A DNA stretch of 41,268 bases from an uncultured Flavobacteriales bacterium (GTDB lineage Bacteria > Bacteroidota > Bacteroidia > Flavobacteriales_D > Sanyastnellaceae). How positions within the stretch are numbered: position 1 is the first letter of the stretch; every line of letters starts with the position of its first letter. Of this stretch, positions 1 through 41,268 are shown one piece after another. The notes beneath the pieces are model-generated. The model worked only from the letters and a program-made list of their open reading frames with translations. It was not told the origin of the DNA and did not search any database. The stretch is from contig CALKGK010000026.1 in assembly GCA_938085105.1 (NCBI GenBank), positions 1-41,268 on the forward strand, in the 5' to 3' direction. Both the position numbers and the translations under genes were made by a program.

Positions 1-1041
1 TTCCAAGATGTCCATCACATTTTCAATGGCTCCAATGCCTTTTTGAAGTGTCCCAAACTGCGATGCTAGTCCGCCAATCGATCCTGCAACCAAGCCGGTC
101 ATCAACAAGAAAGCAAAAAACTGATCGGGGTTCAAAACACCTTCTTCAGCCAACTCAGAGCCCTGCCAAATGATAAGGGTAATCGCACCAAAGATGAAGA
201 CAATAATAAAGGACGAAAAAGCACCTCTCCAAATGGCACCTTTCATTGCATATTGTTTGATCTGGGTGATGCTGCCCACGTAGCGCAAGATTTCAAAGGC
301 TTCATTGGCGAAACTTTTCACGTTGATGATGCCCGTAAAGGTTTCTTGCACAATCACGTTGGATTCAGCCACTTTGTCTTGGGTTTTCTTGGAGAGTTTT
401 CTGATGAACCTGCCAAAAACAACGGCCACCACAATCATTACGGGCAAGGTGCCAAGCATGATGAAGGTAAGGGTGGGGGAGAAGTACAATAAAGCGAGAA
501 TACCGCCAATGATGATGATGAACTGACGAAACAGCTCCACCAAAGTGGTCGTAAACACGTCTTGAATACTGGTGATGTCAGACGAAATACGGCTGTTCAA
601 ATCGCCCACACGCTGCTCGTTGAAGTACTGCATGGGCATACGCACAAGCCGGGTGTAGGTGTCTTTCCGCAACTTGAGCATGATTTTTTCGGTGATGTCG
701 GCAAACATGTACACCCTTCCAAACGACATCACGGCTTGCACCAAAAGCACAATGAAGATCAACAAAGCAATGCTCTTCAAATCGTGCATGTCGATTTCCA
801 CATTAAAGTACTGCTGAATCTTTTCTTCTTGTGGTGACTGCGTTCCTACACCACCAAGTTGTCCCCATAAACGAGTTACCAAAAGGGTTAAAGCACTTGA
901 AATGGTAATGATGATGATGCCTATAAAGAAGGCGAAGCGATGGGGCTTGAGGTAGCGCAATATGCGAAGTGCACTTTTAAACGATTCCTTAGATAACTTT
1001 GCCTTTTTCGACTTATTTTCGCCCTTGTCTTTCTTGCTCAC
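1..1041 (-). CDS. MsbA-like ABC exporter, N-terminal membrane half (partial)
   Basis: The visible 347 residues run off the left edge. They show a lysine-rich cytoplasmic N-terminus, then a hydrophobic domain with about six membrane spans typical of type-I ABC exporters (first span about residues 33-55), the FGRVYMFADITEKIMLKLRK coupling region, and MQYFNEQRVGDLNSRISSDI, a hallmark of MsbA/lipid A-type exporters. The ATPase domain lies outside the window. Such proteins work as homodimers or heterodimers flipping lipids or drugs at the inner membrane; the substrate cannot be told here. I chose the GTG at 1041 because a TAnnTTTG box (1060-1067) sits just upstream and the protein then begins SKKDKG. 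An in-frame ATG at 1092 would add 17 residues but places the promoter box inside the gene. The family call is secure, the start less so. Confidence 0.85.
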   Translation of the reverse strand, partial: MSKKDKGENKSKKAKLSKESFKSALRILRYLKPHRFAFFIGIIIITISSALTLLVTRLWGQLGGVGTQSPQEEKIQQYFNVEIDMHDLKSIALLIFIVLLVQAVMSFGRVYMFADITEKIMLKLRKDTYTRLVRMPMQYFNEQRVGDLNSRISSDITSIQDVFTTTLVELFRQFIIIIGGILALLYFSPTLTFIMLGTLPVMIVVAVVFGRFIRKLSKKTQDKVAESNVIVQETFTGIINVKSFANEAFEILRYVGSITQIKQYAMKGAIWRGAFSSFIIVFIFGAITLIIWQGSELAEEGVLNPDQFFAFLLMTGLVAGSIGGLASQFGTLQKGIGAIENVMDILE

Positions 1042-1059
1042 GGTGGATAGAATTGAGCA

Positions 1060-1067
1060 CAAATTTA
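1060..1067 (-). promoter_or_regulatory. Bacteroidota -7 promoter box for the ABC exporter
   Basis: TAAATTTG on the minus strand matches TAnnTTTG. It ends 18 bases before the GTG start, so the predicted 5' leader is about 10-15 bases. No clear -33 TTG element is visible at the expected spacing. Confidence 0.5.
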
Positions 1068-1161
1068 CATTTTCTTCTTCCGTCTTCGTCATGAAAAAGT
1101 CACAGCGAAAAAAAGTGTGATAAAAAGATGAGTGAAGGTTTTGTGGGGATAAAAAAACATT

Positions 1162-1169
1162 TATCTTTG
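1162..1169 (+). promoter_or_regulatory. Bacteroidota -7 promoter box for rpmH
   Basis: TATCTTTG is a perfect TAnnTTTG. A TTTG at 1140-1143 lies 18 bases upstream and fits the -33 element, making this one of the best two-part promoters in the window. The leader to the rpmH ATG is about 30 bases. Confidence 0.75.
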
Positions 1170-1205
1170 CATCCCCTTTGAGAAAAGGCACAAAAAGCAA
1201 CGATT

Positions 1206-1373
1206 ATGAAAAGAACATTTCAACCATCAAGAAGAAAGCGCCGTAACAAGCACGGTTTCCGCAAGCGTATGTCAAGCGCCAATGGTCGTCGCGTGCTCGC
1301 TTCTCGCCGTAAAAAAGGACGTAAAAGTTTAACCGTTTCTGACGAGCGTCGTCATAAAGGAATCGTGCACTAA
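1206..1373 (+). CDS. rpmH: 50S ribosomal protein L34
   Basis: This short gene encodes 55 residues beginning [20 protein letters not shown]. It contains the L34 signature [18 protein letters not shown] and the later [13 protein letters not shown], and is extremely rich in Arg and Lys. L34 binds 23S rRNA in the large ribosomal subunit. The usual bacterial L34 is 44-53 residues; the extra C-terminal tail ([13 protein letters not shown]) resembles the slightly longer Bacteroidota form. It stands alone between its own promoter and a terminator, is divergent from the ABC exporter, and has no rnpA downstream, unlike the classical rpmH-rnpA pair. Confidence 0.97.
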
Positions 1374-1398
1374 GCATTACTTTCCACGGAAATCATTG

Positions 1399-1430
1399 AA
1401 TCCCGTTCATCCAGTGAGCGGGATTTTTTT
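1399..1430 (+). terminator. Intrinsic terminator of rpmH
   Basis: The arms AATCCCG (1399-1405) and CGGGATT (1419-1425) form a GC-rich stem, followed by a run of T to 1430. It lies 25 bases after the rpmH stop. Confidence 0.8.
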
Positions 1431-1454
1431 GTGCCTTACTTTTCGAGAAACCCG

Positions 1455-1491
1455 TTTTTGAGCCGATTAGGAGGTTTATTCGGCTCAAAAA
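1455..1491. terminator. Bidirectional terminator between rpmH and the PPTase gene
   Basis: TTTTTGAGCCGA (1455-1466) and TCGGCTCAAAAA (1480-1491) are perfect 12-base complementary arms around a 13-base loop. The flanking T-run on one side and A-run on the other make it work in both directions, which suits two convergent genes. The left arm plus loop start (GAGCCGATTAG) recurs directly at 1504-1514. Confidence 0.75.
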
Positions 1492-1525
1492 AATGGAAAT
1501 CATGAGCCGATTAGCGGAAGGGGGA

Positions 1526-2152
1526 TTATTTTTCCATCACCGTACTCACCAACCAATGCCCATCTACCAAGGACTTATTTAATGTGTATTCCACAACTCC
1601 CTCGGGCAAATGAACTTGTGCTGAAAAAGGAGCTTCATCCAAATGAAAAGGAGCAACCCGCAACTGCTCTTTGAAGATGAGGTTCTCGCCATAAACCTTA
1701 AACAAAGATTCTTTAGCACTCCACAAAAGTGAAACATAGTCCAAAGGAGAGCTACTCGCAGCCGCGGCGGCCCATTCTTCTTCATGACAAAATTTGTCTT
1801 TGATCCGCATCATTTTTTCCTCGGCTTTTTGGATGTCTAAACCGCAGGGATGAGAACTCACCAATACCGCAACGTAGGGCAAACAATGGCTCAAAGAGAA
1901 ATGAATTTCATCATTCACGACCGGTTTTCCGTTATCCAAGTACGAAATGGGGTGATTAAAACCAATGGACTGGAGTAAAAGACGGGAAGCCAGCCACTCT
2001 TCTTGGCGTTTTTGGTGATGAAATTGCTCATAACGAAGGCGCTGAATGTTATTTAATTGTAAGGCTTCTAGGGCTTTATCAATTCCTTCCTTAAAATCCC
2101 AGAGGGCTAGGCGGGTGTGCTCGTTGAGCCAGATGTCGTTCAATAGTGGCAT
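1526..2152 (-). CDS. 4'-phosphopantetheinyl transferase superfamily protein
   Basis: This 208-residue protein is a Sfp/AcpT-type transferase, which moves the phosphopantetheine arm of CoA onto a serine of a carrier protein. Seen motifs are FSLSH (85-89), the Mg-binding CGLDIQ (103-108), and WSAKESLFK (144-152), matching the family pattern W-x-x-K-E-x-x-x-K. Length suits the shorter two-half Sfp form. Reading can extend 39 residues upstream, but those would overlap the ahcY start and its promoter, so the ATG at 2152 is preferred. A TAnnTTTG box lies 5 bases before that ATG. Whether the target is the fatty-acid ACP or a secondary-metabolism carrier cannot be judged from here. Confidence 0.88.
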   Translation of the reverse strand: MPLLNDIWLNEHTRLALWDFKEGIDKALEALQLNNIQRLRYEQFHHQKRQEEWLASRLLLQSIGFNHPISYLDNGKPVVNDEIHFSLSHCLPYVAVLVSSHPCGLDIQKAEEKMMRIKDKFCHEEEWAAAAASSSPLDYVSLLWSAKESLFKVYGENLIFKEQLRVAPFHLDEAPFSAQVHLPEGVVEYTLNKSLVDGHWLVSTVMEK

Positions 2153-2157
2153 GAAAA

Positions 2158-2165
2158 CAAAAGTA
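2158..2165 (-). promoter_or_regulatory. -7 promoter box for the PPTase gene
   Basis: TACTTTTG on the minus strand ends 5 bases before the ATG at 2152. This predicts a leaderless or nearly leaderless mRNA. Confidence 0.55.
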
Positions 2166-2216
2166 AGCCCAATTTGTAATGATAGTGCAAGATTAGTTAA
2201 GCAGAAAGCAAAGTTG

Positions 2217-2224
2217 TATCTTTG
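2217..2224 (+). promoter_or_regulatory. -7 promoter box for ahcY
   Basis: TATCTTTG matches TAnnTTTG perfectly, 27 bases before the ahcY ATG. The region is too short to hold a SAH or SAM riboswitch. Confidence 0.65.
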
Positions 2225-2251
2225 TAATCTGAAAAACACACATTTAAGATT

Positions 2252-3571
2252 ATGAGTGTATCCACACAAAATGTTACTATGACCTATAAAGTCAAAGACA
2301 TGAGCCTCGCAGCATGGGGCCGAAAAGAAATTGAATTGGCCGAGGCAGAAATGCCAGGTTTGATGGCGATTCGTGAAGAATTTGCAGCGTCAAAACCCCT
2401 AAAAGGTTCGCGCATTGCAGGTTGTCTTCACATGACCATTCAGACGGCCGTTTTGATTGAAACCCTTGTTGAACTTGGTGCTGATGTGCGCTGGGCTTCT
2501 TGTAACGTGTTTTCTACCCAAGATCACGCTGCTGCTGCCATTGCTGCTGCTGGGATTCCAGTGTTCGCATGGAAAGGTTTGACAGAAGAAGAGTACGAGT
2601 GGTGCGTTGAGCAAACTTTGTTCTTCGGCGACGATCAACAACCATTGAACATGATTTTGGATGATGGTGGTGATCTTACCAACATCGTTCTCGATAAATA
2701 CCCTGAAATCGCTAAAGGTGTAAAAGGTATTTCTGAAGAAACGACAACGGGTGTTCTCCGTCTTTACGATCGTGAAAAGAACGGTACCTTGATCATGCCT
2801 GCAATCAACGTAAATGATTCAGTAACAAAGTCGAAATTCGATAATAAATACGGATGCCGTGAAAGCTGTGTAGATGCGATTCGTCGTGCTACCGATGTGA
2901 TGATGGCTGGTAAAGTTGCTGCTGTTGCTGGTTTTGGTGATGTAGGTAAAGGTTCTGCAGAATCATTACGCAACGCAGGATGCCGTGTAATTGTTTCTGA
3001 AATCGATCCAATTTGCGCGCTTCAAGCTGCAATGGAAGGTTTCGAAGTGAAGAAAATGGCGGATGCTGTTCAAGAGGCAGACATCATTGTTACCGCTACT
3101 GGAAACAAGGACATTATCACAGGTCGTCATTTCGAGAGCATGAAAGACAAAGCGATCGTATGTAATATCGGTCACTTCGATAATGAAATCGATGTCGCTT
3201 GGTTGAACAACAATCACGGCGCTTCGAAAGATGAGATCAAGCCGCAGGTGGATAAGTACACCATCAACGGTAAAGACATCATTTTGTTGGCTGAAGGTCG
3301 CTTGGTAAACTTGGGTTGTGCTACAGGTCACCCTAGTTTTGTAATGTCGAACTCTTTCGCTAACCAAACGCTAGCTCAAATAGAGCTTTGGAACAACGCA
3401 TCTAACTACGACAACAAAGTGTACACTTTGCCGAAGCATTTGGATGAAAAAGTTGCTCGCTTGCACTTGGAGAAAATTGGTGTTGTTCTCGAAGAACTTA
3501 CAGCAGACCAAGCCAAGTACATTGGTGTGAATGTGGAAGGTCCATACAAAAACGACGAGTACCGTTACTAA
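2252..3571 (+). CDS. ahcY: Adenosylhomocysteinase (S-adenosylhomocysteine hydrolase)
   Basis: This 439-residue cytosolic enzyme splits S-adenosylhomocysteine into homocysteine and adenosine, removing the inhibitory by-product of methylation. Diagnostic stretches are [16 protein letters not shown] (57-72), [16 protein letters not shown], the NAD-binding GFGDVGKG (227-234), and the C-terminal YKNDEYRY that reaches into the partner subunit's NAD site. Length is normal for the bacterial form. It is a single gene with its own promoter and a terminator straight after. An in-frame ATG at codon 10 ([11 protein letters not shown]) is a possible alternative start. Confidence 0.98.
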
Positions 3572-3592
3572 GAACGGAACCACAATAAAATC

Positions 3593-3623
3593 AAAAAGCC
3601 CTTCTAAACAGAAGGGCTTTTTT
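3593..3623. terminator. Bidirectional terminator between ahcY and the FGE-fold gene
   Basis: AAAAAGCCCTTC and GAAGGGCTTTTT pair as a long stem with a 5-6 base loop. Its A-run and T-run edges allow termination of both convergent genes. Confidence 0.88.
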
Positions 3624-3669
3624 GTGCCTAAAATATTTTACGAAGACCTTAAGAGGGAAGGAGAAACGC

Positions 3670-4455
3670 TTATTCTTCAGTTCGGGGTTCGATGATCAAG
3701 AGCGGACGAAAGCCCAAATTAAAAGCTGATTTCTTGCACTCCAAGGTGTGTTCAATTGTGGACACACCCGCTGCCGTGTTCCAAGCTCCACCAATGCCCA
3801 TTTGTCCTTCGCTTAACCACTCTGCCACGTTTCCATTCATGTTGTATAAACCGAAATCGTTTGGGGCAAAAGTCTCAACGGGAACGGTCAAATCACCTTC
3901 TCGTTCAAATTCAAGGAAATTGCCCAGGAGGCAGCCCTTGGCATTTCGTGCATAAGGTCCTCCCCAAGCATAGGGTCGTTTTGCATTTCCTCCACGAGCT
4001 GCATATTGCCATTCTTCTTTGCTGGGTAATCGAAAAGTGAGGGTGTATTCATCCTGGACCTTGTTCCAATGATCACTCAACCATTGGCAGTACAACTCCG
4101 CTCCTTTCTTTCGAACGTTAACCACGGGATAGTCGGGCTTTTTAGCATATCCATTCACCCATTCTTGCGGGCGATCGACTTGCGCATAAAGCCAGTTCAT
4201 GCTGTCCAAGCGGGCTTCAGAAAGTTCTTCCAAACGATTTTCATGTTCCAAGTGCCACAAGAATTCAGCATAGTCCAGATTGCTTACTTCGCAACGAAAC
4301 ATGTAAAAGCCTCCTTCACCTTCTTGCTCGGGAATGTAGTTCACCACTTTCAAGTCGCGAAGTTCTTTTGGTAGGTGATGTTTTTTTCTCGGGCGGAAGG
4401 AAAAAGCACTGATGAGGATCGCGAAGAGTACAAGGATTGAAAATAGCTTTCGCAT
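3670..4455 (-). CDS. SUMF1/FGE-fold (PvdO/EgtB-type) exported protein
   Basis: A 261-residue protein with an N-terminal hydrophobic export segment (about 4-20), ending without a clear lipobox Cys. The rest matches the formylglycine-generating-enzyme fold: FRLPSKEEWQYAARGG (141-156), NDFGLYNMNGNVAEW (199-213), GIGGAWN where most members have RGGSW, and GFRP (248-251). The Cys residues needed for true FGE activity are not in a recognisable arrangement, so a structural or binding role like that of GldJ/GldK-type relatives is more likely than sulfatase activation. It follows the Rieske-like lipoprotein gene by 15 bases and is probably last in that operon. The fold is secure, the function unknown. 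Confidence 0.8.
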   Translation of the reverse strand: MRKLFSILVLFAILISAFSFRPRKKHHLPKELRDLKVVNYIPEQEGEGGFYMFRCEVSNLDYAEFLWHLEHENRLEELSEARLDSMNWLYAQVDRPQEWVNGYAKKPDYPVVNVRKKGAELYCQWLSDHWNKVQDEYTLTFRLPSKEEWQYAARGGNAKRPYAWGGPYARNAKGCLLGNFLEFEREGDLTVPVETFAPNDFGLYNMNGNVAEWLSEGQMGIGGAWNTAAGVSTIEHTLECKKSAFNLGFRPLLIIEPRTEE

Positions 4456-4470
4456 AAAGGGCTTTTTAAT

Positions 4471-4887
4471 TTAGTTGTAAATCCGAAGAATCGGTGGATT
4501 CCATTGGGTGTTGTAGGGTTCCAATTGAAAGGTAGCTGGGCCATTCATCACACTGCCGTCAATAATCAACCACTGAGACCCAGAACAGGGATCTTCGATG
4601 GTGATGTTGTCTTCCAGCACCTCCACCTGACAGCTCGCTTCAACGTCGTAAGTGCTGTGTCGGTCAAAAGCTACAAACTCATCTTGTGTATTGCGGTAAA
4701 TGATGATCCCTCTGCTTCCTCCATTCACATAAATCCACCCCGTTGGGACGTTGAGGTCTTGGTATGCAGGCAGGTTGATGTTGATGTCAAAATCAGTATT
4801 CACAAAAGGAATTTGCGTGTTTCGATCCCGGCAAGAACTGCTCATCAAGATCGATGCAAAAACAAGGTATGCGAGTTTTTTCAACAT
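4471..4887 (-). CDS. Degenerate Rieske-like lipoprotein
   Basis: The ATG at 4887 gives 138 residues with a lipoprotein-like signal ending SSSC (Cys 19). The C-terminal part has the layout of the small Rieske-like lipoproteins of Bacteroidota: FVAFDRHSTYDVEASC, then CSGSQWLIIDGSVMNGPA. In true Rieske proteins the ligand boxes are C-x-H and C-x-x-H; here they read CQV (Cys 86) and CSGS (Cys 101), so both His ligands are absent and no 2Fe-2S cluster is expected. A TTG nine bases further upstream would add three residues. It lies between tsaB and the FGE-fold gene with short gaps. The assignment rests on pattern resemblance and is moderate. Confidence 0.6.
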   Translation of the reverse strand: MLKKLAYLVFASILMSSSCRDRNTQIPFVNTDFDININLPAYQDLNVPTGWIYVNGGSRGIIIYRNTQDEFVAFDRHSTYDVEASCQVEVLEDNITIEDPCSGSQWLIIDGSVMNGPATFQLEPYNTQWNPPILRIYN

Positions 4888-4914
4888 GCTATTCAAACGA
4901 ATAATTCGGTACTA

Positions 4915-5640
4915 TTATTTCTTCTTGGCAAAAAGCTGTTTGGGCTTTCCTGCGATGAAGTCTTTGTGATAATAAGGCTCAAAATACGCTAAATCGAGGA
5001 ATTCTCCATCTCGAAATAACTTCAAGGCAAGGTCTCCCATGTCTCGAGCACTGGCTTCAATTCCAGAAACAATGCAGCCTTCATGAATGTTTGCGATAGA
5101 ATCTACTACGGGTAATTGAAGAATTTCTGCCGCCTTCACTGCTCCGTCTCCAAAGAACAAGGCTTGTGCTTTCACTTCCTGGTAACTGGTTTCATCCAAA
5201 GGTAAGGCGATGACTTCGTTTTCGCCCCATGCACTGCTACTTCCACTAAAAACACTAGTATAAACCTCCATGCGACGAGCATCAATCATAGGGACAAAGG
5301 CTCCCATCTGAGGTGCTTTTTTAGCCATTCCTGCGGCCATGTGATGCAGTGTGGGTATTCCGATGCAGGGCAAATCAAGTGCAAAGGCCAACCCTTTAGC
5401 GGCAGATGCACCGATGCGCAAGCCTGTGTAAGACCCCGGACCCAAGCTCACAGCAATGGCGTCCAAATCATGCCAATCCAATTCGCTGGCCTCAATGAGC
5501 TCGTCCATCATCGGGTGCAAAGACTCCCCGTGGATGTAGCCCTTGGGGTCAAAGCGCTCTAAGGCTTCCATGCCGGTGTCGCTCACCAATGCCACTGAAC
5601 ATTGATGAGTAGCGGTTTCAATACAAAGGATATTGGGCAT
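4915..5640 (-). CDS. tsaB: tRNA threonylcarbamoyladenosine biosynthesis protein TsaB
   Basis: This 241-residue protein is the TsaB partner of TsaD in making the t6A modification at position 37 of ANN-decoding tRNAs. It starts MPNILCIETATHQCSVAL, has the family's HGESLHPMMDE and the VSLGPGSYTGLRIGASAAKG loop, and lacks the metal-binding His motif of TsaD, which is what separates the two. Its ATG overlaps the stop of the upstream membrane-fusion gene (TAATG), so translation is probably coupled. Having tsaB as the third gene of an efflux operon is unusual. Confidence 0.95.
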   Translation of the reverse strand: MPNILCIETATHQCSVALVSDTGMEALERFDPKGYIHGESLHPMMDELIEASELDWHDLDAIAVSLGPGSYTGLRIGASAAKGLAFALDLPCIGIPTLHHMAAGMAKKAPQMGAFVPMIDARRMEVYTSVFSGSSSAWGENEVIALPLDETSYQEVKAQALFFGDGAVKAAEILQLPVVDSIANIHEGCIVSGIEASARDMGDLALKLFRDGEFLDLAYFEPYYHKDFIAGKPKQLFAKKK

Positions 5641-6965
5641 TATTCTTCGGTCTTTCCAGCGCTGATTTCTAGTGCAGTGCCATTTCGCAATTTACGGGAG
5701 ACTTGGTCGTAAGGACCAATAATCACCTTATCACCTTCGTTCAGTCCAGATTTAATTTCGATGTACTTACTGTCTTGAATTCCGGTTTCTACCACACGTA
5801 AAGCGGCTTTTCCATTTTCAACCACAAAAACACAAAGCACGGGTTCATCAGCTTCAGCATTTTCATCATCTCCACTTTCTAGACGCTCGCGCAAACTGGT
5901 GCTCGTGGTGTCGGTTCTTGTGGTAACGGCGCGCACAGGAATAGAGAGCCCACGACTACTCTCGCTTTGTATGTCAACAGTGGCAGACATCCCCGGTCGG
6001 AAAGGAGAATAGCTGATTCCTTGTCCTTTGCTCAAGTGAGCATAGCTTTCAGGCAGAATGCGGATTTTAACCGAGAAGTTGGTCACTTGATCCATGTTCA
6101 TGCTCATTCCATCAAGGGCGTTCAATGCGGTGTTTCCAATTTCAGTAACAACGCCTTTGAACTTTTCATCGAGGTAAGCATCCACCTCAACGATGGCGGT
6201 GTCTCCAAGATTCACTTTAACAATATCGCTTTCGTTCACCTCAACATTCACTTCCATTGTGCTCAGGTTGGAAACCTTCATGATGGTTTCCCCTTGAGTC
6301 ATTCCTGTTCCCAAAACGCGCTCACCTTCTTCCTTTGTGAGTGCCGTTACGGTGCCTGCTTGGGGTGCAATCAATTCCGTTCTGCCGAGATTATCTGCGG
6401 CTTCAGTTTTACTGGCTTGAGCACTTTTGATTTGAAATGAAGCACTTTTTACACTTTCCTCTGCTGCTTCGAGATCGGCTTGTGCAACTTCAAAGGTGGA
6501 GAGTACTTGGTCAAAATCGGCTTGAGAAATGGCGCCTTGTTCCAAAAGGGTTTGGTTTCGCTCAAAGTTTTTAGTGGCGACAAGGAATTGTGCTTCCGAT
6601 TGCGCCTTACGAGCTTTGGCACTGGCCAAATTCGATAGGGCGGTATTCAAGGAGGCATTGGCACGGTTCAAGGCTGATTCGTAAATGTCGGGATTGATTT
6701 TAACCAAGAGCTGACCCTTTTCTACAACTTCCCCTTCCTTCACTGGCAGTGAGATGATTTGTCCACTCACTTCCGCAGAGATCTTAACTTCAATTTCAGG
6801 TTGAATTTTTCCGCTGGCAGAAACCGTCTCTACTATACTTCTGATAGCAGGTTGCTCGGTTTCAACACTGGCATTGCCGCGGTTTTTATTCATCCCTACT
6901 GCAGCGAGCAGTACAATGATCACGAGGGCTCCCAAGATGAGGAGCCATTTGTTTCTTTTACTCAT
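5640..6965 (-). CDS. Efflux periplasmic adaptor (HlyD/MacA-type membrane-fusion protein)
   Basis: This 441-residue adaptor links an inner-membrane pump to an outer-membrane channel. It has one N-terminal membrane span (about 7-24), two half-lipoyl motifs (about 55-95 and 195-235) enclosing a long alpha-helical hairpin rich in Ala, Gln and Glu (about 95-195), then beta-barrel and membrane-proximal domains. The layout with the central coiled coil and ELIAPQAGTV is most like MacA, which normally serves a MacB ABC pump. No pump gene adjoins it here; the next gene is tsaB. It overlaps the TolC-type gene by one base (TAATG). Confidence 0.92.
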   Translation of the reverse strand: MSKRNKWLLILGALVIIVLLAAVGMNKNRGNASVETEQPAIRSIVETVSASGKIQPEIEVKISAEVSGQIISLPVKEGEVVEKGQLLVKINPDIYESALNRANASLNTALSNLASAKARKAQSEAQFLVATKNFERNQTLLEQGAISQADFDQVLSTFEVAQADLEAAEESVKSASFQIKSAQASKTEAADNLGRTELIAPQAGTVTALTKEEGERVLGTGMTQGETIMKVSNLSTMEVNVEVNESDIVKVNLGDTAIVEVDAYLDEKFKGVVTEIGNTALNALDGMSMNMDQVTNFSVKIRILPESYAHLSKGQGISYSPFRPGMSATVDIQSESSRGLSIPVRAVTTRTDTTSTSLRERLESGDDENAEADEPVLCVFVVENGKAALRVVETGIQDSKYIEIKSGLNEGDKVIIGPYDQVSRKLRNGTALEISAGKTEE

Positions 6966-8395
6966 TATTTAAAAGATAGGGCTTTTCCTTGGTAGAAGTC
7001 GAGCACTTTGGTTCTGAAAATGTAGTCGTACTTGTTTCGAATAAGATCGGCTTGAGCATTATCTCTTCGAATGCGTGAATTGGTGTAGTCAACGGCATTG
7101 ATTACTCCAGCTTCATATTGCACGGTGGCATATTCAAATGCGAGATTAGTAGCTTCCACACTGGCTTCTGCTGCGAGGTAGTTATTGTAAGCGGCTAGAG
7201 CGTCAGCATAGGCTCGTTCAACGTCTTGAGACAATTGTTGCTGGACTTGCTCTAAGGTGAATTCTGCCTGAAGTTGTCTCACCTTGTTTTGCGCAATGTT
7301 GGTCTTTGTATTGAACCCGTTGAAAATGGGAACCGTCAATTGAAAAAAGAGCGAGGAGTTGATGTTGTCGCTCAACTGATCACCGAAGGGCTTGGTTTCA
7401 AATTCATCGTAACCGAAAACAGGTGCAATAACGACTTCATTGGTGTTCTGAACAAGTCCGATCGGCTGATCTCCTTCATATTGCAGTTCACCCACAGGGA
7501 TGTTGTTCGCTCCTGAATATCCAGTTCCATAAGAGAAACTAACAGACAACCTCGGCGAGATGGCGCCTTTTGAGATGCTGAGGTCTTGTTCAGCGGCAAT
7601 AATTCCTGCTTGAGCACTCTTGATTTCAGGGAAGGTATTGACAGCATTCTCAACGGCCAATGCTGCACTTCCAGCCAAGGAACCCGCATCTGGCTCGAGG
7701 TCTTGTGGAGAGGCAACACTAAAGTTTTTGGCTTCGATGCCTTCAAGTCGGAGCAACTGAGTTAAACCGAGCATGGCAATGTTCAAGTTGTTCTCTGCAT
7801 TGACCACAGCAGCTTTGTCACTGGCGTTTTGGGCTTTGATCTCCATGAGATTTCCCTCTGGAGCAGCGCCTACTTCAACCAACTGTTCGATGCGTTTCAC
7901 TTGTTCGTCCGAGGATTCAAAATTAAAGCGAGCGATGTTGAGGAATTCCTGGTTGAAAAGTACGTTCAAAAAGGCGTTGGCCACATTCAGGGCAACGTCA
8001 TTTTTCATCTTCTGCAAATCGGCTTTGCTTCTTTCAATGTTTACGCTTCCCTGCTTATAGCTGTTCAGGATTTGAAAACCATTAAAGAGGGTCATGCCGG
8101 TGCTGATTCCAAAGCTGTTGGATTGAATTCGCTCTGTTGCGAAAGAGTTGGTGAAGGGGTCAATGGTTTGTCCCCAGTTGTACCCGTGCGATCCACTGGC
8201 ATTCAAGTTTGGCAGAAAGGCTCCAAGATTTCGATCTTGATTCAATTCCGTGAGCTCAAGATTGAGTTCGCTTTGTTTGATGGACAGGTTGTTCGACAGC
8301 GCGTGTTCAATGCATTTCTCAAGATCCCAAGGTCCTTGGGCGAAAGTCATTAGGGGAGAACAGCAAGCAATGAGAATCAGTTTGCGAATGGACAT
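6965..8395 (-). CDS. TolC-family outer membrane efflux protein
   Basis: The 476-residue product begins with a signal peptide (MSIRKLILIACCSPLMTFAQ). It shows the two-fold repeat of the outer membrane efflux family: CIEHALSNNLSIKQSELNLE near the N-terminus and the matching helical half later, with SGSHGYNWGQTIDPFTNSF typical of Bacteroidota members. As a trimer it would form the outer-membrane and periplasmic tunnel used by the adaptor encoded next. It is first in the operon and has its own TAnnTTTG promoter box. Confidence 0.93.
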   Translation of the reverse strand: MSIRKLILIACCSPLMTFAQGPWDLEKCIEHALSNNLSIKQSELNLELTELNQDRNLGAFLPNLNASGSHGYNWGQTIDPFTNSFATERIQSNSFGISTGMTLFNGFQILNSYKQGSVNIERSKADLQKMKNDVALNVANAFLNVLFNQEFLNIARFNFESSDEQVKRIEQLVEVGAAPEGNLMEIKAQNASDKAAVVNAENNLNIAMLGLTQLLRLEGIEAKNFSVASPQDLEPDAGSLAGSAALAVENAVNTFPEIKSAQAGIIAAEQDLSISKGAISPRLSVSFSYGTGYSGANNIPVGELQYEGDQPIGLVQNTNEVVIAPVFGYDEFETKPFGDQLSDNINSSLFFQLTVPIFNGFNTKTNIAQNKVRQLQAEFTLEQVQQQLSQDVERAYADALAAYNNYLAAEASVEATNLAFEYATVQYEAGVINAVDYTNSRIRRDNAQADLIRNKYDYIFRTKVLDFYQGKALSFK

Positions 8396-8414
8396 TGGTA
8401 AAGGTGATTTTGCA

Positions 8415-8422
8415 CAAACTTA
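8415..8422 (-). promoter_or_regulatory. -7 promoter box for the TolC-adaptor-tsaB operon
   Basis: TAAGTTTG on the minus strand matches TAnnTTTG and ends 19 bases before the TolC-type ATG. No -33 element is obvious. Confidence 0.55.
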
Positions 8423-8470
8423 ATTATTATCCCTTGCCCGTAGTGCTAGGGAGGCGAAAACTATGTTAAA

Positions 8471-9193
8471 TCAAAGACCAATCACTTCGATTTCAATGCG
8501 CCTGTTCGCTTCGTTTTGCCAGTCGGTTTGTGGGTCGGGATAGAGCATCTCCGTATTTCCTGCTCCAAAAGCCACCAAACGATCTTCTTCAATACCCGCG
8601 GCAATGAGGTAATCAATGACGGCTTGTGCTCGCTCAGTGCTTGCTTTTTGGTAAACACGCTTACTGTGAGATCCATCAGGACCGTTCACATGTCCAATCA
8701 CTTTCAAACGCACGTTTGGGTTGATCTCTAGAAATTGAATAAGCTCTTCGAGTGCGGGCTTCGAGCGTGGATAGATTTGTGTTTTATTGCCGAGAAAGGT
8801 GATGTCACGAACGTCCGTCTTTAAGCCAACTTGCAGTGGTTCTAGTCGAATTTCCTCTTCGTGAGTCGTTTTTTCATCAGGCCAAAATTTGTTGGCAAAG
8901 TACATATAGCCTGGCTCAACACAAGAAATGGTGTACAAGCGATAATGACGTATTTCGAGAAGCGTATCACTCACCGATTCAAAAAGAACAGGCTTTCTAG
9001 GATTCAAGCCTTTGATAATGATGTCGGTATTCAGTTCGTCTTCCGTGGCAGCATCTTTTACGAATACGCGCATGTTTTGAAGCTCATTCACCGTTTCTCG
9101 GTTTTCGAGGCGTTTTTCTTCCACAAATTGGGCAAAGCTGCTTTGAACAAGCAGGGAGAAAAATAGGGTGAAAGTTAGGAGTGAGCTTTTCAT
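8471..9193 (-). CDS. OmpA-family outer membrane protein
   Basis: A 240-residue protein with a signal peptide (MKSSLLTFTLFFSLLVQSSFAQ), a middle region of unclear fold that may be a small Ig-like or carboxypeptidase-regulatory-type domain, and a C-terminal OmpA-like peptidoglycan-binding domain (about 125-240). The OmpA motif elements are LKVIGHVNGPDG, STERAQAVIDYLIAAGI, RLVAFGAGN and NRRIEIEV. It probably anchors the outer membrane or a complex to the cell wall. It lies 38 bases after the small CxxC gene at the end of the oxidase operon, and may be co-transcribed without sharing its function. Confidence 0.85.
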   Translation of the reverse strand: MKSSLLTFTLFFSLLVQSSFAQFVEEKRLENRETVNELQNMRVFVKDAATEDELNTDIIIKGLNPRKPVLFESVSDTLLEIRHYRLYTISCVEPGYMYFANKFWPDEKTTHEEEIRLEPLQVGLKTDVRDITFLGNKTQIYPRSKPALEELIQFLEINPNVRLKVIGHVNGPDGSHSKRVYQKASTERAQAVIDYLIAAGIEEDRLVAFGAGNTEMLYPDPQTDWQNEANRRIEIEVIGL

Positions 9194-9231
9194 TTGAGCT
9201 GATTTTATTGCCGATGCTACAAGCGACGTAT

Positions 9232-9465
9232 CTATTGAGCGCTGGTTTTACGTTTTCTAAAAAAAACGAAGCCAAGTGTAGCAAGCAAGATGTAAGGGAT
9301 TCCCATCAGGTAAAGAATTCCACTATTGATTCCTTTACCAATGATCCCAGTGGTAGAAGAAGCATCTTCTGCTACCGCCTTACACATGACGCATTGCGCT
9401 GTACTATCTTGAATGCAGAATGCAAGAACAAGGCCAAGAATTACCAACGTTTTCCAATTTTTCAT
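9232..9465 (-). CDS. Small exported CxxC membrane protein of the oxidase operon
   Basis: This 77-residue protein has a signal peptide ending DSTAQ, followed at once by CVMC (residues 25-28), a short Ser/Thr/Gly linker, and one C-terminal membrane span (about 50-70) ending in RKRKTS. The mature protein would present a Cys pair to the periplasm while tethered to the inner membrane. I know of no assigned function. Its place after SCO and the DUF420 gene suggests a role in copper or thiol handling during oxidase assembly, by context only. A TAnnTTTG box lies 5 bases before its ATG, so it may also be transcribed alone. Confidence 0.72.
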   Translation of the reverse strand: MKNWKTLVILGLVLAFCIQDSTAQCVMCKAVAEDASSTTGIIGKGINSGILYLMGIPYILLATLGFVFFRKRKTSAQ

Positions 9466-9470
9466 CTTAT

Positions 9471-9478
9471 CAAATTTA
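9471..9478 (-). promoter_or_regulatory. -7 promoter box for the CxxC protein gene
   Basis: TAAATTTG on the minus strand ends 5 bases before the ATG at 9465, the leaderless-type spacing. It lies in the 26-base gap after the DUF420 gene and would let the last two genes of the operon be transcribed separately. Confidence 0.45.
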
Positions 9479-9491
9479 CGAAAAATAGATT

Positions 9492-10046
9492 TTAGTATGG
9501 ATAGTATTCACTGATCATGAGGTAAACCACGACACCAGTTAGGGTAACATACAGCCAAATTGGGAAGGTGATGCGTGCCCATTTTCGGTGGCGTTCTACT
9601 TGCATGCTCAAACCAAAAATATACGTAAAAAGTACCAAAGGCACGATGATAGCGCTCAGCAAGATGTGACTCAAAAGGATGAATAAATAAATTGCTCTCA
9701 CGGCTCCTTCCCCGCCAAATGATGTGCTGGGTGTGGTGAGGTGAAAGGCAACATAAGACACCAAAAACAATACAGAAAGCAACATTGCAAAGGACATGAG
9801 TGCTTTGTGAAGTGCAATTTTTTTGTTCTTAATGGCAACCAAAGCAGCAATGAGGGTGAGAAATGCTGTCCCGTTGAATATGGCGTTCAGCATTGGGAGG
9901 ATGTAAAGCTTCTCCTTGGTTTCCTGGCTGAGGTTTTCTGGCTGAGGAATGAAATAGAGCAAGGTCACTACCAACGGAATGAGGATGGATACGACAATAA
10001 CAAAGCGCTTCACTTTGCTGTCGTTGAGGAGTATGTTATTTTTCAT
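9492..10046 (-). CDS. DUF420 membrane protein (CtaM/YozB-like oxidase assembly factor)
   Basis: A 184-residue protein with five hydrophobic spans and the DUF420 pattern: LPMLNAIFNGTAFLTLI, HKALMSFAMLLSVLFLVSYV, AFHLTTPSTSFGGEG, ILLSHILLSAIIVPLVL and RHRKWARITFPIWLYVTLTG. The scattered conserved His residues (in HKALM, AFHL, LSH and ERHRKW) could bind heme or metal. The Bacillus homologue YozB/CtaM is needed for cytochrome c oxidase biogenesis, and this gene's position after SCO agrees. It overlaps the SCO gene by 11 bases, implying coupled translation. Confidence 0.88.
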   Translation of the reverse strand: MKNNILLNDSKVKRFVIVVSILIPLVVTLLYFIPQPENLSQETKEKLYILPMLNAIFNGTAFLTLIAALVAIKNKKIALHKALMSFAMLLSVLFLVSYVAFHLTTPSTSFGGEGAVRAIYLFILLSHILLSAIIVPLVLFTYIFGLSMQVERHRKWARITFPIWLYVTLTGVVVYLMISEYYPY

Positions 10047-10698
10047 TAGGTTGTTGATTAATGAGTTTTTCGATGTCCAGTAAGAGCTGATCTACATCAG
10101 TGGTAGAGGTACCATCATAGTAACCTCGAATGTGCATCTTTTGATCAATGAGGACGAAGTTATCGGAATGGAAAAATCCTCCTGCAGCAGTGTCCGAAAC
10201 TAGGGCAGTCATGAAATAACCATGTCGGGCCTGGTCATACAAGTCTTCTTGCGTCCCTGTAACAAAGTTCCAGTGTTCGAATTGTGCTCCTATTCGAGTG
10301 GCGTATTCTTTGAGTACTTGAGGTCGATCGTGTTCCGGGTCTACAGTATGACTGAGGAGTTTTACTTCTCCAAGCAGTCCTTTTTGATCAAGTAATCCTT
10401 GTAAGCGACTCATTTGAGAACTCATGATGGGGCAAATGGACGGGCAAGTGGTGAAGAAGAAGTCCGTCACGTAGATGTGGCCCTCATAATCCCGATGAGA
10501 AATCTCAAGAGAGTCTTGGTTGATGAAGCTGAATTTAGGAACAGTAAAGGCACTGCTATCACTGATGGCTCCTTGTCCATAATAGGGGAGTGCTTGTTCC
10601 TCGATGTCGGGGTCGCCACAAGCAATGAGCGCACTTGCCAAGAGCAAGCACAGATAAGCAAAGCAATTAACGTTCTTCAGCGGCTTTACGGCGATCAT
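10036..10698 (-). CDS. SCO1/SenC copper chaperone lipoprotein
   Basis: With the ATG at 10698 the product is 220 residues. A lipobox LIAC puts the lipid Cys at 27. The thioredoxin-fold domain carries the CuA-assembly ligands: FFTTCPSIC (Cys 85 and 89) and FFHSDNF (His 177), plus VDPEHDRPQVLKEYA. SCO proteins deliver copper or reduce the CuA-site cysteines of oxidase subunit II in the periplasm. A TTG 15 bases upstream is possible but would put a charged extension before the signal. It overlaps the end of the SCO-like paralogue by 32 bases. Confidence 0.95.
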   Translation of the reverse strand: MIAVKPLKNVNCFAYLCLLLASALIACGDPDIEEQALPYYGQGAISDSSAFTVPKFSFINQDSLEISHRDYEGHIYVTDFFFTTCPSICPIMSSQMSRLQGLLDQKGLLGEVKLLSHTVDPEHDRPQVLKEYATRIGAQFEHWNFVTGTQEDLYDQARHGYFMTALVSDTAAGGFFHSDNFVLIDQKMHIRGYYDGTSTTDVDQLLLDIEKLINQQPNEK

Positions 10699-11344
10699 AT
10701 TCCTTTTTATCAATTTCCTTTTTTAGGAGGGCGATGTCTTCGATGGCGTCCTTGATTTCATCCTCGCGGTTGCCTTCATACCTTCCTCTAACATATCCTT
10801 CCGTATCAACAAGAAAAACCACAGAAGTGTTCTCCAAGTCTTGGTGTTCGAATCCCGTGCGAATTAGTTCGTGGATTTTGTCTTGATCTCCTGTAAGAAA
10901 TTGCCACTTTCCCTCAAATTGATTGTAGCGAGTTGCATCATCAATGTAGGTCTTGAGTACCTCTGGGGTGTCATGCTCCGTATCCATGGAGAAGGATACT
11001 TGATAGATGTCGGCTTCGTTGCGGTAACGGAAATTCGGCCAAAGGAGTCGGCGAGTAATTTTGCCGATGTACTTATTATTGGTTCCATAAAAGGATGCCA
11101 ACCAAACCTTTCCTTTGAGAGAGTCGGAATGAAAGGTCTCTCCTTCTTGGTTGATGAAGCTAAAACTTGGGAGCTTCTTGTAAATGGTGTCTCCACTTTG
11201 CTCATTTACAGTGTAACTTCCGTAATAGGGAAGTGTGCTGAATTCATGGGTGCTGCCTACTCCAAAAAACAGCAACCAAGAGAGTGGAAATAAAAAAAGT
11301 ACACCAATTAATAAGATGTACTTTTTGATCGAATTATTTTTCAT
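10667..11344 (-). CDS. SCO1-like paralogue without copper ligands
   Basis: This 225-residue protein is a divergent copy of its downstream neighbour: both share LPYYG, then a PSFSFINQ/PKFSFINQ stretch, DTEHDTPEVLKTY versus DPEHDRPQVLKEY, and RGRYEG versus RGYYDG. The SCO active site is gone: TTCPSIC is replaced by GTNNKYI (Asn 90 and Ile 94 for the two Cys), and the His is Asn 172. An N-terminal membrane anchor (about 9-28) replaces the lipobox, and the tail is a charged, probably helical stretch rich in Lys and Glu. It cannot bind copper in the usual way; a scaffold or partner role for the active SCO is my inference. It sits 3 bases after the subunit IV gene. Confidence 0.85.
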   Translation of the reverse strand: MKNNSIKKYILLIGVLFLFPLSWLLFFGVGSTHEFSTLPYYGSYTVNEQSGDTIYKKLPSFSFINQEGETFHSDSLKGKVWLASFYGTNNKYIGKITRRLLWPNFRYRNEADIYQVSFSMDTEHDTPEVLKTYIDDATRYNQFEGKWQFLTGDQDKIHELIRTGFEHQDLENTSVVFLVDTEGYVRGRYEGNREDEIKDAIEDIALLKKEIDKKEYDRRKAAEER

Positions 11345-11347
11345 GTC

Positions 11348-11725
11348 TTAGTGGAACATTTCAAACATATCTAATTGAAAGTTTCCTTCCGTTAATGCGA
11401 TAAATATCAAGTAAATGATAAACACAGCATAAGGGATCAATACCACGTTTCTCAGGTTCTTACGTTCATCACCCAAGTGCATAAATGACATTACAATGTA
11501 TCCCGCCTTTACGAGGGTCAAAACGATGAAGCCAATTTTTACGGTGGTCCAAAGTCCAGAGTCAGCTCTTTTCACTGCAATCCCCAATGCTACTTCAACA
11601 ATGGTAATGAGGGTGAGAATTCCTGTTACAACCCAGATTTTACGACGGATTTTCTTTCCTGCCTCGTCGTTGTGGGTGTTGTTCAGAGCGTATGATTCGT
11701 TAACAATAAGATCGTCTCTTTCCAT
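11348..11725 (-). CDS. Cytochrome c oxidase subunit IV (prokaryotic COX4/CyoD-like)
   Basis: A 125-residue protein with a charged N-terminus (about 1-30) and three membrane spans. The core VKIGFIVLTLVKAGYIVMSF, followed by MHLGDERKN, matches the caa3/bo3 subunit IV family, whose hallmark is a membrane helix followed by FMHL. It stabilises the heme-copper oxidase complex in the inner membrane. It lies 26 bases after the second subunit III gene and 3 bases before the SCO-like gene, inside one transcription unit. Confidence 0.9.
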   Translation of the reverse strand: MERDDLIVNESYALNNTHNDEAGKKIRRKIWVVTGILTLITIVEVALGIAVKRADSGLWTTVKIGFIVLTLVKAGYIVMSFMHLGDERKNLRNVVLIPYAVFIIYLIFIALTEGNFQLDMFEMFH

Positions 11726-11751
11726 GATTCAATGCTAAATAAGTGGGGGAT

Positions 11752-12738
11752 TTAAACGAGGTAAAAGAAGGTAAATACAAATACCCAAACAAGGTCTACA
11801 AAGTGCCAGTACAAACCAACCTTTTCAACCATTTCATAGTGTCCTCGGCGCTCAAATACACCTCTCACCACCATGATAAATACAATCAGGTTGATGATTA
11901 CACCAGAGAAAACGTGGAATCCGTGGAATCCTGTAATGAAGAAGAAGAAGTTGGCATATTGTTGCTGCACTCCATATTCGTTCTCATTCATGTTGGCTCC
12001 AAATACAAAACCATTGCTTGCTTGAGCGTTCCACAATTTCATCATGTCAGCACCAGTCACTGTGGCTGCATCTTCAACGTATTTGTTGACCATTACTTCC
12101 TCTAGAGCCGCAGTATGTCCATGACCAGTAAGCGTTACTGTTCCGTTGCTCTCCACCATCGTTACTTCAGGGTCGCCGTGCAAGTAATCTTCGAGCAAGG
12201 TTCCAAAGTGATGATCCATGAAAATGCGGTCCGCGGAATTCAGGTCAAATTGCATGGTGTTTCCGTCAGCAAGCGTTCCCGTTACGGTCATTGCTTGTGA
12301 AATTTTAAATGCACCACCACCACCGTGGATGAAGTGGCTCCATTCCCAAGCTTGTGAACCAACAAAGAAGAAACCACCGATAACGGTAAGTCCCATCCAT
12401 TTGATCACATCTTTTTTGTGGTTACGATGACCGGCTTCAACGGCCAATACCATGGTCACTGAGGATACGATGAGAATAAACGTCATCAATGCAACATAGG
12501 CCAAAGGATAGTGTCCTTCAAGACCAGGAAGTGCCTGAAACACTTGTTCACCGATCGGCCAAGCGAATTCAGAGCTATGACGAGCAACGCCATACGCAAT
12601 GAGTAATCCACCGAATGTGAGTGCATCGGATACTAGAAAGTACCACATCATCATTTTCCCGTAGCTAACGGAAAACGGGGAGCGTCCACCGCCCCACAAC
12701 TCTTCTTTTGAAATAGCTTTGCTTGCTTCGCTTGACAT
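11752..12738 (-). CDS. Cytochrome c oxidase subunit III with a large insertion (copy 2)
   Basis: This 328-residue subunit III keeps the membrane core (FSVSYGKMMMWYFLVSDALT, QAWEWSHF, FFFITGFHGFHVFSG and a final GLYWHFVDLVWVFVFTFFYL). Between the middle helices it has an extra polar region of about 110 residues (about 140-255), with several His and acidic residues, that ordinary 200-residue bacterial subunit III lacks. Subunit III helps keep proton uptake in subunit I stable. It follows the shorter subunit III by 24 bases. Subunits I and II are not in the window. Confidence 0.93.
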   Translation of the reverse strand: MSSEASKAISKEELWGGGRSPFSVSYGKMMMWYFLVSDALTFGGLLIAYGVARHSSEFAWPIGEQVFQALPGLEGHYPLAYVALMTFILIVSSVTMVLAVEAGHRNHKKDVIKWMGLTVIGGFFFVGSQAWEWSHFIHGGGGAFKISQAMTVTGTLADGNTMQFDLNSADRIFMDHHFGTLLEDYLHGDPEVTMVESNGTVTLTGHGHTAALEEVMVNKYVEDAATVTGADMMKLWNAQASNGFVFGANMNENEYGVQQQYANFFFFITGFHGFHVFSGVIINLIVFIMVVRGVFERRGHYEMVEKVGLYWHFVDLVWVFVFTFFYLV

Positions 12739-12762
12739 AGCGTTAAAAAATTTGGTGCAAGT

Positions 12763-13545
12763 TTAATGAATATAGAACAAAAACACGAACAAATAGATCC
12801 ATAATATACCGAGGAAATGCCAGTAAATTCCGTTCGTGTGCAATTGAATGTGATCTTGAGCGTTGATTTTATTCTTCGAAATGCGAATGAGATTTACGAT
12901 CAAATAGATCAAACCAAAGCTCAGGTGAATGATGTGCACCCAAAGTAAAGCCCAGATGTATGCCCCGCTATTGTTGGTGTTGCGGTACACTTCCTTCGTA
13001 ATTGGGTCGGTCTTCAAGGGGTCACTCGGAGCATAGTATTCTCCGTTTTGAAAGTCGAGTTCTTGTCCGTCAATTTCAACCACATAATCCACTCCGTACT
13101 CTCCGGTAATTTGTTCAATGTTGTTCCATCGATAGGCCGGACCAAGGTCAGTTTCAGTGATGGACCATCCCATGCCTTTACTCGCCAATTGCCCCCAACC
13201 GCTTATTTGAGTGATCACAAATGCGATTCCCAGCAAGAAGGTAACGAGCGTCAACATTTGCGCTGAGCTCTGGTTTCCTGCTTTCACTTGTCGGTGTGCC
13301 ATGATGATGGTCAAACTGCTCACCAAGAGGATGATGTTGCTCGCCCAAAGTGTTGAATTTGGGTTGATGTGGACCCAATAGCTTCCCATGCTGCTCACGA
13401 TGTAAGCACTGGTTAACCCGGCAAAAAGCATCACAATGGCGAAAACGATGAAGTACATCATCATTTTTTTTGTGCGCTGACGAACAGCTGGGTCAACATT
13501 GTCAAAAACCCCGGGTTTCTTTGCTGTGGTGGTAGATTCGCTCAT
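12763..13545 (-). CDS. Cytochrome c oxidase subunit III (copy 1)
   Basis: A 260-residue subunit III-family protein: MMMYFIVFAIVMLFAGLTSA, a His-Arg after the second span, and a closing GIYWHFLGILWIYLFVFLFY. It too has an insertion (about 118-193, rich in Asp, Tyr and Asn) between membrane spans, at the position where copy 2 has its larger one, so the two copies may contact each other or subunit II with these loops. It begins 3 bases after ctaB. Two consecutive subunit III-type genes followed by subunit IV is the usual Bacteroidota order. Confidence 0.92.
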   Translation of the reverse strand: MSESTTTAKKPGVFDNVDPAVRQRTKKMMMYFIVFAIVMLFAGLTSAYIVSSMGSYWVHINPNSTLWASNIILLVSSLTIIMAHRQVKAGNQSSAQMLTLVTFLLGIAFVITQISGWGQLASKGMGWSITETDLGPAYRWNNIEQITGEYGVDYVVEIDGQELDFQNGEYYAPSDPLKTDPITKEVYRNTNNSGAYIWALLWVHIIHLSFGLIYLIVNLIRISKNKINAQDHIQLHTNGIYWHFLGILWIYLFVFLFYIH

Positions 13546-13548
13546 TTT

Positions 13549-14451
13549 TTAAAGTTTATCGATGACGTAAAATAATTGAACGATCGGAAGGTAAATGAAG
13601 GAAGCGAACATCAAAATCTTGGCATCTTTCAATGCACATGTTCGGTATAGTTTAAAGGCGAGGAAGGCAAAAACAACCCCACATAAAAGGGTCACAACCA
13701 TTGCAATATTTCCCACCATGGGGGATTCAAAAGGTAAAACCCACGGCAATAAGCTCACCGGGATTAAGAAAAGACTGTAAATCAAAATCTGGAATGCTGC
13801 TCTTCGTGAGCGTCCTTCACGGAAAGGAAGAAGTCGGTACCCCGCTTTTAAATAATCGTCATGAGCAACCCAAGCAATGGCCCAAAAGTGAGGGAACTGC
13901 CACATGAATTGAACCGCAAACAACGAACCGGGCTCTACTCCAAAATCACCTGTAGCGGCTACGTAACCCAACATGGGAGGAATGGCTCCAGGAAAGGCAC
14001 CGATGAACACCGCAAGTGGTGTTTTGGCCTTCAGGGGAGTATAAAGAAAGACATAAAAGAAAAGGGCAACCAAACCGAGAATTCCGGCAATGTCGTTCAA
14101 GAAATACCAAAGTGTAAAGATGCCCAGTATGCCTGCTATGCTGGCGGTAAGCAATCCTTGCGCTACAGACATTCTGCCTTGTGGCATTGGACGATCTGCG
14201 GTGCGCGACATGAGCTTGTCGATGTCTCGCTCCCAAACCTGATTGAAGCCGTTAGATGCTCCAGTGAGAAGCATTCCTCCTGCAATCAGTGCAAAAAATT
14301 GCGACCAGATCATTTGTTCGGCACCCATGAAGTAACCCAAAACGGAGGATAAAACGACAATCACAGACAGTTTCAACTTAAAGAACAATCCAAGGTCCTT
14401 GATCCGTGAGGTAAATGTGGTGGTGCTATTGTTGATGCTTTCGGCTTTCAA
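13549..14451 (-). CDS. ctaB: Protoheme IX farnesyltransferase (heme O synthase)
   Basis: This 300-residue polytopic protein joins a farnesyl chain to heme b to give heme O, the precursor of heme A for aa3/caa3 oxidases. The prenyl-diphosphate-binding signature NQVWERDIDKLMSRTADRP (70-88) is clear, as are TPLKAKTPLAVFIGAFPGA and the YLKAGYRLLPFREGRSR loop. The start is TTG (14451), with a TAnnTTTG box 21 bases upstream. It is the first gene of the oxidase accessory operon. No ctaA (heme A synthase) is nearby. Confidence 0.96.
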   Translation of the reverse strand: MKAESINNSTTTFTSRIKDLGLFFKLKLSVIVVLSSVLGYFMGAEQMIWSQFFALIAGGMLLTGASNGFNQVWERDIDKLMSRTADRPMPQGRMSVAQGLLTASIAGILGIFTLWYFLNDIAGILGLVALFFYVFLYTPLKAKTPLAVFIGAFPGAIPPMLGYVAATGDFGVEPGSLFAVQFMWQFPHFWAIAWVAHDDYLKAGYRLLPFREGRSRRAAFQILIYSLFLIPVSLLPWVLPFESPMVGNIAMVVTLLCGVVFAFLAFKLYRTCALKDAKILMFASFIYLPIVQLFYVIDKL

Positions 14452-14472
14452 AAGTGCTACTTCTTTCGGTTA

Positions 14473-14480
14473 CAAAATTA
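14473..14480 (-). promoter_or_regulatory. -7 promoter box for the oxidase accessory operon
   Basis: TAATTTTG on the minus strand, 21 bases before the ctaB TTG. It lies in the 60-base gap after the RemB-like gene and probably drives ctaB through the DUF420 gene. Confidence 0.55.
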
Positions 14481-14511
14481 AGTCTTTTTGAAGCATTTTG
14501 TTCTCTTTTAA

Positions 14512-16023
14512 TTAACGATCGTTCCAAGAAGTGTACAAAGGGCTCCTTAAACCGATGTTAAAATAGCTCTCTGTTCTCGACCAGTCCTCGTTTTGCTCGT
14601 GCCTGAAAAGGATTTCAGCAAAGGCTTGAATGCCGTTTTTTGATGCACCCATGTTCTTCGCTCCACGGAGTCGGACAAACTGCACACTGCTTTTTAGTCC
14701 TTGAGCGAGGTAATTGTCATACTGTTTTGCAGGATTGGCGTAAGACCGGAAGATGTTTCCACCAAAGTTTTCGTCGTTTTTATCCCGACCATAAATGGCC
14801 CACATGTGAGTGAATTCAAATTGGAGATCTCGTTTTTCGTAGGTCCAATGGTTCACCCACTCAACAAAATTGGTCTCTAAAGGATGGGCGAGCGATTGGT
14901 TCAATTGTCCATAGGCTTGAAAAACGCTTCCGTGGGTGTAAGTGTATGGTCTGGCGAGGTTGATTTCAGTTAACGCATGCAATCCAGGAAGGATGTTCCA
15001 CTTCTTCACGCCCAGCTGAAAAGAGAACTTGTTTCCCCACCAACCTAAAGCACGACGAAGTTCGAAGAGCAAGAACTCGTCAAAATAGATTTGGGTGTAG
15101 GCTTGCCATTCTTGTCTGCCACGATATTTGAAACCTACGCCGAGAAGAGCATTATCCGCAGAACCTTGGGCAAATTCTACCGGACGATAGAAGATGAGCG
15201 GATTGAGGTAATTCAGCTCAAAATTGCGTTGTGAGAGGCTGTCTTCGCTTTGCCACACGACGCTTTCAAAAATCGTCATGTTGAAACGTTTGTGAATGTT
15301 CCAACTGAGAGCGTGCATGGTGGTGAACTTTCTTCGAGATGGGGCATCCAAACCAGCACTGATGTCTTTCATCGAACCCCAAACGTTCACATATTTGATG
15401 TTCCAAACGGCGGTGGTGAGTTTGGCGTAGGGAAAAGGAGAGGCGTTGTGACTCATGACCCCGCTTCGGTACCCATCTCCCCAAAAGTGCTTGCCCCTTC
15501 CGACTTCAAAATGAAAGTTTTTGGAAAAGGTGTAACCTAACGATCCCGCGAGGTAAGGAGCTAATGCAACATCGTCTCCAGCTCCAGAAATGCGTTCTCC
15601 GATGCCGGGTAAAATGTCTTGGGTAGATGGTAGGTCGAGATATTCAGGAAGCACTGCTGCATACATTGAGGCGTTCAACCTCAAATGAATTTTACCCTTG
15701 AATTGCTCTTGAAGATGAAGCCCAGCACCACTAAAACCAGTAATTCCTTGGTTTCCAACCCCCGCGTTGATGTTGTAGAGTCCTTCAAAACGATGGCCCC
15801 GCTCTCTCCCAACAAAGATGGAGTCGCGTCCAGCCATCATTAGTTCGTTTTCCAAACCTGGAGCCAAGGGGAAAATGCCTGAGTGTGCGTTGAATTTTGC
15901 TCCGTTTTCGAGTCGATGCGTTTCGCTCAAGGGAGTTTGAATGTTCCCTCCGAGCATTTCTTGGGCTTTTGCTGTTGTTACCAGGAACCCAAAACACAGT
16001 ATGATGATGCTCAGCCGTTTCAA
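14512..16023 (-). CDS. RemB/Wzi-like outer membrane protein (copy 1)
   Basis: A 503-residue protein with a signal peptide (cut after VTTAKAQ) and an amphipathic beta-strand pattern throughout, as in the Wzi capsule-assembly barrel family that includes the gliding protein RemB. Family-like segments are FEVGRGKHFWGDGYRSGVM (about 182-200), FESVVWQSEDSLSQRNFELN and SLAHPLETNFVEW. Related proteins bind surface polysaccharide at the outer membrane. The start is TTG, overlapping the stop of the WecA-type gene (TTGA), so translation is probably coupled. It is clearly related to the protein at 17140-18672. Confidence 0.8.
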   Translation of the reverse strand: MKRLSIIILCFGFLVTTAKAQEMLGGNIQTPLSETHRLENGAKFNAHSGIFPLAPGLENELMMAGRDSIFVGRERGHRFEGLYNINAGVGNQGITGFSGAGLHLQEQFKGKIHLRLNASMYAAVLPEYLDLPSTQDILPGIGERISGAGDDVALAPYLAGSLGYTFSKNFHFEVGRGKHFWGDGYRSGVMSHNASPFPYAKLTTAVWNIKYVNVWGSMKDISAGLDAPSRRKFTTMHALSWNIHKRFNMTIFESVVWQSEDSLSQRNFELNYLNPLIFYRPVEFAQGSADNALLGVGFKYRGRQEWQAYTQIYFDEFLLFELRRALGWWGNKFSFQLGVKKWNILPGLHALTEINLARPYTYTHGSVFQAYGQLNQSLAHPLETNFVEWVNHWTYEKRDLQFEFTHMWAIYGRDKNDENFGGNIFRSYANPAKQYDNYLAQGLKSSVQFVRLRGAKNMGASKNGIQAFAEILFRHEQNEDWSRTESYFNIGLRSPLYTSWNDR

Positions 16024-17114
16024 GCTTTTCGAAGGTGCTTTGGAAGTGGGATGATGAAGACCAATTGACTCATGAGAATGGCAATTCCGAAAACCAATAC
16101 TAAGCTGATGTTCGGACTATGACGAGGCATGAAAAAGGTGAGGGCAATGATGAATGCAGTGTAGCCATACAAAGCCAAGGTGACTTGTTTGTGCGAGAAT
16201 CCAAAGGCCAGTAAGCGGTGATGGATGTGGTTTTTGTCGGCAGAAAATGGCGACCTTCCTTGCAAAGTGCGGAGGATGAATACGCGTAGGGTATCAATCA
16301 AAGGATAGGAGAGGATGGACATCGCTAAAACGGGTTTGGAAACCCCTTTGATGTTGGCCGGAAGTTGATCTACTGGGAATTCAATCATTTTGATGGCCAG
16401 CACGTAGAGCACCACACCGATGGTGAGGGACCCCGAATCGCCCATGAAGATTTTCGCTGGGTTGTAGTTGAAGACCAAAAAACCGACCAAAGATCCCCCC
16501 AAACTTGCCGCCAATAGGGCTAAAGGAAGATCTCCCGTGTTGTAAAACCAATAAGCGAAGGTGGCACAAGCAATAACGCCGATGCCTGAAGCCAGTCCGT
16601 CCACCCCGTCGATCAGGTTAACGGCATTCACAATCACGATGTACACAAAAATGGAGAAAATGATGCTCGCCCAATCCGGGATTTCATGAAAGTTGAAAAG
16701 CCCCCAAAAGTCCGTAATTCGTATGTCGGCCATCAAAACAAGGATGGTTCCCACTGAAATGTGCACCAAGAGTTTCTTGCTCGGACTAACACCAATGATG
16801 TCGTCTTTCAAGCCGAGAAAGAAGAGAATAAACATGGAAGCTACGAGGTACTTGAATTCCTGAAGTGCTCCAAGGGTGTCGTAATTCATGCCCAGTTGGT
16901 CTGCATAAGAAGAAGGGAACCAAAGGCTGTAACCCAAAATTGTTCCGGCAAAAATCAGAATTCCACCGATGGTTGGCACACTTCTTCTGTGGAGTTTCCG
17001 AGAGTCTCCAGGTTCATCCACAAGGTGCTTTAGCTTGGCCACTTTGATCAAAGAGGGCATGGCAATAAGCACAAGCAGTACAGCTGTTCCAAATCCAAAT
17101 ACGAGCTCTTTCAA
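16020..17114 (-). CDS. WecA/TagO-type undecaprenyl-phosphate sugar-1-phosphate transferase
   Basis: This 364-residue polytopic enzyme starts surface-polysaccharide synthesis by moving a sugar-1-phosphate, probably GlcNAc-1-P, onto undecaprenyl phosphate. Catalytic motifs of the MraY/WecA superfamily are all present: DEPGDSRKLHRRSVPTIGG (33-51), GLKDDIIG (101-108), NAVNLIDGVDGLASG (163-177), FMGDSGS (223-229) and the C-terminal KNHIHHRL of the WecA branch. MraY itself is unlikely because no murein genes surround it. The start is TTG, 17 bases after a TAnnTTTG box. Confidence 0.92.
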   Translation of the reverse strand: MKELVFGFGTAVLLVLIAMPSLIKVAKLKHLVDEPGDSRKLHRRSVPTIGGILIFAGTILGYSLWFPSSYADQLGMNYDTLGALQEFKYLVASMFILFFLGLKDDIIGVSPSKKLLVHISVGTILVLMADIRITDFWGLFNFHEIPDWASIIFSIFVYIVIVNAVNLIDGVDGLASGIGVIACATFAYWFYNTGDLPLALLAASLGGSLVGFLVFNYNPAKIFMGDSGSLTIGVVLYVLAIKMIEFPVDQLPANIKGVSKPVLAMSILSYPLIDTLRVFILRTLQGRSPFSADKNHIHHRLLAFGFSHKQVTLALYGYTAFIIALTFFMPRHSPNISLVLVFGIAILMSQLVFIIPLPKHLRKA

Positions 17115-17131
17115 AGGGTTAAGGTTTGAGG

Positions 17132-17139
17132 CAAAGTTA
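17132..17139 (-). promoter_or_regulatory. -7 promoter box for the WecA-type gene
   Basis: TAACTTTG on the minus strand abuts the stop codon of the upstream RemB-like gene and ends 17 bases before the TTG start. Confidence 0.5.
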
Positions 17140-18672
17140 TCAAAAATCGGCGTATTTGTTGACGATGGCCGTTCTCATTCCAAAGTAGAGATAGTTGCTT
17201 TGGTTTTGTCTTATCAAATCATTTCCGGAGCGGTATCGGTAGCCAATGAGCCATTGCCAGCGGAGCTTTGGGTTCATGGTGTAGCCCAACTGAACGTCGG
17301 CAATCCATCGCTCATGAGTAGCTGCTTGGGGAAGTACCATTTCTTCTCGGGCTGAAGAGATGTTGGTTCTTTGATAGTTGACTTGGTATCTCGACCACCA
17401 TCGGCGCCATTCATGGTGAAGGATGAGCACCACTTCCTCAAAATCATTGCCTAAAGGATGAGCCAATGGGTCATTGTTGTGGGCGTAGTTTTGAAGTCTG
17501 AGCTGATGCGAATAAGTCCCCTCGCTTGCTTTGTTGAATTCCACTTGGGCATGAAGTCCTTTGAGGAGGTTTCGAAAACGAAGTCCTGCTTGAAAGGCAA
17601 ATTCGTCCTCCTGAAGGTCGTCCACCATGACTTGCCCATAGGTTTGAACGTATTCATTCCATTTCAAATGGAGGTTCAAGCCGAGTAATACCTTGTGCTG
17701 ATCGTCGTCAAAGCCTAAAACGGCGGTGTTGAGCAATGGAAGAGGGACGAAGGCATTCCAAGGGAGGTTCTGACTGCCTTGAATGCTGTCAAAGCGCTGC
17801 CAAACCACGGCTTCATACAAACCGATTTCTACTTTTTTATTTGGCGCATAACTGAGATAGTGCACACCAAGTCCTTTTTTCTCCAACAAGGACTCAGGCA
17901 CTTCACCCAAGGGCAAACGATCCATTCCGTTCATCTCAAAGTGAATCTTCGAGAAGAGCCATTTTTTATCGAGGCTGTGGTAATCGGCCTTGAGATAAGC
18001 GGCGTTAAAGGCAAAGTCGCTCAATAACATGCTTCGGTATCCATTCCCAATGAACATTTTTCCATGACCAATGCTGAGGTCGAGACGATCGGAGATGTTC
18101 ACTGCAAATTTCCCAGTACTGGCGCTGTAATCGTAGCCTGCACCTTCAAATAACTTCCATCTTCCTTGTCCGGGAATAACGCCCAAACTGTCGGCATACG
18201 ACTTCAAGTAAAGCGGAAGGAAACTTTGGTTCTCAAAAAGAGCGGTTTGAAAGGAAACACGCTTTCCAATGCGTCCTGCCAATCGGAAACCTCGAGTATT
18301 GTTGTAGAGTTGGACGGTATCTTGATAAGCGGAGGTGTCGCTCAAATCAAAGCCCAATTCCAGGTCGAGAATGGGGTCGATGAAGAGTTCGAAATCGTCT
18401 TGCTGAACCACAATAAGGTGGTCTGCAAAGGTTTTGTACCCAGCGGTGGTGAAATAGCGCATGTCATTCGTCCTATAGGTCAACAAAGAGTCAATGCTCG
18501 TATGATGGCGCAAGTACGGTTTGAAGGCGGTGTGCCGAAAGGTATCCGTTTTGATGAAATCGGACTGCAGGGCTTCTGTAACTTGCCAATGCAGCGGAAG
18601 ATTGTCTTTGCGCAATTGCGACCAAAGATTCAAACTGCACAAGAGCATTACAAGAAGGGAGAGGGATTTCAC
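17140..18672 (-). CDS. RemB/Wzi-like outer membrane protein (copy 2)
   Basis: The GTG at 18672 overlaps the fcl stop (GTGA) and gives 510 residues starting with a good signal peptide ([18 protein letters not shown]). A longer reading to 18744 would overlap fcl by 76 bases and put a charged tail before the signal, so it is rejected. The protein is beta-rich and shares landmarks with copy 1: [18 protein letters not shown] versus [29 protein letters not shown] versus ESVVWQSEDSL, and [11 protein letters not shown] versus LAHPLETNFVE. It is probably an outer-membrane barrel for polysaccharide surface assembly or gliding. Confidence 0.78.
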
Positions 18673-19601
18673 GAGAGCTGAAGTTGAAGGAAGTCTTGAT
18701 ATACTTGTTCGATTCCTTGGCGAAGCTCGATGCGATGTTTCCAACCGAGCTTGTTGATTTTCGAAACGTCCATCAATTTTCGTGGTGTGCCGTCTGGTTT
18801 ATCGGTATTCCATACAATCTTACCTTCAAAACCTACGACTTCTTGAATCATCTCAGCAAGCGCTTTGATGCTCAGGTCGGTTCCGCTTCCAATGTTCACA
18901 AATTGCTTCTCGTCATATTCATTCATGAGAAAAACACAGGCTTCTGCGAGGTCGTTCACGTGCAAGAATTCACGCAAAGGTGAACCGCTTCCCCAACATT
19001 CTACCTCGGGTAAGTCATCGACTTTTGCTTGATGAAACTTCCGAAGAAGTGCAGGGAGGACATGACTGGTCTGTAGGTCGTAATTGTCGTTTGGTCCGTA
19101 CAAGTTCGTGGGCATAGCGCTAATGAAACGATCTCCATATTGGTCCCAATACGCTTCACACATTTTGATTCCCGCAATTTTAGCAATGGCATAAGGCTCA
19201 TTTGTCGGCTCCAAAGCTCCTGTAAGCAGGCTTTCCTCGCGAAGGGGTTGCTCGGCGAATTTAGGGTAGATGCAAGAACTCCCTAGGAAGAGAAGTTTTT
19301 TCACTTGTGCCTCATGCGCCGCGTGAATGACGTTGGCCTCGATCATGAGGTTGTTGTATAAAAACTCAGCACGATAGAGGTTGTTGGCCTGAATTCCTCC
19401 AACTTTTGCAGCGGCAAGAAAAACATATTCGGGCTTTTCTTCCTCAAAGAATTGTTGAACTGCTGCTTGGTTCATCAGGTTCAATTGTGATGAGGTACGG
19501 GTGATGATGTTGCGATGACCGGTTTGTTCCAATTGACGAACAATGGCAGATCCCACCATTCCACGGTGACCGGCAACAAAAATGCGACTGTCTTGATTCA
19601 C
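18669..19601 (-). CDS. fcl: GDP-L-fucose synthase
   Basis: A 310-residue short-chain dehydrogenase that converts GDP-4-keto-6-deoxymannose to GDP-L-fucose with NADPH. Seen are the nucleotide-binding GHRGMVGS (11-18), [12 protein letters not shown], the catalytic Ser in SSCIYP (108-113) and the YAIAK pair (137-141), followed by [10 protein letters not shown]. The partner gmd (GDP-mannose dehydratase) is not next to it. It supplies fucose for the surface glycans that neighbouring genes would assemble. The start is GTG, 18 bases downstream of a perfect TAnnTTTG box. Confidence 0.96.
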
Positions 19602-19619
19602 GAGATTTTAGCTTTGGGA

Positions 19620-19627
19620 CAAAGATA
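19620..19627 (-). promoter_or_regulatory. -7 promoter box for fcl
   Basis: TATCTTTG on the minus strand lies in the 44-base gap after the OppC-type gene and ends 18 bases before the GTG start. Confidence 0.6.
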
Positions 19628-19645
19628 GTTTTTTGAAAAGGACTC

Positions 19646-20767
19646 TTAAGTAGATTTCACGTCCAAGGCATCCCGCAATCCGTTTCCGAACAGCATAAAG
19701 GCGAGCACCAAAAGCATAATGAGGGCTCCGGGAAGAATGGCGAGGTAAGCGAGGTCTGTGGTGATGAGCGCGTAATGCTCTTTGATCATGTTGCCCCAAG
19801 ATGGGGTGGGGATTTGCGCTCCAATTCCGAGGAAAGAGAGTCCGGCTTCCACCAAAATTGCTGCAGCAAAGTTGGCTGCACTAATGACGATGATGGGAGC
19901 AATGGCGTTGGGTAGGATGTGCTTGAAAATGACGCGCGCATTGGAAAAACCAAGAGCTCTGGAGGCCTCAACATATTCCAACTTCCGCAATCCAATGAAC
20001 TGTCCGCGAACCACCCGCGCTACTTCCACCCACATGGTAAGACCAATGGCAATAAACACTTGCCAAAATCCTTTCCCAAAGGCGAGAGTGATTGCAATGA
20101 CCATGAGCAGGGTTGGTACCGACCACATGACGTTGATGAACCAAGTGATCAACTGATCTATTCGTCCGCCAAAATACCCCGCAAAGGCACCCAAGGTCAA
20201 GCCCAAAAGAAGTGAAATGAGGACAGCTACAAAGCCCACGGAAATGGAAATTCTGCTTCCCGCGATCAATCGACTCAGAAGGTCTCTACCATATTTATCG
20301 GTTCCTAAATAGTAGGTGCGTTGTTCCACTGAAAAGCCCAAAGTTTGAAGTGACTCCTCACTTGGAGCAGGAGAGTTTGCTAATCCAGGAGCGGGAAACT
20401 GAAGGGTATCTGCTGCAAAGTCTTCCGAGAAAAGGACCGCATAGAGCACTCCGTTTTTAATAAAATAATCATCGACGGGATAGGCCGATTGTTCGAGATT
20501 CCTCCCGCCCTTGAACCACGTTTCAACGGCGTTTTGCGCTTCAAAGTCCTTGTGTTCGAGCAAAAGGGTTTGAACTTGAAACCCGGGGTGCTTCTTTGAT
20601 ATCAAGAGTTCCTGAGCATTGGCATCAATACTAGGGTCGGGCTGCAAGAAAGGGGCGAAAAAAGCAATAAAAACGAAAGAAAGAATATAAATCGCACCAG
20701 CAAGCGCTGTTTTATTTTTCAGAAAGGTTCTGAAAGCGAGAGCCCGTGGATGTGGTGCTGGTTTCAT
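19646..20767 (-). CDS. Orphan OppC/DppC-type ABC transporter permease
   Basis: A 373-residue inner-membrane permease of the peptide/nickel transporter family. The N-terminal RTFLKNKTALAGAIYILSFV is the usual OppC entry segment; the later GTDKYGRDLLSRLIAGSRIS and EASRALGFSNARVIFKHILP (EAA loop contacting the ATPase) are diagnostic. About 120 polar residues lie between the first span and the GTDKYGRD motif (about 45-165), much longer than in ordinary OppC and probably periplasmic. No OppB, ATPase or binding-protein gene is next to it, so its partners must be elsewhere. The N-terminus may have a weak promoter of its own (TACTTTTC at 20772-20779). Confidence 0.9.
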   Translation of the reverse strand: MKPAPHPRALAFRTFLKNKTALAGAIYILSFVFIAFFAPFLQPDPSIDANAQELLISKKHPGFQVQTLLLEHKDFEAQNAVETWFKGGRNLEQSAYPVDDYFIKNGVLYAVLFSEDFAADTLQFPAPGLANSPAPSEESLQTLGFSVEQRTYYLGTDKYGRDLLSRLIAGSRISISVGFVAVLISLLLGLTLGAFAGYFGGRIDQLITWFINVMWSVPTLLMVIAITLAFGKGFWQVFIAIGLTMWVEVARVVRGQFIGLRKLEYVEASRALGFSNARVIFKHILPNAIAPIIVISAANFAAAILVEAGLSFLGIGAQIPTPSWGNMIKEHYALITTDLAYLAILPGALIMLLVLAFMLFGNGLRDALDVKST

Positions 20768-20783
20768 GTCCGAAAAGTAGCAA

Positions 20784-21893
20784 TTACTTTGAAACTCTGC
20801 CTTTCCATCTCACCGGAAGAAAGAGAGCTGCAAATGCGGTGTAAACAAGATAGAAGGGGTAGAAAAGAATGCTCAAAAAAAGGTGCTTTCGTAGATCTAT
20901 TCGATACCATTGTGAAACAGTGCTTAAGAAAAGATGGGTGCTAAGGACATACAGTCCCCAAGTGACAAACGTCAGCATTTTGAAGCGAGTAGAGGCAAGG
21001 GGAGCATTCAAGAACATCGCCACTAAAGAGAATTGGGATAGGAAAACCAGCCAAGAAAGCATTTGAAGGCTGCGATCAGAATAGGACTTGGCTTTGGACC
21101 CCCAACGAATTCGCTGCTGGAGAAAGGACTTCCAAGTCGGACAAACTTCGGTATCCACGGCAAGGTCGTGATCATGAACCCACCGAATACTTCCGTTTCT
21201 CTTTTTCATGCTTTGAAGCAGAAAAACATCGTCGCCCGAGGCCAATTCGGGGTGAAGTTCTGATTGTGCTTCCAGCCAAGCCGAACGGAGGAACAATAAG
21301 TTGGCCCCATTGCAGAGAATGGGGTTTTCCTTCGAAGCAAAAGCCGCTGTGGTGCCCATCAAAGAGAGAAAGTCGAGTTGCTGAAATGCCGAGCGGAAGC
21401 TGTCGTCTCCGACCGGGCGCACGGGCAGAATAAAGAGATCCGTTTTGTTTCCGTATTCCTCAAGCAGGGATGATAGCGCAAAGAAGTAGTTTTTCTGAAG
21501 ATGAACATCGGCATCCAAAGTGAGGATGTATTCTGTTGCCAAGTGCTCCATTCCTGTGGCAAGTGCTGCTTTTTTTCCTTGACCGGCGTTGAGGAGTGTC
21601 GTTTGCTTCAGCGTGGAGGTTTGAAGCATTTTCGAGCTGAAGTCTGAACTGTGATCGTCCACAAAAACAAATTCCACATTGAGCGGACCATGTTTTATAG
21701 CCTCTTGGAGGTGTTCGAGGAAAGTGGGGAGCGATTCTTCTTCATTGCGGAAGGGAATCACCACGCCCAATTTCATTGGAGTTTTTGGCGCTTCAGAGCT
21801 TGGAAGCGGGGGATCAATCCGATCAAATGCATTTCTCATCCAAACAACAAGTGCGATGTACACCAGGGGCAATATGGCCATCAAGTAGATCAC
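20784..21893 (-). CDS. Membrane-anchored family 2 glycosyltransferase
   Basis: The GTG at 21893 overlaps the stop of the upstream gene (GTGA) and gives 369 residues. After one N-terminal span comes a GT-A domain with VVIPFRNEEESLPTF, VDDHSSD (about 78-84), the DAD motif (about 127-129), SGDDVFLL and QQRIRW (259-264), the QxxRW signature of processive, membrane-embedded glycosyltransferases. Three C-terminal spans follow. It probably extends or transfers a sugar onto a lipid carrier. The immediate neighbour is a flippase-like membrane protein, a pairing that suggests joint action in lipid-linked sugar handling. Confidence 0.85.
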   Translation of the reverse strand: MIYLMAILPLVYIALVVWMRNAFDRIDPPLPSSEAPKTPMKLGVVIPFRNEEESLPTFLEHLQEAIKHGPLNVEFVFVDDHSSDFSSKMLQTSTLKQTTLLNAGQGKKAALATGMEHLATEYILTLDADVHLQKNYFFALSSLLEEYGNKTDLFILPVRPVGDDSFRSAFQQLDFLSLMGTTAAFASKENPILCNGANLLFLRSAWLEAQSELHPELASGDDVFLLQSMKKRNGSIRWVHDHDLAVDTEVCPTWKSFLQQRIRWGSKAKSYSDRSLQMLSWLVFLSQFSLVAMFLNAPLASTRFKMLTFVTWGLYVLSTHLFLSTVSQWYRIDLRKHLFLSILFYPFYLVYTAFAALFLPVRWKGRVSK

Positions 21894-22837
21894 GATAAGC
21901 GTGGCTTTTGGAGTAGGGTGAAGTGACCGTAGATGGCGGGAAGCATCAGGTTGATGACCCACAGAAGGAATGCAGACGAAAAGATTTCCAAGTCGCTCAA
22001 GCCCATGTTTTCTAAAAGCACCAAGGAAAGGGATTCTCTCAATCCAAGTTCAGCCAGAGCTAGCGTGGGAATGAGTGTGCTGAACAAGTAAATGAGGTTG
22101 ATTCTCGCAAAAGCATCGAAGATGGAAAGTTCATGGAAACCCATTAACAAAAGAATGAATTGAGAACTGAAGACCAAATAACGCAGCAAGCTTAGCAAGA
22201 GTACTGTTGTCTTTTGGGACAAAGAATACCCTTGAATCGCAGCCGTGTGTTTGTGCAAAAATCGGAGGAATCGAGTGCGTTGAATGATGGGCAAGAAATA
22301 GGAACTGAAATAGCAGAAAACCACAAAAATGCTGAAGCCGAGGAGCAGTGCCAAGATCCATTTCTGCTCCGCGAGCCACCAAGTTGGTTCGTGCTGTCCA
22401 AATGTCTTGATGAGCCCAAAGCCCAAACAGCCAAAAAGAAGGGTGCTGATGAATTGGGCACTGCTGCTCATTGCGAAAGCGTAACCTGCAGCGGGAATCT
22501 TGTTTTTTGGAGTGAAGTGAAAACGACCCAATCCGTCGCCGATTCGGTTGGGGGTGAACATGCTGTATGCACTTCCAGCGGTGATGGCCTTTGTGGCAGT
22601 ATTCATGGATAGGTTCTGGAAAGGTCGGCAGAGCAATTGCCATTTTTTTGCTTCGATGGCGAGGTTAATCGGGAGGAGAACAAGGGCTGCGAGAAAGTAA
22701 AGCGTTTTCGCGTGGTTAAAAAGTGCTTGAAAAGCTGCCGGACCCTCATTCTGTAATCGCCAAATGATGAAAGCGATGCTTAGCGCAAACACGAGCCATT
22801 GGATGAGTTGAATAAGGAAACCTTGTTGCGCTTTCAA
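21890..22837 (-). CDS. LPG-synthase-like transmembrane (UPF0104) protein
   Basis: With a TTG start at 22837 the product is 315 residues, almost wholly hydrophobic with about eight spans. It matches the flippase-type domain of lysylphosphatidylglycerol synthase: [31 protein letters not shown] (about 84-103) and [18 protein letters not shown]. It has no soluble acyltransferase domain, so lipid lysylation is not expected; moving or anchoring a glycolipid is more plausible given the overlapping GT2 gene. Reading stays open far upstream (to 23266), but that part is antisense to ruvC and is rejected. A TAnnTTTG box at 22861-22868 supports the short form. Confidence 0.8.
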
Positions 22838-22842
22838 TTGCC

Positions 22843-22850
22843 TACTTTTG
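22843..22850 (+). promoter_or_regulatory. -7 promoter box for ruvC
   Basis: TACTTTTG on the plus strand, 23 bases before the proposed ruvC TTG start. TTG triplets at 22823-22828 could serve as a -33 element with slightly short spacing. The box lies just upstream of the opposite-strand start at 22837. Confidence 0.55.
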
Positions 22851-22860
22851 TTGGGAACAG

Positions 22861-22868
22861 CAAATGTA
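22861..22868 (-). promoter_or_regulatory. -7 promoter box for the UPF0104-GT2 genes
   Basis: TACATTTG on the minus strand, 23 bases before the TTG at 22837. It faces the ruvC promoter with only 10 bases between the two boxes; no -33 element is visible. Confidence 0.5.
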
Positions 22869-22873
22869 TTGGA

Positions 22874-23431
22874 TTGGCACGTGAAAAGATAATCTTTGGA
22901 ATTGACCCAGGAACCACCGTTCTGGGGTATGGAATGATTCGGGTGGTGGGAAAAACGCCGGAGTTGCTCACGATGGGGGTAATTCACCTCAGTAAATTGC
23001 CCGACCACGGTGTTAAATTGCAACGCATTTACGAGCGCTGCGTTCAACTCATCGAAGAGTTTCACCCCGATGAAATGGCCATTGAAGCACCGTTTTTTGG
23101 AAAGAACGTACAGTCCATGCTTAAACTTGGAAGAGCGCAGGGTGTGGCCATTGCAGCAAGCATCTCCCGCGAAGTACCTTATTGCGAATACGCCCCAAGA
23201 AAGATCAAGCAAAGCATCACGGGAAGTGGAAATGCAAGTAAGGAACAAGTAGCCAGTATGCTTCAAAGCATTCTTAAAATCCCAGCCAAAGACATGCCCA
23301 AAGAATTGGATGCAACCGATGGCCTAGCAGCAGCATTGTGCCATCATTTTCAAAGCAGTTCACCTTTGGCGAGCACCGGAAAAGGGGGGTGGGCTGCCTT
23401 CATCAAAAACAATCCAGGAAGAGTGAAGTAA
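22874..23431 (+). CDS. ruvC: Holliday junction endonuclease RuvC
   Basis: RuvC resolves Holliday junctions in homologous recombination, working with RuvAB. The TTG start at 22874 gives 185 residues, beginning with Met then [19 protein letters not shown], the usual family length and start. Catalytic acidic residues are seen at Asp 11 (GIDPG), Glu 71 ([10 protein letters not shown]) and Asp 146/149 ([13 protein letters not shown]). An in-frame ATG at 22799 would add 25 residues but puts the promoter box inside the gene and is not supported. The stop faces the ddl stop 8 bases away. Confidence 0.95.
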
Positions 23432-23439
23432 GCGACTTT

Positions 23440-24408
23440 CTAGGCGAGAGCCTGCTCAATGCAATGAGAAATGGATTCTTGTAAGGACCATCCCATGGCT
23501 TTGATCTGTTGAGGAAGAATACTGGCCGAAGAAAAACCGGGTACGGTATTGATTTCCACCACATGTGGTACCTCAGCCACAATAATGTAATCAATACGAA
23601 CCATCCCTTGACAATTGAGTAGTCGATACAATTTCACACTATCTGCTTGAATCTTTTCTGTCAAAACCTCCCCAATTGGAGCAGGAGTAATCTCTTGGGC
23701 TTTCCCTTGGTACTTTGCTTCGAAGTCGAAAAACTCGTTTTCAGAAATGATTTCGGTAGGAATCGCCGCCGTGATGCCGTCGGCTGTTGGTAGGATCCCG
23801 CAAGAAACCTCTCGTCCATCCATAAAGGCTTCCACCATTACCGTATCGTTCACTTCCAATGCCTTTTGAATGGCTGCTGAAAGTTCTTCTTTCTTCTTCA
23901 CCTTTGAAATTCCCAAACTGGAGCCAGCTTCATTGGGTTTGACGAAACAGGGCAAACCAATTTCGGAAAGAATCCCATCTTCATCGATGTTTTCTCCTTC
24001 CTGAAGCATGAGGGATTTTGCCACGGTCATTCCCAATTTACTCAGTTGAGCGTTGGTGGCAAATTTGTTGAAGGTGAGCGCCATATTCAATACGTCTCCC
24101 GTTGTCACAGGCAGGTTCAGCATTTTGAAGTAACCCTGCATGAGCCCGTCTTCCCCGGGTGTACCGTGAATCATCATGTAGATCACATCAAAATGCAAGG
24201 GCTGTCCGTTCAGTGCAATGCTAAAATCGTTCTTATCCACCGGAACCCAAGTGTCATCGATTTTTGCACGCCATTCATTCACCAACACCTCAACCAAAAT
24301 AGCACGGTACTTTTTTTGGTCGATATGATCCATCACGGTTTGTGCGCTCTGACGAGAGATGACGGCCTCTCCAGAATACCCACCACATACTACTGCTACT
24401 TGCTTCAT
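23440..24408 (-). CDS. ddl: D-alanine--D-alanine ligase
   Basis: A 322-residue ATP-grasp ligase that makes the D-Ala-D-Ala end of the peptidoglycan stem peptide. Seen are the N-terminal VCGGYSGE (8-15, equivalent to the GGxSxE loop), IHGTPGEDG, the ATP-binding VKPNEAGSSLGISKV, RIDYI and EINTVPGFSS (metal-binding Glu and Asn; the usual form is EINTxPG). It is a single gene, divergent from the C1 peptidase gene and convergent with ruvC. Confidence 0.96.
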   Translation of the reverse strand: MKQVAVVCGGYSGEAVISRQSAQTVMDHIDQKKYRAILVEVLVNEWRAKIDDTWVPVDKNDFSIALNGQPLHFDVIYMMIHGTPGEDGLMQGYFKMLNLPVTTGDVLNMALTFNKFATNAQLSKLGMTVAKSLMLQEGENIDEDGILSEIGLPCFVKPNEAGSSLGISKVKKKEELSAAIQKALEVNDTVMVEAFMDGREVSCGILPTADGITAAIPTEIISENEFFDFEAKYQGKAQEITPAPIGEVLTEKIQADSVKLYRLLNCQGMVRIDYIIVAEVPHVVEINTVPGFSSASILPQQIKAMGWSLQESISHCIEQALA

Positions 24409-24528
24409 ATCTTGCGAATTTTGTGGTTTTTAGCTTCGAGTTTTCTTCAAGCGGCACACTTCTTTTAACCGCTAAATGTTGAAACAGTCGAGGGCAAAAA
24501 CTATCTTGCCAAGAAATGAACTTTTAAG

Positions 24529-25641
24529 ATGAAGAAATTACTCTTTTTTGCCATCGTGGCACTTTACGCATTAAGCGCGCATTCACAAGATAAACCCGTT
24601 TATACGTTTACAGATATTGTGAATCTCGATCGAACCGGAACCAAGGATCAATGCAGAACCGGAACTTGTTGGAGTTATGCCACAGGAAGTTTTATTGAGT
24701 CAGAACTCATGCGTATGGGCAAAGGAGAGCACGATTTGTCAGAAATGTACAATGTGCGAATGACCTACCCGAAGAAGGCGGAGATGTACCTTCGTTACCA
24801 AGGGAAAACGCAATTTAGTGCAGGTAGTTTGTCTCATGATGTAATCAATACAATAGCGAACTACGGTGTGATGCCCGAAGCTGTGTATTCCGGACTAAAA
24901 AATGGTGAAACAGAGCACAACCACGGAGAAATGGATGCTGTTTTGGAAGCCATGATGAAGGCCTTGACAGAGCAAAGAACCGTTTCTGAAAGCTGGTTGA
25001 TGGCTGTAAATGGGGTGTTGGATGCTTATTTGGGCGATGTTCCAGAGAGCTTTGAATACCAAGGAAAGAAAACCAACGCCATTGCTTTGCGCGATGAGTT
25101 GGGGTTGGATGCAGACGATTATGTGAGCTTCAGCAGCTTCACGCACCACCCCTTCAACGAGAAGTTTGTGCTTGAAGTACCGGATAACTTTTCCAATGGA
25201 ATGTACTACAATGTACCAATGAATGACTTATTGAGCATGACGGAAGCCGCATTGAAATCAGGTTATACCGTTGCTTGGGATGCAGATGTAAGTGAAAAAG
25301 GATTTTCCTTCAGAAATGGAGTTGCAGTGTTGATGAAAGACGATGTGAAACGTGAGGAGATGTTCACCAAGGTGCATGAGGAAGTAGCCGTTACACAGGC
25401 ATCAAGACAAGCTGCCTTTGACATGCACACCACCACCGATGACCATTTGATGCACATCATTGGGATGGCGAAAGACCAGAACGGGAATTCTTACTTTATC
25501 ATTAAAAACTCTTGGGGTAACGAAAACCCTTACGGCGGTTTGCAATACGTGAGCTACAACTATTTCTTAATGAAAACAGTGGGGATCCTTTTGCACCGAG
25601 ATGCAGTGAGTAAAGCGATTTACAAGAATTTGAAAGACTAA
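24529..25641 (+). CDS. Exported C1-family cysteine peptidase (PepC/bleomycin hydrolase-like)
   Basis: This 370-residue protein has a signal peptide (cut after LSAHSQ) and a papain-like domain of the PepC branch. The catalytic residues are visible: Cys 47 in GTCWSYA, His 309 in LMHIIGM and Asn 327 in KNSWG. Unlike cytoplasmic aminopeptidase C (about 440 residues) it is shorter and exported, so it probably trims peptides in the periplasm. A loose promoter-like TATCTTGC lies about 20 bases upstream. Its stop overlaps that of the convergent methyltransferase gene. Confidence 0.9.
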   Translation: MKKLLFFAIVALYALSAHSQDKPVYTFTDIVNLDRTGTKDQCRTGTCWSYATGSFIESELMRMGKGEHDLSEMYNVRMTYPKKAEMYLRYQGKTQFSAGSLSHDVINTIANYGVMPEAVYSGLKNGETEHNHGEMDAVLEAMMKALTEQRTVSESWLMAVNGVLDAYLGDVPESFEYQGKKTNAIALRDELGLDADDYVSFSSFTHHPFNEKFVLEVPDNFSNGMYYNVPMNDLLSMTEAALKSGYTVAWDADVSEKGFSFRNGVAVLMKDDVKREEMFTKVHEEVAVTQASRQAAFDMHTTTDDHLMHIIGMAKDQNGNSYFIIKNSWGNENPYGGLQYVSYNYFLMKTVGILLHRDAVSKAIYKNLKD

Positions 25642-26297
25642 ACTACTCGAGCGAAGAGATAGAAATCGGCGCTTGAGCCTGTGTTAAAATCACCTTGAAA
25701 TGGGTGCTCGTTGGGAATGTGTTTCACGAGTGCCCATTTTTTGTGTCTGTTGGCCACATCGTCTGTAAACTTTCGATGTTTCACGTGGGGCGCGGTGGTT
25801 TCGTGCTGCTTTTCATTGCTTGAATAGATCAACACAAAACGTTTGCTTCGCTCGAAGAGGAGATCGAGGTGAGTGTGATAAACATCGTCTTCAACGAGGT
25901 GGTAAATAACATCCAAGGAAAGGCCCATTTCAAAATGCTCTTCAGTGAATTCATCCAAAAGCACAAAGCGTTTGAGGGGATCATCTTTAAAACGTTTTTT
26001 GCATTTTTCGATGACTGTCGGACTCACATCAACTCCTGTATAATGCGGGAGTTGGAGCATGGAAAGCTGATTTCCGTCGCCACACCCCAATTCAAACATG
26101 CTGTGCACTTGAAGTTGTCTGAGCAAATCATTGATGGTTTTTGCTTTGAACTCGGCCAGAACATCGTAAGAACCGGGTCCGGAACTTCCTCCATTTTTAT
26201 AGCGCTTTTCCCAGAAGTCGCTAGAATTTGTGAAGCCGCCATACGAAGAGGACAAGCCTAGAATGCGTTTTCCGTAGTGGACGAGACGTTTTATCAT
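25638..26297 (-). CDS. Class I SAM-dependent methyltransferase
   Basis: A 219-residue protein with the Rossmann-type methyltransferase core: MFELGCGDGNQLSML (motif I, about 64-78), YTGVDVSPTVIEKC (motif II) and SLDVIYHLVEDDVY (motif IV). The N-terminal SDFWEKRYKNGGSSGPGSYD is typical of a small family often found near envelope or sugar genes, so a glycan or small-molecule substrate is possible, but no substrate can be assigned. A variant promoter box TAATTTCG (26302-26309) sits 4 bases before its ATG. Confidence 0.82.
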   Translation of the reverse strand: MIKRLVHYGKRILGLSSSYGGFTNSSDFWEKRYKNGGSSGPGSYDVLAEFKAKTINDLLRQLQVHSMFELGCGDGNQLSMLQLPHYTGVDVSPTVIEKCKKRFKDDPLKRFVLLDEFTEEHFEMGLSLDVIYHLVEDDVYHTHLDLLFERSKRFVLIYSSNEKQHETTAPHVKHRKFTDDVANRHKKWALVKHIPNEHPFQGDFNTGSSADFYLFARVV

Positions 26298-26349
26298 GGG
26301 ACGAAATTAGTGAAGTTCGGCCGATGCATGAAAATTCCAGGTGAGGATG

Positions 26350-26357
26350 TATTTTTG
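26350..26357 (+). promoter_or_regulatory. -7 promoter box for mtgA
   Basis: TATTTTTG matches TAnnTTTG and ends 7 bases before the mtgA ATG, implying a leaderless or nearly leaderless transcript. It lies in the 67-base divergent gap with the methyltransferase gene. Confidence 0.5.
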
Positions 26358-26364
26358 AGCACTG

Positions 26365-27075
26365 ATGAAAAAGAGATTGAAATCGTTGAAGCGTTTTTTG
26401 CTCAGAATGACCTTAGGGTTTTTCGCGGTGAGCATTCTTTGGGTTTTGGCCTATCGGTGGATTGATCCGCCCATTACCTATCTTCAAGCAAAGGCTTATT
26501 TTTCTCTGGCTGATGGGAAGAAGTTTCACCTGTCAAAGGAAAATGTGAACTACTTCGATTCGTCCTTACCTATCGCAGTAGTTGCCGCCGAAGATCAGTT
26601 GTTTAAATCACACAATGGTTTTGATTGGGAGGCCATCAAGAAGGCTCAAGAATACAATCGCACTCACGAACGCAAGCGAGGAGCCAGTACCATTTCTCAG
26701 CAAGTAGCGAAGAATGTTTTTCTCTGGCCGGAACGCAGCTGGCTGAGGAAAGGCTTGGAAGTGTATTTTACGTTTTTGGTGGAATTATTTTGGTCCAAAG
26801 AGCGAATTCTTCAAGTGTATCTTGATGAGGTTGAATTTGGCGAAGGTGTTTTTGGGGCGGAAGCGGCCAGTAGCGTGTATTTCAATAAACCTGCCAATAA
26901 GTTGAGTAGAACGGAGTCAGCAAGACTAGCAGCGGTATTGCCAAACCCCAAAATATTTCGTGTCGATAAGCCAAGTGCCTATTTGAAAAAGAGGACGGGT
27001 AACATTGAGCGGCAGATGCGTTTGCTTGGCGGGATGCGCTATTTCGATGCGCCCAAAGAAAGCGTGAAAAAGTAG
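26365..27075 (+). CDS. mtgA: Monofunctional biosynthetic peptidoglycan transglycosylase
   Basis: A 236-residue GT51 enzyme that polymerises lipid II into glycan strands at the inner membrane. It has one N-terminal span (about 13-30) and the GT51 motifs: AAEDQLFKSHNGFDWEAI (catalytic Glu in AAEDQ), RGASTISQQVAKNVFLWPER, KERILQVYLDEVEFGEGVFG and ARLAAVLPNPKIF. There is no transpeptidase domain, and length fits MtgA rather than a class A PBP. Confidence 0.96.
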   Translation: MKKRLKSLKRFLLRMTLGFFAVSILWVLAYRWIDPPITYLQAKAYFSLADGKKFHLSKENVNYFDSSLPIAVVAAEDQLFKSHNGFDWEAIKKAQEYNRTHERKRGASTISQQVAKNVFLWPERSWLRKGLEVYFTFLVELFWSKERILQVYLDEVEFGEGVFGAEAASSVYFNKPANKLSRTESARLAAVLPNPKIFRVDKPSAYLKKRTGNIERQMRLLGGMRYFDAPKESVKK

Positions 27076-27142
27076 ATGGATGAAGGAGGAGCTTGCTTGG
27101 TTTGAGGAATGCATTTATTGTCCGGTATTCTTTTCGATTGAA

Positions 27143-27233
27143 GAACAAGGAACGCCGATTAGCGATTTTAGAATTTGACTTGGTTGCTATGATTTTAGAA
27201 CTTCTCAAATCGACGTTCATTGATCCTTGTTCG
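27143..27233. repeat. Imperfect inverted repeat, possible dispersed element
   Basis: The left arm GAACAAGGAACGCCGATT (27143-27160) recurs inverted at about 27209-27233 as AATCGACGTTC, then TCCTTGTTC, with one mismatch and an extra 6-7 bases. ATTTGA (27173-27178) also pairs with TCAAAT (27205-27210). GATTTTAGAA occurs twice directly (27164-27173 and 27191-27200). This looks like a folded, non-coding repeat unit; whether it recurs in the genome cannot be seen here. Confidence 0.5.
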
Positions 27234-27336
27234 ATGTTCAGAATTGGAAGGTTGAAGGCCTGATGAGTCGGGTGGCTTTGTGGATGAGTTTGTGGAAGGG
27301 TGTGGTGGTGACAATAAAAACACTAAATTCAATCTT

Positions 27337-27368
27337 GGAAAAAATCAAAAAAAAATCGAGTTTTTTCC
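27337..27368 (+). terminator. Possible A/T-rich terminator hairpin
   Basis: GGAAAAAA (27337-27344) and TTTTTTCC (27361-27368) are perfect 8-base arms around an A-rich loop. The stem is AT-rich and lies about 260 bases after mtgA, so it is a weak candidate. Confidence 0.3.
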
Positions 27369-27391
27369 CTCCCAAACACAGCCCTCGCGGG

Positions 27392-27410
27392 CCCTCCCTT
27401 TCCCTCCCCC
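27392..27410 (-). other. G-quadruplex motif on the minus strand
   Basis: Plus-strand CCC tracts at 27392-27394, 27396-27398, 27402-27404 and 27406-27410, spaced by 1, 3 and 1 bases, give a compact GGG-N1-GGG-N3-GGG-N1-GGG motif on the minus strand. Further CCC tracts lie at 27367-27373 and 27382-27384, and a GCCC/GGGC hairpin at 27381-27392 adjoins it. For the downstream plus-strand gene the G-rich strand is the template. Confidence 0.6.
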
Positions 27411-27619
27411 GCCGCCACCAGCCGAGGCTAAGGTCCGATCAAAATCTTCTGTTTCAAAGCGTTTTTAAGCCAACTTTGCCAACGCACCCACTTCCTTTGT
27501 GCTTGAAGTTTATTCCAACCAAAAAACATCTCACCAAGCATCAAAACCACCATTTTACGTCACTTGCCGTACCTCCTTCCTTCTTCTTTCCCTCAACTTT
27601 GTCCAAAACAACTTAAGAC

Positions 27620-28147
27620 ATGAAAAAAGGATTACTATTTATCGCGCTCGCTTTGGTTTCTTTGCTCGGAAGCGCACAGGTTTATGAAGAAGGTGGTATT
27701 AATGCCAATTTGGGAATCGGACTAGGTTTAGCTTATGGCGCAGGAGATGCTACTTTACCTCCATTGAGTGTGGCTGTTGATTACGGACTCACCCCCAACA
27801 TTTCTCTCGGAGGGTACGTCGGTTACGCTGGAGCGAAGGAAGAATTGCTCGATTACACTTGGAAATACAACTACACCATCATTGGTGTACGTGGTGCATA
27901 TCACCTCGATCGTAGCGATGATCTCGACCTCTATGGTGGTGTGATGTTGGCTTACGTTGTTGGTTCGGTGAAGTTTGAGTCAGACAATGAGGCTTTGGAA
28001 GCATTCGTGGTTGAACCTACGGTAGGAGGTGTTGGCTTCTCTGCTTTTGTGGGCGGACGCTATATGTTCTCTGAAAAAATCGGTGCTTTTGGCGAATTGG
28101 GCTATGGGATCTCTTGGCTTACGGTCGGACTCACAACTAAATTCTAG
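27620..28147 (+). CDS. Small outer membrane beta-barrel protein
   Basis: A 175-residue protein with a signal peptide (MKKGLLFIALALVSLLGSAQ), alternating hydrophobic and polar strands with many Gly and Tyr (VDYGLTPNISLGGYVGYAG, YNYTIIGVRGAYHLD) and a terminal Phe, as in an eight-stranded porin-like barrel. No specific function is recognisable. It stands alone after the long intergenic region; a CAACTTTG sequence at 27594-27601, one base off the TAnnTTTG box, is the closest promoter-like element to its ATG. Confidence 0.78.
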   Translation: MKKGLLFIALALVSLLGSAQVYEEGGINANLGIGLGLAYGAGDATLPPLSVAVDYGLTPNISLGGYVGYAGAKEELLDYTWKYNYTIIGVRGAYHLDRSDDLDLYGGVMLAYVVGSVKFESDNEALEAFVVEPTVGGVGFSAFVGGRYMFSEKIGAFGELGYGISWLTVGLTTKF

Positions 28148-28160
28148 AAAAAAAGTAGAT

Positions 28161-29216
28161 CTACTGTGCCTCCTTGTGAAGTATAGTTTGCGTTGGAAAG
28201 GCAAAATCCAATCCGAGTTGGTTGAATTCGGACAATATTGCCAAGTTGATTTGATTGGGGACTTCGATGAGGTCCCCTTCTTTTTTGATGTAATAAATGA
28301 GCGAAACATTCAAACTGAAATCCCCAAAACCGGAGAACCAAACCAGACACTCGTCCGTCACCATAGCCTCATCCAAAACAATCTGTTTCAGTGTTTCAAT
28401 GGCTTCCTCAATGCGGTCTTTCGAAGTGTCGTAGGTCAATCCTAAATCCACGCGCATCTTTCTTGTTGGCTCCAGTGAAACGTTTTCCACGTAGCTGTCG
28501 GTAAACTTGTGATTGGGAATGACCACAATTCGACCTTCAAGCGTTTTGATTTTGGTGGAACGAATGCCAATCTCTTGCACCATTCCATCGTAACCGCCAA
28601 CTTGGATGCGGTCGCCAAAAGTGAAGGGTTTGTCAAAAAAGACGGTAATTCCTCCAAATATATTCGCCACAAAATCCTTTGCCGCCATGGCCATTGCGAT
28701 ACCACCAATTCCCAAACCGGCCAAAAGGGCGCCTACATCATAATCGGCATTGGAAAGGGTAACGATAATTCCAATCAACCAAAAAATGGCCCTCAAGGAT
28801 TTTCGAATCATGTCCAAAAACCGATTGGCACTGTCGTTGGTTTTTTTCTTGGCGTAAGGAATGAGAAACTCCCCGAGCATGGCGTCGAAGAGTCGGACAA
28901 ACATCCACGTCATGTTAATGCCTACCAATATTTTGAAAACCCGAACCACCCAAGTGTTCACTCCATCAGAAAAACTCAGATGATCATAGCCCCACCAAAG
29001 TCCTATGATGACAACGGCCAAAACAATGGGTTCTTCCAGCATGTCAACCAAAACATCATCAAAGCGCTGTTTCGTTTTGCTGGCGTAGGATTTGAATACT
29101 TTCGAGAAAACCCAATATAAAATGCGGGCCAGAACCAATGCTCCAGCCACATAGATGAGTGCTATTCCCCAGTTTTCTAGGGTGTTGTTCAGAAAGGTAA
29201 GTTCTAAGATGTGCAT
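28161..29216 (-). CDS. MscS-family mechanosensitive channel
   Basis: A 351-residue small-conductance channel that releases solutes on osmotic downshock. Four N-terminal spans are followed by the pore-lining and beta domain: GIGGIAMAMAAKDFVANIFG (TM3, about 169-188), VFFDKPFTFGDRIQVGGYDG, GIRSTKIKTLEGRIVVIPNH and the C-terminal alpha/beta domain. It follows the upstream gene by 3 bases and is probably co-transcribed with it. Its stop lies within a 12-base palindrome (28154-28165) where the convergent barrel gene also ends. Confidence 0.94.
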   Translation of the reverse strand: MHILELTFLNNTLENWGIALIYVAGALVLARILYWVFSKVFKSYASKTKQRFDDVLVDMLEEPIVLAVVIIGLWWGYDHLSFSDGVNTWVVRVFKILVGINMTWMFVRLFDAMLGEFLIPYAKKKTNDSANRFLDMIRKSLRAIFWLIGIIVTLSNADYDVGALLAGLGIGGIAMAMAAKDFVANIFGGITVFFDKPFTFGDRIQVGGYDGMVQEIGIRSTKIKTLEGRIVVIPNHKFTDSYVENVSLEPTRKMRVDLGLTYDTSKDRIEEAIETLKQIVLDEAMVTDECLVWFSGFGDFSLNVSLIYYIKKEGDLIEVPNQINLAILSEFNQLGLDFAFPTQTILHKEAQ

Positions 29217-29219
29217 GTG

Positions 29220-29786
29220 TTAAAAACCATAGATTATCCCAACGCTATAATTTGGGTTGGGCCAGGGGGAGTTAGGGTCTTGGATGAGGTCAAAAAGGAT
29301 GGATGCTCCAACGCGTATTCTATCTCCAGCTTGTGGGAAATATCCACCACCAACATACCAGTGGGGAACCCAAACGTCACGGTCGCGAAGTACGTCGTTT
29401 GGTGACAGTTGAGAAAAGATTCGGGTGTTGCTCATTTGGAAGGTACTCATCGCAAAAACACCTTCATAAACTCGGGCTTGTGAGAAGATTTGGCCACCAT
29501 AAACGCGATTACTCCTTCCTGCAAACTGCATGTAATAATAATGTCCGCCAAAACCAGCAACGAGCCAATCGTTTACTTTGTAACCTATCCCAGGGTCAGC
29601 GCCTATAAAGGTTTGATTGCCGAAAACCAGAGAAACATTTCCAGTGTACACCAAACGGTCTGCAAATTTTCTAGGTTTCGCATTATCGGCGGCCTCTCTT
29701 TGGCGTTGTGTTTCCCTTGGAGTAATTTGAGCAAACACCACACTCATTGAAAAAGTACAAAGCAGTAGGAATAAGATCTTTTTCAT
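29220..29786 (-). CDS. Exported outer-membrane-like protein of unknown function
   Basis: A 188-residue protein with a signal peptide (cut after SVVFAQ), a polar charged stretch (TPRETQRQREAADNAKP), then Gly/aromatic-rich beta-strand sequence ending in Phe (SVGIIYGF), the usual sign of a small outer-membrane barrel. I recognise no family name. It immediately precedes the MscS gene, but a functional link is unproven. Confidence 0.7.
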   Translation of the reverse strand: MKKILFLLLCTFSMSVVFAQITPRETQRQREAADNAKPRKFADRLVYTGNVSLVFGNQTFIGADPGIGYKVNDWLVAGFGGHYYYMQFAGRSNRVYGGQIFSQARVYEGVFAMSTFQMSNTRIFSQLSPNDVLRDRDVWVPHWYVGGGYFPQAGDRIRVGASILFDLIQDPNSPWPNPNYSVGIIYGF

Positions 29787-29828
29787 AATCGTTCATTTAC
29801 AGTTTTGCAGCCGTTTAAGCAGGTAAAT

Positions 29829-30902
29829 TTATTTTACGACTTGCTGAGAATGAATGAGTTTTTCATTCAAATGGAGCTGCATGATGTAATTTCCTGACGC
29901 AAGCTTCATGCCAGCAAAAAGGATTTTTTGATCGCCCGCAGGCAAGTTCTCTTTCATCAATTCCAGCACTTCTTTTCCTTCCATCGAAAAGAAACTTACC
30001 CGAACAACTCCACTTTCATTCAAACGAAATGACAAAGCAGAAGCGTCGGTCAGAGGATGCTGATTCAATCGCACTTCAAAGCTGTTTTCAGTGCTCTCAA
30101 TCAATGAATTCTCTTGATCGAAATAGATGAAAGTGACGTTGTCATTCCCACTGTTGGCAATGGCGAGTGTGTCGGTACTTTGAGCGTAGCTGATGTCTGC
30201 CGGACTGCTCAAACCGGGTGCAGAAATGATTTCGCTGTTGCTAAAGTTGTCGCTGTACCGCGTGATGCGTGTTGGTTGCCAAGACGAAACGTAGAAGTTC
30301 CCAAAGCTATCGTTATCAATGCCATCACAATTGGTCAAGCCAGTATTTGTAAGGGTGTTCAGCTCGTAAGTATCCAAATCCATCTCAATAATGGGAGCGT
30401 TCATTCCCCAGTTTACGAATACCGCTCTGTTGTTATCGCTGTCTACCACGATGCCGTTTGGAGTGGATCCTGTGTTGTTCACAACGGTGCTTACAATTGG
30501 GTTGCTTAAATCACTCACGTCCAACTCCAAAATTCGTCCGGCAGAAAAATCGGTAACATAGAGCTTATTACTTCCGTTGTTTCCCAGGCCGTTCAAAAAG
30601 CTAGCGTTGGTCACTTCAATTTCCATTACTTCTTCCTCCGTAGTGAGGTCGTACCCGCGAATGAAGTCTCCAGCAATGGCGAAAAGCGTATTCCCCATCA
30701 CTTCCATTCCATGACTTGCAACTGCGTTTCCAAAACTTTCCCAGGTATCACCACCATCACTTGTTACGAGAATGGAGTTCCCATTGGAAACGAAGTAGCG
30801 GTTGTTCACGGGGTCGTATTCTGCTGCTTCAATGTTTGTTTTGGTCTGTGAAAAGCTGTTGAAAGCAAGGAGAAAGGCAAATAAAGCGAAGAGTGTGCGC
30901 AT
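29829..30902 (-). CDS. Secreted beta-propeller protein with T9SS-type C-terminal domain
   Basis: With the ATG at 30902 the 357-residue product starts with a good signal peptide (MRTLFALFAFLLAFNSFSQ). The body has repeated motifs of NHL/SMP-30-type propellers (NNRYFVSNGNSI, NKLYVTDFSAGRILELDV, NGIVVDSDNNRAVFVNWG, DNDSFGNFYVSSW). The last 80 residues carry the type A sorting pattern: RLNESGVVRVSFFSMEGKEV, then LASGNYIMQLHLNEKLIHSQ and a basic end (VVK). It should be exported by the type IX system and left on the surface or released. A variant box TATCTTCG (30923-30930) lies upstream. The longer reading from 30947 spoils the signal. Confidence 0.82.
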   Translation of the reverse strand: MRTLFALFAFLLAFNSFSQTKTNIEAAEYDPVNNRYFVSNGNSILVTSDGGDTWESFGNAVASHGMEVMGNTLFAIAGDFIRGYDLTTEEEVMEIEVTNASFLNGLGNNGSNKLYVTDFSAGRILELDVSDLSNPIVSTVVNNTGSTPNGIVVDSDNNRAVFVNWGMNAPIIEMDLDTYELNTLTNTGLTNCDGIDNDSFGNFYVSSWQPTRITRYSDNFSNSEIISAPGLSSPADISYAQSTDTLAIANSGNDNVTFIYFDQENSLIESTENSFEVRLNQHPLTDASALSFRLNESGVVRVSFFSMEGKEVLELMKENLPAGDQKILFAGMKLASGNYIMQLHLNEKLIHSQQVVK

Positions 30903-31089
30903 GGAGATGTGTTTGTTTAGAGCGAAGATAGAAGATTTAAAAAACAATGCTCCTAGCTGCGGAGAAGGAACTCATAAAATCTTGCAGCCCTGAGCACTTG
31001 CCGAGGGGAGTGGCGTGGCTTGTTGCTTGGATTGAATCCGCTTTATGAGAAGATTCCTTGACATCTGCCCGCATCTCATTTTATCATCC

Positions 31090-31097
31090 TATTTTTG
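31090..31097 (+). promoter_or_regulatory. -7 promoter box for the PhyH-family gene
   Basis: TATTTTTG ends 5 bases before the ATG at 31103, again the leaderless-type spacing. This supports the ATG start over the upstream TTG at 31058. Confidence 0.5.
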
Positions 31098-31102
31098 CTT
31101 CA

Positions 31103-32062
31103 ATGAAATGGCCTTTTCAAAAATATTATGGAGCACTTCGTCGCTTCAAACCGGCTTATGTGATCTTCAACTTGAGTCATCGAAAAGAACTCCGGAAGAA
31201 CAAGAAGCTCTACCAGAAATACGGACTCCATCAGTCAGTATTTGCCCCCGTTTCAAGTCAAAACTTTAAAGACCTCCCGCACGTCCTTCCCCCGCTTGAC
31301 GGTCCGTCTGCCGATGAATACATTCAAGGTTTGGCGTGTTCAGACGAAATCAAATCAGCCCTCCACCACTGGAAAGAAAAGGGCTACATCCTCCTTCGGA
31401 AGCATTATTCTGGGGAAGACATTCAAAAGGCCAATGCTGAGGTAGACGGACTGATGGCTGCTGGAGAGATCGATTACAATTACACAGGCAAGAAGATCAT
31501 GTTCGCGTACAGAAATGGGGAGACCTTGGGCAAGATTGCAAGAAATCGAGAAGTTTTGGAGCTCTTGGAATTGATTCACGGACGAAAGTTTCATCCCTTT
31601 CAGAGTATAAATTTCATCAAGAGTTCAGAGCAAAGAGCGCATTCAGATTCTGTTCACATGACCACTTATCCCTTAGGGAATATGGCTGCTGCTTGGACGG
31701 CCTTTGAGTCGATTGGAGCAGACCAAGGTCCGCTGAAATATTTCCCCGGAAGCCACCGGTTACCTTATTTGCTGAACGACGCCTATGATCACGGAGGAGG
31801 AAGGTGGATGCTTGGTGAACATGCATACCTCAATTACGAAGAAGCGATTCAAGTTTTGATTAAAGACCAAGGACTGAAAGAAGAAACGCTTCATACTGAG
31901 CCAGGAGATGTTTTTATTTGGCATGCGAACTTGCTTCACGGTGCTCAAAAGATGAACCAACCAGAACTCACGAGAAAAAGTATGGTGGTGCACTACTTTG
32001 GCGAGGAGGTAATTTGTTACCACGAACTCACTCAAAGACCGGCCATTTTACCCATTGATTAA
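31103..32062 (+). CDS. Phytanoyl-CoA dioxygenase (PhyH) family protein
   Basis: The ATG at 31103 gives 319 residues. This is a predicted Fe(II)/2-oxoglutarate-dependent oxygenase with the facial triad visible: His 180 and Asp 182 in AHSDSVHM and the distal His 279 in WHANLLHGAQ, with Arg 291 (LTRKSMVVHYF) as the likely 2-oxoglutarate anchor. PLKYFPGSHRLPYLL is the usual following segment. The substrate is unknown; family members hydroxylate lipids, small metabolites and secondary products. purK follows 18 bases downstream, so they may share a transcript without a functional tie. Confidence 0.85.
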   Translation: MKWPFQKYYGALRRFKPAYVIFNLSHRKELRKNKKLYQKYGLHQSVFAPVSSQNFKDLPHVLPPLDGPSADEYIQGLACSDEIKSALHHWKEKGYILLRKHYSGEDIQKANAEVDGLMAAGEIDYNYTGKKIMFAYRNGETLGKIARNREVLELLELIHGRKFHPFQSINFIKSSEQRAHSDSVHMTTYPLGNMAAAWTAFESIGADQGPLKYFPGSHRLPYLLNDAYDHGGGRWMLGEHAYLNYEEAIQVLIKDQGLKEETLHTEPGDVFIWHANLLHGAQKMNQPELTRKSMVVHYFGEEVICYHELTQRPAILPID

Positions 32063-32080
32063 TCCCGATTAACTACAAGA

Positions 32081-33226
32081 ATGAAGAACAAAGCATTTTA
32101 CGGAAAACGATTTCAACTTGGTGTGCTTGGCGGTGGTCAGCTCGGACGCATGCTTCAGCAACCTGCCATTAGCTTGGACATCGACACCCATTTTCTTGAT
32201 CCCGCGGCAGACGCACCTTGCTCAACCCTTTCAACGGGATTCGTGCACGGTGATTTCAACGACTTTCAAACCGTGGTTGATTTTGGAAAAGACAAGCACT
32301 TGATCACGATTGAGATTGAGAACGTAAACGTAGATGCCCTTGAAGAACTTGAAAAAAGAGGAGTGCAGGTTTGTCCTTCACCCAAGCATTTGCGCATCAT
32401 CAAGGATAAAGGTCTGCAAAAACAGTTTTATGCCGAGCACGGAATTCCAAGCTCCGAATTCAGGTTGATCCAAAGCGGCAGTGAACTTTCAGAGCAGGAT
32501 TTGCCCATCGTTCAGAAGATGAGAACAGGAGGGTATGACGGCAAAGGAGTTCAAGTATTAAAATCCGCGGCTGATTTATCGGAGGCTTTTGATGCTCCAA
32601 GCGTGCTCGAAGAATTGGTAGATATCGATAAAGAATTGAGCGTTATTGTGGCTCGAAATGCTTCGGGTGAAGTGGCGGTTTATCCCACGGTGGAGCTGGT
32701 TTTTAACCATGAGGCGAACTTGGTGGATTACTTGTTGAGTCCGGCAAGCATCAGTCAAAAACAAGAATCAGAAGCAAAAGCTTTGGCGATGAAAGTGGTT
32801 GAGTCCATGGATTTCGTAGGGATTTTAGCAGTGGAGATGTTTCTTGATTCAGAAGGGAAAGTGCTGGTGAATGAAGTGGCTCCAAGAACCCACAATAGCG
32901 GACACCAAACCATTGAAGCAAACTATACTTCTCAGTTCGAACAGCATTTACGCGCAATTCTCAACCTGCCTTTGGGCGACCCGTCCTTGCGCTGTCCATC
33001 ATCCATGATCAATCTTTTAGGTGAAAAAGGACACACCGGACCTGTCGTTTATGAAGGAATGGAGGATGTGTTGAAAATATCCAAAGTCTATCCGCACATT
33101 TATGGAAAAACCACCACCAAACCCTTTCGGAAAATGGGGCACATTACCATCTTGGGTGAGAGTTTGGAGGAGGTGAAATCCCAAGCGAAGAAGGTTCAGA
33201 ACAGTTTGAAAGTGATCAGTGAATAA
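32081..33226 (+). CDS. purK: 5-(carboxyamino)imidazole ribonucleotide synthase
   Basis: A 381-residue ATP-grasp enzyme of purine synthesis that carboxylates AIR to N5-CAIR using ATP and bicarbonate. Seen are the N-terminal LGVLGGGQLGRMLQQPA (13-29), QKMRTGGYDGKGVQVL (about 146-161), VLEELVDIDKELSVIVARN, NEVAPRTHNSGHQTIEA and the C-terminal KMGHITILG. Its usual partner purE is not next to it. Confidence 0.97.
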   Translation: MKNKAFYGKRFQLGVLGGGQLGRMLQQPAISLDIDTHFLDPAADAPCSTLSTGFVHGDFNDFQTVVDFGKDKHLITIEIENVNVDALEELEKRGVQVCPSPKHLRIIKDKGLQKQFYAEHGIPSSEFRLIQSGSELSEQDLPIVQKMRTGGYDGKGVQVLKSAADLSEAFDAPSVLEELVDIDKELSVIVARNASGEVAVYPTVELVFNHEANLVDYLLSPASISQKQESEAKALAMKVVESMDFVGILAVEMFLDSEGKVLVNEVAPRTHNSGHQTIEANYTSQFEQHLRAILNLPLGDPSLRCPSSMINLLGEKGHTGPVVYEGMEDVLKISKVYPHIYGKTTTKPFRKMGHITILGESLEEVKSQAKKVQNSLKVISE

Positions 33227-33366
33227 GAAACTTGAATCCTTATTCTTGGGAAGTTTTCGCACCGGAAGTGCACTGAGATAAGCCCGATGTTTTTACACAC
33301 AATCGGTTAACAAACCTTGCTTAAACTCGAAGATGTAGGTTATTTTTACCCAATAAATTCACTGGC

Positions 33367-34161
33367 ATGAAACAGTACCACGATTTGCTGCAGCACATCC
33401 TCGATAATGGGGTGGAAAAAGACGATAGAACGGGCACAGGAACGCTTTCTTGTTTTGGCTATCAGATGCGTTTTGACTTGAGTGAAGGCTTCCCAATGCT
33501 GACCACCAAAAAGCTGCACCTGAGATCCATCATTCACGAACTTTTGTGGTTTTTACAAGGTGATACCAACATCAAGTATTTGAAGGATAATGGAGTGCGG
33601 ATTTGGGATGAATGGGCCGATGATGAAGGGAACTTGGGTCCGGTTTACGGTTACCAATGGCGTTCTTGGCCAAATCCAGACGGTTCACACACGGATCAAA
33701 TCACCAAGTTGCTCGACCAACTGAAAAACAAACCCGATAGCAGAAGGCACATTGTTTCAGCTTGGAACCCGTCTTTCATCGATGATATGGCCTTACCACC
33801 TTGCCACTGTTTATTCCAGTTTTTTGTGGCTGATGGGAAACTCAGTTGTCAGCTTTACCAAAGAAGCGCCGACACCTTCCTGGGTGTTCCATTCAACATC
33901 GCATCATACGCTATCCTGACCCTCATGATGGCACAGGTTTGTGATCTTGAACCTGGAGAGTTCATCCACACATTTGGAGACGTCCACTTGTACAAAAATC
34001 ACCTCGAGCAAGCGAAACTTCAGCTCACGCGAGATTTCAGACCACTTCCCCAGATGAAACTCAACCCAGAAGTGAAAGATCTTTTTTCCTTCAAGTATGA
34101 AGATTTTGAACTGCTCAATTACGATCCACATCCCCATATCAAGGCCGAAGTTTCGGTGTAA
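33367..34161 (+). CDS. thyA: Thymidylate synthase
   Basis: This 264-residue enzyme, the same length as E. coli ThyA, methylates dUMP to dTMP using methylene-tetrahydrofolate. Catalytic Cys 146 lies in [63 protein letters not shown] and [12 protein letters not shown] are all present. folA follows 9 bases later, so the pathway that consumes and restores the folate cofactor is in one unit. A weak TATTTTTA box (33341-33348) lies upstream. Confidence 0.99.
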
Positions 34162-34170
34162 TCTTTTTTT

Positions 34171-34677
34171 ATGACAGTATCCATTATCGCGGCAGTAGCC
34201 AGCAACAGAGCCATAGGTAAAGACAATGATCTCATTTGGAAATTGCCCGATGACATGAAGTTTTTCCGTGACACCACCATGGGGCACCACGTGATCATGG
34301 GGCGCTTGAATTATGAATCCATTCCTCATAAATGGAGACCCTTGGACGGTAGACCCAACATCATCGTTACGCGTCAAAACGACTATCAAGCGGAGGAGGT
34401 AGCGGTAGTGAATGACCTAGAAGCAGCCTTGAAAATTGCTGAAGAACAGGGCGAAAAAGAAGCTTTTGTGATAGGTGGTGGGCAGATTTACAAGTTGGCT
34501 CTGGACTTGGACTTGGTGGACGTGATGTACCTCACTCACATTCACGATTCCTTTGAGGCAGATGTGTTTTTTCCTGAGTTTGATGAAGAAAAATGGGAGA
34601 AAGAAGTGATTGCAGAACATGCGATTGACGACAGGCACAAACACGCTTTCACGATATTTAAGTACATTCGAAAGTAA
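34171..34677 (+). CDS. folA: Dihydrofolate reductase
   Basis: A 168-residue enzyme that reduces dihydrofolate to tetrahydrofolate with NADPH, closing the cycle used by the upstream thyA. Visible are IAAVASNRAIGKDNDLIWKL, LPDDMKFFRDTTMG with the catalytic Asp 27/28 region, the GRPNIIVTR segment, and VIGGGQIYKLAL (cofactor loop). The usual GRKTYES reads GRLNYES here, a conservative change. It is 9 bases after thyA and probably translated from the same message. Confidence 0.98.
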   Translation: MTVSIIAAVASNRAIGKDNDLIWKLPDDMKFFRDTTMGHHVIMGRLNYESIPHKWRPLDGRPNIIVTRQNDYQAEEVAVVNDLEAALKIAEEQGEKEAFVIGGGQIYKLALDLDLVDVMYLTHIHDSFEADVFFPEFDEEKWEKEVIAEHAIDDRHKHAFTIFKYIRK

Positions 34678-34692
34678 CTTAAGACGTTTCGA

Positions 34693-35481
34693 ATGAGGAA
34701 TTTACTGATCCCCTTGCTTCTATGCCTTGTGCTCGCTGCTTGCCGAAAAGATGATCGAGATAGAGATCAGGCGGCATTGCTCGATTTCACCATTGGAAAA
34801 ACCATGTTTGATGATGCTTTTCAAATCATGGATGAGATTGCCGATGAAACCGATGGGATTCGCAGCACTCCTGATTGTGTTGAAAGCATCGAAGTAGATA
34901 CCCTGAGCTCGCCCATGAGCATTCGAATTGATTTTGGGAATTCTACGTGCACAGACATTCTAGGTACACGAAGACAAGGAGTGCTGATGGTGACCTTCTC
35001 AGGGCGCTACCGAGATGTAGGAAGCCAAATTACCATTCAAGCTGAAAATTATCAAGTGAACGATTACATCCTGAACGGCACTCAAAACATCACCAATCTC
35101 GGTTTGAATTCCGGACAAGTTCCGCACTTCAATGTGAATACGGTGAATGCTACTGTTCGTCGCGAAAGCAATGATTATGCGATCAAATGGGATGCGTCCA
35201 TGGTGCGCACTTGGGTTACTGGAAGTGAGTCGATTTTTCTTGAAGACGATGAATACAGCGTGAGCGGAAATGCAGAGGGCATCGATCGAAACGGCAATGC
35301 CTATGACTTGAGCGTGATTCGCCCTGTAGTCTTCTCTTTTGTTTGTCCATGGATCCATTCGGGAAAAATCAGCCTTACACCTTCGGGTAAAAATGTGCGT
35401 TTCCTGGATTATGGAAATGGGCAGTGCGACAATGACGCTACCATAGAAATCGACGGTTTTACAAGCAGTGTATCAATTTGA
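34693..35481 (+). CDS. Lipoprotein of unknown function
   Basis: A 262-residue protein with a clear lipoprotein signal (MRNLLIPLLLCLVLAAC, lipid Cys 17) followed by a charged KDDRDRD linker. The rest is beta-rich, with repeated stretches such as QGVLMVTFSGRYRDVGS and DYAIKWDASMVRTWVTGS, and it contains several Cys, including a C-terminal pair (FVCPWI and GQCDND). I do not recognise the family. It follows folA by 15 bases and ends 4 bases before the HupE-like gene, so it may be translated with it. Confidence 0.75.
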   Translation: MRNLLIPLLLCLVLAACRKDDRDRDQAALLDFTIGKTMFDDAFQIMDEIADETDGIRSTPDCVESIEVDTLSSPMSIRIDFGNSTCTDILGTRRQGVLMVTFSGRYRDVGSQITIQAENYQVNDYILNGTQNITNLGLNSGQVPHFNVNTVNATVRRESNDYAIKWDASMVRTWVTGSESIFLEDDEYSVSGNAEGIDRNGNAYDLSVIRPVVFSFVCPWIHSGKISLTPSGKNVRFLDYGNGQCDNDATIEIDGFTSSVSI

Positions 35482-35485
35482 GAAG

Positions 35486-36070
35486 ATGAATTTTCAATAT
35501 TTTTTGTCCGAAGGCTTTCGGCACATCCTTGATCCCAAGGGCTACGATCACATGCTTTTCCTTCTGGCATTGGTGGCAAGCTATACCCCGCGAGATTGGC
35601 GCAAGTTCATCTTGTTGGCCACCTCATTTACTATCGGTCACAGCATTACCCTTGCACTTGTGGTTTTTAAGGTCGTGAAGCCCAATGCTGCAATCATCGA
35701 ATGGCTGATCCCGGTGAGTATATTGATCACTGCTATGCTTAACCTCCGTCGAGTTCACCGGAAGTACCAAGGCGAAGAAAATTTGGCCATCAAGTTCACC
35801 ATTACACTTCTTTTCGGACTGATCCATGGTTTAGGCTTTTCAAGCTACCTCAGAATGCTTCTCGGAAAAACAGAAAGTCTCGGAATGCCCCTGCTTGGAT
35901 TCAACCTAGGAGTAGAGGGGGGACAGCTTTTGTTCCTTTTAGCATTCTTTATCATCCTCCTTTTCATTCACTCGCTAAGTCGTATAAAACATAGAGATTG
36001 GATCATTTTTTTGAGTGGAGGTTGTGCTTTCATGTCGCTTTTTATGTCAATTGAAGCTTGGCCTTTCTGA
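35486..36070 (+). CDS. HupE/UreJ-type integral membrane protein
   Basis: The ATG at 35486 gives 194 residues with about six spans. The family pattern is clear: [45 protein letters not shown] and a final transmembrane pair. Conserved His and Asp residues (GYDHML, GHS, IHG) may form a metal path; HupE and UreJ relatives move nickel or cobalt, but this Bacteroidota branch has no proven substrate and no urease or hydrogenase genes are nearby. A GTG at 35468 would overlap the upstream lipoprotein gene and is less likely. Confidence 0.85.
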
Positions 36071-36090
36071 GTCATCTCGCTTTGGAATTG

Positions 36091-36098
36091 TATTTTTG
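36091..36098 (+). promoter_or_regulatory. -7 promoter box for yidD
   Basis: TATTTTTG ends 3 bases before the yidD ATG (36102), so the transcript would be leaderless. It lies in the 31-base gap after the HupE-like gene. Confidence 0.45.
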
Positions 36099-36101
36099 AA
36101 A

Positions 36102-36338
36102 ATGCAGTGGTTGAAACAGATTGTCATCTTTCCCGTCAGAGTCTATCAAGTAGCGATAAGCCCTTTACTCGGACAAAATTGTCGTCACCAACCGACCTGC
36201 TCGACTTACATGATTCAGGCCGTCCAAGAATGGGGGGTGTTGAAAGGAATCGGGCTAGGAACTAAAAGAATTTTAAAATGTCATCCTTGGGGAACATCCG
36301 GACACGATCCCGTTCCTCCTAATCCAAACAAGCCATGA
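36102..36338 (+). CDS. yidD: Membrane protein insertion efficiency factor YidD
   Basis: A 78-residue protein that helps YidC/Sec insert inner-membrane proteins; it sits on the membrane by an amphipathic helix. The family core is plain: [32 protein letters not shown], then [17 protein letters not shown], with three conserved Cys. The ATG at 36102 is chosen because the preceding in-frame residues are not family-like and a promoter box lies just upstream. Its stop overlaps the next ATG (ATGA). Confidence 0.95.
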
Positions 36339-36775
36339 AAAAAGCAGTATTTTTCTTTTGTCTAATTGCCTTAGCAGCCTGCACTCCCAAAGGAGAAGGC
36401 CCCTTGGTGAAAGAAGCCCTAGCCATTCAAGATAGTGCTCGAGCATTGCACAGTAGCATGTCCACGGAAGTGACCAACAAACTCGCTGAGATTGAGATGC
36501 AAATGAATGAAGGGCGCCAAGATTCTGCCATCGATCAACTCCGCGTCCTCAAATCACAATTCCTGGACTACGAAAACTTGAACCGAAAACTTGTGGATTG
36601 GCGCTCTTCTTTGATCGAAATTCCTGGACATTGTTTGCACGAGGAAGGTGAAGCGCACGACCACAGTCATGACCACAATGATTTGACCGATCAAGATATT
36701 CTTGACGTACAGACCGAGCTCTACAAGCAATTGAAAGGATTGGAAAGACAATTAAACGCTACCAAAGCCCAATAA
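36335..36775 (+). CDS. Lipoprotein with a His-rich metal-binding-like segment
   Basis: A 146-residue protein with a lipoprotein signal ([16 protein letters not shown], lipid Cys 16). The body is helical and charged ([20 protein letters not shown]), likely a short coiled coil. Residues 99-114 carry HC, H and then HDHSHDH, a dense His/Asp cluster that could hold Zn, Ni or Cu. I do not recognise the family. It overlaps yidD by 4 bases and ends one base before hemB, so it is within that unit. Confidence 0.75.
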
Positions 36776-36776
36776 A

Positions 36777-37754
36777 ATGCAACATCGTCCCAGAAGAAAT
36801 AGGAAATCAGCAGCCATCAGAGGAATGGTTCGAGAAACCCGCTTGCACACCGAGCAGCTGATCTATCCCTTGTTTTTAGTTCAGAACGCCCAAGCAAAAG
36901 AAGCGATCACAGCGCTGCCCGGTCAATTCCGTCATGGCTTGGATTCGCTTTTGAAAGAGGTGGAAGAAAGCATGAATTTGGGTTTAAATTCCTTTGTGCT
37001 TTTTCCTGGTGTGGACGATGGCTTGAAAGACGCTATTGCCAGCTATAGTTATTCCGAAGAGAATTTTTATCTCCACGCTATACGAGCGGTAAAGGAACGT
37101 TTTCCAGAGTCGTGCTTGATGAGTGATGTAGCGATGGACCCTTATAGCTCGGAGGGACACGACGGTTTTGTGAAAGACGGTAAAATCTTGAACGATGAAA
37201 CCTTACCCATCCTCAATAAGATGGCCATAGCTCAAGCCCAAGCAGGAATTGATGTTCTGGGCCCTTCTGATATGATGGACGGCAGGGTAGGGGCTTTGCG
37301 TGATGCTTTGGACTTGGAAGGTTATAGTGATGTGGCCATCATGTCCTATACCGCTAAGTATGCAAGCGCTTATTATGGTCCGTTCCGCGAGGCCTTGGAT
37401 TCAGCACCAAAAGCGGGAGATAAAAAGACCTATCAAATGGATCCAGCAAACCGGAGAGAAGCACTTCGAGAAGCAGCCTTGGACATGGATGAGGGCGCAG
37501 ATTACCTCATGGTGAAACCGGCTTTGTGCTATTTGGATATCATTTCTGATTTGAAGGCAAATTGCGATGTGCCCATTTCGGCTTACAACGTGAGTGGAGA
37601 GTATGCAATGCTCATGGCGGCAGTGGAAAAGGGGTGGTTGAACTACGAGCAAGCCATGCCTGAAATGTTAACCAGCATTGCTCGCGCTGGGGCGGATATC
37701 ATATTGAGCTATTTCGCTAAAGATTTCGCTAAAATGCAAAACCAAAGAGGATGA
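36777..37754 (+). CDS. hemB: Delta-aminolevulinic acid dehydratase (porphobilinogen synthase)
   Basis: A 325-residue TIM-barrel enzyme joining two 5-aminolevulinate molecules into porphobilinogen for heme. Active-site lysines are seen at Lys 194 (SYTAKYAS) and Lys 247 (MVKPALCYLD). The metal site reads DVAMDPYSSEGHDG (117-130): the Cys residues of the Zn-type enzymes are replaced by Ala, Asp and Gly, so this is the Mg/Asp type known from Pseudomonas and Bradyrhizobium. It sits between a His-rich lipoprotein gene and the Asp-box protein gene, overlapping the latter by 4 bases. Confidence 0.97.
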   Translation: MQHRPRRNRKSAAIRGMVRETRLHTEQLIYPLFLVQNAQAKEAITALPGQFRHGLDSLLKEVEESMNLGLNSFVLFPGVDDGLKDAIASYSYSEENFYLHAIRAVKERFPESCLMSDVAMDPYSSEGHDGFVKDGKILNDETLPILNKMAIAQAQAGIDVLGPSDMMDGRVGALRDALDLEGYSDVAIMSYTAKYASAYYGPFREALDSAPKAGDKKTYQMDPANRREALREAALDMDEGADYLMVKPALCYLDIISDLKANCDVPISAYNVSGEYAMLMAAVEKGWLNYEQAMPEMLTSIARAGADIILSYFAKDFAKMQNQRG

Positions 37755-39052
37755 TAAAAAGCAGCATTCCCCTCTTTGTCGTTCTGGCTATGTTTTCAAG
37801 TCAGCTCGCCCAAGCCCAAAGCGATTATGAAAACATTCTAATCGAGGAGTACAACAGCAGCGATCGTTATCAGCCATGTGAGCCAAGCATTGCCATCAGT
37901 CAAACCAACTCCAAGTACATTGTAGCAGGAAGTATTTTAGATAAAGTATATACTTCTTCAGATACGGGAAGAACGTGGACCATTGATCGTTTAGAAAGTG
38001 TTTATGGGGTTTTTGGTGACCCTTGCATTGTGGCTTCCCCAAAAGGAGGTTTCTTCTACTTTCACTTGTCTAATCCAGATGGAAAAGGTTGGGAGAGTGA
38101 TGGTTTGTTGGATCGAATTGTTTGTCAATACTCCAAAAACCAGGGAAAATCGTGGTCCAAAGGAGCAGGAATTGGGTTGGATGAAGGGAAGGACCAAGAC
38201 AAGGAGTGGGCTGCAACGTCTTTGGATGGAAAGTGCGTTTACAGTACATGGACTCAATTTGATTTGTATGGAAGCAAAGAAGAAGGCGACAGTACCTTGA
38301 TTCTCTTCTCCAAGGGAAACCGCAAAGGGGAACGCTGGACCGAGCCACAACGCATTTCTCAGTTTGCCGGTAATTGTTTGGATGGAGATCGAACAGTAGA
38401 AGGTGCAGTGCCATGTGTGGGTCCGAATGGTGAGATCTACGTTTCTTGGGCTTTGGGCGACACCATTTGGTTCGACCGGTCTCTGGATGAAGGAAAAACC
38501 TGGCTGAAAGAAGACTTGGTGGCTGCAGAAATCATTGGTGGATGGGACATGAAGATTCCAGGAGTGAATCGAGCGAATGGGATGCCTGTTACCGCTTGTG
38601 ATCGGAGCGGTGGAGAACATCAAGGAACCATCTATATCAATTGGGCCGATCAACGAAATGGGGTTGATAATACCGACATTTGGCTGGCTTCAAGCAAAGA
38701 TGGTGGAGCAACGTGGTCCGATGCCGTAAAGGTGAATGACGATGAAGGAGAGTCGCAACAGTATTTCACTTGGATGGATGTTGATCAAAGCAACGGTAGA
38801 ATTTATGTGGTCTTCTATGATCGCAGAAATCATGAAGACAATGAGACGGATGTTTATTTGGCGTATTCTGATGATGGTGGGAAAAGTTTTGTAAACGAGC
38901 GGATCAGTGCCTCTAGTTTTAGCCCAAATGCACAGCTGTTTTTTGGAGACTACAACAACATTTCGGTGCATAATGGCATTGTTCGTCCTATCTGGACCAG
39001 ACATGAAAAAGGCCGTCTCAGTATCTGGACAGCCCTCATCAATCATCAGTAG
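37751..39052 (+). CDS. Exported BNR/Asp-box sialidase-like protein
   Basis: A 433-residue protein with a signal peptide (cut after QLAQAQ). Five Asp-box repeats of a six-bladed propeller are visible: SSDTGRTW, SKNQGKSW, SLDEGKTW, SKDGGATW and SDDGGKSF. The fold is shared by sialidases and many surface-binding proteins. The catalytic Arg triad and the FRIP motif of true sialidases were not found, so sialidase activity is doubtful. No sorting domain is visible at the C-terminus. It overlaps hemB (ATGA). Confidence 0.85.
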   Translation: MIKSSIPLFVVLAMFSSQLAQAQSDYENILIEEYNSSDRYQPCEPSIAISQTNSKYIVAGSILDKVYTSSDTGRTWTIDRLESVYGVFGDPCIVASPKGGFFYFHLSNPDGKGWESDGLLDRIVCQYSKNQGKSWSKGAGIGLDEGKDQDKEWAATSLDGKCVYSTWTQFDLYGSKEEGDSTLILFSKGNRKGERWTEPQRISQFAGNCLDGDRTVEGAVPCVGPNGEIYVSWALGDTIWFDRSLDEGKTWLKEDLVAAEIIGGWDMKIPGVNRANGMPVTACDRSGGEHQGTIYINWADQRNGVDNTDIWLASSKDGGATWSDAVKVNDDEGESQQYFTWMDVDQSNGRIYVVFYDRRNHEDNETDVYLAYSDDGGKSFVNERISASSFSPNAQLFFGDYNNISVHNGIVRPIWTRHEKGRLSIWTALINHQ

Positions 39053-39065
39053 ATAAATTTCTTTT

Positions 39066-39458
39066 TTACTCCGCTTCTCGAATACTTGCTGCTGTTTTAG
39101 CGAGTTCTTCTTCACTTAGGTCCATTTTCTCGCGTTCGAAGTTGATATCGCTCACGTTCTGAAGAGGAACGAGATGTACATGTGCATGAGGCACTTCTAG
39201 TCCAATTACAGCTACTCCAATACGTTTGCAAGGGATGGCTTTTTCAATCTGTTTGGCTACTTTTTGGCTGAAAACATGAAGCGCTGCGAGCGTCTCGGGG
39301 TCAAGGTCAAAGATGTAGTCGATTTCTTGTTTAGGAATGACGAGTGCGTGTCCCACAGCAAGCGGAGCAATGTCTAAAAAAGCGAGGAACCGATCGTCTT
39401 CGGCAATTTTGTGGCAAGGAATCTCACCATGAATGATTCGGGTGAAAATACTGGCCAT
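39066..39458 (-). CDS. HIT-family nucleotide-binding hydrolase
   Basis: A 130-residue HINT-type protein with the catalytic triad HAHVHLVPL (91-99) and the N-terminal SIFTRIIHGEIPCHKIAED that opens the Hint branch. It hydrolyses nucleoside phosphoramidates or acyl-adenylates; the real substrate in this group is not known. Its ATG overlaps the greA stop (TAATG), the conserved greA-hit arrangement of many Bacteroidota. Confidence 0.95.
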   Translation of the reverse strand: MASIFTRIIHGEIPCHKIAEDDRFLAFLDIAPLAVGHALVIPKQEIDYIFDLDPETLAALHVFSQKVAKQIEKAIPCKRIGVAVIGLEVPHAHVHLVPLQNVSDINFEREKMDLSEEELAKTAASIREAE

Positions 39459-39931
39459 TATCGTGTGATTTCCAAAATTTCAAACTCAACAATTCCTGCA
39501 GGAACCTGCACTTGCGCAATTTCTCCTACAGCCTTCCCAAGAACCCCTTTACCGATAGGGGAATCAACAGAGATTTTTTTAGCAGCGAGGTTCGCTTCAT
39601 TTTCAGCTACTAGGGTGTAAGACATCTCAGTTCCGTTCGCAACGTTTTTAAGCTTGACGGTGCTAAGAATAAAAACCTTCGTGTTGTCAATTTGAGACTC
39701 ATCAACCAGTCGTGCATTGGCCAATAGATTTTCCAATTTGGAAATTTTCGCTTCAAGCAAACCTTGAGCTTCTTTGGCGGCGTCGTATTCAGCATTCTCA
39801 CTCAAATCTCCCTTGTCTCTAGCATCGGCAATTTGTTGTGAAATCTTTGGTCGTTGTATCGTCTTTAGCTCATGTATCTCGTCCTTAAGGTGCTTGAGCC
39901 CTTCAGCGGTGTAGTAAGATATATTTGACAT
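39458..39931 (-). CDS. greA: Transcription elongation factor GreA
   Basis: This 157-residue factor enters the secondary channel of RNA polymerase to trigger cleavage of stalled transcripts. The N-terminal coiled coil (about 10-75) carries DKGDLSENAEYDAAKEAQ with the acidic tip residues that hold the catalytic Mg; the C-terminal FKBP-like domain contains SPIGKGVLGKAVGEI. It is the first gene of a greA-hit pair; the terminator behind it at 39959-39996 belongs to the PorV-like gene. Confidence 0.98.
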   Translation of the reverse strand: MSNISYYTAEGLKHLKDEIHELKTIQRPKISQQIADARDKGDLSENAEYDAAKEAQGLLEAKISKLENLLANARLVDESQIDNTKVFILSTVKLKNVANGTEMSYTLVAENEANLAAKKISVDSPIGKGVLGKAVGEIAQVQVPAGIVEFEILEITR

Positions 39932-39958
39932 GATAATTTACAGTTTGTGTGTATACAT

Positions 39959-39996
39959 AAAAAGAGAAAACCCTCTAAGGAGGGCCTTCTCTTTTT
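39959..39996. terminator. Bidirectional terminator after the PorV-like gene
   Basis: AAAAAGAGAA (39959-39968) pairs with TTCTCTTTTT (39987-39996), and an inner CCCTC/GAGGG stem gives a strong hairpin with runs of A and T on both sides. It separates the PorV-like gene from greA. Confidence 0.85.
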
Positions 39997-40017
39997 CAAA
40001 TGTATGAAATATTGTGA

Positions 40018-41073
40018 TTACAAGTTAATGTGCACTCCAATCGCGTGGATGCCGTCAAATGGGCTTGTAGTTCTGTAAGAGTAATCAAGACCGATGATGG
40101 TTCCATTTGATCCAGTTGGAATTTGTAGGGTCAAACCAGCACCTGGTCCAGTGAGCACCGTAGCACGATCCACATCAGAAGTAATGTCTGGCTCCCACAT
40201 GTATCCTGCACGGAGAATCAATTTTTCTTTGAAACCGAATTCAGCTCCAAATCCAAATTGATCTTGTGTGAATGAATTCGAAGTGTATTGCCCATGAGCA
40301 GTCAACATCATGTCTTCATTCAACAAGAAATCATATGCAAATCCAATGTGGACCAATGAAGGCAACTCGTAAGTCGCTGAACGCTGATCAACGGTCAACT
40401 GCTCACCGGTCGTTGGGATTTCTGCTGTTACAGACAAACCATCTCCACGGAAGCGCATTGGAGGTCCAACGTTCTTCAAAGAAATCCCAAAACGCAATTG
40501 GTCGTTTTCACCAGTCACATAACGAATACCAGCATCGAAGCACATTCCTTGAGCTCGCACGTTGGCGATAGACTCTGAAAGTACACGAAGGGTCAATCCA
40601 CCATAGATACTGTTTGAGAATTCCTTCGCATAGGAGATACCAATGTTCGAGTAGGTAGGAGAAAAGTTACCAATTCCTCCTTCTGGCAGATCTTCAGTAG
40701 TGATGGCAATGTCTCCGAAAGACATGGAAGTAACCGATATACCAAGAACTCCAGATTCACCCACTTTTTGAGCAAATCCGAGGGAATTCAATTGAATGTC
40801 GGTACCAACCAAGTACTGATTATTGGTAAAAACAAGTTCTGTTCTTTCAACGAATGCAAGTCCTGCAATGTTGAGGAATGAACTTTCAATACCACGTACA
40901 CTTGCCATCGAGGCATTCGCCAAACCGGCAGAGCGTGCCCATGGATTAATCAATAGTTGACCAGCGCCGGCAGATCCAGCACGGTCAGGGTTTCCTGCCT
41001 GAACTCCCATAGCCAACATTAGACCTGCGGATAAGGCGAGAACTGATTTTTGTATAGAAATAAATTTCTTCAT
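40018..41073 (-). CDS. PorV/PorQ-family outer membrane protein
   Basis: A 351-residue barrel-type protein with a signal peptide (cut after AMGVQA). Family marks are AGAGQLLINPWARSAGLANA and SSFLNIAGLAFVERTELVFT, which match the opening of PorV/PorQ family proteins (about 34-84), and a terminal HINL. PorV and PorQ serve the type IX secretion system by carrying cargo to the sortase PorU. The size is closer to PorQ-like members than to the roughly 390-residue PorV. Its gene lies 27 bases after a large surface-protein gene, so it may be a dedicated partner for that protein rather than the central PorV. Confidence 0.85.
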   Translation of the reverse strand: MKKFISIQKSVLALSAGLMLAMGVQAGNPDRAGSAGAGQLLINPWARSAGLANASMASVRGIESSFLNIAGLAFVERTELVFTNNQYLVGTDIQLNSLGFAQKVGESGVLGISVTSMSFGDIAITTEDLPEGGIGNFSPTYSNIGISYAKEFSNSIYGGLTLRVLSESIANVRAQGMCFDAGIRYVTGENDQLRFGISLKNVGPPMRFRGDGLSVTAEIPTTGEQLTVDQRSATYELPSLVHIGFAYDFLLNEDMMLTAHGQYTSNSFTQDQFGFGAEFGFKEKLILRAGYMWEPDITSDVDRATVLTGPGAGLTLQIPTGSNGTIIGLDYSYRTTSPFDGIHAIGVHINL

Positions 41074-41100
41074 CTTTCTTTGTTTCTACTGTTGGTATGA

Positions 41101-41268
41101 TTAGAAGTTATCCAAATCGGCTGGTCTCATGATTCCGAACCACTTGAGCACTTTTTCACCTGCTCCAGGAACGTCCACATGGATGATGTAAACACCACCA
41201 GCAATTGGAATATTTCGTTCGTTTTTCAAATCCCAATCCAATGAGGTCAATGGATCAGCTTTTCTGTA
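41101..41268 (-). CDS. C-terminal end of a large surface protein (partial)
   Basis: Only the last 55 residues are in the window; the rest continues past the right edge. The end reads LTSLDWDLKNERNIPIAGGV, then YIIHVDVPGAGEKVLKWFGI and MRPADLDNF. The IAGGVYIIHVDVPG type of beta-strand end and the following LKWFG are typical of T9SS-associated proteins whose genes precede a PorV/PorQ-family gene. It is not the standard type A sorting pattern. The short gap to the next gene implies one operon. Confidence 0.65.
   Translation of the reverse strand, partial: YRKADPLTSLDWDLKNERNIPIAGGVYIIHVDVPGAGEKVLKWFGIMRPADLDNF

Follow-up and report, generated by a model that had tools for sequence, protein, structure and literature searches.

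A ligandless SCO paralogue adjoining the active SCO in the cytochrome c oxidase operon of a Flavobacteriales family

Two SCO genes in an oxidase operon

The stretch of DNA analyzed in this study (the window, 41,268 nucleotides) spans positions 1-41,268 of contig CALKGK010000026.1 (assembly GCA_938085105.1), which originates from an uncultured Flavobacteriales bacterium of the Sanyastnellaceae. Its reading frames and Pfam matches delineate a minus-strand oxidase operon with the gene order ctaB-cox3-cox3-cox4-SCO-D-SCO-A-DUF420, where SCO-D designates a copper-blind SCO-like protein and SCO-A the neighbouring active SCO. The features of the operon are listed by coordinate:

9492..10046, minus strand: DUF420 protein of the CtaM family, an oxidase assembly factor (PF04238, 151.6 bits)
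10036..10698 (from the first ATG), minus strand: SCO-A, with CPSIC and the His intact and a lipoprotein-type signal (LIAC) (open reading frame, Pfam, alignments)
10667..11344, minus strand: SCO-D, 225 aa, an N-terminal TM helix and an SCO/thioredoxin-fold domain without the CxxxC or the ligand His (open reading frame, Pfam, model)
10829..10831, minus strand: position of SCO-D opposite the ligand His, Asn172 (multiple alignment)
11063..11077, minus strand: lost CxxxC site of SCO-D, Asn90-Lys-Tyr-Ile-Gly94 (alignments)
11258..11338, minus strand: N-terminal membrane helix predicted for SCO-D at residues 3-29 (from the AF2 secondary structure and a hydrophobic stretch)
11348..11725, minus strand: cytochrome c oxidase subunit IV, prokaryotic type (PF03626)
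11752..12738, minus strand: cytochrome c oxidase subunit III, second gene (PF00510)
12763..13545, minus strand: cytochrome c oxidase subunit III, first gene (PF00510)
13549..14451, minus strand: UbiA-family protein, taken as haem O synthase (ctaB) by its place in the operon (PF01040)

The SCO-A frame opens at a TTG (10713) and contains its first ATG at 10698; because of these two possible starts, the overlap between the SCO-D and SCO-A genes amounts to 47 or 32 bases. A preliminary description of this DNA had placed two overlapping SCO genes within the oxidase operon, and this arrangement was confirmed, with the pair lying between coxIV and ctaM (the DUF420 gene). A third SCO gene in the genome is unlinked and has an intact site. 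A promoter scan of the operon returned five matches against a mean of 8.9 in shuffles, i.e., fewer than the shuffled sequences. Positions 9232-9465 (minus strand), flanked by the DUF420 gene and an OmpA-like gene, encode a membrane protein of 77 aa that contains a CVMCK motif; short open reading frames with a similar C-x-M-C-[RK] motif were seen at 50 of 70 loci scanned, some of these loci being duplicates or too short.

SCO proteins are described as thioredoxin-fold proteins with a CXXXCXnH motif that are anchored by a transmembrane segment or a lipid (PMC9145763, in part). The assignment of SCO-D to this family was supported by several comparisons. The protein matches the Pfam SCO1-SenC model (PF02630) at 39.2 bits, above the cut-off of 22.8 (SCO-A: 92.2 bits), aligns with SCO-A at 28% identity over 217 columns (BLASTP, E 1e-19), and its profile matches active SCOs at 100% in a profile comparison. 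The AF2 model (34 rows; pLDDT 87.0, pTM 0.76) predicts a TM helix followed by an SCO-type thioredoxin fold, for which the best PDB match by Foldseek is 4hde (E 2.6e-14), followed by BsSco, with all top matches being SCO proteins. Searched against solved chains, the SCO-D family profile retrieved SCO chains only (six at E 0.01). Therefore, the earlier reading of SCO-D as a paralogue of the normal SCO that it adjoins was borne out.

The copper ligands of SCO-A are complete, with CPSICP and FFHSD motifs containing Cys85 (codon 10444-10446), Cys89 (10432-10434) and His177 (10168-10170), all numbered from the first ATG. At the CxxxC stretch, SCO-D reads N90-K-Y-I-G94, such that the previously proposed Asn at position 90 was correct and the proposed Ile at 94 was not; residue 94 is a Gly and the Ile is residue 93. 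The proposed replacement of the ligand His by Asn172 held in multiple alignments; in pairwise alignments the SCO-A His falls opposite a gap. Lacking both the CxxxC and the ligand His, SCO-D would, judged by its residues, not act as a copper chaperone. The loss of the ligands is not a chance feature of one genome, since the CxxxC is found in none of the homologues read at this locus. An artefact of sequencing or a frameshift was likewise rejected, as the ligandless site recurs in 68 distinct sequences and the fusions described below occur in many assemblies.

A replacement metal site was also considered and rejected. No Cys or Met is conserved in SCO-D and the sole invariant His is H33, which adjoins the membrane and is also present in single SCOs; there is therefore no sign of such a site. 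The segments that are conserved in 20 aligned SCO-D sequences comprise T-x2-LL-x2-N, located in the helix behind the former CxxxC position, and the C-terminal segments R-G-x-Y and E-D-I-A-L-L-K-K-E, the last of which cannot be tested for conservation in the loci from named assemblies because those were retrieved by that segment. Finally, a degenerate CuA site as the explanation for a degenerate SCO was rejected, as on reading the subunit II of this genome the CuA ligands were found to be kept (CNKVCGSAHFNM and VIHS). A single, weak COX2 match (22.7 bits) was obtained for the genome. In locus L166 (contig C41 of the same genome; 9827-11248, minus strand), a long insertion rich in His, HLHEHHAGHGHADEHAEEGHDEHHGHEG, precedes the CuA motif of subunit II and may explain the partial, weak Pfam match.

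Conservation and fusion of the pair within the family

Within the family of the window, 98 of 101 genomes gave a match in the SCO-D search; this count exceeds the true one because ordinary SCOs match as well, as was the case in four of these genomes (G029, G036, G051 and G061). SCO-D itself is present in 94 of the 101 genomes and in 20 of 21 genera, three times as a fragment (G060, G062 and G069). In an order-wide search, full-length family members scored at least 218 bits and the best match outside of the family 137 bits. Of the seven genomes without SCO-D, five (G029, G036, G051, G077 and G085) also lack a DUF420 match, one has a contig that starts inside the active SCO domain (G061), and one has a contig that ends approximately 60 bases upstream of the DUF420 gene (G017). 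With genus g17 set aside, none of these seven exceptions represents an intact operon without SCO-D. The gene order ctaB-cox3-cox3-cox4-D-A-DUF420 is constant in every family locus that is long enough, and the pairing of SCO-D with the active SCO in a fixed order agrees with the co-conservation that the preliminary description had anticipated. Several metagenome bins labelled Chryseobacterium gleum carry the family operon (L072, L080, L089, L091 and L093), and these labels are probably wrong.

The operon was read in at least one genome from each of the 20 genera with SCO-D, giving 28 family loci with the gene, of which 26 are complete, and the frame is open in all 26. For the alignments, 26 representatives were obtained from the 28 loci by removing two cut loci (L055 and L067) and one in which SCO-A was masked (L057) and by adding the window; a broader set of 68 distinct full SCO-D sequences combined search hits with sequences taken from operon loci and from named records. 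A CxxxC was found in 0 of the 26 representatives in the multiple alignment, and a Cys pair at the site in 0 of the 68 distinct sequences. The His column is more variable, with N in 17 representatives, H in five, S in two, and E and R in one each. The expectation that the ligands would be consistently missing at this locus therefore holds for the CxxxC and in part only for the His, which five of the 26 retain. Most of the distinct sequences (57/68) contain zero or one cysteine, and a CX2-5C pattern elsewhere in the chain occurs in three of the 68, assigned by eye to the TM helix, the linker at the N-terminus and the strand that follows the site.

Between the window and one congener, SCO-D is 90% identical and SCO-A 74%, and three methods put the SCO-D dN/dS at 0.046, 0.032 and 0.072, synonymous sites being close to saturation. 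Over all 325 pairs of the 26 representatives, mean identity is 43% for D versus 49% for A, with D the higher in 18% of the pairs, and the identities of D and A are correlated (r 0.78).

In six genera, D and A are joined in a single protein, mostly of 400-460 residues, comprising a TM helix, the blind domain, a long helix and the active domain. This fusion was seen at seven of the 26 complete family loci, in 34 of the 68 distinct D sequences, and at 19 of 45 loci from named assemblies (two of the 19 being cut); by a hand count with an open frame of at least 375 codons as the sole criterion, 46 of the 94 SCO-D genomes are fused. The AF2 model of a fused protein contains two SCO-like domains and one TM helix, located before D; at a pTM of 0.56 it fixes neither the packing of D against A nor an interface. 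In 16 aligned fused proteins, no hydrophobic stretch, Cys or lipobox precedes the A domain. Thus, it is the ligandless copy that provides the membrane helix, and in the fusions it serves as the anchor for the active domain. Among 38 separate SCO-A-like sequences, 20 match the strict lipobox pattern and 11 more have a plausible Gly/Ala/Ser-Cys by eye; the remaining seven are unlinked SCOs, cut frames or sequences with a doubtful start. At one locus of a fused genus (L068, 5172-6490, minus strand; G030), D and A are read as two frames with a 4-base overlap, reflecting either a re-split or an assembly error.

The coxIV-ctaM slot in other families

A further 100 loci from outside of the family were chosen from search results, and the interval was read at the 70 loci in which coxIV and DUF420 were recognised on one strand. 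A tandem SCO pair fills 38 of these 70 intervals, with one further pair at a locus where coxIV was not recognised (L155); pairs occur in five further families of the order, and the slot of some families holds a single TM-anchored SCO. In the tree set, the upstream copies in the five other families contain a Cys pair in 30 of 31 cases (CX3C to CX5C) and the His in 0 of 31. Every downstream copy of this set has both the CxxxC and the His, both outside of the window's family (39/39, six families) and within it (26/26). In total, the full ligand set was found in 0 of 57 upstream copies and in 65 of 65 downstream copies; the eight upstream proteins of family f6 are not included in the 57 nor in the tree, and their eight active partners are counted in the 65.

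A careful tree was built from 96 of 160 rows. Loci L247 and L251 repeat L167 and L149. One locus with a short or broken upstream gene (L170) was left out, and L204, L216, L220, L228, L242 and L243 were excluded as too divergent or not clearly of the same operon. This tree supports a D clade (100/100), a clade of the other upstream copies (100/99) and a clade of the order's downstream active copies (100/98). The grouping of D with the other upstream copies against all else received 92/82 in the careful tree and is suggestive rather than established; D stands apart from them in a quicker tree of all 160 rows. If D and the other upstream copies do form one clade, a single old duplication would account for them, with the His lost first and the Cys pair lost later in the window's family.

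More divergent proteins were also found in the same slot. In family f6, which lies outside of the order, all eight upstream proteins read lack a Cys pair and barely resemble one another in sequence. Slot proteins of only 156-179 aa that keep an N-terminal hydrophobic stretch were observed in families f7, f8 and f10 (L204, 877-1416, minus strand; L216, 3582-4052, plus strand; L220, 856-1380, minus strand; L242, 3586-4098, plus strand; L243, 3570-4109, plus strand). The profile matches of these groups to active SCOs (99.1% for f6, 99.0% for three shrunken f8/f10 proteins and 94.6% for two f7 proteins) are weaker than they look, as each comes from one pairwise comparison made with the TM helix included and no unrelated profile as a control; none of five slot proteins from f6, f8, f10 and f7 matched the Pfam SCO model. 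Among the single slot SCOs of the tree set, five of 25 are without part of the ligand set. One of them (L149, 5971-6672, plus strand; G425) reads SSTNGP at the CxxxCP position and keeps the His; the SCOs of its family are otherwise normal, its congener L167 has an intact motif, and its own genome contains an intact SCO elsewhere (L248), which makes a recent, independent ligand loss possible. A distant hit labelled Tenacibaculum (L112) was discarded because both Cys and the His are present, as in any ordinary SCO. Overall, ligand-poor or shrunken SCO-like proteins occupy the same slot in other Bacteroidota.

A proposed docking role for the ligandless copy and its alternatives

SCO-D shares its family, fold, N-terminal anchor and position beside oxidase genes with the SCO1/SenC chaperones, such as YpmQ (BsSco) of B. 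subtilis, 4hde of B. anthracis and mitochondrial SCO1 and SCO2, and differs from them in having neither the CxxxC nor the ligand His. The protein encoded next in the operon resembles CtaM of Bacillus and Staphylococcus, a DUF420 protein described as an assembly factor for A-family oxidases that is needed for aa3 activity; unlike SCO-D, CtaM has four or five TM segments and no SCO fold (PMC9145763, in part). A precedent for SCO-D is plant HCC2, an SCO paralogue in which the cysteines and the histidine are absent and which exists beside an intact SCO, HCC1 (PMC3971200 and PMC6696091, both in part). HCC2 interacts with the metallochaperone module, is a mitochondrial protein, keeps five cysteines once its signal is cleaved off and is dispensable for the activity of the oxidase (PMC3971200, PMC6696091). 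SCO-D, for its part, is encoded in an oxidase operon, contains at most one cysteine in 57 of 68 distinct sequences and, in six genera, forms one chain with the active SCO. The two may be regarded as analogous in state, with no claim of a common origin. SCO-D is therefore a bacterial, operon-bound and partly fused version of the ligandless SCO paralogue already known from plants. Narrow term searches of the open-access literature turned up neither a ligandless SCO from bacteria nor an SCO-SCO fusion, which does not imply absence from print. A genome survey of Sco proteins was reportedly carried out by Banci and colleagues in 2007. In the accessible part of a paper on the oxidase partner complex of Flavobacterium johnsoniae, Sco is not mentioned.

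Combined, these results are best explained by SCO-D being a membrane-anchored, copper-blind docking partner for CuA and oxidase assembly, rather than a copper carrier, an explanation that is favoured here with somewhat better than even confidence. This role is probable because SCO-D is conserved and is fused to the normal SCO in some relatives. SCO-D would be an old tandem paralogue of its neighbour that gave up copper chemistry while keeping its anchor in the membrane, its SCO fold and presumably the surfaces used for docking. Placed next to the aa3-type oxidase as this is being assembled in the membrane, it would hold the active SCO (a lipoprotein in this organism, the C-terminal half of the same protein in six related genera) at the subunit II CuA domain, at CtaM or at both, with copper delivery and thiol reduction left to SCO-A. 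Presenting the active SCO to the CuA domain, or holding subunit II or CtaM, would explain the operon position, the co-conservation, the fusions and the ligand-poor slot proteins. The partnership of D and A is well supported; physical contact between them in unfused species, the target of docking and an effect on oxidase activity are presumed. Of the three roles that the preliminary description had suggested, the natural fusions favour that of a scaffold or physical partner, keeping in mind that a fusion could also stem merely from gene adjacency, and a redox-blind chaperone of the copper site would fit the ligand loss; the third, a regulatory partner, is weighed below. Against the docking role stands the lower conservation of D compared with A (43% vs. 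49%). In addition, ligand-poor slot SCOs of other families stand without an adjacent active SCO, so the conserved partner may be the oxidase or CtaM instead of SCO-A.

An alternative is that SCO-D stays permanently in the mature oxidase, or in its supercomplex, as an accessory subunit that has an SCO fold by happenstance. The gene lies directly behind that of subunit IV, the slot is filled by an SCO-like protein even without an adjacent active SCO, and SCO-D is strongly conserved between congeners. However, the fusion in six genera would bind a chaperone to every oxidase, and the SCO-D profile matches only SCO among solved chains (the distant slot protein L229 matches none), leaving this explanation unlikely. 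A mere membrane anchor or spacer for SCO-A, i.e., a passenger with no surface role, would suit the fused proteins, whose active domain is not anchored separately, and the slot proteins of other families that have shrunk to 156-179 aa and kept the N-terminal hydrophobic stretch. It is rather unlikely given that unfused SCO-A proteins mostly have their own lipoprotein signal (20 of 38 by the strict pattern and 11 by eye) and SCO-D is still kept, with fold motifs including T-x2-LL-x2-N and R-G-x-Y conserved in the 20 aligned sequences.

A copper-independent function in stress or redox homeostasis has been proposed for HCC2, which rescues the oxidative stress sensitivity of yeast without a copper motif (PMC6307045 and PMC3971200, both in part). 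Its transfer to SCO-D appears quite improbable, given the lack of a conserved cysteine in SCO-D, its fixed place in the oxidase operon and its fusion with the active SCO in six genera. Regulation of SCO-A, for example by a heterodimer that blocks or times copper transfer, would be in keeping with a paralogue found beside and fused with the active SCO, and paralogues that behave in this way are exemplified by human SCO2, which acts on SCO1 (PMC3971200, in part); the chance assigned to this role is slim. Decay of a functionless duplicate would account for the loss of all ligands in the window and for the very divergent or shrunken proteins in the same slot elsewhere. It is already contradicted by the low dN/dS, the 90% identity between congeners, the presence in 94 of 101 genomes and the open frame in 26 of 26 complete loci, and is given almost no credence.

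The docking role proposed for SCO-D bears on how SCO proteins serve the CuA site, because the functions ascribed to them there (copper delivery, thiol reduction, and docking or presenting subunit II) are hard to separate in one protein. In these bacteria, evolution has separated them into a ligandless anchored copy and a ligand-bearing copy, with natural fusions of both. Tentatively, and at somewhat less than even confidence, Bacteroidota may more generally divide the SCO job between an anchored docking SCO without a complete copper site in the coxIV-ctaM slot and a separate active SCO, with the slot protein being a general, unnamed part of CuA-oxidase assembly. If this is true, the slot protein shows that SCO docking and copper chemistry are separable.
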